From contig JAPPMM010000047.1 of NCBI GenBank assembly GCA_028819075.1, forward strand, positions 1-64,000: a DNA stretch of 64,000 bases, in the 5' to 3' direction. The translations under genes were made by a program, and so were the position numbers. The stretch comes from Gammaproteobacteria bacterium (GTDB taxonomy: Bacteria; Gemmatimonadota; Gemmatimonadetes; Longimicrobiales; Gaopeijiaceae). The notes below the pieces were generated by a model, which was not told the DNA's origin, searched no databases, and saw only the letters and a list, made by a program, of their open reading frames with translations. Positions 1-64,000 of this stretch are shown here, piece by piece (position 1 is the first letter of the stretch; the number at the start of each line of letters is the position of its first letter).

Positions 1-16
1 CCATCATCGGTGAATT

Positions 17-406
17 GTGAGGCTGTCGGGAGGGGGCGTCCATTCCATCACATCTTACCTCGCCGCTGTGTTGTCCGTGAAGCCGAACTACGACCTCGAT
101 CTGGCCTTGACTCTGGAGTTCCTCGGAGGCCCTTTGCAATCAGACGAGGTGGATGGCCTGCTACGCTATGCTGGACCCACCTCGGTAACCTTCGGTCCAG
201 ATGGAGAGGTCGTGGGTTTCGAGTTGGATGCATTCTCGGACAACTTTCTTCATGCTGACAGGAGTGCAGGGTCAGGATCAGCCCTCCGGGCAACCGTGAC
301 GACGGCAGGATTCCCGCCAATCGACCCCGATCTTACAGCCATATGGACACGATGGAGTCAGTTCTCGTCGAACGGCGAGGACGGCAGATCGTGCAGCCCT
401 GATTGA
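17..406 (+). CDS. hypothetical protein (short, edge of window)
   Basis: This is an open frame of 129 codons beginning with GTG, with an in-frame stop just upstream at 11-13, so it is not simply the tail of a longer gene. The product has no signal peptide, membrane segment or motif I recognise. Its composition (many Leu, Asp, Gly and Ser) would suit a soluble protein, and its codon use is less GC-rich at third positions than that of the neighbours. It is followed by about 120 bases holding the promoter of the next gene. It could be a small real gene, a decayed fragment, or a chance frame. No function can be assigned. Confidence 0.35.
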   Translation: MRLSGGGVHSITSYLAAVLSVKPNYDLDLALTLEFLGGPLQSDEVDGLLRYAGPTSVTFGPDGEVVGFELDAFSDNFLHADRSAGSGSALRATVTTAGFPPIDPDLTAIWTRWSQFSSNGEDGRSCSPD

Positions 407-440
407 ACTTACATGTTTCCTTGCCGTTATTCGTCTCCCC

Positions 441-469
441 TTGACTCCGCCGTAACGTCAGGCTTTATT
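441..469 (+). promoter_or_regulatory. sigma70-like promoter of the selenoprotein gene
   Basis: TTGACT (441-446) and TTTATT (464-469) are separated by exactly 17 bases, matching a vegetative -35/-10 pair at 5/6 and 4/6 positions. The predicted transcript starts near 476 and leaves about 50 bases of leader before the ATG at 526. The site is inferred from sequence only. Confidence 0.45.
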
Positions 470-525
470 CGACGCGATTGCAGCCCGCTGCGGCTTCGCG
501 CCGCACCCATCCCCGGAGGAAGATG

Positions 526-1185
526 ATGTCGCGACGTACTGGAATCGCGATCGCAACAGCCGTGGTGCTGCTGGGCGGCTACTACCTGCTGGCCGACCGC
601 GAGGGCGCCGCGCCGACCTCGCCCGGGAGCGCGCCCGACGACGCCGGCCAAACGGCCGACCTGGGCCCCGCCGACGGCCGCGACCTGCCCGGCCAGGACA
701 CCGGCCGGGTGGCGGTCGGCGATGCCGCCCCCGATTTCTCGCTGCTCGCCTACTCGGGCGACGTGATCACCCTCTCGGACTTCCGCGGACAGCAGAACGT
801 CATTCTCGCCTTCTACCGGGGCCACTGGTGACCGTGGTGCGCCGGTCAGCTCGGGGAGCTGAGTGAACTGCTGGACGTCGACCAGGAAGCGGACGCCGAG
901 ATCCTTGCCATTTCCGTGGATGAACGCCCGGAACAGCAGATGATGATCGACCGGGTGGCCGCCGAACAGGACCGCACCCTCGACTACCACATCCTCGCCG
1001 ATCCGGACCACGCGGTGATCGACCGCTACGGCCTGTTCAACGCGGACAGCCGGCGCCCGGTCCCCCACCCCGCCGTCTACGTCATCGACATGGAGGGCGT
1101 CGTGCGCTGGAAGTTCATCGAGGTCGACTACCGCATCCGTCCCAGCAACGAGGACGTGATGGCGGCGCTGGCGAAGATCGGCTGA
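526..1185 (+). CDS. membrane-anchored peroxiredoxin/thioredoxin-like selenoprotein (in-frame TGA = Sec102)
   Basis: The 219-residue product reads through a TGA at 829-831. Residues 7-22 form a hydrophobic signal anchor, followed by an Ala/Gly/Pro/Asp-rich linker to about residue 60, then an AhpC/TSA-type thioredoxin fold. The family signature is F-Y-R-G-x-W-C-P-x-C. Here it is F-Y-R-G-H-W-(TGA)-P-W-C, so the TGA replaces the peroxidatic or nucleophilic Cys, giving a U-x-x-C redox pair at 102/105. The frame stays open and family-like for 117 more codons, with L-A-I-S-V-D, a Y-H-I-L-A-D-P stretch and [10 protein letters not shown] stem-loop suited to a bacterial SECIS follows the TGA. GGAGGA at 515-520 favours the ATG at 526 (another ATG lies at 523). 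The likely role is thiol- or selenol-based peroxide or disulfide reduction on the periplasmic side of the membrane. The alternative is a nonsense mutation; no Sec-machinery gene lies in the window. Confidence 0.8.
832..865 (+). promoter_or_regulatory. putative bacterial SECIS stem-loop
   Basis: Directly after the TGA codon, 846-852 (TCAGCTC) pairs perfectly with 856-862 (GAGCTGA) around a GGG loop at 853-855. Beyond one G/G mismatch the helix can extend by a G-T and a C-G pair. The loop begins 21 bases after the TGA and carries G at its first position. Bacterial SECIS elements typically have an apical loop 16-37 bases after the UGA and a G among its first two loop bases. Binding by SelB is inferred. 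Confidence 0.6.
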
Positions 1186-1285
1186 AGGGGATCACCGCGC
1201 TCGGGCAGGCTTGGGCAGAAGGCGTTTCGGGGCTCCGGGGGATCGGTTGGACGGCATCGCGGGATCCGCAGTGCAGGTGTCATAA

Positions 1286-1346
1286 CACGACGAGTATGGC
1301 GGGGTATCTGTGTAGTTCAATTTTGTACGTCATATCTGGCGTCGTG
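1286..1346 (+). promoter_or_regulatory. possible hipBA promoter/operator region
   Basis: A 7-bp inverted repeat, CACGACG (1286-1292) and CGTCGTG (1340-1346), flanks an AT-rich stretch upstream of hipB. The centres are 54 bp apart, close to five helical turns, which would suit a looping dimeric repressor such as HipB. No clear -35/-10 pair is assignable. The classical E. coli HipB operator sequence is not present. Confidence 0.3.
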
Positions 1347-1399
1347 GACAAGCAGGCTGCCATGGCCTATCTTCGATGTGTTGAAAGGAGGTCGTCGCC

Positions 1400-1714
1400 A
1401 TGCCTGCGATCGTTGCTACAAGCCGCACGCCCGACGTCCTGCGTGAGTTGGGCGCGCGCCTGAAGACGCTCCGGCTCCAGCAGAATCTGCGCGTCCAGGA
1501 CCTGGCTGCCGATTCGGGCGTTAGCCCGCGCACCATCGACCGCCTCGAAGCCGGGCACAGCGTCGGCACCGAGAACCTGATTCGCGTCATGCGCGGACTG
1601 GGTCGCCTCCAGTCCTTCGAGGCGTTCGTTCCGGTGCCCGAAGTGTCCCCGTACGAGATCGCGAGGCTGAGGGGCAAGGTGCGCCAGCGCGCGTCGAGGC
1701 GTGTTCGTGACTGA
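1400..1714 (+). CDS. hipB: HipB-like XRE-family antitoxin
   Basis: This 104-residue DNA-binding protein has a helix-turn-helix of the Cro/C1 type at about residues 14-62 (L-R-E-L-G-A-R-L-K-T-L-R, then S-G-V-S-P-R-T-I-D-R-L-E-A-G). The start is well set: AAAGGAGG at 1384-1391 sits 8 bases before the ATG. The stop overlaps the start of the downstream HipA-like kinase by 14 bases, so the two are translationally coupled. As the antitoxin of a type II toxin-antitoxin pair it should bind HipA and repress its own operon. The C-terminal tail is basic. Identification rests on the HTH and the HipA partner. Confidence 0.85.
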   Translation: MPAIVATSRTPDVLRELGARLKTLRLQQNLRVQDLAADSGVSPRTIDRLEAGHSVGTENLIRVMRGLGRLQSFEAFVPVPEVSPYEIARLRGKVRQRASRRVRD

Positions 1715-2996
1715 CTATGCGGTTGCGCGGGTCCGATTATGGGGGCGGGATGTCGGCATTCTGGGAGAGTCCTCGACCGGCCGTGTCACCTTCGAGTACG
1801 ACCCGGATTTTCGTCGATCAGGGCTCGACATTTCCCCCCTCCACCTGCCACTGAACCGACGCGGTCCCGTCTCGTTTCTGGAGCTTGCCCGCAAGCCCGC
1901 CTTCATCGGTCTTCCAGGCGTGTTCGCCGACGCTCTGCCGGACCGATTCGGCAACGCCATCATCCGTCGCTATTTCGCGGACCGTGGACGCTCGGGAGAT
2001 GCCATGTCACCGCTCCAGCGACTCCTCTACATCGGAAGCCGGTCGATGGGAGCTCTTGAATTCCATCCTGCGCTAGATCCGGGAGAGAGCACGGAGGAAG
2101 CCCTCGAGCTGCGCGCCCTGGTCGATCAGGCGCGGCGCGTCATCGAAGGAGACGTGTCGGTAGCTGTTCCGGAGATCATGCAAATCGGGGGCAGCGCGGG
2201 CGGTGCCCGTCCGAAGGCGCTCGTTCTCTGGAATCGGTCGACCAACCGCATCCGCTCGGGATTCGCTCGTCCCGACCCCGGCGATGAGCCATGGCTCATC
2301 AAGTTCGATGGGGTTACGCGGGACTCGGCGGGACAGGGCATGCGCAGCGAAAGGCAACCCGGCCCCTGGGGCCGCATCGAATACGCATACTCGCGCATGG
2401 CGACGAAGGCGGGCATCCACATGGCCGAGACCCACCTTCTACGGGACGGCAACTTCGCTCACTTCATGACCCGCCGCTTCGACCGTGTGGCAGGAAGGGC
2501 AGGCGAGTCCAGGCTCCACTTCCACAGCCTCGGCGGGCTTCAGCACATCGACTTCAACGACCAGTACGTGTTCAGCTACGAGGGCTACCTCGATTCCATC
2601 CGTGCCCTCGGTCTGGGGCAGGAGTCGGTGAACGAGGCCTACCGGCGGATGGTCTTCAACGTGGCGACCGTGAACTTCGACGACCACGTGAAGAACTTCG
2701 GGTTCCTGATGGACCCCGGAGGCCGCTGGCGGCTGGCGCCCGTCTACGACGTTACTTACGCCGAGAACGAGGCGTGGACGCGGCAACATCAGATGTCCGT
2801 CAACGACAAGTTCCGCCGCATCACGCGGAGCGATCTGCTGCAGGTGGGAAGGAACTACGATCTGCCGGAAGACGGGAGCGCGGTCATCGACCAAGTCGTC
2901 GATTCATTGAGCCGCTGGCAGGATTTCGCGTCAGCGGCCGGGGTGCCCGACCGTATGGTGGAGCACCTGGGGTGCAGGTTTGAACGGTTCCGGTAA
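1701..2996 (+). CDS. hipA: HipA-like serine/threonine kinase toxin
   Basis: This 431-residue protein has the HipA layout. The N-terminal domain (about 1-100) contains the G-x-F-A-D-A-L-P-D-R-F-G-N segment typical of the family. The kinase domain has a nucleotide loop G-G-S-A-G-G-A-R-P-K-A near residue 165, the E-P-W-L-I-K-F-D strand, the catalytic loop N-F-D-D-H-V-K-N near 325-331 and the metal-binding V-Y-D-V-T near 350. HipA kinases phosphorylate glutamyl-tRNA synthetase or related targets and induce dormancy; the target here is unknown. Translation probably starts at GTG 1701, inside hipB, or at GTG 1707. The gene is intact with all kinase motifs. It converges on the M16 peptidase gene with only 2 bases between the stop codons. 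Confidence 0.88.
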   Translation: MFVTDYAVARVRLWGRDVGILGESSTGRVTFEYDPDFRRSGLDISPLHLPLNRRGPVSFLELARKPAFIGLPGVFADALPDRFGNAIIRRYFADRGRSGDAMSPLQRLLYIGSRSMGALEFHPALDPGESTEEALELRALVDQARRVIEGDVSVAVPEIMQIGGSAGGARPKALVLWNRSTNRIRSGFARPDPGDEPWLIKFDGVTRDSAGQGMRSERQPGPWGRIEYAYSRMATKAGIHMAETHLLRDGNFAHFMTRRFDRVAGRAGESRLHFHSLGGLQHIDFNDQYVFSYEGYLDSIRALGLGQESVNEAYRRMVFNVATVNFDDHVKNFGFLMDPGGRWRLAPVYDVTYAENEAWTRQHQMSVNDKFRRITRSDLLQVGRNYDLPEDGSAVIDQVVDSLSRWQDFASAAGVPDRMVEHLGCRFERFR

Positions 2997-2998
2997 GC

Positions 2999-5269
2999 TC
3001 ACCCGTCCTCTCCGAGCAGCTCCCGCATCTCCTCCTCCGTAAGGCCGATGCTGTCGAAGTCGATGTCCTCCCCGGGGTCGGCGGGACCGGGAGGAGGAGG
3101 GGGCGTGGAGCCGCGGGCGACTGACCCGGATGTGACGCCGGGTGCCGTGACGGCGCGCGTGGTTCGGGATGGCGTTGCTGCCGGTGCTGGCCTGGGCGCC
3201 GTGGCCTCGGGCGCGGCCTGAGTTCCTGTCGCCGCCTCGTCGGCCTTCCTCGACTGCCTGCGCTTCTTCAGCGGGCGCTGTGAGATCGGCCTGCCCAACC
3301 ACGAACCCAGCACCTCGGCCAGTTCCGTCGTGTCTCGGCTACGGAAGAAGTAGCTTCGTCCGTTGACGGGACGCAGGTGGATGCCAGGGCCGATCAGCCC
3401 GAACGCTAGCGGAGGGCTCCGCAGGATCCCGCGGCTCAGCCAGGCGCCGAAGCCGCGCTCCAGCACAATCTCCTCGATGTCATCGGCCTTGAGGATGCGC
3501 GAGCGCCACGCGCGCGACTTGATGCGGATGTGGTCCTCGAAGATGAGCAGCTTGCGCGGGGGCCACGCTGCCAGGATTGCGGAGCCGGCGAGCAGGATGA
3601 CGAAGACGCCGCCGATCCCGGCATGTTGGATCACGTAGTCATCGACGGGCAGGAGCCAGCGGTCCAACCCCAAGCCGATCCCTGCCGCGGCGATGCGTCC
3701 CAGAGCGAGCGTGACCGCGATCAACCCGAGCGCGTACGCGGTTCGCAGCACCACCGGCAGCCGGAAATGAGCGACGTAGCGGATGTCCTTCATCCGGACA
3801 GGCCTGGTCAGCGCCCACGCGACCAACTTCAGCGTGATCCAGACCAGAACGGCCACCGCCAGCACGGCCATCCCCTGGCTGACCGGCTGCGGTCGCGACA
3901 CCGACAGGACCTGGCGAGACGCGTCGAAGGCGCGCGCGGAAAAAGACGCGACCTGGCTCTGGCTCAGATTCTGGTAGAAAGAGAGGACGTCGGGAAAGTC
4001 GGTGAAGGTGGCCGGGTCGTAGAAGACCTGGCGGGTCCAGGCGTTCAGGGCGTCCGCGGTCTGATTTGCGCCGCGCAGCCGTTCGATCACGGCGGCACGA
4101 TCCGCTTCGAACTCGGCCGTGGCGAGCGAGCCCGAACGCAGGTATTCGATCTCCTCTTCGATGATCGCGCTGGCGAAGTCGAAGTCGTCTTCGTCGATGC
4201 GGCTGCTCACCTGCAGATACGCCGCCGGCCCGCGCATCACCAGGTTGGCGCTCGCGCCGTACACGGCCTTGCGCTCGCCGTAGCGCAGGCGCTGGTTGAG
4301 CCGGCGGTTGAGCAGGTCGCGGACGAACATCGCCGTCAGCAGCTCGTCGGAGCTGGCGTAGAAGAGCTTGTGGCGCGACTGGTAGCCGGCCGTCGACTGG
4401 AATCCCCACCGGTACATGGACCGCACGCGCCCCGGGTCCTCGGCTGTGGTCGCCCACCGCTCCGCCGGCCGCGCGGGGATCGACCCGAAGGTGCGCCGGG
4501 CGCGTTCGAGCGCGTCGTCCCGGTCGAGGTCGCCGACGATCGTGACGGTCATGACCGCGGGCGAGTAGTACTGGTCGTAGAAGCCGCGCAGATCCTCCGG
4601 GGTGATGCCCTGCAGGCTCCGCCACATGTCCGGAAAGGGGGCGCGCAGCCGTTCGACGCCGAACTCGCGCTCCCAGAAGTCGGGGAACGCGAGCCACCCC
4701 GGGTTGAACGCGGCCACGAGGTGATCGAAGAGCTCGCGCGGGCGGGCGCGGATCTCGTTCTCGACCGGCTGCCGCCCGCGGTCCACCACGGCCGGGTCCA
4801 TCTCGTGCGGGGAGAGGATGCCGGCCAGCCACTCGATGGCGAACAGCCCGTGCTCCTGGCCGATGGTCACGTAGTACCAGGTGCGGTCGCGGTAGGTGAA
4901 GCCGTTGCGCCGCCCGCCGATCCCTTCCACCGCGTCCTTGATCTCCTGCTCGGTGCGGCCGTCGTGGTCGGAGAAGAGCATGTGCTCGGTGAAGTGGGCG
5001 AGCTGCTCCTTGCCCGGCGGATCCGCGTCGGAACCCACCGGCACCCCCACGCTCACTGAGACGTTGGGCGCGCCGGGAAGCTGCTTGAACCAGACCTTGA
5101 CGCCGTTGGAGAGGAAGTGGGTCTCGAAGCCGGCAAAAGGGTTGGAGGGTGCGGCCTGTTGGGCCTCGACCCCCGCGCCAGGCAGCACGGCCAACGCCAG
5201 GAGGACGACAGGCGGACCGGACCGCGACAGGCCGGCGAGAAGCCGGGCCGGCCGTAGCCGCACCGGCAT
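2999..5269 (-). CDS. M16-family metallopeptidase fused to membrane and PH-like domains
   Basis: The 756-residue product has a signal peptide (about 1-36) and a single M16 pair of domains (about 45-460). The zinc motif H-F-T-E-H is at 92-96, and Glu170/Glu172 sit 74-76 residues further on, as expected for the third ligand. Around residues 467-487, 509-530 and 551-569 it carries three hydrophobic segments. These are followed by a beta-rich stretch (about 572-660, K-L-L-I-F-E-D-H-I-R-I-K-S-R) resembling a bacterial PH domain and a Lys/Arg- then Pro/Ala/Thr-rich tail ending in an acidic patch. The start at 5269 overlaps the stop of the upstream lipoprotein gene (TGATG), which fixes the start and implies coupling. 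Canonical M16 proteins lack the membrane part. The likely role is peptide degradation at the cell envelope. Confidence 0.8.
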   Translation of the reverse strand: MPVRLRPARLLAGLSRSGPPVVLLALAVLPGAGVEAQQAAPSNPFAGFETHFLSNGVKVWFKQLPGAPNVSVSVGVPVGSDADPPGKEQLAHFTEHMLFSDHDGRTEQEIKDAVEGIGGRRNGFTYRDRTWYYVTIGQEHGLFAIEWLAGILSPHEMDPAVVDRGRQPVENEIRARPRELFDHLVAAFNPGWLAFPDFWEREFGVERLRAPFPDMWRSLQGITPEDLRGFYDQYYSPAVMTVTIVGDLDRDDALERARRTFGSIPARPAERWATTAEDPGRVRSMYRWGFQSTAGYQSRHKLFYASSDELLTAMFVRDLLNRRLNQRLRYGERKAVYGASANLVMRGPAAYLQVSSRIDEDDFDFASAIIEEEIEYLRSGSLATAEFEADRAAVIERLRGANQTADALNAWTRQVFYDPATFTDFPDVLSFYQNLSQSQVASFSARAFDASRQVLSVSRPQPVSQGMAVLAVAVLVWITLKLVAWALTRPVRMKDIRYVAHFRLPVVLRTAYALGLIAVTLALGRIAAAGIGLGLDRWLLPVDDYVIQHAGIGGVFVILLAGSAILAAWPPRKLLIFEDHIRIKSRAWRSRILKADDIEEIVLERGFGAWLSRGILRSPPLAFGLIGPGIHLRPVNGRSYFFRSRDTTELAEVLGSWLGRPISQRPLKKRRQSRKADEAATGTQAAPEATAPRPAPAATPSRTTRAVTAPGVTSGSVARGSTPPPPPGPADPGEDIDFDSIGLTEEEMRELLGEDG

Positions 5270-6150
5270 CAGCCCGCGAGCGTGCGCTCGAGGTAGGCCT
5301 TGAGCCGGTCCCATGCATCCTGCGCGGGAGCTGTGCGCAGGTCGGGATCATCGTCCACGCGCAGCCAGAAGCCATGGTTGACCGCGTCGTAGATGTGGAC
5401 GTCGTTCTCGATACCCTGGGCGCGCAGCGCGTCCACGAACTGGTTCACCTGGTCGGGCGGGGGGCCGGTGTCCATCTCCGCGAAGGTGCCGTACACCTCG
5501 TGGTCGATCGCCGCCAGCACCTCCGGATCGGTGACCAGCCGCCCGTAGAAGATCGCGGTGGCGTCGTGATGCTCGCCCCCCAGCGCGTAGCTGAGCGCGA
5601 TGCCGCCGCCGAAACACCACCCCATGGTGCCGACAGCTCCGGTTACGTCGCCGCGCGCGCGCAGGAAGTTCACGGCCTCGTTCAGGTTGGCGATGACGGC
5701 GTTCGGATCGGCGTTCGCCTCCGCGATCAGCGCCATGTTCTCGTCGGGATTGGAGCCGGTCCGGCCCTGGAAGAGATCCGCGGCGAGCGCCACGTACCCT
5801 TCGTCGGCCATGGCGTCGGCGACCTGCCGCACCCGGTCCACCAGCCCGTTCCATTCGTGGATCAGCACCAGCGCGGGAAAGGGGCCCTCCCCTTCGGGCA
5901 CGGCAAGGTACCCGCGTGTGGCCTCGTCTCCCGCGACGTAGTGCACGCCCTCTCCGCGCGGCGCGGGCGCGGTGCCGAGGATCGCGGCCGGGAGGCCGGC
6001 ATCATCCGCGGAGCCCATCTCGATGCGGACCTCCATCCCGCCGGAACCATCGGAGCCCGCGCCGCCGTCCGACGCGGGCGCGCAGGCAAGGAGTGAGAAG
6101 AGGAGGCTGAAGCCGAGGACGCGTGACGGATGGAGCGTGACGGAGTTCAT
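5269..6150 (-). CDS. dienelactone hydrolase family lipoprotein
   Basis: This 293-residue alpha/beta hydrolase begins with a lipoprotein signal peptide whose lipobox is L-L-A-C (Cys23), so it is probably anchored in the envelope. The DLH fold follows from about residue 75: A-L-V-L-I-H-E-W-N-G, then the nucleophile elbow G-W-C-F-G-G-G with Cys179, and the His of N-H-G-F at 259. A Cys nucleophile is typical of dienelactone hydrolases, which open lactone or ester rings; the true substrate here is unknown. Its stop codon overlaps the M16 start by one base, so both belong to one minus-strand operon. A second DLH-family gene with a different export signal lies at 44271-45164. Confidence 0.85.
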   Translation of the reverse strand: MNSVTLHPSRVLGFSLLFSLLACAPASDGGAGSDGSGGMEVRIEMGSADDAGLPAAILGTAPAPRGEGVHYVAGDEATRGYLAVPEGEGPFPALVLIHEWNGLVDRVRQVADAMADEGYVALAADLFQGRTGSNPDENMALIAEANADPNAVIANLNEAVNFLRARGDVTGAVGTMGWCFGGGIALSYALGGEHHDATAIFYGRLVTDPEVLAAIDHEVYGTFAEMDTGPPPDQVNQFVDALRAQGIENDVHIYDAVNHGFWLRVDDDPDLRTAPAQDAWDRLKAYLERTLAG

Positions 6151-6226
6151 CTTCCCTCCCTGGGGATATGACTGCGGGGCGGCCGGCAGGAATCGAAACC
6201 ACGGTAAGGCGCAGCCGTCGACGACG

Positions 6227-6784
6227 TTATCGAGGCTCGGCGCGCTCTCCCCTGTACTCCACGTGAAGCCGCGGCGTTCGTTCGTTCACGCGAATCCACA
6301 TGCGAACTTCGTCATACGGCGGGTCCGGGTTTCCGAATCCCATGCGCCATTCTTCCCGATGATAGTTGTAGACGAAGTACTCGCAGTCGGACTCGTAGAC
6401 GGGCCGGTGCGCGTTCCTGCGCGAGGGCAGCTCGCCCTGCCGCTCGAGGCCGGGATAGGTGCGCTGGATATCGCGGCTCAGGAGATCCCAGATGGTCTGG
6501 CAGCTCTCGAGCGGCATCACCATCACGTAGGCGCCTTCGACCAGCTCGCCGGTATCGGGATGGAAGTAGTAGCCGGCGAGGGCCTGGCGACCCAGGAGCC
6601 GGGCTTCCGTCGAGTAGATGCGAAGCCCTTCGCGTTCGCCCACCTGCTCGTTGCCGGCAAGCTCGGGGATGTCCTCGACCCGGCTGCCCCAGGGGTTTCC
6701 CCGGAAGCCATCGACGATGGGTTCCTGAGCGGCGGCGGGAAGCGCGACCGCGGTCAGGACCACGACGAGAACGATGCGACGCAT
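6227..6784 (-). CDS. exported hypothetical protein
   Basis: The protein is 185 residues from the preferred ATG at 6784, which gives a clean Sec signal peptide (M-R-R-I-V-L-V-V-V-L-T-A-V-A-L-P-A-A-A-Q). In-frame starts at 6796 and 6802 are possible. The mature part begins with a D-G-F-R-G-N-P-W-G-S segment that resembles the start of many periplasmic proteins of unknown function, and has two Cys about 35 residues apart (S-C-Q-T-I-W and S-D-C-E-Y) that might form a disulfide. No catalytic motif is recognised. It lies 76 bases upstream of the DLH lipoprotein gene on the same strand and so is probably co-transcribed. Confidence 0.7.
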   Translation of the reverse strand: MRRIVLVVVLTAVALPAAAQEPIVDGFRGNPWGSRVEDIPELAGNEQVGEREGLRIYSTEARLLGRQALAGYYFHPDTGELVEGAYVMVMPLESCQTIWDLLSRDIQRTYPGLERQGELPSRRNAHRPVYESDCEYFVYNYHREEWRMGFGNPDPPYDEVRMWIRVNERTPRLHVEYRGERAEPR

Positions 6785-6834
6785 GGTGTAGGGCATGTTC
6801 ACAAAGCTAGCGCGTTAACCGCGGTCCCGTCGAA

Positions 6835-7635
6835 TCACTCGGCGTAGTCCTGGCCCTCCGCGTCCAGAACTTCCTTCATTCCTTCGAGATAGCCGGCTTC
6901 GCCCCAGGACTCGATGGATAGTTCGGCGTTGTGTTTCGCGGCCGCGATCGGGATCGGGCGCAGCTTCCGGCCCGCCTGCAACACGAGCAGTTCGTTCATG
7001 CAGGCGCGCTCCAGCTGATAGAGCCAGAGCATCGTCTTTTCGATGGTGTCCCCGACGACGAGCACGCCATGGTTCGCGAGAAAGAGCACCCGCTTGTCGC
7101 CGAGGGCTTCGGCCATGCGCCCGCCCTCGTCGGATTCGGTGACCAGCCCCTCGTATCCGAAGTAGGCGCAGTTCCCGTGGAATACGCCCGCGTTCTGGCT
7201 TCCGCGCTCATCGAACCTCCACCCGTCGATGGAGGCAAGCGCGGTGCTGTACGGCCCATGCACGTGCAGCGCGCACACGATATCGGGCCGCGCGCGCTGG
7301 ATGGGAGCGTGGATCGCCCACGCGCTCACGTTGAGCCGCCCTTCCCTGCCGAACGGCGTGCCCTCCGGGCCCACCTCGACGAGGCTGCTCGCCGTCACGC
7401 GCGAAAAATGCGTCTGCCCGGGCGTGATGAACAGGTGTCCGGGTCTGCCCGGGACCTTGCAGCTGAAGTGGTTCCAGGTGCCCTCGTGCATGTTCTCGTG
7501 CACCACGATGCGGTGCACGGCGGCAAAGTCGACGCGCGTTCGGCGGATCGCGATCTCGTCGATGCCGGCCTGTGCCGCCGAGCCCATCTCAGTCGCCGAC
7601 GATGCCGGCGCGACAGAGTCCGTGCCGACAATCAA
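6835..7635 (-). CDS. class II aldolase/adducin family protein
   Basis: The product of up to 266 residues is a cytoplasmic class II aldolase/adducin domain. Metal ligands are visible as H-V-H-G-P-Y and a third His in A-N-H-G-V-L-V-V-G. The N-terminal half has the fold's W-N-H-F-S and I-T-P-G-Q-T stretches. Enzymes of this family cleave or epimerise sugar phosphates (for example fuculose-1-phosphate), but many family members have other roles, and nothing here fixes the substrate. The frame can start at a TTG (7635) overlapping the stop of the upstream coiled-coil gene by 4 bases, or at ATG 7587. I keep the longer form because the overlap suggests coupling, but the shorter one is equally possible. 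Confidence 0.82.
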   Translation of the reverse strand: MIVGTDSVAPASSATEMGSAAQAGIDEIAIRRTRVDFAAVHRIVVHENMHEGTWNHFSCKVPGRPGHLFITPGQTHFSRVTASSLVEVGPEGTPFGREGRLNVSAWAIHAPIQRARPDIVCALHVHGPYSTALASIDGWRFDERGSQNAGVFHGNCAYFGYEGLVTESDEGGRMAEALGDKRVLFLANHGVLVVGDTIEKTMLWLYQLERACMNELLVLQAGRKLRPIPIAAAKHNAELSIESWGEAGYLEGMKEVLDAEGQDYAE

Positions 7636-8099
7636 AAGACCAGCGTCTCCAGCGCGACGAGGATTCCCAGCGCCAGGCTCACGATGCCACCCAGCTTGAT
7701 CGTCATGCGGTGTTCGAGCGCGCGCATGTCGGATCGCAGGGACTCCTCCATCCGCTGCATGTCCCCCCGGAGCGACTTCTCCATCTGCTCCATATCCCCC
7801 CGGAGCGCCGCTTCCGTCTGCTCCAGGTCCCCGCGAACCCCGGTGATCTCCGCCCGCAGCGACGCCTCGGTCTGCTCCAGGTCCCCGCGCAAAGACGCCA
7901 GGTCCCCGCGCAGCGACGCTTCCAACTGCCGCATTTCACGACGTAGCGCCTCTTCGGTTTCCTTCACATGGCGCTTGGTGGCCAGGCTCTCGTCCACACA
8001 CTGCGCGAAGGTGTCCACGAGCACGCGAGCCTGATCCTCGCTGAAGCCCGCTTCCTGCCGCAGTCTGGTGGCTGCGCTGAGCGTGTCGAAAGCGATCAT
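7632..8099 (-). CDS. DUF1640-like coiled-coil membrane protein
   Basis: This 155-residue protein resembles the CCDC90/DUF1640 type. A short N-terminal helical domain (F-D-T-L-S-A-A-T-R-L) is followed by a long coiled coil (about 45-130) built from near-identical 11-residue units of the form L-R-G-D-L/M-E-Q-T/M-E-x-S/A, and then one C-terminal membrane helix (about 134-154). A purine-rich GGGAG precedes the ATG at 8099, which makes upstream extensions unlikely. It overlaps or abuts the class II aldolase gene. The architecture suggests a membrane-tethered spacer or oligomeriser; its partner is unknown. Confidence 0.75.
   Translation of the reverse strand: MIAFDTLSAATRLRQEAGFSEDQARVLVDTFAQCVDESLATKRHVKETEEALRREMRQLEASLRGDLASLRGDLEQTEASLRAEITGVRGDLEQTEAALRGDMEQMEKSLRGDMQRMEESLRSDMRALEHRMTIKLGGIVSLALGILVALETLVF
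7720..7935 (-). repeat. 33-bp tandem repeats encoding coiled-coil hendecads
   Basis: Within the DUF1640-like gene, imperfect 33-bp units centred on cagGTCCCCGCG or CCCCCGGAGCG (plus-strand sense) recur several times in register with the 11-residue protein repeat. The repeat is coding, not intergenic, and its copy number could vary by slippage or recombination. Confidence 0.6.
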
Positions 8100-8317
8100 G
8101 GTCTCCCTAATGTTGTCGCTTGCTGCCGCAATTGCCAGAACGCGGCCCCAAGGCGAGATCGGCGAGCAATGGGCGATTCGCAATCTGGCAGTCCATTCCC
8201 GGCGTACAAATGGCTGAATGGGACCATTCCGCCGACCGGTCTTGCCGGTACGCTTCCGCGCGCGCATGGTCATGACATGCCCGTCACGCAGCCGTTGTTC
8301 CGCCCTGGAGGCTTGTC

Positions 8318-9178
8318 ATGAGAACATCATCGCTCACCACGTTCGCGCTCGCCTTCGCCGTATCTCTCGCGGCAGCTCCCGCACCGGCCGCCGCGCAGGG
8401 AGAGAACATGGTCGACATGATGGAGTTCGAGCGCCCCATCGCGGCTCTCGACAACATCTGGATCGAAGAATTGACCATGCTCGAGGTCCGGGACGCGCTG
8501 CGCGAGGGCACCAATACCGCTCTCATTCTGACCGGCGGCATCGAGGAGAACGGGCCCTACCTCACCACCGGCAAGCACAACCACGTGCTGCGGGTCATGG
8601 GTGACGCGATCGCGCGCCGACTCGGCAACACCCTGGTCGCGCCCATCGTCACCATCGAGCCGGGCAACCCCGAGACCGCCAGTTCGCCCGGCGGAATCCG
8701 CTTCTCGCAGGAGACCTACCAGGCGGTGCTGCGCGACATGGCGGTCAGCCTCAAGGCCCAGGGGTTCACGCGCATCTTCATGCTGGGCGACAGCGGGGGG
8801 AACCAGCGTGGCCTGGCCGCGGTGGCCACGGAGCTCTCGCAAAGATGGGCGGACGAAAATGTCGTGATCGCCCACATCCGCGAGTACTACAACTACGGCG
8901 ACGTGCTGACCTATCAGCGCGAGGAACTCGGGATCGACGAGGATCCCCGGCTTGAAGGCCTCCACGACGACTACTACATCACGTCGATCATCATGAACGA
9001 CGATCCGCAGCATGTGCGGCTCCAGCAACGCATCGCGGCCGACAAGGCGTCGATCAACGGCATCAGCATCCTGCCAGCCGAGCGGACGATCGAGCACGGC
9101 AGGAGGCTGATCGAGTTCCGCACCGATGCGACCGTGGAGGCGATTCACAGGGTGCTGATGGCGGCTCGCGGTGGGTGA
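8318..9178 (+). CDS. secreted creatininase-family protein with altered metal site
   Basis: The 286-residue protein has a signal peptide (cleavage near A-A-A-Q at about 27) and the creatininase fold. Where classical members read E-Q-H-G-P-H-L-P-x-x-x-D this one has E-E-N-G-P-Y-L-T-T-G-K-H. Where they read N-G-H-G-G-N it has G-D-S-G-G-N. One Glu and the G-G-N core are kept, but the usual His/Asp metal ligands are replaced by Asn, His and Ser. Creatininases hydrolyse cyclic amides, and relatives act on formamides and similar bonds. The substitutions suggest a different metal arrangement or substrate. Divergent from the coiled-coil gene at 8099, it is followed by the palindromes controlling or preceding the BNR protein gene. 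Confidence 0.78.
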   Translation: MRTSSLTTFALAFAVSLAAAPAPAAAQGENMVDMMEFERPIAALDNIWIEELTMLEVRDALREGTNTALILTGGIEENGPYLTTGKHNHVLRVMGDAIARRLGNTLVAPIVTIEPGNPETASSPGGIRFSQETYQAVLRDMAVSLKAQGFTRIFMLGDSGGNQRGLAAVATELSQRWADENVVIAHIREYYNYGDVLTYQREELGIDEDPRLEGLHDDYYITSIIMNDDPQHVRLQQRIAADKASINGISILPAERTIEHGRRLIEFRTDATVEAIHRVLMAARGG

Positions 9179-9180
9179 AG

Positions 9181-9197
9181 TCTGCCATTATGGCAGA
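9181..9197. promoter_or_regulatory. 17-bp palindrome, copy 1 (operator-like)
   Basis: TCTGCCATTATGGCAGA is a perfect dyad with 7-bp arms and a 3-bp centre. It begins 3 bases after the creatininase-like stop codon. It is followed by GTTTTCGG, which is also shared in part with copy 2. A dimeric regulator binding here is inferred. Confidence 0.5.
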
Positions 9198-9232
9198 GTT
9201 TTCGGTGTTGGCCGCCTCAGAAGCCTTCATCT

Positions 9233-9249
9233 TCTGACATTTTGGCAGA
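9233..9249. promoter_or_regulatory. 17-bp palindrome, copy 2 (operator-like)
   Basis: TCTGACATTTTGGCAGA matches copy 1 at 15 of 17 positions and lies exactly 52 bp downstream of it, about five helical turns, so both sites would face the same side of the DNA. It is followed by CTTTTCGC. The TGGCA (9243-9247) with GC at 9256-9257 also matches the GG-N10-GC spacing of sigma54 promoters, a weaker alternative reading. Confidence 0.5.
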
Positions 9250-9293
9250 CTTTTCGCGATTCTCGGTGCTTCCAATCCGGTGGAGCCAGGACC

Positions 9294-12200
9294 ATGACCG
9301 TATCCCGTAAGACCGCATCCATGGGCGTTTTCCGCATGATCGCGCCCGCCGCCGCAGTTGGCTTCGCGCTGGTCGCACTCCTCGCGCTCCCGACAGTCCC
9401 GCTCTCCGCCCAGGAGGTCCCGGAAGAACATCTGAGCGGCCTCCGCTTCCGCCACATCGGCCCGGTGGGCAACCGGCTCGCGTCGGTGGTGGGAGTGCCC
9501 GGCAACCGGAGTATCTACTTCGCGGGAGCGGCCAGCGGCGGCATCTGGCGAACCGAGGACGCAGGGCTCAACTGGGAACCGGTGTTCGACGACCAGCCCG
9601 TGCACTCCATCGGCGCGCTCGCGGTGGCGCCCAGCGACCACGCCATCGTGTGGGCGGGGACGGGCGAGTCGTCCATCCGGTCGAACGTCTCCATCGGCAA
9701 CGGCATGTGGAAGTCCACCGACGGCGGCGACTCGTGGGCGCACGTGGGGCTGGAAGGGACGGGGCGGGTCGGCCGCATCCTCATCCATCCCGCCGATCCG
9801 GACATCGTCTACGTCGCCGCGCTGGGGCACGCGTACCAGCCGTCCGAGGATCGGGGCGTGTACCGCACCCTCGACGGGGGCGAGAGCTGGGAGCGGGTGC
9901 TGTTCGTCGACCCGGGGGCGGGCGCATACGAAATGGTGATGGACCCGAACAACCCGCGGAAGATCGTGGCCAGCATGTGGGACCTGGACCTCAAGACCTG
10001 GAAGCGGGACAGCGGGGGCCCCGCGAGCGGCATCCACGTGACCATGGACGGGGGCGACACCTGGCGCGAGATCGAGGGCAACGGCCTCCCCACGCGCCGC
10101 ATCGGCAAGATCGGGCTCTGCATGTCGGCGTCCGATTCCGACCGCATCTACGCCCTTATCGAGACGGGAGACGGGGTGCCCATCGACGGCGAGGATACCG
10201 ACTCGGGCGAACTCTGGAGCACGAGCGACGGGGGTGACAGCTGGCGCCTTGCCTCATACAGCCATGACCTCGCCACGCGCCAGGCCTATTACACGCGCTG
10301 CGGCGTGGCGCCCGACGACCGCGACGAGGTCTACTTCCTGTCGTCCAGCTACAGCGTGAGCCGGAACGGCGGCGAGACCCACGAGACCACCAACTTCCTC
10401 TTCGCCGGGGACGCGCCCGGATGGGACCATCACGACATCTGGAGCGACCCACTGAACGCCGACCGGATCGCAGTCGCCCACGACGGCGGATTCTCGGTCA
10501 GCGAGAACCGGGGACGCTCCTGGTTCCGGGTGCAGTTGCCGATCGCGCAGATGTACCACGTGACCGCCGACAACGCGATCCCGTACAACGTGCTCGGCAA
10601 CCGCCAGGACGGTCCTTCATTCCGGGGCCCCTCCAACTCGCGCATGGGCGGGCTCTTCTCGAACGGGCGCATCCCGCGCGGCGAGTGGCGCGGCGTGGGC
10701 GGTGGCGAGAGCGGATTCGCGACCCCCGATCCGCGCGATCCCAACATCGTGTGGTCGAGTGCGTCCGGTGCCGGAGCCGCGGGCGGGATCGTGGTGCGCC
10801 ACGATGTCGCCAGGGGACAGTTCCGCGACGTCGAGGTATGGCCCATGTCCACATTGGGATGGCCGGCGGAGGACATGCGCTTCCGCTTCCAGTGGACCTT
10901 CCCGCTGCTGCTCTCGCCGCATGATCCCAACACCCTCTACGTCACCAGCCAGCACGTCCATCGCACCCGCAACAACGGGCAGAGCTGGGAGGTGATCAGC
11001 CCGGACCTCTCCACCAACAACAAGTCCCGGCAGACCATCTCCGGAGGACTGACCCCGGACAACATCGGCGTGGAGTTCTGCTGCGTGATCTACGCCTTCG
11101 ACGAATCGCCGGTGGAGGCGGGCGTCCTGTGGGCGGGCACCAACGACGGGCTCATGCAGGTGAGCCGCGACAACGGAGCCAGCTGGACCAACGTGACCGA
11201 AAACATCCCCGATCTGCCCCCCGACGGCGTTGTGCGCAGCATCGACGCCTCGCGCTGGGACGCGGGACGCGCCTACATCACCATCGAGCACCACCAGGTG
11301 GGCGACTTCGAGGCGCGCGCCTACCGCACCGACGACTTCGGTGAGAGCTGGACGCGGATCACCGACGGGGTCGATAACTATCCCGTCGACTATACGCGGT
11401 ATCTGCTGGAGGACGCGGTGCGCCCGGGGCTGCTCTACCTGGGAACCGAGAGCTCGCTCTACATCAGCTACGACGACGGCGACAGCTGGCAGCGCTTCAT
11501 GCCGGGCCTGCCGCCGACGCCGTACTACGGCATCTTCCAGCAGGAGCACTTCAACGACCTGGTGATCGGGACGTACGGGCGCGGCTACTGGATCCTGGAC
11601 GACCTGGGGCCGGTGCAGCAACTGACCGACGAGGTGTCCGCGTCGTCCGCGCACCTCTTCGAGCCGCGCAACGCCTACCGCTTCCGCCCCGTGACCGAGC
11701 CCGCGACCATGCTGGACGACTGGTCCGACGGCGAGAACCCTGAGGGCGAGGCCCCGCTGACCTACTGGCTGGGCGAGGGCGCCGGCACGGTGCAGCTCCG
11801 CATCGACGATAGCGCGGGAGAGGAAGTCACGACCCTGGACGGCACCAGCAGCGCGGGCTTCAACCGCGTGTGGTGGGACCTGACCGGCGACGGGCCCACC
11901 GAGATCCGCCTGCGCACGAAGCCGCTGTATTCGGACTGGTTCCCGATGCCGGACGAGGGCTATCGCGTGGGCGGTGGGGGCTTCGGTGGGGGCGGCGGGC
12001 CGCTCCAGCCGCCGGGCACCTACATGGTGACTCTGCTCGTCGACGATGAAGAGATGGGCAGCCAGACGCTGACCGTGTTGAAGGATCCCAACTCGGAAGG
12101 GTCGCTCGCCGACATCGCGGCGCAGACCGAGCTGGTGCGGGAGATCATGGCCGACCGCAACCGCGCAGCGGACATGGTGAACCGCATCGAGCTATTGCGC

Positions 12201-12557
12201 CGCCAGATCTACGACCTGCGGCCGGTTCTGGAGGAGGAAGAGGGCGCGGAGGATCTGATCGAGGCCGGGGAAGCGCTGGACGCCGCCCTCATAGAGGTGG
12301 AGCACGAGCTGATCCAGCTGATCGACACCGGGAGCGACGGGGTGCGCTGGCCATCGAAGATCGTGGGGAGGCTGCGTTACCTGCAGGGAGCGGTCGCGAC
12401 GGCGGACTTCCGGCCGACGGACCAGCACGCGGAGGTGTCGCAGGTGCTGAGGGTGCAGCTGGGGGAGGTGGAGGAGGCGCTTCAGGAGGTGTTGGCAGAG
12501 GACCTGGAGAACTTCAACAGGATGCTGCAGCAGAGGATCGGGAGGGTGATTACGTGA
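9294..12557 (+). CDS. secreted BNR/VPS10-like beta-propeller protein (1)
   Basis: This is a 1087-residue exoprotein. The ATG at 9294 gives a signal peptide ending near P-L-S-A-Q. The mature protein starts with the L-R-F-R-H-I-G-P-V-G-N-R segment typical of the sortilin-like glycosyl-hydrolase-annotated family. It then carries many Asp-box (BNR) motifs, S-x-D-G-G-x-S-W, from about residue 80 to 730 (for example S-T-D-G-G-D-S-W and T-N-D-G-L), forming one or two beta-propellers. A beta-sandwich region with a Gly-rich loop (near residues 895-903) and a helical C-terminal region (about 940-1087) follow. No hydrolase residue pattern can be assigned. The family probably binds proteins or glycans at the cell surface. 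A homologue lies at 28360-31461. Confidence 0.85.
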   Translation: MTVSRKTASMGVFRMIAPAAAVGFALVALLALPTVPLSAQEVPEEHLSGLRFRHIGPVGNRLASVVGVPGNRSIYFAGAASGGIWRTEDAGLNWEPVFDDQPVHSIGALAVAPSDHAIVWAGTGESSIRSNVSIGNGMWKSTDGGDSWAHVGLEGTGRVGRILIHPADPDIVYVAALGHAYQPSEDRGVYRTLDGGESWERVLFVDPGAGAYEMVMDPNNPRKIVASMWDLDLKTWKRDSGGPASGIHVTMDGGDTWREIEGNGLPTRRIGKIGLCMSASDSDRIYALIETGDGVPIDGEDTDSGELWSTSDGGDSWRLASYSHDLATRQAYYTRCGVAPDDRDEVYFLSSSYSVSRNGGETHETTNFLFAGDAPGWDHHDIWSDPLNADRIAVAHDGGFSVSENRGRSWFRVQLPIAQMYHVTADNAIPYNVLGNRQDGPSFRGPSNSRMGGLFSNGRIPRGEWRGVGGGESGFATPDPRDPNIVWSSASGAGAAGGIVVRHDVARGQFRDVEVWPMSTLGWPAEDMRFRFQWTFPLLLSPHDPNTLYVTSQHVHRTRNNGQSWEVISPDLSTNNKSRQTISGGLTPDNIGVEFCCVIYAFDESPVEAGVLWAGTNDGLMQVSRDNGASWTNVTENIPDLPPDGVVRSIDASRWDAGRAYITIEHHQVGDFEARAYRTDDFGESWTRITDGVDNYPVDYTRYLLEDAVRPGLLYLGTESSLYISYDDGDSWQRFMPGLPPTPYYGIFQQEHFNDLVIGTYGRGYWILDDLGPVQQLTDEVSASSAHLFEPRNAYRFRPVTEPATMLDDWSDGENPEGEAPLTYWLGEGAGTVQLRIDDSAGEEVTTLDGTSSAGFNRVWWDLTGDGPTEIRLRTKPLYSDWFPMPDEGYRVGGGGFGGGGGPLQPPGTYMVTLLVDDEEMGSQTLTVLKDPNSEGSLADIAAQTELVREIMADRNRAADMVNRIELLRRQIYDLRPVLEEEEGAEDLIEAGEALDAALIEVEHELIQLIDTGSDGVRWPSKIVGRLRYLQGAVATADFRPTDQHAEVSQVLRVQLGEVEEALQEVLAEDLENFNRMLQQRIGRVIT

Positions 12558-12580
12558 GTTGATGCCGTTGGCCTGCCGGC

Positions 12581-13522
12581 TTAACCGCGGAACCGGTTCT
12601 GGTTGTGCCACTCCAGGTAGTCCCGACCTGGCCGATGCTTGGCGCGGGTAGGAACCCACAACCCCTTCCCATGCAGCTTGTAGTAGTTCTCGCCGTCATC
12701 GAAGTCGGTGTGGATGTGTTTGCTGACTTCGAAGTGGTGGTCCGGCGTGACGGTCACGTAACCTGCGTCGAAGAGCCTGTGCACATCGGACCGAAGCAGC
12801 ATTCCGTTCTGGATGTAGTTCTCCGGGACCTCGCTGAAAGGCTGGATGTGGGCCGCGTCGAGAGCCGGAAGCGCCTTCTCGCGCGTTAGTGCGCACTGGC
12901 GCTCGTATACGTCGGTGACGACGCTTCGGAAGATCCCCTGTCCCACTCGATGCCTCACCGGCACGGGATCGGCATAGCCTCCCGGGAGATCCAGCCAGCC
13001 TTCGGGCTTCGGTTCCGCCACGATGGTTCCGTGGAGGCGATCGGTCACCTGCCTCCATAGCTCGCGCCCGATGCCGGTCCGCAAGTCGTATCCCTTCCCC
13101 CGCTGAATGCTTGGAGCCCAATCGGTGGGCTGGCGAAACCAGTCCTTCTCATCCCAGAAGAAAGGTTCAGCCAGGAGGATGCACCCGATCACGTAGTTCG
13201 ATGACCGCGGACGATCCCTGCGGAGATGAGCGGTGCGGTGCCGAACCGCGTCAAGGCTCGGAGCACCGTTCTTCTCCCCGAACGCCTGCCATGCCAAGCC
13301 GATCGGGAGTTCGGTGTAGTGCTCGAAGAACCCGCCGCCGGCGATCACGTTGTGCGGGCTCTTCAGCTTGAACAGCAACGGTTGGCCTCGAGTGAGCACG
13401 CGGAAGTGACCACCCCAAGGCTTCGGAGTCCAGAAGTTGACTTCGTCTACCTGCTCGCGACGAGAAAGCCCTCTGAGGTGATCGAACCAATTCTTGTCCG
13501 TGACAGCTGCGTATGCGTTCAA
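12581..13522 (-). CDS. HNH endonuclease with N-terminal PUA/EVE-like domain
   Basis: The 313-residue protein starts at TTG 13522. The C-terminal part holds an HNH nuclease of the HNH_2 type: C-A-L-T-R-E-K-A, then D-A-A-H-I-Q-P-F-S and N-G-M-L-L-R-S-D-V-H-R-L-F-D. The N-terminal 110 residues (N-F-W-T-P-K-P-W, G-Q-P-L-L-F-K-L-K and G-G-G-F-F-E) look like the beta-barrel of EVE/PUA-like readers that bind modified bases. Such reader-HNH fusions act as modification-dependent restriction enzymes; that role is inferred. It converges on the BNR gene with 23 bases between stops and has no methyltransferase neighbour, which fits a type IV-like enzyme. Confidence 0.75.
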   Translation of the reverse strand: MNAYAAVTDKNWFDHLRGLSRREQVDEVNFWTPKPWGGHFRVLTRGQPLLFKLKSPHNVIAGGGFFEHYTELPIGLAWQAFGEKNGAPSLDAVRHRTAHLRRDRPRSSNYVIGCILLAEPFFWDEKDWFRQPTDWAPSIQRGKGYDLRTGIGRELWRQVTDRLHGTIVAEPKPEGWLDLPGGYADPVPVRHRVGQGIFRSVVTDVYERQCALTREKALPALDAAHIQPFSEVPENYIQNGMLLRSDVHRLFDAGYVTVTPDHHFEVSKHIHTDFDDGENYYKLHGKGLWVPTRAKHRPGRDYLEWHNQNRFRG

Positions 13523-13708
13523 GGCTGAGTCGTCGGTCGCCGTGGCGGAAGCCTCAAGAGCCGGGGATGGCGTAGTTGTAGCAATCTACGCGTCTCAGGC
13601 TCATCCCGCCCCGCCGTTTGTCCGGCCCATCCCCACCCCCGTAACTTGCTCGTATGCCCGTTGGAATCCTGCCGGCCTCGATGCACGCGGCCGGCGAGGT
13701 GGATGCGC

Positions 13709-14539
13709 ATGGCTGAACCGATATCCGCAACGCCCCTCTTCCGCCGCATCCTGCGCGAGCCGACATCCCACTTCGTGCTGCTGGCGGCAGTGCTGTTCGG
13801 CGCGAACGCGGCGCTCGAGTCGTGGCGCGGCAACGTCATCACGATCGATCGCGTGCAGATCGAGGTCCGGATCGCGGAACTGGAAGCGCTGCGCGGCGCT
13901 CCGCTTAGCCCGGAGGAGCGGCAGCTCGTCGAGGATGCGTACATCGACGAGCAGGTTCTCGTGCGCGAGGCTCTCGACATGGGGCTCGAAGCCGATCGCC
14001 GGATCGACGACATCCTGGTGCAGAAGATGCTTCACGTCCTGAGCGGGGACGTCATCCAGCCCACGGAAGACGAGCTCAGGGATTTCTACGAGGCGAACCG
14101 GACGAGCTACACGCCCGAGCCGACACTCACCATCGAGGAGGTCGTCATTGCCGCGGGCTTGGGGGCGGCTGGAGACCTGGTGGGTCGGCTGCAGGCCGGC
14201 GTTTCCGCCCAGGAGCTCGCCGACAATACCGACGTGCGAGCGTCCGTGTTGCGCCAAGTGACCGGCGGCGACCTGAGGAGGCTGTTCGGGCCTGTGACGG
14301 CCGAACTCATCCTCAGTGCGAACACCGAAGGCTGGATCGGGCCTCACGAGACGGTTCGCGGCCAGCACTGGTTCCGGATCGTCGAGCGCGCCACTCCAGA
14401 GCTTCCGCCCCTCGAAAGCGTGCGCGAGAGAGTACGTCTCGACTGGGTCGCCGATCAGGAAGCCGCGCGGCTCGACCAGGCGGTCGGGGGGCTGCGCGAG
14501 CGCTACAACATCGTCATCGACGAGCCGGAGGGACGATGA
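13709..14539 (+). CDS. membrane-anchored PpiC/SurA-type peptidyl-prolyl isomerase
   Basis: This 276-residue protein has one membrane helix (about 18-33) and a SurA_N-like helical region (about 40-130) with P-L-S-P-E-E-R-Q-L-V-E-D-A-Y-I-D-E-Q-V-L. A parvulin-like domain (about 130-240) ends in G-W-I-G-P and W-F-R-I-V-E. GAGG at 13696-13699 favours ATG 13709 (ATG 13703 is also possible). It overlaps the downstream HupE/UreJ-like gene by 4 bases (ATGA), so the two proteins probably act together, with this one folding or escorting its partner's exported part. Confidence 0.8.
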   Translation: MAEPISATPLFRRILREPTSHFVLLAAVLFGANAALESWRGNVITIDRVQIEVRIAELEALRGAPLSPEERQLVEDAYIDEQVLVREALDMGLEADRRIDDILVQKMLHVLSGDVIQPTEDELRDFYEANRTSYTPEPTLTIEEVVIAAGLGAAGDLVGRLQAGVSAQELADNTDVRASVLRQVTGGDLRRLFGPVTAELILSANTEGWIGPHETVRGQHWFRIVERATPELPPLESVRERVRLDWVADQEAARLDQAVGGLRERYNIVIDEPEGR

Positions 14540-15618
14540 CGAAAGCCGTTGGCCTCGCGGCGGTCCTTGCGCTCATCGTCGCGTCCTCGACGCCGGCGCC
14601 CGGCTATGAGGCGGACTTCACGCGGACGACCGCGCCGCGCCCTGCCGCGGCCACCGCCCCTGCCCCCCTCCCCACCCACGACGTGGACGTGACCTCGGTC
14701 GCCCGCGTCTACCTGGACCAGATCGGCGATGCCCGGTACGTATTCTCCATCGTCGATACCCAGGTGTCGCCCATCATCGACCTGCGCGGGGTGCTGCCGG
14801 AGCGCTGCACGCCGATTGGCTCGGAGGACGCGGGCGTGCTCGTGAGCGCGGGCTTCGCGTTCGAATGCGCCTCCGAACTGACGTTCGACGACAGCCTGGA
14901 GCTGCCCTGGTCGCTGGCCGGCGTGGTCGCGCTCGTGCGCTGGAGCGACGGCTCCCAGGCGTCGGCCTACTTCCGCGGCGATGGCCGCTCGGTCCCCATC
15001 CGGCTGGCGGATCTGCGCGCGGGAGGCGGGACGACCGGCCGACTCGCGGGCACGTACTTCATTCTCGGGGGGGAGCACATCCTCTTCGGGATCGATCACC
15101 TGCTTTTCGTGCTGGGACTGCTCCTGCTCGTTGGGGGATTCTGGTCGCTGGTCAAGACCATCACCTCCTTCACCTTGGCGCACAGCATCACGCTGGGGCT
15201 GGCGGTGCTCGGCTACGTGCCCGTGGATCGCGCACCGGTCGAAGCCGCGATCGCCCTCTCCATCGTGCTGCTGGCCCGCGAGATCGTGGTCGGGCGCCAG
15301 GGCCAAGAGAGCCTCGTGCACCGGTATCCGTGGCTGGTGGCCTTCGTTTTCGGGCTGCTGCACGGGCTGGGATTCGCCGGCGCTCTCGGCGAGATCGGGC
15401 TCAGGTCCAGCGACGTTCCGGTCGCCCTTCTCTTCTTCAACCTGGGCGTCGAGGCGGGACAGCTCGCGTTCGTCGTGGCGCTGATCGCGCTGGCGAAGAT
15501 CGCTGGACGGGCAAAACGCTTCGCTGTGCAACGGGTCGAGCCCGCCCTCGGATATGCCCTGGGCGCCTTCGCCACCTTCTGGTTCCTGGATCGCCTTCCG
15601 GCGCTATGGGGTGCGTAA
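14536..15618 (+). CDS. HupE/UreJ_2-family membrane protein
   Basis: The 360-residue protein has a signal peptide, a periplasmic domain (about 25-165) and a C-terminal membrane part with about six helices. It carries the HupE/UreJ_2 signatures G-I-D-H-L-L-F-V-L-G-L, T-S-F-T-L-A-H-S-I-T-L and H-G-L-G-F-A-G-A-L. HupE/UreJ relatives move nickel or other divalent metals, the conserved His/Asp lining the path. This subfamily often pairs with a PpiC-like gene, as here. There is no urease or hydrogenase gene nearby, so the substrate is open. The stop is followed 17 bases later by the next gene, suggesting an operon. Confidence 0.82.
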   Translation: MTKAVGLAAVLALIVASSTPAPGYEADFTRTTAPRPAAATAPAPLPTHDVDVTSVARVYLDQIGDARYVFSIVDTQVSPIIDLRGVLPERCTPIGSEDAGVLVSAGFAFECASELTFDDSLELPWSLAGVVALVRWSDGSQASAYFRGDGRSVPIRLADLRAGGGTTGRLAGTYFILGGEHILFGIDHLLFVLGLLLLVGGFWSLVKTITSFTLAHSITLGLAVLGYVPVDRAPVEAAIALSIVLLAREIVVGRQGQESLVHRYPWLVAFVFGLLHGLGFAGALGEIGLRSSDVPVALLFFNLGVEAGQLAFVVALIALAKIAGRAKRFAVQRVEPALGYALGAFATFWFLDRLPALWGA

Positions 15619-15635
15619 CGATATCGGAGGAAACC

Positions 15636-17345
15636 ATGCGTCGCTTGCTGACTGGCCTCTTCGTGCTCTCGCTGTTCGCGCCCGTCTCGCGCCTACAGGC
15701 GCAGGAGTCCTCATTCGACGTGCTCATCACCGGGGCTCAGGTCCTGGACGGCACGGGAAACCCGTGGATCTACGCCGATGTCGGCATCCGGGACGGGATG
15801 ATCGCGGCCGTGGGCGACCTGGCCGACGCGCCGGCCGAGCGGGTCATCGACGCCCGCGGCAAGGTGGTGGCGCCCGGCTTCATCGACCTTCATTCGCACG
15901 GCGCTGGAGGTCTGGCGGCGCCGGACGAGCGCCGCCGCGCCGCCGCCAACCTGGTCACCCAGGGCGTGACTACCGTCGTCATCAACCAGGACGGCCGCAG
16001 CCCGGTGGACATCGGTGCGCAGAGGTCGCTGCTGCAGGACCTGCGCATCGGTCCCAACGCGATCCTCATGGTGGGCCACAACTCGATTCGCGCGGAGGCC
16101 ATGGGCGACGACTACCAGCGTCTCGCGACGCCCGCGGAAGTGCAGCGCATGCGGGACCTCGCGCGCGCAGGGATGGAAGCGGGGGCCTTCGGGATGTCGG
16201 CGGGCCTCGAATACGTCCCCGGCCGCTGGAGCAATACCGACGAGGTCGTCGCGGTCGTGGAGGAGATCGTGCCGTACGGCGGCGTCTTCATCGAGCATGA
16301 GCGCAGCAGCGGCACCTCGCCGATGTGGTGGAGGCCGAGTCAGGACGAGCCCGGGCCTCCCACCATGCTCAACTCCATCCAGGAGACGATCGAAATCGGC
16401 GAGCGCACCGGGGCCACGGTGGTGGCGACCCACATCAAGGCCCGGGGCGCCAACTACTGGGGCTCGAGCGGCGCCATCATCGCGGCCATCCGCCGGGCCC
16501 GGGACCGGGGCGTCGCCATCTTCGCAGACCAGTACCCTTACGCGACCAGCGGGAGCGACGGCAACGTTAGCCTGATTCCGGAATGGGCCGTGGGCGCCGA
16601 CGATGAGCCGCCGGGCGGTGGTCCGGGCGCGACGCCCGATTACACGGAAGCCTTGCGCGCGACCCTGGCCGATCCCGAGCGCGCCCGCATGCTCAGGCAG
16701 GACATCGCCTACGAGACGGAGTTCCGGGGCGGCGCGGAGAACATCGTGGTCTTCGACTACCCGGATCGCACGCTGATCGGCAAGAGCGTCGCCGAGATCG
16801 CGGACGAGCGCGGGATCTCAACCGTCGAGACCGCAATCCAGCTCCAGCTCGAGGGAATGCGTGACCGGCGCGGCGGCGGGCGTCTGCGCAGCTTCTCGTT
16901 CTCCGAGGAGGACATCGAGAACTTCTCCGCGCAGCCCTGGGTGGCAACTGCCTCCGACGGCGGCATCTCACTGCCCGAGGACGGACCGGCCATCCACGCC
17001 CGCTACTACGGCACCTTCCCGCGCAAGATCAGGCAATACGCCCTCGACCGCGGCGTCCTGTCCGTCGAGAACGCCATCCGCTCCATGACCACGCTGCCCG
17101 CCCAGATCCTGGGGTTCCGTAACCGGGGCCAGGTGCGGGAAGGCTTCGTGGCCGACGTGGTCGTCCTCGACCTCGAGCAGGTCCGCGACATGGCCACCTT
17201 CACCAATCCGCACCAGTACGCGACCGGAATCGACTACGTGCTCGTCAATGGCAGCTTCGTCGTGGACGAGGGCGCGCCCACAGGGATGCTCCCCGGAATC
17301 GTGATCACGCCCACCGAGGGAAGAAGGCCGCCCGCGACGGACTGA
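15636..17345 (+). CDS. secreted D-aminoacylase-like amidohydrolase
   Basis: The product is 569 residues, started at ATG 15636 by CGGAGG at 15625-15630, with a signal peptide ending near R-L-Q-A-Q. The amidohydrolase barrel shows the metal motif D-L-H-S-H-G (His86, His88), A-T-H-I-K-A-R-G, F-A-D-Q-Y-P-Y and a general-base Asp in T-A-S-D-G-G (Asp441). The C-terminal strand H-Q-Y-A-T-G-I-D-Y-V-L-V-N-G is typical of N-acyl-D-amino-acid deacylases. Canonical D-aminoacylases have a metal-bridging Cys in N-C-G. The matching place here is N-Q-D-G-R-S, so the Cys appears replaced by Asp. The likely reaction is hydrolysis of N-acyl-D-amino acids or of peptides containing D-residues. It forms an operon with the PpiC and HupE-like genes. 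Confidence 0.85.
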   Translation: MRRLLTGLFVLSLFAPVSRLQAQESSFDVLITGAQVLDGTGNPWIYADVGIRDGMIAAVGDLADAPAERVIDARGKVVAPGFIDLHSHGAGGLAAPDERRRAAANLVTQGVTTVVINQDGRSPVDIGAQRSLLQDLRIGPNAILMVGHNSIRAEAMGDDYQRLATPAEVQRMRDLARAGMEAGAFGMSAGLEYVPGRWSNTDEVVAVVEEIVPYGGVFIEHERSSGTSPMWWRPSQDEPGPPTMLNSIQETIEIGERTGATVVATHIKARGANYWGSSGAIIAAIRRARDRGVAIFADQYPYATSGSDGNVSLIPEWAVGADDEPPGGGPGATPDYTEALRATLADPERARMLRQDIAYETEFRGGAENIVVFDYPDRTLIGKSVAEIADERGISTVETAIQLQLEGMRDRRGGGRLRSFSFSEEDIENFSAQPWVATASDGGISLPEDGPAIHARYYGTFPRKIRQYALDRGVLSVENAIRSMTTLPAQILGFRNRGQVREGFVADVVVLDLEQVRDMATFTNPHQYATGIDYVLVNGSFVVDEGAPTGMLPGIVITPTEGRRPPATD

Positions 17346-17349
17346 GGCG

Positions 17350-18816
17350 CTACCGCCGACCCGAACTATCCGTCCTCAACGCCCCCGGCCCGCGGATCAC
17401 GCCCTCATCTCCAACCACCTCGATTTCCGTGCCGAACGGGTCCGAGAGCGCGGCCAGGAGCGTCAGGATCCGTTGCGCGTCCTCGCCCGAGGCCGCCACC
17501 GGCCGGCCACGCTGCGGGCGCGGCAGTCCGTACCCCAGGACCGTCGGCACCAGTCGGATTTCGTAGAGCTCTCCGTCGCGAAAGTCCGAAACCGCCACGA
17601 CTCCGTCCCACCAGTAGTCCGCCGCGGGACGCCCGCCTCCTGACGCCACTTCCCTGCCATCGTAGAAATCGGACGGCAGCCCCCTGAACTCGTCCACGTC
17701 ATAGCGGGCATAGTTGTCCCAGGGCTGGAACGGCGGGGTCTCGTTCTGGAACAGGAAGTCGTCCAGGGAATAGAAGATCGGCTTTTCCTGATAGATCTCG
17801 ATGCCGCGCAGCACGTGCGGACCGTGCGCGTAGAAGGCATCGGCCCCGGCATCGATGGTGGCCCGGGCGAACGTCACCAGCGCGTCCGCGGGCACATAGC
17901 TGCCCTCGTTGCATTCGTCCTGATAGAGGCCCAGGCAGCCCGGCTGGTCTCCGGCCCGGCTCGGAATGTAGTTGTTGCCACCCCCCTGGTGGGTGTGGCT
18001 GGTCACCACCACCCAGTTGGCCTGCCGGCGCGCATCGCGGACCGTCGCCAGCAGCTCCTCCAGATCGCCCTCGTGCGGGGTCGTGATGGTGCGGTAGCCA
18101 TCGCCGGGTTCGAAGTTGCCCTCGATGCCCCCTACCTGGGCGCGCGCTTCGTCCAGGCTCTCGTAGACGTCGCGTGGCACCGTGTACGTGGTCTCGAAGC
18201 GCATCGGCGCGAGGCCGGGCCGCCCGCGCATGTCCGGACGCTGGTGGCCGGCTCTCATGTGCTCGGAGAAGCTCGACGACACGGCGATGAGCGCCACCCG
18301 GCCATCCATCGTTTCCAGGTAGGCAGGGGCCCTGGCGAGCGCGAGATTCTCGCCCGAGCCGGCGACCTTGATTCCGGCCGCGGCAAGCGCACGCTGAGTC
18401 GAGCGCATCCCGCCCGCGCCCCAGTCCATGGTGTGGTTGTTGGCGAGCCCCAGCATGTCCAGGCCGATCCAGGCCAGATCCTTCGCCAGGTCCGGATGCC
18501 CCGCCATGTACGTGCCCCCGCTCTGGGCTGAAGGAATGATGTCGGGACCGTACTCGTGCAGCAGCATCTCCATGTTGCCGAGGCCCACGGTACTCCCGCC
18601 GATCACGTCCCTCAGCTTCAGAAACTCGGGCTCGTCGTAGGGCATCAGCGCCCGCGTGATGATCAGGTCCCCCACCATCGCCATGGTGATCTCCCCTTCC
18701 CCATCGCGATGCTGGGCCTCGGCGGGTAAGGCCGTCAGCAGGGGCGAAAGGAAGAGCGAGACGCCGAGAGCCCGGCGGGCAAGAATTCCGGTTCGGGTTG
18801 CAGTCGATCCGCGCAT
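17350..18816 (-). CDS. CapA-family (PGA_cap) metallophosphatase-like exported protein
   Basis: The 488-residue product uses ATG 18816 (CAGGAGG lies 5 bases before it) and has a signal peptide ending near P-A-E-A-Q. The fold is the calcineurin-like CapA domain: A-M-V-G-D-L-I-I-T-R near residue 46, G-N-M-E, L-A-N-N-H-T-M-D-W-G, V-V-T-S-H-T-H-Q-G and A-H-G-P-H-V-L-R-G-I-E-I-Y. These supply the Asp, Asn and His ligands of the dimetal site. CapA proteins were first known from poly-gamma-glutamate capsule formation, but most relatives have no known substrate. The window ends inside a second family member (63239-64000). It converges on the amidohydrolase with 4 bases between stops. Confidence 0.85.
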   Translation of the reverse strand: MRGSTATRTGILARRALGVSLFLSPLLTALPAEAQHRDGEGEITMAMVGDLIITRALMPYDEPEFLKLRDVIGGSTVGLGNMEMLLHEYGPDIIPSAQSGGTYMAGHPDLAKDLAWIGLDMLGLANNHTMDWGAGGMRSTQRALAAAGIKVAGSGENLALARAPAYLETMDGRVALIAVSSSFSEHMRAGHQRPDMRGRPGLAPMRFETTYTVPRDVYESLDEARAQVGGIEGNFEPGDGYRTITTPHEGDLEELLATVRDARRQANWVVVTSHTHQGGGNNYIPSRAGDQPGCLGLYQDECNEGSYVPADALVTFARATIDAGADAFYAHGPHVLRGIEIYQEKPIFYSLDDFLFQNETPPFQPWDNYARYDVDEFRGLPSDFYDGREVASGGGRPAADYWWDGVVAVSDFRDGELYEIRLVPTVLGYGLPRPQRGRPVAASGEDAQRILTLLAALSDPFGTEIEVVGDEGVIRGPGALRTDSSGRR

Positions 18817-18971
18817 GTTTACCTCCTGCCGCAGGGAAGATCTGACTTGCAACAGTGAGATTACGCCGCGACGGGATAGGGGGGCAAGCGGGTTGGCGGC
18901 GGGCTTACGATGGCAGCGTTAGCCACGGGTTCGGGCTGGCATGGCCGCCACGCGGAGGCTAGGCTTTCCCG

Positions 18972-19499
18972 ATGGCCTCGCAGATTCTGAAGTGCGCGAG
19001 TTTGCCGGCACTGCTGGTGCTGCTTGCCGGCTGTTTCAGCTACGCTCCCCTGGCTTCCGTCCCGCCGCCGGGAACCGACGTCCGGGTTCGTTTGACCGTC
19101 GCGGGCGCCCTCCGTCTCGACGACCTCGATATGACGGCCGAGCGGGAGTACGAAGGGGAGCTCGTCTCCGTGAGCGAGCGTGAGATCATTCTATCCGTCG
19201 CTCGGGTAACCAACGCTGCCGGCATCGGCGGGGGCCGCGTCCTTCAGGACCACATGGCGTTCCTGCGGGATGAGATTGAACGCGTCGAGGCGCGGCGGGT
19301 GTCCGTCTGGCGCACCAGCCTCCTTACCACCGCCCTGGCTACCGCGCTCGGCATGCTGATCCACCAAGCCATTGGTTCGGGAGGAGAGGAAAACGCCCCG
19401 TCTCCCACCAACCCCGGAACAATCGGCGCTGTGAGCCCTCCGGCGTTGGGACCCTTGCCGGACGCGATTCCACGACGCGGTGTTGTGACACCCGTCTGA
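18972..19499 (+). CDS. hypothetical lipoprotein
   Basis: The product is 175 residues with a lipoprotein signal and lipobox L-L-A-G-C. The first half has beta-strand-like segments (D-V-R-V-R-L-T-V-A-G-A-L-R-L, G-E-L-V-S-V-S-E-R-E-I-I-L-S-V) suggesting a small beta-barrel. This is followed by a possible membrane-associated helix (W-R-T-S-L-L-T-T-A-L-A-T-A-L-G) and a Pro/Gly-rich tail. No family is recognised. It is divergent from the CapA gene and ends about 270 bases before the SusC leader. Confidence 0.7.
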   Translation: MASQILKCASLPALLVLLAGCFSYAPLASVPPPGTDVRVRLTVAGALRLDDLDMTAEREYEGELVSVSEREIILSVARVTNAAGIGGGRVLQDHMAFLRDEIERVEARRVSVWRTSLLTTALATALGMLIHQAIGSGGEENAPSPTNPGTIGAVSPPALGPLPDAIPRRGVVTPV

Positions 19500-19592
19500 T
19501 CTGCGACAGGTACGCGGTTCACGCGGCCGCGCTCGCAACATTCCACGCGCAGAATCGCGGTTGACGGGGGCGGATTCCGACCGCGACGGCAC

Positions 19593-19632
19593 TTCCGGAA
19601 AGGCCCGGATCTGGTCAACGATTCCGGAAAGG
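19593..19632 (+). repeat. pair of TTCCGGAAAGG direct repeats
   Basis: TTCCGGAAAGG occurs at 19593-19603 and 19622-19632, offset by 29 bases, upstream of the susC promoter-like sequence. The core TTCCGGAA is itself palindromic. It may be a regulator site for the operon; this is inferred. Confidence 0.4.
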
Positions 19633-19641
19633 TCTTCATCC

Positions 19642-19717
19642 TTGCCGATGAAGATGGTAGCTTGTAGGATTTAACCTGATCGTCCGGGAGACCCGCTGTA
19701 ACAGCTCAGGCTTTTTT
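19642..19717 (+). promoter_or_regulatory. susC leader: promoter-like sequence and terminator-like structure
   Basis: TTGCCG (19642-19647) and TAGGAT (19665-19670) are 17 bases apart and could form a weak promoter. Immediately after, CCTGA (19675-19679) pairs with TCAGG (19706-19710) and encloses two small hairpins, CGGG-AGA-CCCG and GCTG-TAA-CAGC. It is followed by C and six T (19712-19717). This looks like an intrinsic terminator or attenuator 52 bases before the susC start. No known riboswitch class is recognised. Confidence 0.4.
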
Positions 19718-19769
19718 GGCGCCTTCCACCACGGCACCCGCCGTTCCCCATCCCTCGGACGGAGGTTGG

Positions 19770-22700
19770 ATGATGTCTTTCACTCGTTGTACTCGTCCGT
19801 TTTCTTCTTCAGCGGCAGGCTCCGTCCTGCTCTTCTTGGCGCTGGCTGGTCCGGTCCAGGCGCAAGAGGGCAGGATCACCGGACGCGTCACTGCAGCCGG
19901 CACGTCACTACCTCTCCCTGGCGTCCAGGTACACCTCCCGGGCACAGGACGGGGAACGCTGACGAACGCCAGCGGAACCTTCGTCATCATCAACGTTCCC
20001 GTCGGTGAAGTGACGGTCCGCGCCGAGAGGATCGGATACCATACCGGGGAACAGACCGTCACCGTCGTACTTGACGAGACCGCCATTCTCGACTTCGAGC
20101 TGACCGTGTCAGCGATCGGACTGGATGAGATCGTTGTGACCGGTACGGCCGGTCAGAGTCTGCGACGGTCCCAACCGGCGCAGGTGTCGGTCGTCGATGC
20201 CGCGGAAGCGATCGAGCTGGCTCCGATCAACAGCGTCTCCGAGGTTCTCCAGTCGCGGATCCCGGGAGTGTCCGTAACGCACGGATCGGGTGTCTCCGGC
20301 TCGTCACAGAAGATTCGAATACGGGGCTCCTCCTCGATATCCCTCTCCAACGAGCCGCTCATTTTCATCGACGGGATTCGTGCCAACGGCACGATCGAAT
20401 CGGTGAACCGGCCGGGGGAAGGCTCCGGCAGCGGCACCGGAACGGGAGGACAGGCAACCAGCAGGCTGAATGACCTCAACCCCGAGGACATCCAGAGCAT
20501 CGAGGTGGTGAAGGGACCGGCAGCCGCAACGCTCTACGGGGCGGACGCTTCCGCGGGCGTGATTCAGATCATCACGAAGCGCGGGTCGGCCGGCGGTTTC
20601 CGGCAGACGCTCACGGCGGAATACGACGCCATCTCCCATGACAACTTCACACCGCCTTCCAATTGGGGCGTGTGCGCTCAGACTCACATCGACCGTGGCG
20701 CCACGCTCTGCCAGGGAGTGCCCGTCGGCACCGTGGTCTCGGACAATCCGCTTGAGCGGTACGGCGCTTTCAGCACCGGCAACCACAAGTCCCTGAGCTG
20801 GTCCGGAAGAGGGGGAACGGACACGGGAGACTTCACATACTATCTCTCCCTCTTCGCCTCGGGCGAGGACGGCACCCTCCCTGCCAGCGACTGGGACAAG
20901 CGGTCGGGCCGCGTCAATGTCACGTGGACCCCGCACCCGGTCCTGACGCTGAACGCCGGCTATACACTGCTGACCACGTACAGCCGGCAGCCCGACAACA
21001 ACCATAGCCTTTACGGGATGGTGACCAACGCGCTCCTGGGTTCCCCCCTGACGGTGGGCACGGAACCGAACGACGGTTGGCTTGGTCCCCGCCAGGTCGA
21101 CGCCATCGCGGCCATCAAGAACGAGGTCGATGTCGTCCGGCACATGCCCACGCTCGAGCTCGGCTTCCAGCCTTTCGACTGGCTTTCGAATCGGCTGATC
21201 GTGGGCGGCGACTACACGGCGAACGAGAAGGTTCGCCACATCCCCAGGACCGATCAGAATCTGTATCGATCCACCCACAATCCCGGGCTGGTGCGTGAGA
21301 CGCGCAGAAGCCTCCAGTATGTCACCCTGGACTACATCACGAACGCGACGTTCCGCTTCGGCGGAGCCAGCCAGTGGTCGACCAACGGAGCAGTCGGGGT
21401 CCAGGTGGTCGACATCCGGGACGACTTCCTGTGGGGTGACGGCCTGGGCCTCGCCACCAACTCCGCCAGCGTGGTTTCCGCCGCTGCCGAGAGCGCCGGG
21501 GGACAGCGCTTCCTGCGGGAGAGGTCGCTCGGGTACATCGGGCAGGGGGAGGTCGGTTACCAGGATCGGCTGTTCTTCCAGGTCGGCATGCGCGTCGACC
21601 GGAACTCTTCCTTCGGCGAGGAAGTGGGTGCCGTCTACCTGCCGAAGGCCGGAGCTTCGTGGGTTGTTTCGGAGGAACCGTTCTTCGGAGGCGGCCTGGG
21701 CTTCATAAACACACTCCGCCTGCGCGCGGCGTATGGAGCAACGGGACGTGCGCCGCCACCGGGAGCTACGCTGGAGACACTGGATCCGGTTCCGTACGCC
21801 ACCAGGGCCGGAAATGTCGAAGTGGGGCTCGGTCTGCTGAACCCGGGCAAGCTCGAGCTGAGACCCGAGCGGGGAACGGAATTCGAAGCCGGTGTGGATG
21901 CAAGCTTTCTGGACGACCGACTGGGGATCGAACTCACCTATTTCAACAAGGTGACGAAGGATCTCCTCCTTCGCAGGGAACTCCCGCCCTCGGTCGGATT
22001 CAGGGAAGACCCCTTCGACAACGTCGGCGAGGTGCACAACCGCGGTCTCGAAGCCCTCGTGAATGCCCAGGTGATCACCACACCCGACTTCTCCTGGGAC
22101 GTGACCCTGTCCGCCAGTACCCTCACCAATGAGCTCGTCGATCTGGGAGATCTTCCCGCCTTCGGGCAGTTCGAGCGCTTCGTCGAAGGGCGTCCCCTCT
22201 CGTCGTTCTTCTCGCCGAAGATTCGCCGAATCGATGTGGCAGGCAACCAGGTCATCGTTTCGGACACGCTGGAGTTCATCGGCGGGAAGTTCCCGGGGCA
22301 CGAGGGCAGCATCGCCTCTACCATGACGATCTTCGGCGATCTTCGTGTAGCCGCGCAGCTGGATTGGAAGGGCGACTACTACATGAACAACAACCAGCGG
22401 CGGTACCGCGAAATCCAGCTTGCCCGGGCTCGGGCAGCGTTCGACCCGAACTATCTCCCGCCTGAGGAGCAGCTCCGCCGCTTCGGCCCGTTCGTGAACG
22501 AGTCGGGACAGGAAGTGAACAAGGCGGAGGTCCGCGAGGCCTGGTACGAGAAGGCGGACTTCCTCCGGTTCCGGGAACTCGCGCTGGTGTATGCCCTCCC
22601 TGCGCAACTTGCAGGCCAACTCGGGGCCGATCGTGCGACGATCACCCTTTCGGCACGCAACCTTGCCCTGTGGACCGACTACAGCGGGCACTCTCCCGAA

Positions 22701-22808
22701 GCCATCTCCGGCCCTGCCAGAGACCTCGGAGAGGGATTCCAGGTCTATGACTTCTTCAACGTGCCCCCGGCACGCCGCTACGGCATAAGGGTGAATCTCG
22801 GATTCTGA
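19770..22808 (+). CDS. SusC/RagA-family TonB-linked outer-membrane transporter (1)
   Basis: This 1012-residue protein starts at ATG 19770 or 19773 behind CGGAGG. After a signal peptide (ending P-V-Q-A-Q) come a carboxypeptidase-regulatory-like domain (about 35-115), the plug domain (about 125-265, with I-F-I-D-G-I-R, I-Q-S-I-E-V-V-K-G-P-A-A-A-T-L-Y-G and G-V-I-Q-I-I-T-K) and a 22-strand barrel ending in aromatic Phe (R-V-N-L-G-F). It should import an oligomeric nutrient through TonB energy together with the SusD lipoprotein that starts 10 bases downstream. Two secreted S9 peptidase genes follow, which suggests a peptide substrate. Confidence 0.92.
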   Translation: MMSFTRCTRPFSSSAAGSVLLFLALAGPVQAQEGRITGRVTAAGTSLPLPGVQVHLPGTGRGTLTNASGTFVIINVPVGEVTVRAERIGYHTGEQTVTVVLDETAILDFELTVSAIGLDEIVVTGTAGQSLRRSQPAQVSVVDAAEAIELAPINSVSEVLQSRIPGVSVTHGSGVSGSSQKIRIRGSSSISLSNEPLIFIDGIRANGTIESVNRPGEGSGSGTGTGGQATSRLNDLNPEDIQSIEVVKGPAAATLYGADASAGVIQIITKRGSAGGFRQTLTAEYDAISHDNFTPPSNWGVCAQTHIDRGATLCQGVPVGTVVSDNPLERYGAFSTGNHKSLSWSGRGGTDTGDFTYYLSLFASGEDGTLPASDWDKRSGRVNVTWTPHPVLTLNAGYTLLTTYSRQPDNNHSLYGMVTNALLGSPLTVGTEPNDGWLGPRQVDAIAAIKNEVDVVRHMPTLELGFQPFDWLSNRLIVGGDYTANEKVRHIPRTDQNLYRSTHNPGLVRETRRSLQYVTLDYITNATFRFGGASQWSTNGAVGVQVVDIRDDFLWGDGLGLATNSASVVSAAAESAGGQRFLRERSLGYIGQGEVGYQDRLFFQVGMRVDRNSSFGEEVGAVYLPKAGASWVVSEEPFFGGGLGFINTLRLRAAYGATGRAPPPGATLETLDPVPYATRAGNVEVGLGLLNPGKLELRPERGTEFEAGVDASFLDDRLGIELTYFNKVTKDLLLRRELPPSVGFREDPFDNVGEVHNRGLEALVNAQVITTPDFSWDVTLSASTLTNELVDLGDLPAFGQFERFVEGRPLSSFFSPKIRRIDVAGNQVIVSDTLEFIGGKFPGHEGSIASTMTIFGDLRVAAQLDWKGDYYMNNNQRRYREIQLARARAAFDPNYLPPEEQLRRFGPFVNESGQEVNKAEVREAWYEKADFLRFRELALVYALPAQLAGQLGADRATITLSARNLALWTDYSGHSPEAISGPARDLGEGFQVYDFFNVPPARRYGIRVNLGF

Positions 22809-22817
22809 GGGGGAACC

Positions 22818-24065
22818 ATGAGAACCATGATAGAGAATGGAACGCGAGGCCTGGCCACGATCGCACTTGTGGTCGTCGGCCTGGGACTTTCCGGGTGTGA
22901 TGACTTTCTGACGGTCCCCAACCCCAACGCGGTAATTGCCGGGGAAATAGACCCGGTGAGTGACGCTCGTGCGCTGGCGTTGTCCACCCAGCAGAACTTC
23001 AAGCAGGCATGGGGAGACTTCATCGTGGAGGGTGGATGGTTCACCGGAGAGATCCTCAGCGCCGACATCAACGCGCCGGGCAATCTCTGGGCCACGCGTG
23101 TCGTAGATCAGACGCTCTCCAGTGAGTTCCCGGAACTCGCCCAGGCGATAGCTCTCGGAGCCCGAGTTTCCGAGCAGCTCGAGGGAACGGAGGTAGCCGG
23201 CAGCATCCACGCGGCGAGAGCCGCGTTGTTCACGGGCTGGTCCTTCCTGGCCATGGCGGAATTCTATTGCCAGGGAGCAGTGGGCGGCGGGCCTGCTCTC
23301 AGCACGGCGCAGATGCTCGAGTCGGCCGCCGATCGCTTTTCTCACGCCATCGACATCAGCAGGGGACTTGGGCCCGGGGAGGCCCAGGACTTCGTCAATG
23401 CCGGTCTCGTCGGACGAGCTCGGGCCAACCTTCAGCTCGGGCGCGCGGGCGAGGCCAGCGCGGACGCCGGTCAGGTAGCGCAAGGGTTCGTGTATAACCT
23501 CACCTTCGTGGACGACATCGCCAATCGCACGCGCCTGTCGAACCGGGTGTGGGATCGCACCTTCGGACAGTCGGTCGTCTCGGTGCACCCCGACTTTCGC
23601 GACCTGGACGATCCTCGCGTAACCGTGATTCCGCCGGAAGTAAACAGGCATGTTCCCATGGATGGGCAGACCGAGATCTTCAGCCCGGGGAAATACACGA
23701 GCTACAACGATCCCATCCGGCTCGCGTCCAGGCTCGAAGCCGACTACATCGCGGCGCATGCGCAGGGGAATGCAGCCCAGTTGAGCCTGGTGCAGGCGCG
23801 GCGCGAAGCCAACGGCCAGCCGCCGTACGACGGTCCAATGGACGATCAGAGCGTCTTCATCGAGTTCATGGACCAGTACTCACTGGACTTCTATCTCGAA
23901 GGGAAGCGGATGCTCTATTTCCGCACCGACCCCTTTGTCCTGCGAGGAGTCCAGTCTCCCGGGACGCCGTATCACAAGGTCGGATATGAGCCGTACTCCG
24001 CCACGACGTGCTGGCCGTTGCCGTTCAAGGAGCTCGCGAACAATCCGAACTTCCAGGGAGGGTAG
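22818..24065 (+). CDS. SusD/RagB-family substrate-binding lipoprotein (1)
   Basis: The 415-residue protein has a lipobox L-S-G-C followed by D-D-F-L-T-V-P-N-P-N, the usual SusD opening. Helical TPR-like repeats follow (A-A-R-A-A-L-F-T-G-W-S-F-L-A-M-A-E-F-Y and A-G-L-V-G-R-A-R-A-N-L-Q-L-G). The end W-P-L-P-F-K-E-L-A-N-N-P-N is the conserved SusD C-terminus. GGGGGAACC before the ATG acts as ribosome binding site. It should form the lid of the upstream SusC barrel. At 415 residues it is compact for the family. Confidence 0.9.
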   Translation: MRTMIENGTRGLATIALVVVGLGLSGCDDFLTVPNPNAVIAGEIDPVSDARALALSTQQNFKQAWGDFIVEGGWFTGEILSADINAPGNLWATRVVDQTLSSEFPELAQAIALGARVSEQLEGTEVAGSIHAARAALFTGWSFLAMAEFYCQGAVGGGPALSTAQMLESAADRFSHAIDISRGLGPGEAQDFVNAGLVGRARANLQLGRAGEASADAGQVAQGFVYNLTFVDDIANRTRLSNRVWDRTFGQSVVSVHPDFRDLDDPRVTVIPPEVNRHVPMDGQTEIFSPGKYTSYNDPIRLASRLEADYIAAHAQGNAAQLSLVQARREANGQPPYDGPMDDQSVFIEFMDQYSLDFYLEGKRMLYFRTDPFVLRGVQSPGTPYHKVGYEPYSATTCWPLPFKELANNPNFQGG

Positions 24066-24128
24066 GTTCCCGCGCTGAGCCCATCAAGAAACGTGAACGG
24101 GAAAACACCCCCTTCCGAGGAGCGCACC

Positions 24129-26234
24129 ATGCGTACGGCGCAAGCAGGCATCGCCACAACCATTCTCCTTTGTGTGCTCATCCCGGCACCCGCGGGAGCG
24201 CAGACACGAGGCGTCGAGCCAGCGGACTACTACCGGATGACTTTCCCGGGTGATGTCGCAGTCTCCCCTGCGGGTGACCTCGTGGCCTTCGTGGCCACGA
24301 CGATCCTGGAGGAGGAAAACCGGCGGCACCGGGAAATCTGGATACAGCGTCTGGAGGAGGGACAACCGGTCGGAGGTCCCCGCCGGTTCAGCGACCCCAC
24401 CCGGGAATCCTCTTCGCCAAGCTGGTCTCCGGACGGCACTGTAATCAGCTTCCAGTCCGAGCGCGGTGACGAGCGCAGCTCGACCTGGTTCGTGCCCGTG
24501 ACCGCCCCTGGCGGCGAGGCTTATCGAATCGATGGAGTCAATGGCCCGCCGACCTGGTCACCCGACGGACAGTGGATCGCGTACACATGGACGGAGGACC
24601 AGGAGGACGAGAACGGGCGCGCAGGGTGGATCGCTCCGAACGCGATCACCACCACTCTTGATCGTGAACGGTTCGACGGGCGGGTGATCACCCACTTTCA
24701 CTACAAGAGCGACGGCATCCTGCCGTTGCAGGCCGACCCCCCTTCCACTCCGAAGCAGCAACTCTACGTCGTGCCCTCGGAAGGAGGGGCGCCCAGGAAG
24801 CTCACCGATTTCCCCGTCGACGTGGGCCAGGTGACCTGGTCGTCGGACAGCGAGACCATCTTCTTTTCGGCCGATCCCGGTCAGTTCGAACCTGAAGTCG
24901 AGGTGATCCGGGACATCTATACGGTCTCGCGCGCGGGGGGCGAGCCCCGGGCGATCACGTCCAATCCAGGGTCCGAATCGAATCCGGCGGTCTCCCCCGA
25001 CGGAGGATCTCTCGCTTACGTATCGACGGCCGTGTACGGAGGGGAAGAAGAGCTCATGGTGGTGGCGGTGGACCCGGACGGAACGTTCCGCGGCGAGCCC
25101 CGCAATCTGACCCCGGACTGGCGGCTGACGCCCGGCGCTCCGGCCTGGACATCCGACGGCCGGGCGATCCGGTTCGAAGCCTCCATCGGGGGGAACAGTC
25201 ATCTGTTCGAGGTGGCTGCCTCGGGAGGCGAGGTCCGACAAGTGACCATGGGGGACCGCCGCGTAGCCTCGGTGTCAACGTCCAAGGACGGGCGGGTCAT
25301 GGCCTACACCTCCACGGACGCCGCCACGCCGGCCGAGGTCTACGTTGCCCGGACCGACGGAACCGGTGAGCATCGGATCAGCTCGTTCAATGACTCCTGG
25401 CTCGCCGGGGTTACGCGCATGCCGGCGGAGCGCCTCACGTGGACCGTCGCCGACGGGACCGAGATCGAGGGGTGGGTGGTGAAGCCGGCGGGATACGAGC
25501 CTGGCCAACGGTATCCGATGGTCCTCAAGATCCACGGGGGACCGCACGGCGCCTACGGCAACACCTTCTTCCAGACATTCCACGTCCTGTCGGCTTCCGG
25601 CTTCTTCGTCCTCTATCCGAACCCCCGGGGCTCGGCGGGCTACGGACACGATTTCGAGTATGCCACGCGCGGCAACTGGCATGTGATGGATGAGGAGGAC
25701 TTTCTCACGGGCGTGGACGCGGCCCTGGCGAAGTATCCGGATATCGATCCGGACCGGCTCGGCGTGTCCGGTGGAAGCTATGGCGGCGTGAGCACGAACT
25801 GGCTCACCGCCCGCTCGGACCGCTTCGCGGCTGCGGTGACCAGCAGATCCATCTCGAACTGGTACAGCTGGTGGGGCACGTCCGACATCCCCAACATGAC
25901 CGAGTTCGAGTTCTACGGGCCTCCCTGGGAGCAGCGCGAGCTGTACGATCGGCTCTCACCCCTTTCGTATGTGGAAAACGTCACCGCACCCACGCTGATC
26001 ATCCACTCCGAGCAGGACTGGCGCACTCCCATGGCGGACGCGGAGCAGTGGTTCATGTCGCTCAAGAAGCTCGGCGTACCCGTGGAGTTCGTGCGCTACC
26101 CGAGGTCGTCACACGGCCTGTCACGGACTGGCGAGCCCTGGCTCCTCGTCGATCGCCTGGAGCGTCTGAGGTCCTGGTTCGTCCACTGGCTGATAGACAA
26201 CCCTGCCGGGGCGGCGGACGAACGACCGGATTGA
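24129..26234 (+). CDS. secreted S9-family prolyl oligopeptidase (1)
   Basis: The product is 701 residues, started at ATG 24129 by GAGGAG at 24117-24122, with a signal peptide ending near P-A-G-A-Q. The N-terminal half is a WD40-like beta-propeller with repeated S-P-D-G-x motifs (W-S-P-D-G-T, W-S-P-D-G-Q, V-S-P-D-G-G). The C-terminal alpha/beta hydrolase has the nucleophile in G-G-S-Y-G-G (Ser550), Asp630 in S-E-Q-D-W-R and His662 in S-S-H-G, a complete triad. The enzyme should cleave short peptides, often after Pro or Ala, in the periplasm or outside. It is the third gene of the susC operon. Confidence 0.9.
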   Translation: MRTAQAGIATTILLCVLIPAPAGAQTRGVEPADYYRMTFPGDVAVSPAGDLVAFVATTILEEENRRHREIWIQRLEEGQPVGGPRRFSDPTRESSSPSWSPDGTVISFQSERGDERSSTWFVPVTAPGGEAYRIDGVNGPPTWSPDGQWIAYTWTEDQEDENGRAGWIAPNAITTTLDRERFDGRVITHFHYKSDGILPLQADPPSTPKQQLYVVPSEGGAPRKLTDFPVDVGQVTWSSDSETIFFSADPGQFEPEVEVIRDIYTVSRAGGEPRAITSNPGSESNPAVSPDGGSLAYVSTAVYGGEEELMVVAVDPDGTFRGEPRNLTPDWRLTPGAPAWTSDGRAIRFEASIGGNSHLFEVAASGGEVRQVTMGDRRVASVSTSKDGRVMAYTSTDAATPAEVYVARTDGTGEHRISSFNDSWLAGVTRMPAERLTWTVADGTEIEGWVVKPAGYEPGQRYPMVLKIHGGPHGAYGNTFFQTFHVLSASGFFVLYPNPRGSAGYGHDFEYATRGNWHVMDEEDFLTGVDAALAKYPDIDPDRLGVSGGSYGGVSTNWLTARSDRFAAAVTSRSISNWYSWWGTSDIPNMTEFEFYGPPWEQRELYDRLSPLSYVENVTAPTLIIHSEQDWRTPMADAEQWFMSLKKLGVPVEFVRYPRSSHGLSRTGEPWLLVDRLERLRSWFVHWLIDNPAGAADERPD

Positions 26235-26327
26235 GAGCCTGGTCGGCGTCATGATGTGCCTGCTCCGGCCGACCCCTGACTTGCCAGGGTCGATGCCATA
26301 TCGCTCTCCATTACCCCGGAGGCCCTC

Positions 26328-28400
26328 ATGAGACCGTCGATCATCCTTTCGGCGCTGCTTCGCACCATCGTGCACTCCACCGCGCTCCTGGTGTTGAGCG
26401 CCCTCCTGATCCCGGTCGACGCCGGAGCCCAGGATCTCTCGGACCGCCTTACGGTTGACCGGTATCTGGACTGGGAGTTCGTGAGAAACCCCCAGCTGTC
26501 TCCGGACGGGCGGCAGGTCATCTACGAGCGGGAGTGGATCGACAAGGTTCACGACGGACACGTTTCCGATGTCTGGATCATGAATGCGGATGGCAGCCGG
26601 AACCGCTTCCTGGTCGACGGCTCCTCTCCGCTGTGGTCGCCCGACGGCACGCGCATCGCCTACGTGGCGCAGGGCGAGCCGTCCGGAGCCCAGATTTTCG
26701 TTCGCTGGATGGACAGCGAGGGCGCCACTTCGCAGATCACGCGGCTCACGGAGAGCCCCTCCGGAATCACGTGGTCGCCGGACGGCCAAAGCATCGCCTT
26801 CAATATGCTGGTGGACGCTCCCCCCGACCCCGAATGGCGCATTGACATGCCGACCGCTCCCGCCGACGCGGAGTGGACGGCACCGCCGCGCATCGTGGAG
26901 CGCCTGGTCTACCGGCGAGACGCCCAGGGCTGGGCGCCGATCGGCTTCCGGCACATCTTCGTGGTCTCCGCCGACGGCGGGACCGCCAGGCAAATCACCG
27001 ACGGACCCTACGATCACGGCTCCCCGACGTGGACGCCCGACGGCTCGCGCATCCTGTTCTCCGGCCTCCGCGCCGAGGACGCCGAGCACCAGTACCGGGA
27101 ATCCGAGGTCTACGCCGTGGACGTGTACACCGGTTCGGTGGAGCAGCTCACCAGCCGCCGCGGACCCGACGGCAATCCCGTGCCTTCACCGGACGGCCGA
27201 TACATCGCGTACCAGGGCTTCCCCTTCACAACCGACACGTACCGGGAGAACGGGCTGTGGGTGATGAATGCCGATGGCTCTGACCCGCGCCTGGTCGCCG
27301 ACGAGCTCGGACGCGCACTGGGGACAGTCACCTGGTCGAACGACAGCCGCGGACTCTTCTTCACGGCGTCGATCCTGGGCACGTCGAATCTCTGGTACGC
27401 ACCGCTGGACGGAGAGCCACGCGCGGTCACCGAAGGCAATCACATGCTCTCCGTGACCAGCATCGGCTCCGACGGCACCGTGGTGGGGACCCGTACGGCG
27501 TACCACGAGGCGGGCAGCATCGTGCATTTCGACCTGGAGCGCCCGAGCGACATAGAAATGCTGAAGTCCACCAACGACGCGGCCCTGACCGACGTCGAGC
27601 TGGGTGAGGTGGAGGAGATCTGGTATCCGTCCGTCGACGGGCTGCAGATCCAGGGGTGGATCAACAAGCCACCGGGGTTCGACCCTTCACGGAAGTATCC
27701 GCTCATCCTCCGCATCCACGGTGGTCCGCACTCGATGTACAACGCCGGGTTCGACTTCAAGAACCAGAACCACGCTGCTCACGACTACGTGGTCCTCTAC
27801 ACGAATCCCCGTGGAAGCTCCGGCTACGGGAGCGAGTTTGGCAACGCGATCAACTACGCGTATCCGTCCATGGACTACGACGATCTCATGGTGGGTGTGG
27901 ACACCATGCTGGCGCGCGGCTACATCGACGAGCGCAATCTCTTCGTGTACGGCGGCTCGGGCGGGGGTGTTCTCACGTCCTGGATCGTCGGGCACACGGA
28001 TCGATTCACGGCCGCCGTGGCCAAGGCCCCGGTGACGAACTGGATCAGCTTCGTGGGGACGACCGACGGATCGAGCTGGTACTACGACTTCGAGCAACTC
28101 CCTTGGGATGACCCGGCGGAGCACCTCCAGCGATCGCCCCTCATGTACGTGGGCAACGTCACCACCCCCACCATGCTCATGACCGGGGAGCGCGACCTTC
28201 GCACACCCATGGAGCAGACCGAGCAGTTCTACCGCGCGCTGAAGCTCCGGCAGATTCCCACGGCCATGGTTCGCCTGACGGACGGATGGCACTCGAGGAG
28301 CCGCCCGCCCACGAACTTTCTGCGGGTACAGTTGCTGCTCCGCAACTGGTTCGAGCGCTTCATGGTGAAGGACGGAGAGGTGGCAGCGAGCGGACGCTGA
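26328..28400 (+). CDS. secreted S9-family prolyl oligopeptidase (2)
   Basis: This 690-residue protein has a signal peptide ending near D-A-G-A-Q. Beta-propeller repeats (L-S-P-D-G-R, W-S-P-D-G-T, W-T-P-D-G-S, P-S-P-D-G-R) are followed by a hydrolase domain with Ser544 in Y-G-G-S-G-G-G, Asp623 in G-E-R-D-L-R and His655 in D-G-W-H-S. CCCGGAGGCC precedes the ATG by a few bases. It probably shares the operon with the first S9 gene, 93 bases upstream. The nucleophile elbow G-G-S-G-G-G departs from the usual G-x-S-Y/A-G-G, and the His lies in W-H-S instead of S-H-G. Its 3' end overlaps the end of the opposing BNR gene by 41 bases. Confidence 0.9.
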   Translation: MRPSIILSALLRTIVHSTALLVLSALLIPVDAGAQDLSDRLTVDRYLDWEFVRNPQLSPDGRQVIYEREWIDKVHDGHVSDVWIMNADGSRNRFLVDGSSPLWSPDGTRIAYVAQGEPSGAQIFVRWMDSEGATSQITRLTESPSGITWSPDGQSIAFNMLVDAPPDPEWRIDMPTAPADAEWTAPPRIVERLVYRRDAQGWAPIGFRHIFVVSADGGTARQITDGPYDHGSPTWTPDGSRILFSGLRAEDAEHQYRESEVYAVDVYTGSVEQLTSRRGPDGNPVPSPDGRYIAYQGFPFTTDTYRENGLWVMNADGSDPRLVADELGRALGTVTWSNDSRGLFFTASILGTSNLWYAPLDGEPRAVTEGNHMLSVTSIGSDGTVVGTRTAYHEAGSIVHFDLERPSDIEMLKSTNDAALTDVELGEVEEIWYPSVDGLQIQGWINKPPGFDPSRKYPLILRIHGGPHSMYNAGFDFKNQNHAAHDYVVLYTNPRGSSGYGSEFGNAINYAYPSMDYDDLMVGVDTMLARGYIDERNLFVYGGSGGGVLTSWIVGHTDRFTAAVAKAPVTNWISFVGTTDGSSWYYDFEQLPWDDPAEHLQRSPLMYVGNVTTPTMLMTGERDLRTPMEQTEQFYRALKLRQIPTAMVRLTDGWHSRSRPPTNFLRVQLLLRNWFERFMVKDGEVAASGR

Positions 28401-31400
28401 TCGGCTCGCTCGGGATCGGATGGATTCCATGGTCGCTGAGCTGCCGGTAGAAGTCTGGCAGTGTGCTGTCGATGGACGTATTCACCCGACCGACTAGGTC
28501 GTTCAGCTCCGCGCGGAACAGCTCGAACTGATCCGACTGAATGGCCGTGGGCAGCGACTGCGATCCCATGAGCGCGGCTTTCAGGCGGTCAATGCGATCG
28601 CTCAGCGCAGACGACCCGAACCCTCCTCCTTCGGCTCCCGTCAGCTTCGTGCGGAGATCTGCGATCTCCTCTTCCACTGCCTCGGCGGAGGTCATCACGG
28701 CGTCGGGGGGGCTCGGATGTTCCGCGAGCGTCTCCGACACCCGCTGGACCTCCTCAGTCATCTTTCCGATCACGTCCGCGGCAGACTCGGTCGTCCTTTG
28801 CATCCCGGTTAGCGACAACAGCATGGCATGGAGTTCCCTGCGGTCGGCGTCGGTCATCTCGACCAATGGATCTCCGACGACACGGACGGTCTTCGTATGA
28901 TCCTGCCCGCCCGCCGACAGACGTACGGAGTATTCGCCGGGAAGCACGAACGGACCCAGGTCGGTCAGATTCAGCGCTCCGGCGAGACCCGTGGCCGGAG
29001 GTCCGCTGGGCTCCGCACGCAGGTCCCACACGACCCGATGAATGCCGGCGTCCTTCGGTCCCGTCAGTTCGCGAACAACGGTGCCGGCAGCGTCGCGGAC
29101 CGTGATCTCGACATCGTCGTCCAGGGAGTCACTCAGATAGTAATGCACGTTGGTGCCGGCTTCGGGGTTCTCCGCCCTGTAGCTGCGTCCACCGAGAAAC
29201 CATCCGTTCTCGTTCGGAATGAACTGAGTGCCGGGTCGCATGTCGAACAGATGGCTGCCGGACGCGAGAATGGCGTCGTTGAGCTGTTGAAGCGGCGAGA
29301 TGTCGTCGTAGACGATGATGCTGCGGCCATGCGTCCCCAGCACCAGGTCATTGTCGCGAGGGTGGACGACCAGGTCGTAGACGGCAACCGTTGGGAGGTT
29401 GTTCCACCGCGTCCAGTTCAACCCCTGATCGATTGAGGCGAAGAGGCCGAACTCCGTGCCAAGGTACAGGAGGTTCGGGTTCCTCGGGTCTTCCTCGACC
29501 ACGTAGACGGAGCCCGTTGGCAGGTTGGACGCAATGGACCGCCAGGAGGCACCATGGTCGTTACTCACGTAGACGTAGGGTCGGAAGTCGTCGCTCCGAT
29601 GACCGTCGAACGACACATACACGGTTCCTTCGCTGAAGGCCGATGGCCTCAGCCGGCTCACGTAGATCATTTCGGGTACGCCCGAGATCCTGTCGGTCAA
29701 TTCTGTCCACGACGTCCCGCCGTCGCGGGTCACGTGCACCTTGCCGTCGTCCGTGCCGACATAGATCAGTCCGGCCAGCTGTGGAGATTCGGCGAGTGCA
29801 GTGATATTGCCGAACGATGATACGCCGTCGTTTCTCGATAGCGTAATATCCTCGCCGCGGACGCCCATCAACGTCAGTTCGTCGCGGTCGACCTGTCCGG
29901 TGAGGTCCTCGCTGATGGCCGTCCAGCTGTGGCCACGGTCGGTGGACCTGTAGAGTTTGTTGGCTCCGGTGAACAGAGTCGTGGGATCGTGAGGCGACAC
30001 GACGATGGGCGTGGTCCAGTTCCACCGCAGAGTATCCTCGCTGGACACCGGCTGCGGCTGAATCGCCTTCCGCTCCCCCGTCGCCTGGTCATAGCGCACG
30101 ATGCGGCCGTTCTGACAGTTGGTGTATATCGAACGGCCGTCGCTGGGATCGACCGCTACATACATTCCGTCGCATGCCAGCATCTGGGTCCAGTGTTCAT
30201 TGGCGATGCCCTGGCGATCGCGAACCATGCTCGGTCCACCCCATGTGGCGTTGTCCTGCATGCCGCCGTAGATGCGATAGGGCTGCTGCATGTCCACTGT
30301 GACGTGATAGAACTGACCCATCGCGTAGTTGTTCAGGTGTTCCCAACTTCGAGAGCGGTCACGGCTCACCCAGACGCCGCCGTCGTTGCCGTCGATCAGG
30401 TGACGGGAATTCGCCGGGTTGATCCAGAGCGCATGGTGATCCGAGTGAACTTCCGGGTCGCCCTCGAAGAACGTCCTGCCCGCGTCATCGGACACGGACA
30501 GTTCGGTGCCCAGAACATAGATCCGCTTTTCGTCATTCGGATCGATGCGGATCTGGCTGTAGTACATCGGCCGCGGATTCAGGTCGTTCACCTTTGTCCA
30601 GGATTCGCCCTTGTCTGCGGACCGGAATATGCCGCCTTCCTCGTGCTCGACAGTCGCAAACACGACGTTGGAGTTGCCGCGGAAGATGTCGAGGCCGATT
30701 CTCCCCACGACACCCTCGGGAAGGCCGGCGCCAAGCTTCCTCCAAGTGCGCCCACCGTCGACGGTCTTGTAGATGCCGCCATGGGGACCGCCACCGTTGA
30801 AGCCCCACGCACTGCGTCGGCGTTGATAGGCCGCGGCGTACAGCACCTTGGGATTGGCCGGGTCGATCGCGAGATCCACCGCGCCGGTGTCGTCATTCAA
30901 GCTGAGCACGTGCTGCCAGTTCTGTCCGCCGTCGACCGTCATGAACACGCCGCGTTCCGGGTTGGCTCCCCACAGGTGTCCGAGCGCAGCCACGTAGACG
31001 ATATCGGTGTCCTGCGGATTGACGATGATTCGACCGATATGGTGCGATTCACGAAGCCCCATGTGTTGCCAAGACCGTCCACCGTCGGTCGACTTGTAGA
31101 TGCCATCGCCCCACGAGGAACTCTGCCGATTGTTGGCTTCGCCCGTGCCGACCCAGATCACGCTGGGATCGGCAGGGTTGATGGCCACGTCGCCAATGGA
31201 CACCGTTGACTGACGATCGAAGACGTTCTCCCAGGAATTGCCCCCGTTCACAGTCTTGAGCAAGCCCCCCGAAGCCGTCGCGGCGTAGAAGATCGCCGGA
31301 TCCTCCTCATATACCGCCAAGTCCACTATGCGTCCCCCCATGAAGGCTGGTCCGACTTCCCGGGGCCTGAAGTTGTCGAGAAGCGTCTCCGGCATCTGGG

Positions 31401-31461
31401 CCAGGACCGGGGTCGCGGAGACGAGAAGAAGGAGGATCAGCGTTCGCAGCGTCATCAACAT
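28360..31461 (-). CDS. secreted BNR/VPS10-like beta-propeller protein (2)
   Basis: The 1033-residue exoprotein starts at ATG 31461, preceded by GGGAGG. The signal peptide ends near P-V-L-A-Q. The mature start F-R-P-R-E-V-G-P-A-F-M-G-G-R-I-V-D and at least eight Asp-box motifs (S-T-D-G-G-R-S-W, T-V-D-G-G-R-T-W, S-A-D-K-G-E-S-W, S-T-D-R-G-H-S-W, T-R-D-G-G-T-S-W) define the same family as the protein at 9294-12557. A C-terminal domain (about 720-1033) contains a beta-sandwich part and a helical region. It is likely surface-exposed and binding in function; catalysis is not shown. Confidence 0.87.
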   Translation of the reverse strand: MLMTLRTLILLLLVSATPVLAQMPETLLDNFRPREVGPAFMGGRIVDLAVYEEDPAIFYAATASGGLLKTVNGGNSWENVFDRQSTVSIGDVAINPADPSVIWVGTGEANNRQSSSWGDGIYKSTDGGRSWQHMGLRESHHIGRIIVNPQDTDIVYVAALGHLWGANPERGVFMTVDGGQNWQHVLSLNDDTGAVDLAIDPANPKVLYAAAYQRRRSAWGFNGGGPHGGIYKTVDGGRTWRKLGAGLPEGVVGRIGLDIFRGNSNVVFATVEHEEGGIFRSADKGESWTKVNDLNPRPMYYSQIRIDPNDEKRIYVLGTELSVSDDAGRTFFEGDPEVHSDHHALWINPANSRHLIDGNDGGVWVSRDRSRSWEHLNNYAMGQFYHVTVDMQQPYRIYGGMQDNATWGGPSMVRDRQGIANEHWTQMLACDGMYVAVDPSDGRSIYTNCQNGRIVRYDQATGERKAIQPQPVSSEDTLRWNWTTPIVVSPHDPTTLFTGANKLYRSTDRGHSWTAISEDLTGQVDRDELTLMGVRGEDITLSRNDGVSSFGNITALAESPQLAGLIYVGTDDGKVHVTRDGGTSWTELTDRISGVPEMIYVSRLRPSAFSEGTVYVSFDGHRSDDFRPYVYVSNDHGASWRSIASNLPTGSVYVVEEDPRNPNLLYLGTEFGLFASIDQGLNWTRWNNLPTVAVYDLVVHPRDNDLVLGTHGRSIIVYDDISPLQQLNDAILASGSHLFDMRPGTQFIPNENGWFLGGRSYRAENPEAGTNVHYYLSDSLDDDVEITVRDAAGTVVRELTGPKDAGIHRVVWDLRAEPSGPPATGLAGALNLTDLGPFVLPGEYSVRLSAGGQDHTKTVRVVGDPLVEMTDADRRELHAMLLSLTGMQRTTESAADVIGKMTEEVQRVSETLAEHPSPPDAVMTSAEAVEEEIADLRTKLTGAEGGGFGSSALSDRIDRLKAALMGSQSLPTAIQSDQFELFRAELNDLVGRVNTSIDSTLPDFYRQLSDHGIHPIPSEPISVRSLPPLRPSP

Positions 31462-31609
31462 GGCTACCTCCCGAGTAGCGGATGGGCGCACCAACAGTCG
31501 ATTGCGCCCTACCGGAGGGTAGAGCGGTCTCTCCGTGGCGCGCAAGGATCAGCGCAGAGGCCTCAAGGGTGCTACGTTGAGGAAGCTCCCCTCGCCCATG
31601 GAGGACCCC

Positions 31610-31993
31610 ATGCGTTACTTCGTCCTCTCCCTCCTCCTCGCCGTCTCCCTGCAGGGATGCGCGTCCACCGGCAGCGGCCCTGGCGGCTCCCGAAACCTCA
31701 TCACCCGCGCGCAGATCGAAGAGTCGCAGGCGATCACGGCGCACGATGTCATCCGCGCGCTGCATCCCCAGTGGCTGCGCGCCCGGGGCCAGACCGTGGG
31801 CCTCGCGAATGCGACGCCTGTGACTCCGACGGTCTTCATGGACGGGACGCGAATCGGTGACATCAACGTCCTGAACGCGTATCAGGTGCGGGACATCCAG
31901 GAGATTCACTACCTGGATCCGGGCAGGGCGGCGAGCCGCTACGGGATGGGGTATCCCCGGGGCATCATCGAGCTCATCTCGCTACGGCGATGA
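31610..31993 (+). CDS. mini-plug lipoprotein (TonB plug-like domain without barrel)
   Basis: This 127-residue lipoprotein (lipobox L-Q-G-C) starts at ATG 31610 after GGAGG at 31600-31604. After a short linker it reads like the second half of a TonB plug: D-V-I-R-A-L-H-P-Q-W-L, then P-T-V-F-M-D-G-T-R-I-G-D, V-R-D-I-Q-E-I-H-Y-L-D and S-R-Y-G-M-G-Y-P-R-G-I-I-E-L-I. These match the plug order seen in the SusC proteins here (V-D-G, I-E-x-I-x-V-L-x-G, Y-G-S, G-V-I-x-I), but no barrel follows. It overlaps the DUF3179 gene by 4 bases (ATGA). Its role is unknown; a decoy or partner for TonB-type systems is conjecture. Confidence 0.72.
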   Translation: MRYFVLSLLLAVSLQGCASTGSGPGGSRNLITRAQIEESQAITAHDVIRALHPQWLRARGQTVGLANATPVTPTVFMDGTRIGDINVLNAYQVRDIQEIHYLDPGRAASRYGMGYPRGIIELISLRR

Positions 31994-33138
31994 ACGGCCT
32001 CGCGCCGGGACGGCCGGGACGCGCCGCCTTCTGCGCCATCGCGGGCATCCTGACCGCGTGCAGCCTCGTCGAGACGACCTCGCCATTCGACGACCAGGGG
32101 GGTGGCGTGGCGCCGTCCTTGCCAGACGACTCCTTCTGCAGCATTCCCGAGGAGTTCATCGTCTCCGGAGGCGTAGGCCGGGACGGCATTCCGGCACTCG
32201 TGAACCCGTCGCTGGTCTCCAGCGACCACGCCGAGGCCACCTATGTCCGGGAAGCGGACCGGGTGATCGGGCTCGAGGTGGACGGGAAGGCCCTCGCGGT
32301 GCCGCACAACATCCTCTGGTGGCACGAGATCGTGAACTTCGACGACTTCGGGCGCCCGTTCGCGGTCACCTACTGTCCGCTCACCGGGTCGAGCATGGTC
32401 TTCGATCGGTCTTCCGTCGAGGGTGTCGATTTCGGCGTATCGGGCCTCCTCTTCCACAACAACCTGATGATGTTCAACCGCCGGCTCGACGGAGCCGAGG
32501 AATCGCTCTTCCCGCAGATGATGCAGGGCGCGCGGTGTGGGCCGATGGACGGACAGCCACTCGAGCCGCTGCCGGCGATCGAAATGCGCTGGCGCACCTG
32601 GAAGGATCTGCATCCCGAGACGCTGGTGGTCTCGGGCCTCCAGCCGCGGGGCCGGGATTATGAGAACTATCCCTACGGCGACTACGAGGTAGTCGACAAC
32701 CCCCAGACCCTGTTCCCGAACCCCGAGTTCGACACGCGCCGCCCCCCCAAGGAGCGTGTCCTGGGCATCCCGCGCGAAAACGGCTTCGGGATGGCGTTCC
32801 CGTTCATCGTGCTCGAGAGCCGGGGCGACGTGGTGGTGGTGCACGACGACGTGCAGGGCACGCGGCCGGTAGTGGTGTTCTGGTCCACCCGGGCCCAGGC
32901 GGCCGTGGCCTACCACCCGACATCCGGCGGCCGGGATCTCACCTTCGCGGTGCGGGACGGCGGGTTCTTCGACGTGCAGACGGGCAGCAGGTGGAACATC
33001 GAAGGCCGTGCGGTCGCGGGGCCTCTCGAAGGCTCGGCGCTCCCGCAGGTGGCGGACGCCTACATCGCCTTCTGGTTTGCCTGGGCGACCTTCCACCCCA
33101 ACACCGACGTGCTGTCGGGCCCGCTGCGGGTATCCTGA
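31990..33138 (+). CDS. DUF3179 domain-containing lipoprotein
   Basis: The 382-residue protein has a short lipoprotein signal (lipobox I-L-T-A-C) and a DUF3179 domain covering most of its length. It includes the family motif V-T-Y-C-P-L-T-G-S and the stretches H-N-I-L-W-W-H-E-I-V-N and R-T-W-K-D-L-H-P-E-T. The Cys of T-Y-C-P-L-T is conserved in the family and may be functional, but the biochemical role is not known. It is translationally coupled to the preceding mini-plug lipoprotein and ends opposite the SusD gene across a hairpin pair. Confidence 0.82.
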   Translation: MNGLAPGRPGRAAFCAIAGILTACSLVETTSPFDDQGGGVAPSLPDDSFCSIPEEFIVSGGVGRDGIPALVNPSLVSSDHAEATYVREADRVIGLEVDGKALAVPHNILWWHEIVNFDDFGRPFAVTYCPLTGSSMVFDRSSVEGVDFGVSGLLFHNNLMMFNRRLDGAEESLFPQMMQGARCGPMDGQPLEPLPAIEMRWRTWKDLHPETLVVSGLQPRGRDYENYPYGDYEVVDNPQTLFPNPEFDTRRPPKERVLGIPRENGFGMAFPFIVLESRGDVVVVHDDVQGTRPVVVFWSTRAQAAVAYHPTSGGRDLTFAVRDGGFFDVQTGSRWNIEGRAVAGPLEGSALPQVADAYIAFWFAWATFHPNTDVLSGPLRVS

Positions 33139-33142
33139 ACGC

Positions 33143-33179
33143 GAAACCGGCCGGCCCATGCCAGGCGCCGACCGGTTTC
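33143..33179. terminator. bidirectional terminator-like hairpin
   Basis: GAAACCGG (33143-33150) and CCGGTTTC (33172-33179) form a perfect 8-bp inverted repeat between the convergent DUF3179 and SusD genes. The A-rich and T-rich arm ends allow termination in both directions. Confidence 0.6.
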
Positions 33180-33194
33180 TCCTCGCCGCCGGGC

Positions 33195-33215
33195 CTGACC
33201 CGAACCGAGGGTCAG
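33195..33215. terminator. second hairpin between convergent genes
   Basis: CTGACCC (33195-33201) and GGGTCAG (33209-33215) pair perfectly around a 7-base loop. It lies 16 bases after the first hairpin, with no clear T-run, and probably helps end transcripts from either side. Confidence 0.5.
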
Positions 33216-33231
33216 ACCCTGGGGGCTCGGC

Positions 33232-34701
33232 TCAGCTCGGATCCCAGAACAACCGCGTGTTCCAGGGCTCCGGTCCCAGCCCCTGCGCCGACTGCGCGGC
33301 CGACAGGTTGGCGTTGTTCACCGACTCCTCGCTCTGCGGATACGGCAGCCGCACCGGGATGAGGTTGTTGTTCAGGTTGTCGGGACCCGCCACCAGACCG
33401 GGGTGGTCGGCGCGCCTGAAGTAGGCCCACGCCTCCGGCCCCTGGTCGTACAGCGCGAACCACATCTGCTGGGCGATCTGCTGCAGTTGGGTTTCCATGT
33501 CCGAAGCGAACGCCACCATCGGCTGCGCCAGATAGGCGTCAACGTCGTCCGACGAGACGTCGTACGTCTCCATGGAAGCGCGCACCCCGGCCTCGTAGAG
33601 AGCCGCCGCATCGCCACCGGCATACCCTCTCACCGCAGCCTCCGCCTGAAGCAGCGCCACCTCGGCGTAGGACTGGATCCACGTCGGCGTGCTGGGCCGC
33701 AGGAACCACTTGCCGACACGCGACACCTGCTCGAACTCGATCCCGTGGCTGTCGTCCATGCCGTTGGGCATGCCCCGGAACTCACCCGTTTCCCTCGCGG
33801 GATCGGCGTAGATGGAGAGCCTGGGGTCGTTGTGCTCGATGAGCGCGTCGACCATCGCCGCGCTGATGCGGAAGTCGCCGGGACGGGCGATGAAAGCGGG
33901 CGCCATCGGGTTCTCATTGGGCGGAGAACCCAGCCACACCAGCTTGGCCTCGTCATCGCTGCTTGCGAAGACGCCCGCCGAGATTGCGCTCGAGGCCTCG
34001 GACGCGCTCTGGATGCGCATCGCCATGCGCAGCCGCAGCGAGTTGGCGAAGCGCTGCCACTTGTACATGTCGCCTTCGAAGATCAGGTCCGGGTTTCCGA
34101 CCGTTCCCCGGAACACGTCCGGGAAGAGCCCGTTCATGGGGGCGATCTGGGAGCTGGCGGCGGACAGCTCGGCCAGCAGCGAGCTGTAGATGGTCTGGGC
34201 GTCATCGTACACGGGCGTGATGTTGCTCTGGGCCAGCCCGCCCAGCGCCTCGCTGTAGGGGATATTGCCCCACAGGTCCACCATGTTGTGGAACATCCAT
34301 GCCCGCAGGATTCGGCCGACCGCCTCCTGGTTCGCGTTGCCTCTCTCGGCGGCCTTCTGGACGACTGCGTCGAAATCCACGATGGCCCCCGTGTAGAGGC
34401 CGGCCCAGAGCCCGTCCGAGAAGCTCCCGTCGATCTCGTAGCGATCGATCGAGCCGTACTGGAGGCGGGCGTAGTGCTGCACCCAGACCGAGGCCGTGCC
34501 CCGGTCGAAGCCGGTTCCCAGCAGGGAGGTCACGGCGTTCACGATGCCTGCGGGCAGCAGGTACTGAACGCCCACGTCGGTGGGTGCGTTGGGGTTGGTG
34601 TTGATCCCTGTGAAATCCTCCGTGCAACCGGAGACGCCCAGGCCCATTGCCACGATCAAACCGGCCGCGAGGCCGCGATTTGTCCTTCTCTTCGTATTCA
34701 T
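33232..34701 (-). CDS. SusD/RagB-like (SusD-like_2) lipoprotein (2)
   Basis: The product is 489 residues from ATG 34701 (GGGAGA upstream), with lipobox V-S-G-C followed by T-E-D-F-T-G-I-N-T-N-P-N-A-P, the hallmark of the SusD-like_2 group. TPR-like helices include I-L-R-A-W-M-F-H-N-M-V-D-L-W-G-N-I-P-Y-S-E-A and W-I-Q-S-Y-A-E-V-A-L-L-Q-A-E-A-A. The C-terminus contains I-P-V-R-L-P-Y-P-Q-S-E. It follows the SusC gene on the same strand after 70 bases and is its predicted surface partner. The open frame extends far upstream of this start across the SusC gene, but the signal peptide and ribosome site fix the start here. Confidence 0.9.
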   Translation of the reverse strand: MNTKRRTNRGLAAGLIVAMGLGVSGCTEDFTGINTNPNAPTDVGVQYLLPAGIVNAVTSLLGTGFDRGTASVWVQHYARLQYGSIDRYEIDGSFSDGLWAGLYTGAIVDFDAVVQKAAERGNANQEAVGRILRAWMFHNMVDLWGNIPYSEALGGLAQSNITPVYDDAQTIYSSLLAELSAASSQIAPMNGLFPDVFRGTVGNPDLIFEGDMYKWQRFANSLRLRMAMRIQSASEASSAISAGVFASSDDEAKLVWLGSPPNENPMAPAFIARPGDFRISAAMVDALIEHNDPRLSIYADPARETGEFRGMPNGMDDSHGIEFEQVSRVGKWFLRPSTPTWIQSYAEVALLQAEAAVRGYAGGDAAALYEAGVRASMETYDVSSDDVDAYLAQPMVAFASDMETQLQQIAQQMWFALYDQGPEAWAYFRRADHPGLVAGPDNLNNNLIPVRLPYPQSEESVNNANLSAAQSAQGLGPEPWNTRLFWDPS

Positions 34702-34771
34702 TCTCGGTCTCCCGCTCGAATCAGATGTCTTCGGCATCATCGGTTTCTCCTGTCGAAGCATGTTCATCACC

Positions 34772-37700
34772 TCAATGCACGACGGAGATGTTGATTCCGA
34801 AGGTCCGCGGCGTCGGGAACTGCTTGTCTTCGATGCCGGCGAGATTCGCTTCGGTGGTGCTGCCCTCGATGGCTGCGGTCTCCGGATCGATGTGCGGGAT
34901 CCCGGTCCACAGCCAGAGGTTGCGGCCCACGAAGGTGATGCGCGCCTGCGATACCGGGAGCGCGTCCAGATACGCGGGCGGCAGATCGAAGGCGATCGCC
35001 ACCTCGCGCAGCTTGGTGTAGTTGTTGTCGAAGAGCCACTCGGTGTCGACGTCGTCGAGGCGCGTGCCGAGGGTTCTCGGCGCCACCGCCACGGTATTCG
35101 CCGATCCGTTCTCGGTGACCCCGGGGAACACGACCGGGCCCCGGCCCGTGACGCGGTCGGGATCCCAGTCTCTGGGGGTCGGGTTGGCCGACTCGTACAG
35201 GACGCCGGTGCGGTAGCCCAGGCGGCAGGAGCCACAGAAGATCTGCCCGCCCCGGCGCGTGTCGACCTGGGCGCTGACGGTGAAGGAGCCGTAGGACAGC
35301 GTGCTGCGCACGCCGCCGATCCAGTCAGGCTGGTAGGAGCCGATGATCTCGGACGAACCTCGGATGGGAAGTCCGTTGCTGCCGACGATGATGTTGCCGG
35401 CGGCGTCCCGCCTCCACACCGGACCGAAGAACACCCCGTACGGGTGGCCGGGTCGAGCCTCAACCGCGCCCCGGATGCCGCCGGCCCGCCCGATCACGAT
35501 CGACTCGAGGCCGGGGGCGAGTTCAAGCACCTCGGAGTCGTTCTTTCCGAAGTTGAACGACATGTCCCAGGCCAGCCCGCGGGGCTGGTTCAGCAGGTCG
35601 ACCGTCAGCAACGCTTCGAAGCCCTTGTTGCGCACCGAGCCCGCGTTCAGGACCTGGCGGTTGTAGCCGCTGGCTTCCGACACGTCCACGGCGAGGATCT
35701 GATCCCTGGTGGTCGAGTTGTAGTAGGTGAGGTCGAGCGCAGCTCGGTCGAACCAGAAGCGCAGGTCCGCGCCGATCTCCCAGGAACGGGTCTCCTCGGG
35801 CCGCAGATGGGCGTTGGGGATGGTGTTGCTGGTCGTGTAGCCGGGGATGTTTCCGAACTTGTCGACCTCGGAGTAGACCGAGGTGAGCTGGTACGGATCC
35901 GCGTCGTTTCCGACCTTCGCCCAGCTTGCCCGGAGCTTCCCGTAGGAGAGGAAGTCGGAGTCGATCTGCAGGGCGTCGGTGAAGACGAGGCTCCCCGAGT
36001 AGGACGGATAGAAATATGAGAGATTGTCTTCGGGGAGCGTCGAGGACCAGTCGTTGCGGGCGGTTACGTCGACGAAGGCGAAGTCCCGGTATCCGACGGT
36101 GAACAGGCCGTAGAGGCTGTTGACGTGCTTCTTCTGGATCACGTAGTTCAGCAGCGGTGGTGCCGCCGAGTTGCTCACGTTGTAGATGTCAGGAACGTTG
36201 AGCTTGCGGCTTCCCGCCTCCTGCAGGTCGAAGTCGTTGCGCCGCATGTTGGCCCCGCCGCTGACGTTGAGCGAGAAATCGCTGGTCAGCTGCCGGTTCG
36301 CGGTGACCAGCGCCTCCACGTTGGTCTCCTGATGGAACGAAGCGGCCTCCACGAAGCCCCCCTCGGGGGTGTCCTGGGAGTAGAAGGGGTAGACCTCCTT
36401 GTTGGACTGCTCGAACCAGTCGGTTCCCAGGCGCACGCGCGCGTTCAGCCACTCGCCCGCCAACTTGTAGTTGCCGGTGACCTGGCCGATGACCCGGTTG
36501 CGCCGGTCGTCGTTGTTCCGGTAGTTCTGGACCCAGTAGACGTTGTCGTGATAGTTGTGGTTCCAGTTGGGCGTGAGTACGCCCGACGTCGGATCCCATT
36601 CGGCGTTGGCCCGCTCCATGCGCTTGGCGTCGACCTGGCGCTGGAACCAGTTGAAGATGTGGATGGCGTAGTAGGAGCCGTTCCCGGGCGCGGGGCGGTT
36701 GTGCCCCTGCGTCTGCGTGTACTGGAACGAGCCGTCGAGGTCGAAGCGCTCGGTCACATCCACCCCGGCGTTCAACGCCAACTGGGTGCGCTCCAGTTCG
36801 TTCCGCGGAGCCATGCCGGTCGCGTCCATGCGCAGCGCGGAGAAGCGCACGTTGGAGCGCTCGGTGGCGTGCGAGATGGCGAAGTTGGTGGTGAGGTTGT
36901 TCCCGGTCTGGAAGTACTCCCTCACGTTCATGGGGGAGGGCAGCCAGGGCTGCGGGACCCCGTTCGACCACCACTGGGGATAGAGGCGCCCGTCGAGGGG
37001 CGGGCCCCAGCTTTCGTCCACGCCGTCGTTCTCGCCGCCGCCCCGCCCGTCGACCCAGTTGTAGCCGTCGTCGGTGGCGCCGCCGCCGTAGATGTTCTGG
37101 TATTTGACCATGCGCAGCGGCGATTCGACCACGAAGTTGCTGCTCGCCGTGATGGTGGTGGTGCCGAGCGAGCCCCGCCCGGACTTGGTCACGATCTCCA
37201 CGACCCCGTTGGACGCGCGCGACCCGTACAGCGCGGCCGCGTTGGCGCCCCGGAGCACCGTGATCGACTCGATGTTCGAGGGATCGATGTCCTGGGCCAT
37301 GTTGCCGTAGTCGATGCCGCTGCGGTTGCGGACCACCGCGCCCCGGGTGCCGCCGTTGGCGGCGGTCTCGCGCCGGCTGTTGTCGATGGGCACGCCGTCC
37401 ACCACGATCAGCGGCTCGTTGTTGCCGGAGATGGAGGCGACCCCCCGCAGGATCATCTTCGAGGTCCCGCCCAGGACGGCGGGAGGCGTCACCACCAGCC
37501 CGGCCACCTTGCCGGCCAGGTTGCTGATGATGTTGTTGTCACGCACCTCGACCAGTTCATCGCCGTCGATGCCCTGGACCGAGTACCCCAGGCTTCGCTC
37601 TTCGCGGGTGATGCCGAGGGCCGTGACCACCACCTCCTCGAGCAGCAGGGCCTCGCTGTCGAGCGCGAAGTCGGCCACGGCGGCCGCATCGGCGGTTACC

Positions 37701-37981
37701 GTAACGACCATGGTCTGGGTCACGTAGCCCAGCCGCTCGGCCTGAATCGTCACCTCCCCCACCGGCACGCCGGGGATGAGGTAGCGGCCATCCGCGTTGG
37801 TCGTGCCGCCGATCCCCTGTCCCGCGATCGACACCTGGACGGCTTCGAGCGGCGCAAGCGTGCCCGAATCGGTGATCACGCCGGTGACGCTCCCGGTCTG
37901 CGCCCGAAGGAGCGAGGGAGCCGTGAGGAGCGCCAGCGCGAGGAGCGCGAGCGGCACTGTCCATACCTTGTTCTGCTTCAT
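34772..37981 (-). CDS. SusC/RagA-family TonB-linked outer-membrane transporter (2)
   Basis: The 1069-residue protein has a signal peptide (ending L-L-R-A-Q), a carboxypeptidase-regulatory-like domain (about 30-110) and a plug (about 120-280, with I-V-V-D-G-V-P-I-D, I-E-S-I-T-V-L-R-G-A-N-A-A-A-L-Y-G-S-R and G-V-V-E-I-V-T-K). A large barrel follows, rich in Asn/Trp/Tyr loops. The last residues are I-N-I-S-V-V-H, so the terminal residue is His where outer-membrane barrels usually end in Phe or Trp. GGAGG lies just before the ATG. The gene stands between a small outer-membrane protein (38 bases upstream) and its SusD partner. Confidence 0.92.
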   Translation of the reverse strand: MKQNKVWTVPLALLALALLTAPSLLRAQTGSVTGVITDSGTLAPLEAVQVSIAGQGIGGTTNADGRYLIPGVPVGEVTIQAERLGYVTQTMVVTVTADAAAVADFALDSEALLLEEVVVTALGITREERSLGYSVQGIDGDELVEVRDNNIISNLAGKVAGLVVTPPAVLGGTSKMILRGVASISGNNEPLIVVDGVPIDNSRRETAANGGTRGAVVRNRSGIDYGNMAQDIDPSNIESITVLRGANAAALYGSRASNGVVEIVTKSGRGSLGTTTITASSNFVVESPLRMVKYQNIYGGGATDDGYNWVDGRGGGENDGVDESWGPPLDGRLYPQWWSNGVPQPWLPSPMNVREYFQTGNNLTTNFAISHATERSNVRFSALRMDATGMAPRNELERTQLALNAGVDVTERFDLDGSFQYTQTQGHNRPAPGNGSYYAIHIFNWFQRQVDAKRMERANAEWDPTSGVLTPNWNHNYHDNVYWVQNYRNNDDRRNRVIGQVTGNYKLAGEWLNARVRLGTDWFEQSNKEVYPFYSQDTPEGGFVEAASFHQETNVEALVTANRQLTSDFSLNVSGGANMRRNDFDLQEAGSRKLNVPDIYNVSNSAAPPLLNYVIQKKHVNSLYGLFTVGYRDFAFVDVTARNDWSSTLPEDNLSYFYPSYSGSLVFTDALQIDSDFLSYGKLRASWAKVGNDADPYQLTSVYSEVDKFGNIPGYTTSNTIPNAHLRPEETRSWEIGADLRFWFDRAALDLTYYNSTTRDQILAVDVSEASGYNRQVLNAGSVRNKGFEALLTVDLLNQPRGLAWDMSFNFGKNDSEVLELAPGLESIVIGRAGGIRGAVEARPGHPYGVFFGPVWRRDAAGNIIVGSNGLPIRGSSEIIGSYQPDWIGGVRSTLSYGSFTVSAQVDTRRGGQIFCGSCRLGYRTGVLYESANPTPRDWDPDRVTGRGPVVFPGVTENGSANTVAVAPRTLGTRLDDVDTEWLFDNNYTKLREVAIAFDLPPAYLDALPVSQARITFVGRNLWLWTGIPHIDPETAAIEGSTTEANLAGIEDKQFPTPRTFGINISVVH

Positions 37982-38019
37982 GGTTGACCTCCTTACAGAT
38001 TACTGCCGCTTGCTCCCGG

Positions 38020-38613
38020 CTAACCGCCCCAGCGGTAGCCGAATCCCACACTGAACGAGGTGTCCATGTTGGACTCGTCCACGATGTGGTTCTGGTAGGT
38101 CCAGGTCGTGACGTCCGCGAACACGAACGCGTTGGATTCGAGCAGGAGCCTCACGCCTCCGCCCACGACGCCTGTAAACTCCGTCACGTCGTACGCGTAG
38201 CTGTTCATGTCCTGACCCTGCCGGTCCACCACAACCAGCCCGCCACCTGCATGGACGTACGGCTCCATGCTGCCGCCGGTCATGAGCAGAACCTCGACGC
38301 CGGCGCCGTAGAACTGGCGGCCGAGGTCGACCGACTCGTTGATGCCTCCGCTGGTGTCCGTCCCGGACTTCGACGTGAGGCTGACGTCTCCGCGGACCGA
38401 GATGCGCTCGTAGAGCTGAAGGTTGGCGGTTGCGCCGAAGCGGACGCCCATCCCGTAGGACACGATACGGTCGGCATCGTAGCCCGCAGGATCGTTGATG
38501 AGTCCGCCATGGGCGCCGAGGGAGAAGCTGCTAACGGGTTCCTGCGCGTCGGCGGGCAGTGCGGCGAACGCAGCCGTCAGCCCTGCGAGGACAAGCCTCC
38601 GTACACCTGACAT
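38020..38613 (-). CDS. small outer-membrane beta-barrel protein (1)
   Basis: The 197-residue protein has a signal peptide ending near A-D-A-Q and an OmpA/OMP_b-brl-like 8-strand barrel: alternating strands such as F-S-L-G-A-H-G-G-L, R-I-S-V-R-G-D-V-S-L and F-S-V-G-F-G-Y-R-W. A strong AAGGAGGACTCC ribosome site precedes the ATG at 38613. It is the first gene of the SusC2/SusD2 operon. A similar barrel gene stands first in the module at 56-63 kb. Function is not known. Confidence 0.8.
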   Translation of the reverse strand: MSGVRRLVLAGLTAAFAALPADAQEPVSSFSLGAHGGLINDPAGYDADRIVSYGMGVRFGATANLQLYERISVRGDVSLTSKSGTDTSGGINESVDLGRQFYGAGVEVLLMTGGSMEPYVHAGGGLVVVDRQGQDMNSYAYDVTEFTGVVGGGVRLLLESNAFVFADVTTWTYQNHIVDESNMDTSFSVGFGYRWGG

Positions 38614-38699
38614 GGAGTCCTCCTTACTGCTGTCGAGACGGACCTGAAACGGCTGGGAGGCCAGCCGGGTCGAGCCTCGGAAAACCTTGGAAAACCCAC

Positions 38700-38729
38700 A
38701 TTATGGGCTTAACGAGGTCCCCGCGTCAA
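38700..38729 (-). promoter_or_regulatory. sigma70-like promoter of the outer-membrane barrel/SusCD operon
   Basis: On the minus strand TTGACG (38729-38724) and CATAAT (38705-38700) lie 18 bases apart, each 5/6 to consensus. The leader that follows contains a GGCTGG/CCAGCC hairpin before the ribosome site of the gene at 38613. Confidence 0.55.
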
Positions 38730-38820
38730 GCGCGAAACGCATGTCGTGCTCCCACGCGGCTCGCGCTATACTTGTCGGAGAGCGCGTCGGGATGCGCTCT
38801 TCACACCAGCCGGGAACGCG

Positions 38821-41157
38821 ATGCTGCCCATACTCCTCAGCGTGCTCGGAGCGGCGCCGGTGATGCAGGAAGCGCAGGCGGCGTATGCCGGGATCGCGGG
38901 CGAGACCGAGGTCTCTGTTCCGCGCCTGGAGCAGATCGCGAACATCGACGGGTTTCTGGACGAGCCCGCGTGGCGCGAAGCCTCCGTGCTCACCGGCTTC
39001 TCCCAGTACGAGCCCGTGGACCAGAGGCCGGCCGCCGACACCACCCGGGTCCTGATCTGGTATTCCCCGACCGGCATCTACTTCGGCATCAAGGCCTTCG
39101 ACGCCTCGGGGTCGGTCAACGCCACGCTCGCGGACCGCGACCGGATCGAGGGCGACGACTACGTCCAGCTCCTCCTCGACACCTTCGACGACCGGCGCCA
39201 GGCCTTCCTCTTCGGCGTCAACCCGTTCGGCATCCAGCAGGACGGCAACCGCACCGAGGGAGAACAGGGGCGGGCCAGCCGGGGTGTCCAGGTGAGCGAG
39301 ACCAACCTGACGCCCGACTACATCTTCGACTCGAGGGGCAGGCTCACCGACTACGGCTACGAGGTCGAGATCCACATCCCCTTCGAGAGCATCAGCTACC
39401 AGGCGTCCGACGTGCAGAGCTGGGGCATCAACGTCATCCGCAAGGTGCAGCACTCGGGGTACACCGACACCTGGACCGCCGCGCGGCGGGGCGCCGCCTC
39501 CTTCCTGGGCCAGTCGGGACGGCTGGTGGACCTGCGCGACCTCACCCGCGGCATGGTGGTCGATTTCACGCCCGCCGTGACGGCGGCGCTGAACGGAGCA
39601 CCCGACGGGGGCGACGCCTGGAGTTACGGCTCGGACACGGAAATGGGGGGCAACCTGCGCTGGGGCGTGAGCGCCAACCTCACCCTTGACGCCACCGTGA
39701 ACCCCGATTTCTCGCACGTCGAAGCCGACGTGGGGCAGGTCTCGAGCAACGAGCGCTTCGCCCTCTTCTTCCCGGAGAAGCGTCCCTTCTTCCTCGAGGG
39801 CATCGATCGCTTCGACGCCCCGAACCGGCTCATCTACACGCGCCGGCTGCAGAATCCGGTGACGGGCGTCAAGCTCACCGGGAAGGTGGCCGGGATGAAC
39901 ATCGGGCTGCTGTCGGGAATCGACGGGGCGGTCCCGAGCAGCGCGGGCGTCGACTCGAACCCCATGTTCAATGCGCTCAGGCTGCAGCGCGACGTAGGCG
40001 GGCAGTCCACGGTCGGGATGGTCTACACGGACCGCGTCGTGGGAGGCGACTTCAACCGGGTGGCCGCCGCCGACACCCGCCTGGTCTTCGGGGGCGTCTA
40101 CACGATGTCCCTGCAGGGAGGCGCGAGCTTCACCCGGTCGGGAGGCACGACCACCGAGGCGCCCATCTGGGAGGCGGTATTCCAGCGCACCGGTCGCCGG
40201 CTGGTGCTGGACTATCGCATCAACGGCATCCACCCCGACTTCGAGACCCAGGCCGGCTTTGTCAACCGCCCCGGGGTGATCCACACCCGCACCAGCAACA
40301 GCGTGAACTTCTACGGGAGGCCGGGCGCCGTCATCGAGCGCTGGACTCCGGGGTTCAGCACCATGGGATGGTGGGGATACCACGGCTTCGGAAGCGATCC
40401 GCCCGAGGAAACCAAGACCTTCCTGTCGAGCACCTTCCAGCTTCGCGGCGGATGGTCGATGCGCGTGAGCCACGGATGGGAGAGCTACGCGTTCAAGCCC
40501 GAGTGGTACACCGACTACGGGGTGGTTCGGCCGGGACCGGCGGGCGCGGACACGGTGTTCTGGGACGCCCCGGACCGCATCACCGACGTGCGCGGGTGGA
40601 TCACGAACGTCACCACGCCCGAGTTCTCGACGTTCTCGGCCCGGGTCGGCGTCAACGTGTGGCAGGACGTGGGCTTCGCCGAGGCGCGGGGCGTGTGGCT
40701 GTTCCGCCCCAACGTGACCGTCAACTGGCGCCCCACGGACCAGTTCCGCCTGAACTTCCTCTACAACCAGCTCACCCTCGACCGCCGCTCCGACGGGTCG
40801 AACATGTCGATCCAGCGGATTCCCCGGCTCTCGCTCGAGTACCAGATCTCGCGCTTCCTCTTCGTGCGCCTGGTGGGCCAGTACGATTCCTTCAAACGGG
40901 ATGCGCTCCGCACCGGCGACACCGAGGAGCCCATCTTCCTCTTCGACCCGGATACGGGCGGCTGGATGCCCTCGCGCGCCACGGAGGACAACCAGTTCAC
41001 GGGGGATGTTCTGCTGTCGTACCGCCCGACCCCCGGCACCGTCGTTTTCCTCGGTTACGGCGCCGCGCTGGACGAGCCCCAGGCGTTCAGGTTCCGGCGC
41101 ATGGCCCGGGGCGAGGACCGTTTCTTCATGAAGCTGAGCTATCTGTTCCGGAGATAG
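38821..41157 (+). CDS. DUF5916 outer-membrane protein with N-terminal CBM9-like domain
   Basis: The 778-residue product starts with a short signal-like segment. A CBM9/DOMON-like domain follows (about 35-220; I-D-G-F-L-D-E-P-A-W-R-E-A, R-I-E-G-D-D-Y-V-Q-L-L-L-D-T-F). The DUF5916 region (about 240-778) has N-P-D-F-S-H-V-E-A-D-V-G-Q-V-S-S-N-E-R and F-F-P-E-K-R-P-F-F-L-E-G, the family hallmark, then many barrel strands to the C-terminal L-S-Y-L-F-R-R. Proteins of this type are common in Gemmatimonadota and Bacteroidota and have no proven role. A TATACT box at 38767-38772 may be its -10 element. The gene is divergent from the SusC2 operon. Confidence 0.85.
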   Translation: MLPILLSVLGAAPVMQEAQAAYAGIAGETEVSVPRLEQIANIDGFLDEPAWREASVLTGFSQYEPVDQRPAADTTRVLIWYSPTGIYFGIKAFDASGSVNATLADRDRIEGDDYVQLLLDTFDDRRQAFLFGVNPFGIQQDGNRTEGEQGRASRGVQVSETNLTPDYIFDSRGRLTDYGYEVEIHIPFESISYQASDVQSWGINVIRKVQHSGYTDTWTAARRGAASFLGQSGRLVDLRDLTRGMVVDFTPAVTAALNGAPDGGDAWSYGSDTEMGGNLRWGVSANLTLDATVNPDFSHVEADVGQVSSNERFALFFPEKRPFFLEGIDRFDAPNRLIYTRRLQNPVTGVKLTGKVAGMNIGLLSGIDGAVPSSAGVDSNPMFNALRLQRDVGGQSTVGMVYTDRVVGGDFNRVAAADTRLVFGGVYTMSLQGGASFTRSGGTTTEAPIWEAVFQRTGRRLVLDYRINGIHPDFETQAGFVNRPGVIHTRTSNSVNFYGRPGAVIERWTPGFSTMGWWGYHGFGSDPPEETKTFLSSTFQLRGGWSMRVSHGWESYAFKPEWYTDYGVVRPGPAGADTVFWDAPDRITDVRGWITNVTTPEFSTFSARVGVNVWQDVGFAEARGVWLFRPNVTVNWRPTDQFRLNFLYNQLTLDRRSDGSNMSIQRIPRLSLEYQISRFLFVRLVGQYDSFKRDALRTGDTEEPIFLFDPDTGGWMPSRATEDNQFTGDVLLSYRPTPGTVVFLGYGAALDEPQAFRFRRMARGEDRFFMKLSYLFRR

Positions 41158-41277
41158 GATGGCCCGAGGCGTGGGCCCCGACGCAGGCTTTGAGCGTGTC
41201 CGTGTCAGAGGGTGTCGTAGTAGTATGCGAGTGTCTGCAGGATTGGGAGCCCGCGCTCCCGTGGCCGGAGGAGTCTC

Positions 41278-42528
41278 ATGAAATTATCTCGTCTTGCCCG
41301 GTTCTCTCGACGCCAGCCGAGCACCATCGCTTTCGCTTGTTTCCTCGTTGTGGCAGCCGTCGCGTTTCTCACCACCGCCTCGACACGGCCGTCGCCGGGC
41401 GACCCCGAGGAGGAGCTCGGCCGGCTGCTCTTCTGGGATCCGATCCTGTCGGGTCCCATGGACGTATCCTGCGCCACCTGTCACCACCCCGATTTCGCAT
41501 ATGCCGATGGGCGCGCGCTGTCGCTGGGTCCGGGGTCGGTGGGCCTGGGGCCCGACCGGGTCGACCTTGCCGGCGGCGTGATTCCCGTGGCGCAGCGCAA
41601 CTCGCCGACGCTGCTCAACGTCGCGTACAACGGACTGGACAGGCAGCGCAGACGGCGCCGCGGACCGCGCTTCACCCCGCTGCCGGCCGACCTTGAGACG
41701 GTCAATTCCGAGCGGGCGCCCATGTTCTGGGACCGCCGGGCGCGAAGCCTTGAGACGCAGGCGCTGCTCCCGCTCACCATCCGCGAAGAGATGCGGGGCG
41801 ATGCCTACCCCGAGGAGGTCGCGGTCGACTCGGTCCTGGCCCGGCTGCGGGAGATTCCGGAGTACGTGAACCTGTTCCGGGAGGTGTACGGCGAGGAGAC
41901 CTCCATCGACGCCACGCAGGTTGCGCAGGCGATCGCCGCCTTCGAGCGCACCCTGATTGCGGGCAACAGCCCCTTCGACCGGTTTCTGGCGGGAGACGAG
42001 GACGCGCTCACCACGCAGCAGCGGCGGGGCCTCGACGAGTTCAACGAGGCCGACTGCTCGGATTGCCACCGCGGGCCGATGCTCTCGGACTTCAACATGC
42101 ACGCCGAGGGAGTGGCCGAGAACCCGCTCCTGGCCGAGCCCGACGCGGGCGACGGGCGCTTCCGCTTCCGCACCCCGACCCTCCGCAACGTCGCGGTCAC
42201 CGCGCCCTACACGCACAACGGGATGATCGGGACGCTGGAGGAGGTCCTCGAATTCTACGACCGCGGGCGCTCCGAGAACCCGAACGTGTCCAACCGGCGC
42301 AGGCGGCGCGGGGACGACGACCGCAGGGATGAAGCTCCGGCCACGCCCGGCAGGCTCTCGGGACGGTTCCGCGGGGTGGACGACATGACGGTGCAGGAGC
42401 AGGAGGACATCATCGCCTTCCTAGAAGCCCTGACCGACCCCGATTTCGACCGCACGATCCCGGCGCGGGTGCCGAGCGGCCTGCCCCCCGGGGGGAGCAT
42501 CTCGACGCCGGAGGGCACGAATCGCTAG
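41278..42528 (+). CDS. di-heme cytochrome c peroxidase (MauG/CCP family)
   Basis: This 416-residue protein has an N-terminal signal anchor (about 18-34) and two haem c sites, C-A-T-C-H near residue 64 and C-S-D-C-H near 260. The C-terminal haem domain keeps the family strand R-T-P-T-L-R-N-V-A-V-T-A-P-Y-T-H-N-G-M and T-L-E-E-V-L-E-F-Y-D-R-G. Unusual are two Arg-rich inserts: Q-R-R-R-R-R-G near 121 and R-R-R-R-R-G-D-D-D-R-R near 342. The enzyme should reduce peroxide, or oxidise a protein partner, in the periplasm. GGAGGAG sits upstream of the ATG. It lies between the DUF5916 and amidohydrolase genes, all on the plus strand. Confidence 0.88.
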   Translation: MKLSRLARFSRRQPSTIAFACFLVVAAVAFLTTASTRPSPGDPEEELGRLLFWDPILSGPMDVSCATCHHPDFAYADGRALSLGPGSVGLGPDRVDLAGGVIPVAQRNSPTLLNVAYNGLDRQRRRRRGPRFTPLPADLETVNSERAPMFWDRRARSLETQALLPLTIREEMRGDAYPEEVAVDSVLARLREIPEYVNLFREVYGEETSIDATQVAQAIAAFERTLIAGNSPFDRFLAGDEDALTTQQRRGLDEFNEADCSDCHRGPMLSDFNMHAEGVAENPLLAEPDAGDGRFRFRTPTLRNVAVTAPYTHNGMIGTLEEVLEFYDRGRSENPNVSNRRRRRGDDDRRDEAPATPGRLSGRFRGVDDMTVQEQEDIIAFLEALTDPDFDRTIPARVPSGLPPGGSISTPEGTNR

Positions 42529-42573
42529 CCGCCGCGCCTGGCTCGTCTCCGGTCACACCTCGTCCCCACCGGC

Positions 42574-42632
42574 CAGTTCACCAGTATATCAACAGTGAGT
42601 TGTCACTATATAACCAGTAGACACCAGTAAGG
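42574..42632 (+). promoter_or_regulatory. AT-rich regulatory region with ACCAGTA repeats and a dyad
   Basis: ACCAGTA occurs three times (42580-42586, 42614-42620, 42624-42630). Between them AGTGA-GTTG-TCACT forms a dyad, followed by TATATAAC (42608-42615), a plausible -10 element. The low GC stands out. It precedes the amidohydrolase gene by about 10 bases. A regulator is inferred, not identified. Confidence 0.4.
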
Positions 42633-42639
42633 GCTGATC

Positions 42640-44223
42640 ATGGCGACATCCCGAGACGAGAACACGGTTCCGACACCACCCGCATCCCGCGGCCCCGGCC
42701 GTCTGACCCGCCGCGAGTGGCTGGCCGGTGCGGGAGCAGGCACGGCCGCCCTGCTGCTCGAGCGCGATCCTCTGCGGGCGGCGGCGCGGTCCGGTCCCGG
42801 GGTACCCTCGCAGCAGGCCGCCACAGTCGTGTTCACCAACACCACCGTCGCGAACCCCGACACCGTCCACGACGACGTGGCGCTCGCGGTCGAGGGCAAC
42901 CTCATCGCGGCCATCGGCCCGACCGACGAGGTGCTCGAGCAGTATCCCGGCGCCGAGGTCTACGACGGGCGCGGAAAGGCGCTCTTCCCGGGCCTCATCA
43001 ACTGCCACGCGCACATGCGGGCCGTCATCGCACGGGGATTCAACGAGGACTTCGGCTTCCCCAACACCGCCAACCTGGCCGTCTCGCCCGCGAGCCTCCT
43101 CCAGGGTGAAGAAGGCAACCTCATGGTGCAGGTGGCCGCGCTCGAGGCCATAACCACCGGAACGACGACCATCGTCGAGTTCACCGGCAACGTTGGACGC
43201 CAGGCCGGGGTGCTGGCCGACTCCGGCCTCCGCTGCGTCCTCGCGGAGGGGATCCGCGACACCGAGAACGTGCCAGGCCCGGTGTCCACCCGTTCGATGG
43301 CCCGGTCGTTCAGCGGGACGCCTCGCTTCTCCGAAGCGCTCCTCGACGATGGCATGCAGCGCATCAGCGACCTCTTCAGCACCTGGCACGGCGCCGAGGA
43401 CGGCCGCATCTCGGTCTTCCCGGCAGCTTCGCTCACCGAGACCTCGTCGCCCGAGCTGCTGCGCGCGGTGCGCGACTTCGCCGAGACCCACGACCTGGGC
43501 TACACGATCCATCTGAACCAGAGCCGCGCCGAGTACGAGTTCATGGTCATGCACCACGGCCTTCGCCCGACGGAGTATCTGGACCGCCACGACTTCCTGG
43601 GTCCGCGCCTCTTCGCAGCGCACGCGCGCTACGTCAACCACGACGAAGTCGCGCTTCTGGGCCGCTCGGGCACCATCATCTCGCACCAGGCGGGGATGGC
43701 GGCGAACCGCGGCATCAGCCCTCCGATTCCGGAGCTGCGCACGGCCGGCTGCCCCATCGCGCTCGGCACCGACAACAACACCAACGACGTCTTCGAGGTG
43801 ATGCGCACCGCCCTGCTCACCGAGCGCATCCGGCGCAATCGGGACGGGGACGAGGTTCCCGGCCTTCAGCCTCAGCCCGAGGACATCCTGGCGGACGCGA
43901 CCCAGGGCGGCGCGCTGGCGGTGCAGCAGCCGGACGCTCTCGGGACGCTGGAAGTCGGGAAGAAGGCCGACCTGCTCGTGATCGACACGCTGCGGCCGCA
44001 CCTGGTGCCGGCGGGACGCATCATCTCCGCAGTGCTCCACTGCGGCCACCCAGGCGACATCGAGTCGGTGATGGTCGACGGCCGCTTCGTCATGCGCGAC
44101 CGCGAGGTCCTCACCATGGACGCGGACGCCATTCTGCGCGAAGCCGACGCGGTCGGCCGCAGGATCTGGGGCCAGGTGCTGGAGGCGAGCCCGCTGAACG
44201 TGCCGAGGTTAACGCGCGGCTGA
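42640..44223 (+). CDS. Tat-exported ATZ/TRZ-type amidohydrolase
   Basis: This 527-residue protein has a twin-arginine signal (L-T-R-R-E-W-L-A-G-A-G-A-G). The amidohydrolase domain shows the metal motif N-C-H-A-H-M (about 122-127), a His in H-L-N-Q-S-R-A-E-Y-E-F, another in A-A-H-A-R-Y-V-N-H-D-E and the Asp of L-G-T-D-N-N-T-N-D. The C-terminal strand pair V-G-K-K-A-D-L-L-V-I-D and V-M-V-D-G-R-F-V-M completes it. Relatives deaminate or dechlorinate aromatic N-heterocycles (triazines, cytosine, guanine, S-adenosylhomocysteine). The substrate here is unknown, and Tat export of such an enzyme is notable. A 35-base piece of this gene is repeated at 45344-45378. Confidence 0.87.
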   Translation: MATSRDENTVPTPPASRGPGRLTRREWLAGAGAGTAALLLERDPLRAAARSGPGVPSQQAATVVFTNTTVANPDTVHDDVALAVEGNLIAAIGPTDEVLEQYPGAEVYDGRGKALFPGLINCHAHMRAVIARGFNEDFGFPNTANLAVSPASLLQGEEGNLMVQVAALEAITTGTTTIVEFTGNVGRQAGVLADSGLRCVLAEGIRDTENVPGPVSTRSMARSFSGTPRFSEALLDDGMQRISDLFSTWHGAEDGRISVFPAASLTETSSPELLRAVRDFAETHDLGYTIHLNQSRAEYEFMVMHHGLRPTEYLDRHDFLGPRLFAAHARYVNHDEVALLGRSGTIISHQAGMAANRGISPPIPELRTAGCPIALGTDNNTNDVFEVMRTALLTERIRRNRDGDEVPGLQPQPEDILADATQGGALAVQQPDALGTLEVGKKADLLVIDTLRPHLVPAGRIISAVLHCGHPGDIESVMVDGRFVMRDREVLTMDADAILREADAVGRRIWGQVLEASPLNVPRLTRG

Positions 44224-44270
44224 CGGCGGGTGCGGCGCGCGGGCTCAGGCGGCTCGCGGCGAAGTCTCGT

Positions 44271-45164
44271 TCAGCCTCTCAGATGCTCGTTGAAGAACGC
44301 GATGGTCCTCTCCTGCGCCAGGCTGGCAGCGTCCTGGTCGTAGCGTGGCGTGGTGTCGTTGTGGAAGCCGTGGTTCGCTCCCTCGTAGACATGCACCGCG
44401 AACTCCTTCCCGTTCGCCTCGAGCGCCTCCTGGTACGCCGGGTAGGCGGCGTTGATGCGCTCGTCCAGCCCCGCGAGCTGGATCATGAGGGGCGCCTGAA
44501 TGGAGGGAACGTCCTCAACGGCCGGCGCCGACCCGTAGAACGGCACGCCGGCGCCCAGATCCGGAAGCCGGACCGCGAGCTGATTCACGACCCCGCCGCC
44601 GTAGCAGAAGCCGACGGCCCCGACTCGCCCGGTGGTCGCCTCGTGGTCCCGCAGGAACCGGAACGCGGCCACCCAGTCCTCCATCATCACGTCCCTGTCG
44701 AGCTGCCGCTGCATCTCCCGGCCCTCGTCGTCGTTGCCGGGATAGCCACCCAATGGGGTTAGCGCGTCCGGCCCCAGCGCCACGAAATCCGCGGCGGCGA
44801 ACCTGCGCACCACGTCTTCGATGTAGGGGTTGAGGCCGCGATTCTCGTGGATGACCAGAACCGCGGGCCTGGCTACCGTCGCGCCGGCGGGCGTGGCCAT
44901 GTAACCACGCATCGTCCCCGAGCCACTCGGCGACGGGTACGTGACGTATTCCTGCTGGATCCGGGCATCCTCCGGTTCCACCTGCCGGGCCCACGCGTAG
45001 TTGGGACGAAGCGCCTCGAGGACTGCCAGAGCAGCCGCGCCGCCACCCAGCACCTTCCCGGCTCCCTCCAGGAAGTCCCGGCGCTGAATAAACCCGTGCA
45101 CGTAGCCATCGAAAAGCGCCAGCACCTCCTGGGGGAAATCGCTCGCCTGCTTTCGTGTGGTCAT
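44271..45164 (-). CDS. exported dienelactone hydrolase family protein
   Basis: The product is 297 residues from ATG 45164 (GGAGG 6 bases before). The N-terminus resembles a Tat signal (I-Q-R-R-D-F-L-E-G-A-G-K-V-L-G-G-G). The DLH domain follows with V-L-V-I-H-E-N-R-G, the Cys nucleophile in G-F-C-Y-G-G-G (Cys187), Asp234 in G-L-D-E-R and His265 in A-N-H-G-F-H. The triad is complete. It hydrolyses an ester or lactone of unknown identity. It converges on the amidohydrolase gene. The protein differs from the lipoprotein DLH at 5269-6150 in signal type and in having an Asn-Arg instead of a Trp-Asn after the H-E of the oxyanion strand. Confidence 0.85.
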   Translation of the reverse strand: MTTRKQASDFPQEVLALFDGYVHGFIQRRDFLEGAGKVLGGGAAALAVLEALRPNYAWARQVEPEDARIQQEYVTYPSPSGSGTMRGYMATPAGATVARPAVLVIHENRGLNPYIEDVVRRFAAADFVALGPDALTPLGGYPGNDDEGREMQRQLDRDVMMEDWVAAFRFLRDHEATTGRVGAVGFCYGGGVVNQLAVRLPDLGAGVPFYGSAPAVEDVPSIQAPLMIQLAGLDERINAAYPAYQEALEANGKEFAVHVYEGANHGFHNDTTPRYDQDAASLAQERTIAFFNEHLRG

Positions 45165-45343
45165 TGGAGTCCTCCGCAAAACGTGTGATGAAAGGTGGTG
45201 CGCCCGGGCCCCAGGTTGGGGCTGCCCGGACCGCTCCTGCCGCGGCTCACCCGCGATGACGGTCTCGGGGAATCTATCGGGGTCAGGCTGCTTCGCGCAC
45301 GGGCCTACGGCAACGCTTCGGCAACCGGAAGCGCACTCACGCG

Positions 45344-45378
45344 GAGCCACGCCGAATACGAGTTCATGGCCATGCACC
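45344..45378 (+). repeat. 35-base copy of an internal amidohydrolase gene segment
   Basis: The segment matches 43521-43555 at 32 of 35 positions on the same strand; in the gene it encodes the region around A-E-Y-E-F-M-V-M-H. The similarity ends sharply on both sides. It is either a remnant of a duplicated gene or a captured fragment. Confidence 0.5.
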
Positions 45379-45402
45379 GGCGAGCGCTTGCGCGGAAACC
45401 TG

Positions 45403-45450
45403 GACGGGAACGACTCGCCCCCGCCCACCAAGATCCTGACGGTTCCCGTC
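45403..45450. repeat. 9-bp inverted repeat (hairpin) in gene-free stretch
   Basis: GACGGGAAC (45403-45411) and GTTCCCGTC (45442-45450) are exact reverse complements with a 30-base loop. There is no T-run, so it is not an obvious terminator. Confidence 0.45.
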
Positions 45451-45561
45451 TTCCTGGGCGTCGACCGTTCGCGGCGCAGGCGGGCTGATCCCAGCAGCTC
45501 GCGGCCCGCGCGATCCCGACCAGCGTACAGCACCGAATTGCCGACGGACTCGCGGTTTTCG

Positions 45562-45608
45562 GCGCCGTCCCCAATTCACATGTGCGTGTCCCATTCTGCC
45601 ATTGACGG
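45562..45608. repeat. intergenic direct repeat, copy A
   Basis: This element runs from GCGCCGT to CCATTCTGCCATTGACGG and matches copy B with few differences. In this copy CTGCC (45596-45600) pairs with GGCAG (45608-45612), and CGTGT with ACACG outside it, to give a hairpin. It is a REP-like unit; no transposase is nearby. Confidence 0.55.
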
Positions 45609-45659
45609 GCAGACACGTCGGCCTCTGGGCGGTAGTCCGAGGGGTCGGCGACCACTCCC

Positions 45660-45708
45660 GCGCCGTGTCCCTAATTCACATGCGCGTATCCCATTCTGCC
45701 ATTGACGG
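45660..45708. repeat. intergenic direct repeat, copy B
   Basis: The element contains AATTCACATGCGCGTATC and ends in CCATTCTGCCATTGACGG, exactly 100 bases after the same end in copy A. The pairing that forms a hairpin in copy A is not preserved here. Confidence 0.55.
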
Positions 45709-45920
45709 ATTCGGGGGCCGCGATTCGGCGGAGTCCGAGACCCCGCGCGTTCCAGCCTTCCAGAGGCGCTGGCGCGCTCGTTGACGGCAGTCGCAGGCAG
45801 CTTCCTCGTCGGAAGGTCTCCCAACCCCTTTTCGGCCACTACAGGGCATCCTGAGAGGCCGATTTCAGTGGCGTTATATTTGTACGTAAGTCATTGTGCA
45901 ATCTCACGTTGAAGGGACCG

Positions 45921-47582
45921 ATGATCGCATCTGCGAACTTTCATTACGACACTCGCCGGAAGCCCCTTCCGGGGCCCGCGATGGTGCGGGAACCGACGGG
46001 CGTCCGACTCGACGCCAACCTCGCGCCCTCCGGTTCCGAGAACGCCCCGAATCGCGCCGCGGGCGATGACGACGACAACGAACTCCGCAAGCTGGGCGAG
46101 CGCATCGCCGAATTGGCGGCCCGCATCAACTCCGCCGAGGCGCGCATGATGACCCTCATCGCCGAGTTCGACCGGCGGGGCGGGTGGAAGGACGGCGGCT
46201 ACTCCTCCTGCGCCGAATGGCTGGCCTGGAGGACCGGCACGAAGATCGGGACGGCCCGCGAACGGGTGCGGACCGCCCGCGCGCTCGAGCGCCTGCCTCA
46301 AACCGCGGACGCTCTGAAACACGGCACCATCTCGTACGCCAAGGTGCGGGCGCTCACCCGGGTTGCGACCCCCGAGCGCGAGGCGGAGCTGCTCGAGTTC
46401 GCCCGCGCGGGCTCGGCGGCGAAGCTGGAGCGGACGGTGCGCATGTGGAGGAAGCTGTCGCGCGACGCGGAGCTGACGGCCGAGCAGGCCCGGCGCCGCA
46501 GCCGCACCTTCTCGGTTTTCGTGGACGGCGACGGGATGTACGTGGTGAAAGGGCGGCTCGAGCCCGAGGTCGGGGCGGTGGTGATGCGGGCGGTGGAGGC
46601 GGCGTCGGATGCGCTGTTCCGGTCCGAGGGCGATGCCCGAGACGCGGCGCGAAGTGGAAGGGGTGTCAGTTGCGAGGCCAGCGATGCACGCCCCGAGCCG
46701 AAGCAGCGTCGGGCAGATGCGGTGGGGCTGCTCGCGGAGCGGGCGCTGGCCGCCGGGTTCGGAGGTGGCGAGCGCCGCGAATCGGAAGGCGATGTGGACG
46801 AGGTGGGTGGCGACCTCGATGAACTGGATGGTGCTCGGACCACCGAATCCAATGCAGCCCTGCGGGGAGCGCCCGCGGCAACGCCGGGCGCCAAAGCGGA
46901 GAATGCGGCGAACACCTCAGCCCGCGTCGGGTCCGGCACCCGAGCCGAGCGCTACCAGGTCATGGTCCATTGCGATGCCGCAACGCTCGCGGCCGAGGGC
47001 GAGCCCGGGCGCTCGGACCTGGACGGGATTCGCGTTTCCGCGGAAACGTCCCGGCGCATGGCGTGCGACGCGGCGGTGGTCGCGATGGTCCACGCGAAGG
47101 ACGGCTCGATGCTGAATGTGGGGCGGCGGACGCGCACCATTTCGCCGCGCATCCGCCGAGCGCTGGAGGAGCGCGACCGGGGATGCCGCTTTCCGGGGTG
47201 TGGGTGCCGGTTCACGGAGGCCCATCATGTGAAGCACTGGGCCGACGGGGGCGAAACGAGTCTCCGGAACACGCTGCTCCTCTGCCGGCGGCATCACCGA
47301 GCCGTTCACGAGGGACGGGTCAAGGTTTCCGTGAACGGTGACGGGACCGTGCTGTTCTTCACGCCGAAGGGGAGTATGCTGGTGGACGCGCCGAGAGCGC
47401 CCAAGGCGGCTCATGGTGGCGAGAGACTAGGCTTGCCACCGGTCCCATCAGCGCATCGCGGCGCCCCGCGAGTGGGCGAGGATCCTGTGCTCTCCAACGG
47501 AGCGGCGGTCTATCGCGATTCCGCCATCCCCTGGAGAATCGAGGCTGCGGCGCGCGAAGCGATGGAAGCGTCTCTTGAGTGA
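45921..47582 (+). CDS. DUF222/13E12-type HNH endonuclease
   Basis: The protein is 553 residues from ATG 45921 (GAAGGGACC upstream; a TTG at 45894 would add 9 residues). The DUF222 region (about 50-230) has W-K-D-G-G-Y-S-S-C-A-E-W-L-A-W and A-R-A-L-E-R-L-P-Q-T-A. The C-terminal HNH domain reads C-R-F-P-G-C-G-C-R-F-T-E-A-H-H-V-K-H-W-A-D-G-G and L-L-C-R-R-H-H-R-A-V-H-E-G. Between them is a low-complexity Asp/Glu/Gly/Ala insert (about 250-335). The family is often multi-copy and mobile-like in actinobacteria; its biological role is unsettled. The gene is isolated from neighbours by repeat-rich DNA. Confidence 0.85.
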   Translation: MIASANFHYDTRRKPLPGPAMVREPTGVRLDANLAPSGSENAPNRAAGDDDDNELRKLGERIAELAARINSAEARMMTLIAEFDRRGGWKDGGYSSCAEWLAWRTGTKIGTARERVRTARALERLPQTADALKHGTISYAKVRALTRVATPEREAELLEFARAGSAAKLERTVRMWRKLSRDAELTAEQARRRSRTFSVFVDGDGMYVVKGRLEPEVGAVVMRAVEAASDALFRSEGDARDAARSGRGVSCEASDARPEPKQRRADAVGLLAERALAAGFGGGERRESEGDVDEVGGDLDELDGARTTESNAALRGAPAATPGAKAENAANTSARVGSGTRAERYQVMVHCDAATLAAEGEPGRSDLDGIRVSAETSRRMACDAAVVAMVHAKDGSMLNVGRRTRTISPRIRRALEERDRGCRFPGCGCRFTEAHHVKHWADGGETSLRNTLLLCRRHHRAVHEGRVKVSVNGDGTVLFFTPKGSMLVDAPRAPKAAHGGERLGLPPVPSAHRGAPRVGEDPVLSNGAAVYRDSAIPWRIEAAAREAMEASLE

Positions 47583-47704
47583 CTCCTGGCTTCCGCCGTT
47601 CTCCGCGCGACGGGGCTGGAATAACGAGACCGAGCTGGGAACCGTGCCGGCGCCGAAAGATGTGGCGGGGCCGGAAGACGCGGGCAGAGCAGCGCCGCCT
47701 CAGC

Positions 47705-50584
47705 CTACCAGCTGTAGCCTAGTCGCGTGTAGTAGAAGCCGCCGTTGAACCCGAAGGGCGTGAACTGGCCGAAGCGGTTGCCGACGCCGGCTGCGGCGCC
47801 CGGATACTCCTCGGGGTAGGTGTTGAGCAGGTTCTGGGCACCGGCCGTGAGCGTCCAGCGCTCGGCCAGCTTTCGGGACGCCTCCACATCGAAGAGGATG
47901 CGGGCCGGGTAGTCGATGGTGTTTTCCGGATCCGACTCGTAGTAGGGCTGCTCGCCGTCGAAGTAGCCACCCCAGTAGCTGGCGCGCACGAGGAGGCGGG
48001 ACCCGCCGGCGAAGGCGTGATTCATGGCGAGGTTGCCGCGTACGCCGGGGAGTCCCTGCTCGAGTATGCGGATCCGGTGCGAGGTGAGGGTCTTCGGGTT
48101 GAAATCCGTCACCGTGGTCCGGGTCCAGTTCCACGCGCTGCTGAAGGTTGTCGTGGCACCGCCCGCTCCCCGGAAATCGTACGCGCCCACCAGGTCGATG
48201 CCGTCCGTCCGGGTCGCGAAGTCGTTGATGAAGAAGCGGAAGCGCGCGAGCACACCGCCCGGCCGGATGATGTCCTGGGCGATGAGCTGCTCGATCTCCG
48301 CCGGGGTGAGCTCCCGGTCGGCGCTGGTCGTCAGGCGGTCCGAAACCCTGATCTGGAAGAAGTCCAGCGAAAGACTGAACGGGCCATCGTCGTACACCGT
48401 CCCCAGGGCCAGGTTGACCGACGTTTCCGGCTTGAGCGGCTCGCCGCCGAATTCCCTCGCCAGGGGTGACGTCGACGGGATCGTGCCGTTGTTGGTCAGG
48501 TCCATGATGGCGGGATCGTAGATCGTGGAGATGTTGAACGCGTTCTGCTGTCCCGGCGAAGGGGCGCGGAAGCCGGTGCTGACGCTGGCTCGCAGCCCCA
48601 GGCTCTCCGACGCACTCACGCGTGCCGCGAGCTTCCCGTTGACCGTCGTCCCGAAGTCCGAAAAGCGCTCGACGCGGCCCGCCGCACCGAACGTCCAGGC
48701 ACCCTCGGGTTCGCGGACCTCCAGGTCGCCGTAGGCGGCGAAGTTGTTCCGGTTCCACGCTCCTTCGGTAAGGGGTCCGAAGCCGGTGAACCCGTTCGAA
48801 CCGGGGGTGAATCCCTGCGTTGCGAGCGGGCCCTCGGTCCACGATTCCGTGCTGCCCCGGATGATCTCGAAGCGCTCGTTGCGCCACTCCGCGCCACCGG
48901 CGAGGTTGGTCCGCTCATTGAGCGCGTAGGACAGGTCCGCGTTGAAGTTGATCTCCTGCTGGTCGTAGATCCCCGGGTTGAACCAGGGGGTGCAGGGTTG
49001 ATCCGGCACGACGAAGGAGATCTCCCGGCTCGCGCCGGCACAGGGCTGATCCGGCCCCAGCGAAGCGTTCACCGTGTTGTACATGTAGAAGTCCAGGTTG
49101 GATCTTCCCCAGGACGCGCTCGCGTCCCAGCTCAGATCGCCGCTGGCACCTTTCAGCCCGGCCACCGCGGATGCGTCGAGAAGGTATGAACCGAACTGCG
49201 GGGTGAATCCCCCGGGGAAGAGCTTCTGGAAGGTGAAGCAGTCGGGATCCGCCAGGACCTGGTCGAGCACCCGCTGGTCGAGCACGACACCTTCATCGTC
49301 GACCCGCACCTCGGGACAGCCCGCCGATCCGTCCAGCACGCCGTCCCGCGCGTCGAGCATGTCGCCGATGAGGAGGATCCTCTGGCCGTCGGCGTTCCTC
49401 GTCCCGAACACCCCGCTGCGCGTGCCCGGGTTGCGGAAGTAGAAGCCGCCCTCGACTTGCTTGCTCACGTAGTTTCCGTGGGAATAGAACTGCATTTCGT
49501 CGTCGAACAGGTATCCCATGTTCGCCCACAGCTTGAGCTCGTTGGACACCTGGGGAGCGCCCCAGACCTGCGCCGGCGCCCGGACGCTCGAGTTGCCCGA
49601 CGCCAGCAGCGCCAGCGCGTCGTTGCGCTGCGTGCTGCGGTCCGTGGGATTGGCGTTGCCGTACTCGCCGGTCAGGTTCAGGAAGCCGGTTTCCCCGAGC
49701 GGCAGGCCCACGTTGCCGGACAGTGTGTACACCTCGCCATCCCCGGGGAACGTGCCTTCCTCGAACGGCTCGCTGGTCTCCCCCAGGGCGTACCCGCCGG
49801 TCTTGAAGTCGATGGAGCCGCCGGAACGGTCGTTCCTGAGGACGAAGTTCACGACGCCCGCGATCGCGTCGGAGCCGTACTGGGCGGAGGCGCCGTCGCG
49901 CAGGACCTCGGCCTGCTGCAGCACCAGCCCCGGGATGAGGGCGATATCCGGGCCCTGCGAGCCGTCGGAGAGGCCGTTGCCGTACCAGGTGATGACCGCC
50001 CCGCGATGGCGCCGTTTCCCGTTGACCAGGACGAGGGTGTGGTCCGGGGCGAGGCCGCGGAGGTTCGCGGGCCGCACGAAGGTGGCCGCATCGCTGATGG
50101 GCTGAATGTTCACGTTGAACGAAGGCACCACGTTGCGCAGCAGGTTGGCGAAGTCGGTGTCGCCCTGCTGCAGAATCTCGGCGGCCGGAATCACGTCGAC
50201 GGGGACGGGCGACTCCGTGACGGTGCGGGGCCGCGCGCGGCTCCCGACCGCGACCACGCCCTCGAGTTCGAGCACGGTCTCGCTGAGCACAACGTTCAGT
50301 GTGGTCGGCTGGCCATCCGCTATGGTCACCTGCCGCCGTTCGGTCTCGTAGCCGATCAGCACCACCACCACTTCGTGGATTCCCGCCGGGACCGGCTCGA
50401 CCTGGTAGGCACCGTCAGGACCGGTTATCGTCCCGATGTTCAGGCCTGCCAGGCTGACCTGGGCTCCGGCGATGGCACTGCCCGCGCCGGCTATGGTGAC
50501 CGTTCCCCGCAGAGTTCCCTGCGCGGCGGCCGGACCGGCGTGCGCGAGGGCGAAGAACACGGCGATGGCTGCTGCTCTCATCAT
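47705..50584 (-). CDS. TonB-dependent outer-membrane receptor (CirA/FepA-like with N-terminal regulatory domain)
   Basis: The 959-residue receptor has a signal peptide (ending P-A-A-A-Q), a carboxypeptidase-regulatory-like domain (about 25-105) and a plug (about 125-235) with N-L-R-G-L-A-P-D-H-T-L-V-L-V-N-G-K-R and V-L-R-D-G-A-S-A-Q-Y-G-S-D-A-I-A-G-V-V-N-F. The barrel ends in aromatic Trp (T-R-L-G-Y-S-W). It differs from the SusC proteins here in lacking a SusD partner. The start is ATG 50584, or a GTG at 50590 that overlaps the stop of the substrate-binding gene by 4 bases. The operon with a periplasmic binding protein suggests uptake of a small ligand such as a peptide or amino-acid derivative. 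Confidence 0.9.
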   Translation of the reverse strand: MMRAAAIAVFFALAHAGPAAAQGTLRGTVTIAGAGSAIAGAQVSLAGLNIGTITGPDGAYQVEPVPAGIHEVVVVLIGYETERRQVTIADGQPTTLNVVLSETVLELEGVVAVGSRARPRTVTESPVPVDVIPAAEILQQGDTDFANLLRNVVPSFNVNIQPISDAATFVRPANLRGLAPDHTLVLVNGKRRHRGAVITWYGNGLSDGSQGPDIALIPGLVLQQAEVLRDGASAQYGSDAIAGVVNFVLRNDRSGGSIDFKTGGYALGETSEPFEEGTFPGDGEVYTLSGNVGLPLGETGFLNLTGEYGNANPTDRSTQRNDALALLASGNSSVRAPAQVWGAPQVSNELKLWANMGYLFDDEMQFYSHGNYVSKQVEGGFYFRNPGTRSGVFGTRNADGQRILLIGDMLDARDGVLDGSAGCPEVRVDDEGVVLDQRVLDQVLADPDCFTFQKLFPGGFTPQFGSYLLDASAVAGLKGASGDLSWDASASWGRSNLDFYMYNTVNASLGPDQPCAGASREISFVVPDQPCTPWFNPGIYDQQEINFNADLSYALNERTNLAGGAEWRNERFEIIRGSTESWTEGPLATQGFTPGSNGFTGFGPLTEGAWNRNNFAAYGDLEVREPEGAWTFGAAGRVERFSDFGTTVNGKLAARVSASESLGLRASVSTGFRAPSPGQQNAFNISTIYDPAIMDLTNNGTIPSTSPLAREFGGEPLKPETSVNLALGTVYDDGPFSLSLDFFQIRVSDRLTTSADRELTPAEIEQLIAQDIIRPGGVLARFRFFINDFATRTDGIDLVGAYDFRGAGGATTTFSSAWNWTRTTVTDFNPKTLTSHRIRILEQGLPGVRGNLAMNHAFAGGSRLLVRASYWGGYFDGEQPYYESDPENTIDYPARILFDVEASRKLAERWTLTAGAQNLLNTYPEEYPGAAAGVGNRFGQFTPFGFNGGFYYTRLGYSW

Positions 50585-50586
50585 GG

Positions 50587-51981
50587 TCACACCACGCCGA
50601 ATTTGGCTTGCCAGTTGTCGAGAAGCGCGAAGTGGTCACCGTCGGCAACGGTATAGTAGACTCTCTGCATCCCCTGCCGGCGATTGGGTCCGAACGACAC
50701 CGACTCGCCGATTCCCAGGGGGAAGTTGCGCACGGTGAAGACCGCCTGCTCAAGTCCGGACCTGTCCGGCCGCCCGCCCAGGCGCCGCAGGATTTCCGTC
50801 ATCAGTTTCGCGTTAAGAAACCCCTCCAGGCTGACGAAGCCGCGGGCAAGGGGTTGATACGATTCACCCTCGGTGAGTTTCTCGAGATCCTCGGGGAGTT
50901 GAGGGTCGTACTGAAACATCAGCCGATGGTACTCGTTCACGGACGGGAACGTCGCGTCGTCGAAGGCGGGCACGACCTGTGAATTGACCAGGAAGCGGGT
51001 GTAGGAATCCGGGTCGGAGCGTCTCTCGCGCAGGACCCGTTGCAGGTTTTCGCTCCCCACGAACGACAGGTTGGCCACCGGAACGTGCAGCCCCAGATCG
51101 ACGGCGTCGCGCGCGAAGGCGGCGCACGCGGCGTAGGCGCCGATACAGATCACGGCGTCCGGCGACCCGGCCCCGAGGATCTCCACCTGGCGCCTCATGC
51201 TCGCGCCGAACGGGGTGCCGCGCGTGTAGGTGGCCTCGCCCGCGATCGTCTCACCGTGCCGTGCCAGTGCCTCTCGCACTCCTGCCCAGCCGCTTCGCCC
51301 GTACGCGTCGATTTGATAGAAGACCGCCACGCGCCGGCGTCCGATGCGGACGAAATTGTCGACCAGCCCGGCCGTCTCCTGCCGGTAGGAGGCACGCAGG
51401 TTGAAGGCGAACTCGCCGTAGGGAGGTTCGCGCTGCGGCTCCGCTCCCGTGAATGGAAAGAAGAGGTAGACCTGGCGGTCGCTGAATCTCTTCAGCAGCG
51501 GCAGCACCCGGGTGACGGTCGGGGTGCCGACGTAGCCGAAGAGCAGGAAGACGTCGTCGTCCTGCATGAGCCGGAGGGTATTCGCGACGCACATATCGGG
51601 CTGGTATCCGTCGTCGTAGAGCTTGAGGACGATCCGGCGGCCGTTGACTCCTCCATTGTCATTGATGTAGCTGAACCAGGCCATCGCGCCGCGATACAGC
51701 TCCGTGCCCAGACCACGAGAGGGACCCGAGAACGCAGCCGACACGCCGAGTACGATGTCATCGGCCTGTTTGACGACGTTGCGGCGGCTCCGGCGAATGG
51801 ACGGGGCGGAAGCGGCCAGCGGCTTCGCGAAGGGGGCGGCGGCCAGCGCGGCGAACCCGGATCGCAGGAGCGATCGGCGGGTCAGAGGGTGCGAACTACG
51901 CGGGGTTCCGCTGGAGACGGGGGTATCGGTGTCCTCGCCCGATCGGGCCACAGTCACACTCTTGTCCCGCCGCCGAATCAT
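50587..51981 (-). CDS. Tat-exported ABC-type substrate-binding protein (Peripla_BP_6 type)
   Basis: This product of about 464 residues carries a twin-arginine signal (P-L-T-R-R-S-L-L-R-S-G-F-A-A-L) and a type I periplasmic binding fold. Its strands include I-V-L-G-V-S-A-A-F-S-G-P-S-R-G-L-G and G-V-N-G-R-R-I-V-L-K-L-Y-D-D-G-Y, as in branched-chain amino-acid and urea/amide binding proteins. No permease or ATPase gene lies nearby, so it may serve a distant transporter, a sensor, or the adjacent TonB receptor. The start is uncertain (ATG 51981 or 52020, neither with a good ribosome site). Its stop overlaps a possible GTG start of the receptor gene. Confidence 0.82.
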   Translation of the reverse strand: MIRRRDKSVTVARSGEDTDTPVSSGTPRSSHPLTRRSLLRSGFAALAAAPFAKPLAASAPSIRRSRRNVVKQADDIVLGVSAAFSGPSRGLGTELYRGAMAWFSYINDNGGVNGRRIVLKLYDDGYQPDMCVANTLRLMQDDDVFLLFGYVGTPTVTRVLPLLKRFSDRQVYLFFPFTGAEPQREPPYGEFAFNLRASYRQETAGLVDNFVRIGRRRVAVFYQIDAYGRSGWAGVREALARHGETIAGEATYTRGTPFGASMRRQVEILGAGSPDAVICIGAYAACAAFARDAVDLGLHVPVANLSFVGSENLQRVLRERRSDPDSYTRFLVNSQVVPAFDDATFPSVNEYHRLMFQYDPQLPEDLEKLTEGESYQPLARGFVSLEGFLNAKLMTEILRRLGGRPDRSGLEQAVFTVRNFPLGIGESVSFGPNRRQGMQRVYYTVADGDHFALLDNWQAKFGVV

Positions 51982-52327
51982 GCGAGATGCCGCTCTTTGG
52001 TCTGTCCGGTACGGGCTCATTTGGGTCGCCCCGGGACCCATCCCCCACTGCCCTGCCTCCAGCGTACTCGCTGTTTTTATATTCCGCAACCGACCGGGCG
52101 GGCACCCGCTTCAGGGTGTTCGCGCGACCGACAAAAACGCGCAATCGGGACTGCGTTATTGTCACTATCAATGAGACGCCCGCAGCACAGGCGGGGTCAC
52201 GCGCAGCCTTCTCGTGCGGGAGACCGGTGGATGGTCCGGGATCTCGATCTCCACTTCGATCTCTTACAAGCCGGGCCTCGGCCCCGGCGTGGCAAGGCTG
52301 AGCAGGAAACCGGCGAGACGAAGCAAG
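51982..52327. other. intergenic region upstream of the binding-protein gene
   Basis: About 350 bases with no convincing gene. A TATAAA-like box on the minus strand near 52075-52085 may belong to the promoter of the binding-protein gene, and a GC-rich hairpin (CCGGGCC/GGCCCCGG near 52270-52286) lies close to the end of the channel-like gene, where it could slow or stop transcription. Nothing else is recognised. Confidence 0.4.
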
Positions 52328-53434
52328 TCAGTCCTCGTCCTCCTCCGCGTGATGCCGGGCGATCCTGTCCAGCTTCGGCCCGATGGATGACATCACCGCC
52401 GCGAACAGCACGAGCGCCCAGCCCGCCGAGAGGATCAGGTGGGCGCCAACGAGCATCCTCGCACTGACGGAGACTGGGGCAACGGTCGTGAAGTCCTGGC
52501 CGAGGGCGGTGAAAAACGCAAAGGAGAACCAGTCGGCGATCCCGGCGCTGGCGCTGGAAAACGCGCCCGGGCGAAAGTGCTCGAGCATCCCGTAGAACCC
52601 GGAGAACAGGAGGATGATCGTCAGGTAGCCGACCGCGAACCCGCCGATCGGAACCCACATCACGCGCAGATAGTCGGCGAGATGACCGTATACACGAAGC
52701 CTCGGTTGGAGCCAGACAATGGCAGTGCGCCCCAGAAGAAACGCGGCCGCCGGAAGCACCACCAGCGCGAGGGTTGCCACAAAGACGACTATCAGGATGA
52801 CGCCGATTTGCGAGATCCCGCTGATGCGAAGCTCGTCCGCCGTCAAGAGAGTCCCGACGACGAGCAGCGCAAGCGCGCCCAGTAACAACAGCCATGGAGG
52901 ACGGGCGTCGCGCCATCCTTCCCGCCGGCGGCTGAGCATCCCGGCAACAAGCGCGACCATCGGTACGCAAACGATGGGCATCAACGACACAATCAGGATG
53001 GGGAGCCCCCCGAGACTGACCCGACCCAACAACGCGATCGTGGCAGGCAGGAGCCCCAGGGCAATCAGGACGGACAGGATGAACGTCTCCCGCACCACGT
53101 CGCGATACCCGGAGAGCGATGACCCGCTGAACCCGTCGATCAAGCCGACCGCCAGGGCAAGAATCGGCAGGATGAGAACTCCCCACCCGTCGAGGGGCAC
53201 CGCGCCGGCGATCAGCACGGCGGTGATTCCGACAATCGACCCGACCAGGATGCCGGTCCACGGGCCGCTGGACGATCCCCCCCGGAGGCCAACCCCAACC
53301 GCGACTGCCAACCCGCAACCCGCGCCGATCAGAACATCCGTCTCGACGCCGGTCACGGCATAGCCGAAGGGTACGACGACAAGCGCTACGCCGGCCGCGA
53401 TCCGGACCGTCAGCCAGGTCAGTCGGCTCGTCAT
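52328..53434 (-). CDS. polytopic membrane protein with C-terminal ion-channel-like pore
   Basis: The 368-residue protein has about ten hydrophobic segments. The last part (about 290-355) looks like a two-helix potassium-channel pore: G-M-L-E-H-F-R-P, then W-F-S-F-A-F-F-T-A-L-G-Q-D-F-T-T-V-A-P, then a helix R-M-L-V-G-A-H-L-I-L-S-A-G-W-A-L-V-L. In true channels the filter reads T-V-G-Y-G-D; here the matching place reads A-L-G-Q-D-F, so potassium selectivity is doubtful. The C-terminal tail is acidic. It begins 13 bases after the S9 gene on the same strand, which suggests a shared transcript. Confidence 0.72.
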   Translation of the reverse strand: MTSRLTWLTVRIAAGVALVVVPFGYAVTGVETDVLIGAGCGLAVAVGVGLRGGSSSGPWTGILVGSIVGITAVLIAGAVPLDGWGVLILPILALAVGLIDGFSGSSLSGYRDVVRETFILSVLIALGLLPATIALLGRVSLGGLPILIVSLMPIVCVPMVALVAGMLSRRREGWRDARPPWLLLLGALALLVVGTLLTADELRISGISQIGVILIVVFVATLALVVLPAAAFLLGRTAIVWLQPRLRVYGHLADYLRVMWVPIGGFAVGYLTIILLFSGFYGMLEHFRPGAFSSASAGIADWFSFAFFTALGQDFTTVAPVSVSARMLVGAHLILSAGWALVLFAAVMSSIGPKLDRIARHHAEEDED

Positions 53435-53447
53435 TCCCTGCTATCGC

Positions 53448-55688
53448 CTACCGCTCGGGGTCCGACACCACCACCGGCCCGTCCTCCCCCTCCAGCGTCT
53501 CCAGCACCTGCCGCCACTCGAACTTCTCGCCGATGCCGCGCACGTAGTAGTCCATCCAGGACATCTCGCTCACGGCCTTGACCAGGCGGTTGCGCGGGTC
53601 CGGGATGCCGTGGCTGCGGCCGGGATACATGAACAACTCCGTCGGCACGCCCAGTTTCTTGAGCGCCATGTGCAGCTCGACCGACTGCGGGCTCGGCACG
53701 CGCGGGTCGCCCTCCACGACGTGGATCATGGTCGGGGTAACCGCGTTCGTGATGTACTTGAGCGGTGACTGGTCGAAGTAGGTGTCGAAGTCCTCGTACA
53801 GGAAGCCGTCACCGACGTAGAACTGCCGGTTCCGCTGCACGTCGCTCTGGGCGTACATGCTGATCCAGTTCATCGTCCCCGCGCCGGAGCTGATCGCCTT
53901 GAAGCGGTCGGTCTGGGTCAGGATCCAGTTGGACCAGTGGCCGCCCGCGCTCCAGCCCAGCGCGCCCATGCGGTCGCCGTCCACGATGCCCTCGGCGATG
54001 AGATGGTCCACGCCGGTGATGATGTCCTCGTAGCCCATCGTGAAGTAGTCGCCGACGATGTCCGTGCGGTGCGCGTTCCCGTAGTTGCGGGAGCCGCGGT
54101 AGTTGGGCTTGAGCACGGCGTAGCCCGCGCCCGCGTACACCTGCGCGTTGTAGCCGCCGTTGAAGCGAAGGACATCCGCCGACGCCGGTCCCCCGTGGAT
54201 GGCCACGATGAGCGGATAGCGCGTCCCCTCCTCGTAGCCCACGGGATAGACCAGCACGCCCCCGACCATCTTGCCGTCCGACGAGCGCCAGTTGACCTCG
54301 ACTTCCTCGCCGAGGGCGATCTCGCGGACCTGCGGGTTCACGTCCACGAGCTGCGTCCACGCCGAGCGGTCGGGCACGTCGTCCACGCTTGCTGCGGTGA
54401 ACACGGTGGGAGGTGTTTTCGGGTCGCTGTAGCCGATGAGGATGGTGCCCGTGTCGTCGTCGCGGGACACCGAGAGCGCGGCCCGCTCCTCGGTGAGCTG
54501 ACGCACTTCGCCGCTCCCCACGTCGAGCGCGTGCAGCTGCGTCGTCACCGTCACGCCGGCGTTGAAGTAGATGGTCTCCGAGTCATCGGACCAGAACCCC
54601 ACGCTCGAACTCTGATCGAAGCCCGCGCCGAGCTTCCGGAAGGCGCCGCCGCGATCATCCACTTCGCGGATGTAGACGCGGTTCTCGGTCATCGAATAGC
54701 GCTCCATGTCGTCCGGCGCCGAGAAGGCGATCCAGCGGCCGTCCGGCGAGAAACTCATCCCGCCCTCGCCGATCTCGTAGTTGTCGGTGAGGCGCTCGAT
54801 CTCACCCGTCGCGATCTCCTTCAGATAAAGATCCGCATAGAGCCGCTGCGCGGTTATGTTGCGCTCGTAGCGCTCCGGTGAGCCGCCCGTGATGCCGATC
54901 CAGCGGCCATCGTCGGAGAGCGTGAAGCTGTTGACGCTGTAGGATGCGTCGTTGGTCTCACGCCGCTCGGAGGCGGACGCGACGTCCACGCTCCAGAGGC
55001 TCGAGAGCGGGGTGACGGCGTTGCGCACGTCGACCGTGAAGCCCTGCTCGCGCCGCTTCACCTCGTCCTCGTCGAACGAGTCCGGGCGCGCGAAGTAGAT
55101 GCGGCTTCCGTCGGGGGAGAAGTCCCACTGGTCGACCCCGGCCTCGCCGTCGGTGAGCTGCTCGGGTTCGCCCCCCACCAGGTCGCCGGCCGGCAGCCGA
55201 TACAGTTGCTCCCGGTCGCTCTCGCCGGAGCGATACACCAGCCACTGCCCGTCCGGGCTGAACGCGAACCCCGACACCCCTTCCCCGGCGTCGGTGACCT
55301 TGCGTGCCTCGCCGCCGTCGTGGCGCATCATGTAGAGCTGGTTCTCATTGCCGTCGCGGTTCGACGAAAAGACGAAGAACGACCCGTCCGGCGCCCAGGC
55401 CGGGCTGGTCTCGTTCCTGTCGTCGGTGTAGGTGAGCTGCCGGCTCGAGGGGACGCCTTCGCCGAGCGACACCAAGTGGATGTCGGTCTGTGAATCGGCC
55501 GCATCCCAGTCCGGGGTCGTGACGGTGTAGAGCATCCACGCCCCGTCCGGGCTCGGCGTCCACGAGCCGGCGCGCTTCAGCTCCTGAACATCCATGAACG
55601 TGAAGGGGCGCTGCTGCGCGGCCAGCGGCGAGCCGAATGTTGCGAGCGCGGCGACGGAGACGGTGAGAGCGACGGAAAGCAAGCGCAT
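53448..55688 (-). CDS. secreted S9-family prolyl oligopeptidase (3, DPP-like)
   Basis: The 746-residue protein has a signal peptide (ending P-L-A-A-Q). A WD40-like beta-propeller (S-P-D-G-A, A-P-D-G-S, S-P-D-G-Q, S-P-D-G-S, S-P-D-G-R) is followed by the hydrolase domain with the nucleophile in G-W-S-A-G-G (Ser580), an Asp in E-G-D-P-R-V-P-S and the His of G-R-S-H-G. It differs from the other two S9 enzymes in its elbow sequence and in its operon: it is followed by the channel-like gene. It should cleave oligopeptides outside the cytoplasm. The ribosome site is not strong; the ATG is taken from the signal peptide. Confidence 0.9.
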   Translation of the reverse strand: MRLLSVALTVSVAALATFGSPLAAQQRPFTFMDVQELKRAGSWTPSPDGAWMLYTVTTPDWDAADSQTDIHLVSLGEGVPSSRQLTYTDDRNETSPAWAPDGSFFVFSSNRDGNENQLYMMRHDGGEARKVTDAGEGVSGFAFSPDGQWLVYRSGESDREQLYRLPAGDLVGGEPEQLTDGEAGVDQWDFSPDGSRIYFARPDSFDEDEVKRREQGFTVDVRNAVTPLSSLWSVDVASASERRETNDASYSVNSFTLSDDGRWIGITGGSPERYERNITAQRLYADLYLKEIATGEIERLTDNYEIGEGGMSFSPDGRWIAFSAPDDMERYSMTENRVYIREVDDRGGAFRKLGAGFDQSSSVGFWSDDSETIYFNAGVTVTTQLHALDVGSGEVRQLTEERAALSVSRDDDTGTILIGYSDPKTPPTVFTAASVDDVPDRSAWTQLVDVNPQVREIALGEEVEVNWRSSDGKMVGGVLVYPVGYEEGTRYPLIVAIHGGPASADVLRFNGGYNAQVYAGAGYAVLKPNYRGSRNYGNAHRTDIVGDYFTMGYEDIITGVDHLIAEGIVDGDRMGALGWSAGGHWSNWILTQTDRFKAISSGAGTMNWISMYAQSDVQRNRQFYVGDGFLYEDFDTYFDQSPLKYITNAVTPTMIHVVEGDPRVPSPQSVELHMALKKLGVPTELFMYPGRSHGIPDPRNRLVKAVSEMSWMDYYVRGIGEKFEWRQVLETLEGEDGPVVVSDPER

Positions 55689-55825
55689 CTGAACCTCGTG
55701 TGCGAGGGGGAACTGGCGTAACCCTTCATGATACCGACAGCGATGGTGGCGGGCGAGGACGGAAGGGCTCTGCTCGCTGCTACAGGGGTATTCCCCATAC
55801 CTTACCCGAAGGTCAGGAGGTGTCG

Positions 55826-56308
55826 ATGTCTATCTCGGGTGCAGGGCAAGCATGTTCGACCGTGGCCGCGATTGTGCTTCTCGCCGGCTGCGGAGCCTCC
55901 CTGGGAGGCCGCCAGCTGAGGGACGATATCGGGCGCGCGACCCTCCGGGACATCCAGCTGCACGTGCCGGAGGTCCTGGCCGACCACGGCTATACCATCA
56001 ATCAGCGCCGGGAGACCCGCACGCGCATCTACTACGAGACCTCCTGGCTGTACCGGGCTCCGTTCGATGACGAGGCCGAGCGGGGCGTGCAGGAGGTGCG
56101 CACGCGGTTCATGGTACAGGGACGAAGAGGGGGCTCGGACTTCTTCGATGTCGAGATTCGGGTGGAGAACGCCGTCCGGGGCATCCTCCCCAGCGGAGAG
56201 TGGTCACCGCTCCTCACCCCCGACTTCCGCGATCACATGAGAAGCGTGTCCGACGAACTCATGATGAACATCAACGCGGGGGTGCGGGTTCGCGGAGGCT
56301 TGTTGTAA
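55826..56308 (+). CDS. hypothetical lipoprotein
   Basis: The 160-residue protein starts at ATG 55826, 5 bases after AGGAGG at 55815-55820. The lipobox is L-L-A-G-C. The mature part is a compact alpha/beta domain (D-I-Q-L-H-V-P-E-V-L-A-D-H-G-Y-T-I, T-R-I-Y-Y-E-T-S-W, F-F-D-V-E-I-R-V-E) of the kind often seen in small envelope lipoproteins. No family is recognised. It is divergent from the S9 gene and converges on SusD3. Confidence 0.75.
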   Translation: MSISGAGQACSTVAAIVLLAGCGASLGGRQLRDDIGRATLRDIQLHVPEVLADHGYTINQRRETRTRIYYETSWLYRAPFDDEAERGVQEVRTRFMVQGRRGGSDFFDVEIRVENAVRGILPSGEWSPLLTPDFRDHMRSVSDELMMNINAGVRVRGGLL

Positions 56309-56327
56309 CCGCCTGCGGAGGCTTTGG

Positions 56328-57875
56328 CTATCTCAGGCTCCACCCCGAAGCCGTACCCGGATTCCCCTCGCCGCCGAACGAGTAAACGTCCAGCTTGAGC
56401 GCCTCCAGTTCCTCGGCGATCACCGGCATGTGCAGCGGGGTCCCCATCCTCAGCGTCCCGAAGCCGCGCTGATCGAAGAAGTCGAGCCCGCCGGACTCGA
56501 AGAGCAGTTCCATGCTCTTCTCGTACCACATGGCGAACAGCACGCTGCCGCACGCGCCCGTGATGGTCCGGGGCACGCACCGGTCGCCCGACACTCCGTC
56601 GGCCGTGGCCGGCGGGAGTCCCGCGGCTTCCCGGCTCGGGTTGATGTAGGGAAGCGCCGCCTCCGGCTGACCCATTCTGATGTGCGCCTCCGCCATGAGG
56701 AACTCCATCTCGCGCACCGTCAGCTCGGGGATGAAGCCGAAGCCGGTGTCGGATTTGTCGCGCCACTTCCAGGTCCGATAGGGCGTGACGAACCAGATGC
56801 CGCGCTGCGCGTCGCCGAAGAGCGTGCCCGGAATCTCGACGAGTGTCCCGGAGGCCTGAGGGTCACCGGGCGCGTGGATCCGCCGATCGTCCGTCTCCAC
56901 GTGGACGGGGAACCTCTCCCTCGGGCCGGCTGCCTCGTAGGCCTGCCACTGGCCGGACTGGTCCGCGGGGCCGAGGAACCGGACGGCGAGGTTATGGGGC
57001 AGGTTGTAGGCATCGTCCCAGATGTCTCCAGGCACGGTGTTGATGCCGTAATCGGACGTCACCCCGTCCCGGGCGAGACTCATCACCTCGCTCCAGTTGA
57101 CGCTGGCCCGCTCCTCGGGGGTCCGGGCCACGGTGGTCATCAGACGGGCCTCCCAGGAGTTGATCATCCGGACCAGCTCGTCGCTCGAGACGCTGGTGCC
57201 CATCCAGCCCGCCGGGATCGTGAAAGAGTTCGATCCCGCGATCTGCCGGGCCGCCTGCAGATAGCCCCTCGCGGCCTGCGCGACCTCGCCATAGGGACGC
57301 AGGTCGGCGCTCTCCACCGCCGCCTCCGTGTCTACGGTTTCGTCGATGATGAACCCCTGGTCGAAGACGTTCGCGATATGCGCGTGGATCAGGCCCTGCA
57401 TGAGCTTCGCGAACGCAAGGGTGCGTGGAGTGTCCTGGCCGTTCGCGCCGATCTCGAGGTTGCTCCCCTCAATGACCAGAACCCCGTCGCGGATCGCGGC
57501 GAGCGCCTGATTCAACTCCATCCACGGAGCCCGCAGTGAACGTCCCCACTGGTAGCCGATGGCGTTCGTGAGGTTGATCCGGGGCTGCTGATTGTTGTCG
57601 GAGGCGAAATGGTTCGCGGCCGCGGACGCGATGACCTCGGCGGCGCTGCTGAGGGCCCGCACCATGGCGAGCTCGTCGCTGGCCCCGTGCACTTGGTCCC
57701 ACCAGGTCGAATAGGTGCCCGCGATGAGCGACTCGATGTCTCCCGGCTCAGAGAGCGCGCGGTCACGATCGGGCTCGTTGGGGTTCACCACTTCCAGTTC
57801 GCAAGCCGAAACCCCAACCAGACTCACGGCCCCGGCAACTGCCAGGATCTGCAGCTTTGACGGTAGGAATCTCAC
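56328..57875 (-). CDS. SusD/RagB-family lipoprotein (3)
   Basis: This 515-residue protein has lipobox V-S-A-C, then E-L-E-V-V-N-P-N-E-P. It has the TPR-like helices of the family (F-A-K-L-M-Q-G-L-I-H-A-H-I-A and E-M-E-F-L-M-A-E-A-H-I-R) and C-terminal W-Y-E-K-S-M-E-L-L-F-E and P-L-H-M-P-V. It starts 73 bases after the end of SusC3 on the same strand and should cap that transporter. Confidence 0.9.
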   Translation of the reverse strand: MRFLPSKLQILAVAGAVSLVGVSACELEVVNPNEPDRDRALSEPGDIESLIAGTYSTWWDQVHGASDELAMVRALSSAAEVIASAAANHFASDNNQQPRINLTNAIGYQWGRSLRAPWMELNQALAAIRDGVLVIEGSNLEIGANGQDTPRTLAFAKLMQGLIHAHIANVFDQGFIIDETVDTEAAVESADLRPYGEVAQAARGYLQAARQIAGSNSFTIPAGWMGTSVSSDELVRMINSWEARLMTTVARTPEERASVNWSEVMSLARDGVTSDYGINTVPGDIWDDAYNLPHNLAVRFLGPADQSGQWQAYEAAGPRERFPVHVETDDRRIHAPGDPQASGTLVEIPGTLFGDAQRGIWFVTPYRTWKWRDKSDTGFGFIPELTVREMEFLMAEAHIRMGQPEAALPYINPSREAAGLPPATADGVSGDRCVPRTITGACGSVLFAMWYEKSMELLFESGGLDFFDQRGFGTLRMGTPLHMPVIAEELEALKLDVYSFGGEGNPGTASGWSLR

Positions 57876-57948
57876 GTCTCACCCTCCTGCTCTACGAGTC
57901 CGTGTATCGCACGCCCTTCTGTGATGGCCCGGTGGCTCCGGCGCCGCA

Positions 57949-60900
57949 TCAGAACACGAGCTCGACATCAATTCCGATCTGCCGGTAGTTCGGGTAGAAG
58001 TACTCGTCGATCCGGCCGATGGCGGCGGAACCTCCGAAGGTCGTCTTGCCCACTTCCGGATCGTGACCCTGGTAGCCGGTGAACGTGACCAGGTTGCGGC
58101 CGGCCAGGTTGACCGTGGCGCGCTCGAAGCCGACCTGGGACATGAATCCCGGGAGGTTGCTCTGGTCGAACGTGTACCGTACCGACAGCTCCCGCAGCTT
58201 CACGAAGTCCCCGTCCTCCACGTACCAGTCGTTTCGGTTGTTGCGGTCGTAGAGGAAGGCTGCCCCGTAGTAGGGGAGCGGCTTCTTGAGTTCCTCGGGC
58301 TTGCCCCGCTGATCGATGGCTCCGATGCCGCTCCGGGAGCCCCACTGGCGGGTCTGGTTCATGATCTGCGCCCCGAACTCTCCCTCGAACAGGAGCGTGA
58401 CCCCCATGTTGCGGAACTGGAAGTCCTGCAGGAAGGAGACGTTCAGATCCGGCTGGGAAGAGCCCAGCGGGCGCGGGGTGTTGTCGAACCGGTTGTGCTT
58501 GATCGGCATGCCCCAGTCGAGGGTGGTGCCGTCGACATTCCCCGTCGTGCCCCATAGCGACTTCGCGGCGCCGTCCCGGTAGTCGTTGCCCGCACCGACG
58601 TAAACGAGCAGGCCGTCGTCGTTGACGTCGAACTGGTTGCAGTCCATTCCGCCGGGAAGCTCGCTGCAGCTCCTCAGCCAGTTGGAGCCGTAGAACGCGC
58701 CCAGCTCCTCGCCTTCCCGCACCATCATGCGCGCCCGCAGGTCCCGGAACTCGAACGGCGGCACGTTGAGCTCGGTGATCTCCTGGCGCGTGCGGTCGAG
58801 GTTGAGGCGAGCCGTCCAAACGAGATCCGGGCGCTCGACAAAGGCTGCCTCGAGTGAGGCTTCCCATGTTGTAGATGCGACCGTGCCCGCGTTCCGCCAC
58901 TGGGACTCGAAGCCCAGGGCCGAGCTGAGCGGCACCAGCAGGAGCTGGTCCTTCACCTCGAGATCGACGTAGTTGAGCTGGATGCGATACCGGTCGACCA
59001 CCATCATGTCGATCCCGTATTCCTGCTCCGTTGCCAGCTCGGGTTTCAGAGAATTGTTGCCGAGCAGCTTGGGGATGATGCGCCCGCGGTCGACCGCGTA
59101 GGTCTGGTACTGGTAGGAGAATCCGGGGCGGCCGCCGGCCGTGCCCCGCGAGTAGCGCGGCCTGAACTCGGTGAAGAAGTCGAGCGGCCACCAATCCTCC
59201 TCCGCCATCCGCCACGCGGCGGAGACCCGGTAGTAGTTCTGCCAGCGCTCGTCCGGGCCGAACAGCGAACTCCCGTCGCGACGGGCCAGGAGGTCCAGGA
59301 TGTACTTGCTCCTCCAGGTCAGGGCGGTAATGGCGAACAGCCCCTGCGACCGAACCGTTTCCGCGTGAGAGCGCGTGTACAGCCCCGTCGTCAGGAGCCC
59401 CATCTGCGGCACTCCCACAACCGAGAAGGTGGAGCCTCCGGCGACGAAGTTGTCGGAAGACGTCTGCTCCGCCAGCCAGCGGAAGCGGGTCCGCATCGTA
59501 AGGTCTCCGAAGCTGTGCTGGATCGACGCCGTGAGGTTGCCGTTGATCTCCTCCCGGAGATCCTCCAGCCGGAACATCGCGCCGTCTCGGGGAGGCCGGG
59601 GCCAGCGTTGCTTCCACGGACTGGGCGTGATGTTCACTTCCTTCAGGTTGGTCCGGTCGTAGGACAGGTTGCCCTGGAAGGAGAGCCACGAGAACGGGGA
59701 ATACTGTGTATCCAGTGCGCCCATGACGCGCAGCCGATCCCGGGTCCAGTCCTGATTCTCAAGTTGATAGAACGGGTTGTTCCTTCGCGTAATCAGATCA
59801 CCGATGATCTCGAGCTCACCGTTCTCGTCCCGTGCGAAGAGGTCGGTGCCGGCGCGATAGTGATCGGTCCCGAGAAAGAGTCCGCGCGCGGCTGCGCCCC
59901 CGGAGGCCGTGGGATCGCGTGGCTCCACGCCCACCAGGTCCGTCAGGTCGCTCAGCCCGGCCCGCTCCTGCTGAAAGATCACGTCCTGTTCCCGCAGCGT
60001 CACGTAGGAACTCAGCGAGAACTGGAGCTGATCACCGATCGACTGATCGAGGTTGAGGCGCACGTTGGTCTGCTCCGCGCCATCGTGGAACTGCATGGCG
60101 CCTTCGTCGCGCTGGTACGCGGCCGAGGCGCGGTACTGCGTGCTTCCCTCGTTCCCGGACGCCGACACGTACGTGCTGTAGGAGTTTCCGGAAGAAAGCA
60201 TGTGGTCCCAGACCGAACCGCCGTAGAGGTTGGGTGGGACCGGCTGGTCCTGGAACGTGGTCCACTGGTTGCGGCCGCTTCCTCCCGGCCGGCCGAAGTT
60301 GTCGTTAAGCGCGTACGATCCGGTGCTGATCTCCTGCTGACGGTTCCGGAGGTCGAGCTCGTTGCCGTTGCGGTCGAGGATGGCCGTACCGGCCGCGTTC
60401 ATGCGGTACTCGTGGGACTCGGTCAGCCCCATGACGTACTCGATGTCGTTGGACAGGTACTGGCTGCGCACCGTGAACTCGTGCGTGCCCTCCCGGAGCG
60501 AGGCGCCTCGGCGGGTAGTCACCTCCATCACGCCGGCCTGCGCGCGCGAGCCGTAGAGCGATGCCGCCGCGGCTCCCCTGACGACCTCGATGCTTGCGAT
60601 GTCGTTCGGGTCGATGTCCGCCAGCGATCCGGTAGAGATGACGCCATCGACGATCAGGAGCGGCGCCTGGCTCTGCATGATGCTCGTCGGACCCCGGAAC
60701 TGTACGGAGGGCTCGTCCCCGGGCTGGCCGGTGCCCTGAATCACCCGGGTACCGGCCGTGCGCCCCTGGAGCAGGCTGGCCACGTTGAGCGCCGAAGCGA
60801 TCTGCGCGGTCTCCACCTCGACCTGGTCGACGGTGAACGCCAGCTCGGTCTCGGGAGTCGCGCCCGCCACGCCTGTCACCACCACGGCGTCCATCGCCAG

Positions 60901-61239
60901 CACCCGCGACTCCAGCACGAAGTTCGCGACGGCGGTGGCCCCGGACGTGACGTCGATGACCTGGGCATCGGTCTGGCGACCGATGAGTTCCGCCCGGATC
61001 TCGTACTGGCCGACGGGCACGTTCGGGAGGGCGTAGGCCCCGTCGGCGTTCGTCAGCATTCCGAGTTGGAGCTCGGGGATGTGGACCTGCACCGTGGCAA
61101 TGGGCTCGCCGGTGTTCGCGTCGGTCACCGTTCCGGTGACGATCCCCACCTGAGCCGCGAGACTGCCGGCGGCCATGGCCAGGGCGGCCACCAGACCAAC
61201 CGCCGATGCCCAGAGCCTTCTAACGCGCGCTCCATCCAT
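57949..61239 (-). CDS. SusC/RagA-family TonB-linked outer-membrane transporter (3)
   Basis: The product is 1096 residues from ATG 61239. It has a signal peptide (ending S-L-A-A-Q), a carboxypeptidase-regulatory-like domain (about 28-110) and a plug (about 120-270) with L-L-I-V-D-G-V-I, I-A-S-I-E-V-V-R-G-A-A-A-A-S-L-Y-G-S-R and G-V-M-E-V-T-T-R. The barrel ends in Phe (D-V-E-L-V-F). A Cys pair in S-C-S-E-L-P-G-G-M-D-C-N lies in a loop. It is preceded by a terminator-like structure and by a gene for a plug protein closely similar to its own plug. Confidence 0.92.
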   Translation of the reverse strand: MDGARVRRLWASAVGLVAALAMAAGSLAAQVGIVTGTVTDANTGEPIATVQVHIPELQLGMLTNADGAYALPNVPVGQYEIRAELIGRQTDAQVIDVTSGATAVANFVLESRVLAMDAVVVTGVAGATPETELAFTVDQVEVETAQIASALNVASLLQGRTAGTRVIQGTGQPGDEPSVQFRGPTSIMQSQAPLLIVDGVISTGSLADIDPNDIASIEVVRGAAAASLYGSRAQAGVMEVTTRRGASLREGTHEFTVRSQYLSNDIEYVMGLTESHEYRMNAAGTAILDRNGNELDLRNRQQEISTGSYALNDNFGRPGGSGRNQWTTFQDQPVPPNLYGGSVWDHMLSSGNSYSTYVSASGNEGSTQYRASAAYQRDEGAMQFHDGAEQTNVRLNLDQSIGDQLQFSLSSYVTLREQDVIFQQERAGLSDLTDLVGVEPRDPTASGGAAARGLFLGTDHYRAGTDLFARDENGELEIIGDLITRRNNPFYQLENQDWTRDRLRVMGALDTQYSPFSWLSFQGNLSYDRTNLKEVNITPSPWKQRWPRPPRDGAMFRLEDLREEINGNLTASIQHSFGDLTMRTRFRWLAEQTSSDNFVAGGSTFSVVGVPQMGLLTTGLYTRSHAETVRSQGLFAITALTWRSKYILDLLARRDGSSLFGPDERWQNYYRVSAAWRMAEEDWWPLDFFTEFRPRYSRGTAGGRPGFSYQYQTYAVDRGRIIPKLLGNNSLKPELATEQEYGIDMMVVDRYRIQLNYVDLEVKDQLLLVPLSSALGFESQWRNAGTVASTTWEASLEAAFVERPDLVWTARLNLDRTRQEITELNVPPFEFRDLRARMMVREGEELGAFYGSNWLRSCSELPGGMDCNQFDVNDDGLLVYVGAGNDYRDGAAKSLWGTTGNVDGTTLDWGMPIKHNRFDNTPRPLGSSQPDLNVSFLQDFQFRNMGVTLLFEGEFGAQIMNQTRQWGSRSGIGAIDQRGKPEELKKPLPYYGAAFLYDRNNRNDWYVEDGDFVKLRELSVRYTFDQSNLPGFMSQVGFERATVNLAGRNLVTFTGYQGHDPEVGKTTFGGSAAIGRIDEYFYPNYRQIGIDVELVF

Positions 61240-61312
61240 GATGAGCCCCCACGTGCAAACATTCAGACAACCCGCGCGGTCCGGACAAGTCCTGCGGCGC
61301 TCGGACAAACGC

Positions 61313-61366
61313 AAAAAGCCGCGCAGGCCCCTGCGAGTAGGTGGACCTACCCCAGGCCGACGCGGC
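61313..61366 (-). terminator. terminator or attenuator before susC (3)
   Basis: On the minus strand 61366-61355 pairs with 61329-61318 (GCCGCG with CGCGGC and GGCC with GGCC, one mismatch between). Inside it lies a perfect 6-bp hairpin (61337-61342 with 61345-61350). A run of five T (61317-61313) follows directly. It may end the plug-gene transcript or attenuate the transcript entering susC, whose ATG is 74 bases further. Confidence 0.6.
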
Positions 61367-61441
61367 ATACAATACCGCCATTCTTCTGCATCCTTCCCTG
61401 AAGTACTACATACCGGCAGACTACGCCGCGCTGCGAACCGT

Positions 61442-61447
61442 TGTCAA
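61442..61447 (-). promoter_or_regulatory. consensus -35 element upstream of the susC (3) leader
   Basis: TTGACA reads on the minus strand at 61447-61442, just upstream of the stop codon's intergenic side. The best -10 candidate (TAGTCT, 18 bases later) is only 3/6. If used, the transcript would pass through the terminator-like structure at 61366-61313 before susC. Confidence 0.35.
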
Positions 61448-61471
61448 GCAGAGGGCGCTCAACGCGACGAC

Positions 61472-62431
61472 TCAACGGCGCAGATCCGCGGGACATTGGG
61501 CGATATTCCGGAAGTCGCGAGCGGTGGTTACGCGGATGATGCCCGCGCCTCCGCGGGGGCCGGCCACCAACGTCGCGGCAGGACCTCGGAGCACGCGGAT
61601 ATCGACGATTTCACGGGTGTCGATGTCTCCCAGGTCCGCGTTCGAAATATGACCGTCAACGACCAGCAGCGGCTGCGCTTCCACCGGCTCCGGGTCCGGC
61701 GGGCGACGCTTGGTGGTGATCTCGATCACGCCGCCCTGGGCTCGCGACCCGTAATGCGCCGCCGCGGCCGCGCCCTTGAGAACCTCGATCCGCTCGACAT
61801 CCATGGGATCGATTCCGGCGGTGCTGTGGCCCGCGATGATGCCGTCCACCACGACCAGCGGTTGCTGCTCTGCCCCACCCAGCGTGGCGGGACCCCGCAG
61901 CAGGATGTCTGCCTCCTCTCCGGGAAGGCCGCTTCCCCGCACCACTCTCCCGCCGGCGATGCCTCGAAGAAGGTTGGCAACGCTCCCCGCAGCCGTCTCC
62001 GTCCGCAGTCGGTCGCCGCTCAGTTCCTCCACGGAGAACGGGAGTTCGGCCCGCGAACGCTCCGCGGGCGTGCCCGTGACCACCAGTTCATCGAGTGCGA
62101 AGGCGCGCGGACCTACCTGCACGGTGACCTGGGAAGTCTCTCCGGATTCGACTTCGACCGTCCGGGTCGCGAGCTCACACCCCAGCGCGTAGACCGTCAG
62201 CCGGTGCTCGCCCGGACGCACCACGTCCAGCTCGAATCGTCCCGCGGCGTCGGTGTCCGCGCGCAGTCCCAGTTCGGGGAAGAGGACCTGGACGCCGGGC
62301 ACGACCGGGCCACCACTGTAGACCACCTGCCCGGAAATGCTTCCGGGGGCCTGCGCGGACGCGTCCCCCGAAAGCAGCGCAAACAGCGCGACGCTCGCGA
62401 GGAGCGCGCTCAACCGCTGGAGCGGGCCCAT
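61472..62431 (-). CDS. barrel-less TonB plug protein with regulatory-like domain and duplicated plug end
   Basis: The 319-residue protein has a signal peptide (ending A-S-A-Q), a carboxypeptidase-regulatory-like beta-sandwich (about 30-105) and a complete plug domain (about 115-245): V-V-V-D-G-I-I-A-G, V-E-R-I-E-V-L-K-G-A-A-A-A-A-H-Y-G-S-R and G-V-I-E-I-T-T-K. Where a barrel should begin there is instead a second copy of the plug's end: L-L-V-V-D-G-H-I, I-V-D-I-R-V-L-R-G-P-A-A-T and G-I-I-R-V-T-T. Then it stops, with no barrel strands. It stands between a small outer-membrane barrel gene (14 bases away) and SusC3. It may compete for or prime TonB or SusC partners; this is conjecture. Confidence 0.8.
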   Translation of the reverse strand: MGPLQRLSALLASVALFALLSGDASAQAPGSISGQVVYSGGPVVPGVQVLFPELGLRADTDAAGRFELDVVRPGEHRLTVYALGCELATRTVEVESGETSQVTVQVGPRAFALDELVVTGTPAERSRAELPFSVEELSGDRLRTETAAGSVANLLRGIAGGRVVRGSGLPGEEADILLRGPATLGGAEQQPLVVVDGIIAGHSTAGIDPMDVERIEVLKGAAAAAHYGSRAQGGVIEITTKRRPPDPEPVEAQPLLVVDGHISNADLGDIDTREIVDIRVLRGPAATLVAGPRGGAGIIRVTTARDFRNIAQCPADLRR

Positions 62432-62444
62432 GCCCCGCGGCGCC

Positions 62445-63080
62445 TCAGAAGTTGATCAGCAGCGCGCCGGTGAGGACCCGGTCCTTGTGCGTGAGGTCTT
62501 CACCGAAGCGGGTAAACGAGGTCTGGAGCTGCCGGAACTCGCCGCGGAGCCCGATGCGGCTCTCCGCTCCGAAGCGGGCCTCGACCCCGCCCGCAAAGCT
62601 CCACGCGCCGTCGAACCCACGCGCATCGGGTCCGCCCTGCGGATCGAAGACCCACTTGTACGACTTCCATCCCGCCCCGGCGGCTCCGTACGGCGATACC
62701 GTCAGACCTCCGGCCGCCAGGGGAAGACGGACCACGAAGTCACCCTGAATGGTCCAGATGCGCGGATCACGACCCGATACGATCGACGAGCGTCCGTCGG
62801 AAGCCCCCAGGGTCCCGTGTTCCGTCGACAAGGCGTTGATCTGCACGCCCATGTGCCGATGGAACCAGAAGTTCAGAGCGCCGCCCAGCAGCGTGGTAGC
62901 GTCGAACCCTCCGCCGTCGCGGAACCGGGTCGTCGGGTTCATCTGTCCGAAGATCAGTCCCACGGACACGACATCGTCACCGGGTGCGGCATCGCCCAGC
63001 GAGCCGAACAGCTGTCCGGAGAGGTCGGTCGGAGGAAGGGCGAGGAATGAGAGGAAGGTGACCAACACGACGCGCTTCAT
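62445..63080 (-). CDS. small outer-membrane beta-barrel protein (2)
   Basis: The 211-residue protein starts at ATG 63080 with GGAGG 5 bases before it. After the signal peptide (ending D-L-S-G-Q) come barrel strands with alternating residues (V-V-S-V-G-L-I-F-G-Q-M-N, A-L-N-F-W-F-H-R-H-M-G-V-Q-I, F-V-V-R-L-P-L) and a C-terminal aromatic Phe (G-A-L-L-I-N-F). It leads the plug-SusC-SusD module, as a comparable barrel leads the SusC2-SusD2 operon. Function is unknown. Confidence 0.8.
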   Translation of the reverse strand: MKRVVLVTFLSFLALPPTDLSGQLFGSLGDAAPGDDVVSVGLIFGQMNPTTRFRDGGGFDATTLLGGALNFWFHRHMGVQINALSTEHGTLGASDGRSSIVSGRDPRIWTIQGDFVVRLPLAAGGLTVSPYGAAGAGWKSYKWVFDPQGGPDARGFDGAWSFAGGVEARFGAESRIGLRGEFRQLQTSFTRFGEDLTHKDRVLTGALLINF

Positions 63081-63238
63081 ATCGCCCTCCATACCAGAAT
63101 GTGCCAATGGGCAGAGTACGGCGCGCGCGCGCGGTTTGTCAAAACGGCCCCGGGGGAAGGTGGCGAGAGACCCTCCACCCGGGGCCGAAGCATGTCAGCG
63201 GTTCGGGCCGACGGATTCAGCGAGCCGGCTCGACGGGC

Positions 63239-64000
63239 TCAACCGCCCGGACCGGACCTCCCGCCGTCCGTGGCGACCGCCGGGAGGCGCACGAAGCCGA
63301 TGCCGCGCGCGTCGTCCCACTCGACCACGGTGCCGTGCGGCTCGGACGCGTCGATCAGGTCCTGAATGATCTTCCTGCCCAGCTCGCGGTCCGCGAACAT
63401 CGGCCGGCCGCGCACCGTGGCGGGCTGCCCGAATCCGAGCGAGATGGGGTGCAGCTCAAGGCTTACCAGCTCCTCGCCCTGGAACGTCGGCATCGCGACC
63501 ACCGACTCCCAGATCTCGGCCCGCGCGGGAAAGCCGGTGGTCTCGTTCTGGTAGCGGGTGGCGTTGAAGTCGGCAACCCAAGCGTTGGGATCGCCCTCCA
63601 GTCCCAGACCGGCGTAGTTGTCGTACGGCAGCCGCAGCAGGGTCTCGTTCTGGAAGATGAAGTCGCCCAGCGAGTACAGGATCGGCTTGCCCTGGTAGAT
63701 GTCGATGCCGGTCAGGTAATGCGGTCCGTGCCCCACGAACACGTCCGCGCCGGCGTCGATCATCGCGTGCGCGAACTTCTTCAGGTACGGGCCCTGGTTG
63801 TGCGCGTGGATGGTCACCACCACGTACTCGGCCAGCCGCGAAGCGTTGTTCACGACCGCCGCGATTTCCGCCATGTCCTCGGGATCGGGATCGCTGTCGA
63901 TGCCGGACTCGTCGGCCGGATGAAGCACCGTGCCGAACAGGTTGAGCGGCTCGCCGGGCGCCCCGAGTTCGCCCCGCTGCCCAAGCGCCTCCAGGTCCAT
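63239..64000 (-). CDS. CapA-family protein, C-terminal part (continues beyond window)
   Basis: 253 codons of a second CapA-like protein are visible; the N-terminal half with the first metal ligands lies outside the window. Seen are V-V-V-T-I-H-A-H-N-Q-G, G-A-D-V-F-V-G-H-G-P-H-Y-L-T-G-I-D-I-Y-Q-G-K-P-I and S-L-G-D-F-I-F-Q-N-E-T. They align with the CapA protein at 17350-18816, including the shared G-K-P-I or E-K-P-I stretch and F-Q-N-E-T. The Met encoded at the window edge need not be the true start. The two copies share a C-terminal part that contains the phrase L-G-F/Y-G-Q/L. Confidence 0.8.
   Translation of the reverse strand: MDLEALGQRGELGAPGEPLNLFGTVLHPADESGIDSDPDPEDMAEIAAVVNNASRLAEYVVVTIHAHNQGPYLKKFAHAMIDAGADVFVGHGPHYLTGIDIYQGKPILYSLGDFIFQNETLLRLPYDNYAGLGLEGDPNAWVADFNATRYQNETTGFPARAEIWESVVAMPTFQGEELVSLELHPISLGFGQPATVRGRPMFADRELGRKIIQDLIDASEPHGTVVEWDDARGIGFVRLPAVATDGGRSGPGG

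Follow-up and report, generated by a model that had tools for sequence, protein, structure and literature searches.

The gene at positions 526–1185 very probably encodes a true selenoprotein with a predicted redox role in the cell envelope, its internal TGA codon being decoded under the guidance of a hairpin within the coding sequence. All positions are those of the window, that is, the whole stretch of 64,000 nucleotides that was analysed. That the TGA is decoded as selenocysteine (Sec) is, from the sequence comparisons, close to certain. Judging by the conservation of the locus and the machinery encoded in the same genome, the Sec-tRNA with the anticodon UCA and SelB would decode this codon, guided by the hairpin. 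The features of the gene are listed in Table 1.

Table 1. Features of the selenoprotein gene, with positions in the window
Feature	Position	Strand	Basis
Selenoprotein gene, 219 residues, Sec codon 102, ending with TGA 1183–1185; product predicted to be an extracytoplasmic AhpC/TSA-fold UxxC redox protein	526..1185	+	Reading frame, Pfam, homologues, dN/dS
Ribosome-binding site GGAGG, 6 nt 5' of ATG 526	515..519	+	Sequence
Hydrophobic N-terminal signal or anchor segment, 24 residues	526..597	+	Hydropathy
L-G-P motif region, residues 45–48, opening the family domain past a variable linker	658..669	+	Invariant L46, G47, P48
In-frame TGA, predicted Sec residue 102, in FYRGHW-U-PWC	829..831	+	TGA in 58/58 matches and 68/74 genomes; TGC in the three orthologues of a selA-lacking genus
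Cys105, second residue of the U-x-x-C pair, aligned to peroxidatic Cys45 of AhpE	838..840	+	Alignment; Ser in one member (L036)
Putative bSECIS hairpin UCAGCUC-GGG-GAGCUGA, 7-bp stem, loop starting with G	846..862	+	Covariation, synonymous constraint; degraded in Cys orthologues

The frame contains a single internal stop, the TGA at codon 102, which is followed by 117 codons up to the terminal TGA. A second in-frame ATG lies beside the start, at 523, and congeners retain GGAGG or GGAG upstream of the equivalent start. The Pfam domain AhpC-TSA (PF00578) covers residues 64–195 and spans the TGA (2.1e-28; 99 bits with the cut-off of 26), so that the frame is family-like on both sides of it. The hydrophobic N-terminal segment is seen in 41 of 43 family members; simple patterns yield a lipobox-like match in ten of these and a signal-peptidase-like site in twenty. 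This segment probably places the AhpC/TSA-fold domain outside the cytoplasm.

Standard gene finding splits the gene into two fragments, as would be expected if the TGA simply ended translation, being a nonsense mutation, a mark of a pseudogene or a sequencing error. The findings below contradict this explanation, which we consider extremely improbable. An independent metagenome-assembled genome (MAG) of the same species carries an identical gene, with TGA rather than TGC at the Sec codon; the two assemblies differ at 7 positions in 4182 bp, all of them past position 3200, and hence the TGA is not a sequencing error. The gene has no other internal stop, and scattered stop codons are not seen in its close relatives. 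Purifying selection acts downstream of the TGA, where the NG86 dN/dS ratio is about 0.08–0.14 in close pairs; upstream of it the ratio is higher.

Moreover, the TGA itself is conserved. Among the related loci that were fetched, the aligned codon is TGA in all 58 matches with E≤1e-20, spanning the Gemmatimonadota, Acidobacteriota and Myxococcota, and is TAA or TAG in none; these matches include the same contigs fetched twice and correspond to approximately 43 distinct proteins, 47–99% identical. A search with one genome per species produced 29 loci, 28 of them with TGA, down to 47% identity, the sole exception being a distant homologue (31% identity) with Thr at this codon. In 298 genomes of the Gemmatimonadota, 74 have a match to the gene: one TGA is present in 68, Cys in three genomes of one genus, and Ser in three distant ones. 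Some of the acidobacterial homologues have TGC or TGT at the Sec codon. The motif W-U-P-[WYFH]-C is found in all members but one, where it is UxxS. The preliminary description argued that a random nonsense change would rarely hit this very codon; conservation on this scale far exceeds chance.

The source genome encodes the complete Sec machinery: a tRNA-Sec gene with the anticodon TCA (74.8 bits), SelB above the cut-off, SelA (516 bits) and SelD (301 bits). The genomic checks proposed in the preliminary description all turned out as it predicted. The SelD protein (L047, 1–2547) is fused at its N-terminal side to an NADH-dehydrogenase-like oxidoreductase domain, and its active site contains Cys and no Sec (CGGCGSK). 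The presence of this machinery is one of the arguments against genome-wide reassignment of TGA to Trp or Gly, or selenium-free read-through by a near-cognate tRNA, an explanation that nothing specific favours and to which we give very little weight. The gene itself is terminated by TGA, as are 21 of the 58 related copies. Trp in the gene is encoded by TGG, in particular W101, which is TGG in 43 of 43 members. Finally, the genus lacking selA replaces the residue with Cys, neither Trp nor Gly.

In the phylum as a whole, a tRNA-Sec match above the cut-off was obtained in 224 of the 298 genomes; because nine of the matches barely differ from the cut-off and similar weak ones proved to be tRNA-Ser, about 215 is the safer count. 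The match is present in 64 of the 68 genomes with the TGA gene, compared to 160 of the 230 others (Fisher p = 1e-5, a value that is too low as the genomes are related). In the remaining four genomes with the TGA gene no genuine tRNA-Sec was found, and SelA was found in all four. Weak tRNA-Sec matches in these four genomes and in two genomes of the Cys-containing genus were rejected, as they are tRNA-Ser or tRNA-Leu; therefore SelA was taken as the marker of the machinery. The suggestion that Sec use would be notable in this lineage needs to be qualified: with about 215–224 of 298 genomes showing a tRNA-Sec match, it is not exceptional, but the phylum is absent from the surveys that we searched. 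Several public MAGs of the source genus (L009, L010, L014, L015) bear the label Gammaproteobacteria, yet cluster with genomes of Gemmatimonadetes/BD2-11.

The three Cys orthologues (L082–L084) provide a natural control. They come from one genus, have TGC at the Sec codon, and have lost several pairs of the hairpin stem. In six genomes of this genus SelA is absent throughout; three of them contain a match to the gene and three do not. In the phylogenetic tree the Cys clade is nested in a broader Sec-containing group that spans several phyla. This fits replacement of Sec by Cys, although the root of the tree is uncertain and, in the phylum of L030 (Acidobacteriota), other Cys and Sec forms alternate.

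The candidate bSECIS element is formed by positions 18–34 counted from the TGA, with the consensus UCAGCUC-GGN-GAGCUGA in most members and GCAGCUC-GGN-GAGCUGC in the others. Compensatory changes are observed at two stem pairs, U-A to G-C and, in one member, C-G to U-A. The pairing in the stem is 95.9%, and the covariation score was reached by none of 500 shuffles. The stem codons are invariant or nearly so (CAG 43/43, CTC 42/43, GAG 39/39, CTG 42/43), even though synonymous alternatives would leave the protein unaltered, and the Arg113 codon, AGA in 23 of 23 cases, shows the strongest synonymous bias in the gene; unlike the stem codons, the loop codon for Gly is free to vary at the wobble position. 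The published model of bSECIS requires a stem-loop 16–37 nt past the UGA with G in the first two loop positions, followed by G/U (PMC13188914). The loop here starts with GG or GU (GGN or GUG) 21 nt from the TGA, in agreement with the model in both distance and loop sequence. The stability of the hairpin region is ordinary compared to dinucleotide shuffles (z −0.75), 54-nt windows downstream of the TGA do not exceed synonymous shuffles in stability, and the Rfam search yielded no SECIS family match. As the folding energy is not significant, the assignment is based on the covariation and on the constraint at synonymous sites. When the source genome was searched with a covariance model of the hairpin, no convincing second gene emerged: the next match had E = 0.047, and in none of the candidates was an in-frame TGA flanked by a redox motif.

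The AlphaFold2 model of the protein is confident from approximately residue 45, with pLDDT above 90 for most of the domain, and features U102 directly N-terminal to a helix. The closest solved fold is that of AhpE (Z 21.8, 1.9 A over 156 residues, 27% identity, TM-score normalised by the target 0.85), and by this match the fold is that of a peroxiredoxin. In the alignment with AhpE, Sec102 corresponds to Thr42, Cys105 to the peroxidatic Cys45, Arg98 to Pro38, and Pro182, nearly invariant in the family, to Arg116. Hence the preliminary description was correct about a U-x-x-C pair on a protein with a predicted signal anchor, but not in placing the TGA at the nucleophilic Cys of the AhpC/TSA signature: Sec stands in for the first Cys of a thioredoxin-like CxxC and aligns with Thr of TxxC, and the peroxidatic position is Cys105, three residues later. 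Neither the PxxxT/SxxC motif nor the catalytic Arg of canonical peroxiredoxins is present, the local sequence being RGHWUPWC. Since Pro, Thr and Arg are all replaced, the canonical peroxiredoxin site is dismantled; in its place stands a U-P-x-C of the thioredoxin type, and a conserved H-P precedes the strand that follows.

The active site would then be U102-P-W-C105 at the helix start. The U102 selenolate may attack a disulfide or hydroperoxide substrate, after which a Se-S bond would form with C105 and be reduced by a thioredoxin- or DsbD-type partner. We regard this cycle as reasonably probable; it would make the protein either a Prx-like thiol:disulfide oxidoreductase or a reductant-dependent envelope peroxidase. 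Selenol chemistry of the oxidoreductase type is favoured, because the peroxiredoxin site is replaced by U-P-x-C and Sec is kept in L036, which has Ser at position 105. The latter member is a second, diverged copy in the genome SB0662_bin_23, which also holds L023. It has lost the Cys, yet retains Sec and the hairpin, and this suggests that Sec is the main catalytic residue.

The main rival is that the same selenoprotein is a true peroxidase, in which C105 (or U102) attacks peroxide and a partner resolves the product, as in 1-Cys or atypical 2-Cys peroxiredoxins. Its top sequence and structure matches are indeed the 1-Cys peroxiredoxin AhpE and PrxQ/BCP, and the position of the peroxidatic Cys is preserved as C105. 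However, the peroxiredoxin Pro and Thr are Arg98 and Sec102 here, the catalytic Arg116 of AhpE is aligned to Pro182, and C105 itself is replaced by Ser in the Sec-keeping L036. We consider peroxidase activity possible, at somewhat worse than even odds, and retain the thiol:disulfide oxidoreductase as the preferred function.

Known families resemble this protein to a different extent. A "Prx-like" UXXC selenoprotein family was described in the Sargasso Sea set (PMC1088965), and Prx-like thiol:disulfide oxidoreductase selenoproteins assigned to PF00578, with UxxC or UxxU and the representative WP_010940744.1, are listed in Table 1 of PMC13188914. The shared features are the AhpC-TSA domain, distant homology to peroxiredoxins, a thioredoxin-like UxxC replacing TxxU/TxxC, and the predicted redox function. 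Unlike that class, the present family is centred on the Gemmatimonadota, has FYRGxW-U-P-x-C and the conserved blocks LGP...DGRDLP, PHP and DYR(V/I)RP, and is predicted to be exported or membrane-anchored. As U-x-x-C and the loss of the peroxiredoxin Pro, Thr and Arg fit the class of PMC1088965, the gene seems to be an unannotated, lineage-wide member of this already predicted kind.

PrxU (NF040737) also has the peroxiredoxin fold and an active-site Sec, but that Sec, according to the literature, occupies the peroxidatic position (TxxU), whereas in the present protein it precedes that position by three residues (UxxC); the NF040737 score is 46 bits with the cut-off of 270. AhpE, the 1-Cys peroxiredoxin of M. 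tuberculosis (1xvw, 4x1u), is the closest in fold, but its Pro38, Thr42 and Arg116 are replaced here, and it has no CxxC at the site. With the thiol-disulfide oxidoreductases of the ResA/TlpA type the protein shares a redox pair spaced by two residues, an extracytoplasmic anchor, and Pro before the V/T-Y-V-I-D strand. The best NCBIfam E-value belongs to NF002854 of this type (score 50, cut-off 170), and a profile search matches the protein to ResA structures. The differences are Sec as the first residue of the pair and peroxiredoxins as the closest full-length folds. In total, the NCBIfam redox families (PrxU, AhpC, ResA, SelL-related and others) gave 15 weak matches, none above the curated cut-off. 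Given that no curated NCBI model covers the gene, annotation pipelines likely split it.

The neighbouring genes contain no conserved operon partner that would point to a reductant, and shared neighbours track species relatedness. Between the selenoprotein gene and an M16-peptidase-like gene there is a hipB-hipA pair (1200–2996), formed by an HTH regulator (1400–1714) and a HipA kinase (1701–2996). In six other loci of the genus the flanks are joined directly, without hipB-hipA, and L017 has a shorter, partial copy; this pattern suggests either recent insertion of the module or its repeated loss.

Selenoprotein reviews and surveys that we searched do not mention Gemmatimonad*, and the full-text search, which covers few subscription papers, found no title or abstract on Sec use in the Gemmatimonadota. 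We tentatively suggest, as an idea that may well prove wrong, that the family forms a subfamily of envelope selenoenzymes in its own right, spread across the Gemmatimonadota, whose nucleophile is Sec at the peroxiredoxin Thr position, in a new division of labour with the old peroxidatic Cys, Sec being kept nearly everywhere and at least one Sec-to-Cys switch being tied to the loss of the whole Sec machinery. The genus that combines TGC in place of TGA, a decayed hairpin and no selA offers a clean natural test of such replacement. About three quarters of the 298 sampled genomes have a tRNA-Sec match, and many of these have no match to the 526–1185 gene; therefore other selenoproteins must exist in the Gemmatimonadota. 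Thus, a phylum that the selenoprotein surveys searched do not name has a conserved selenoprotein, and Sec machinery is widespread in it.
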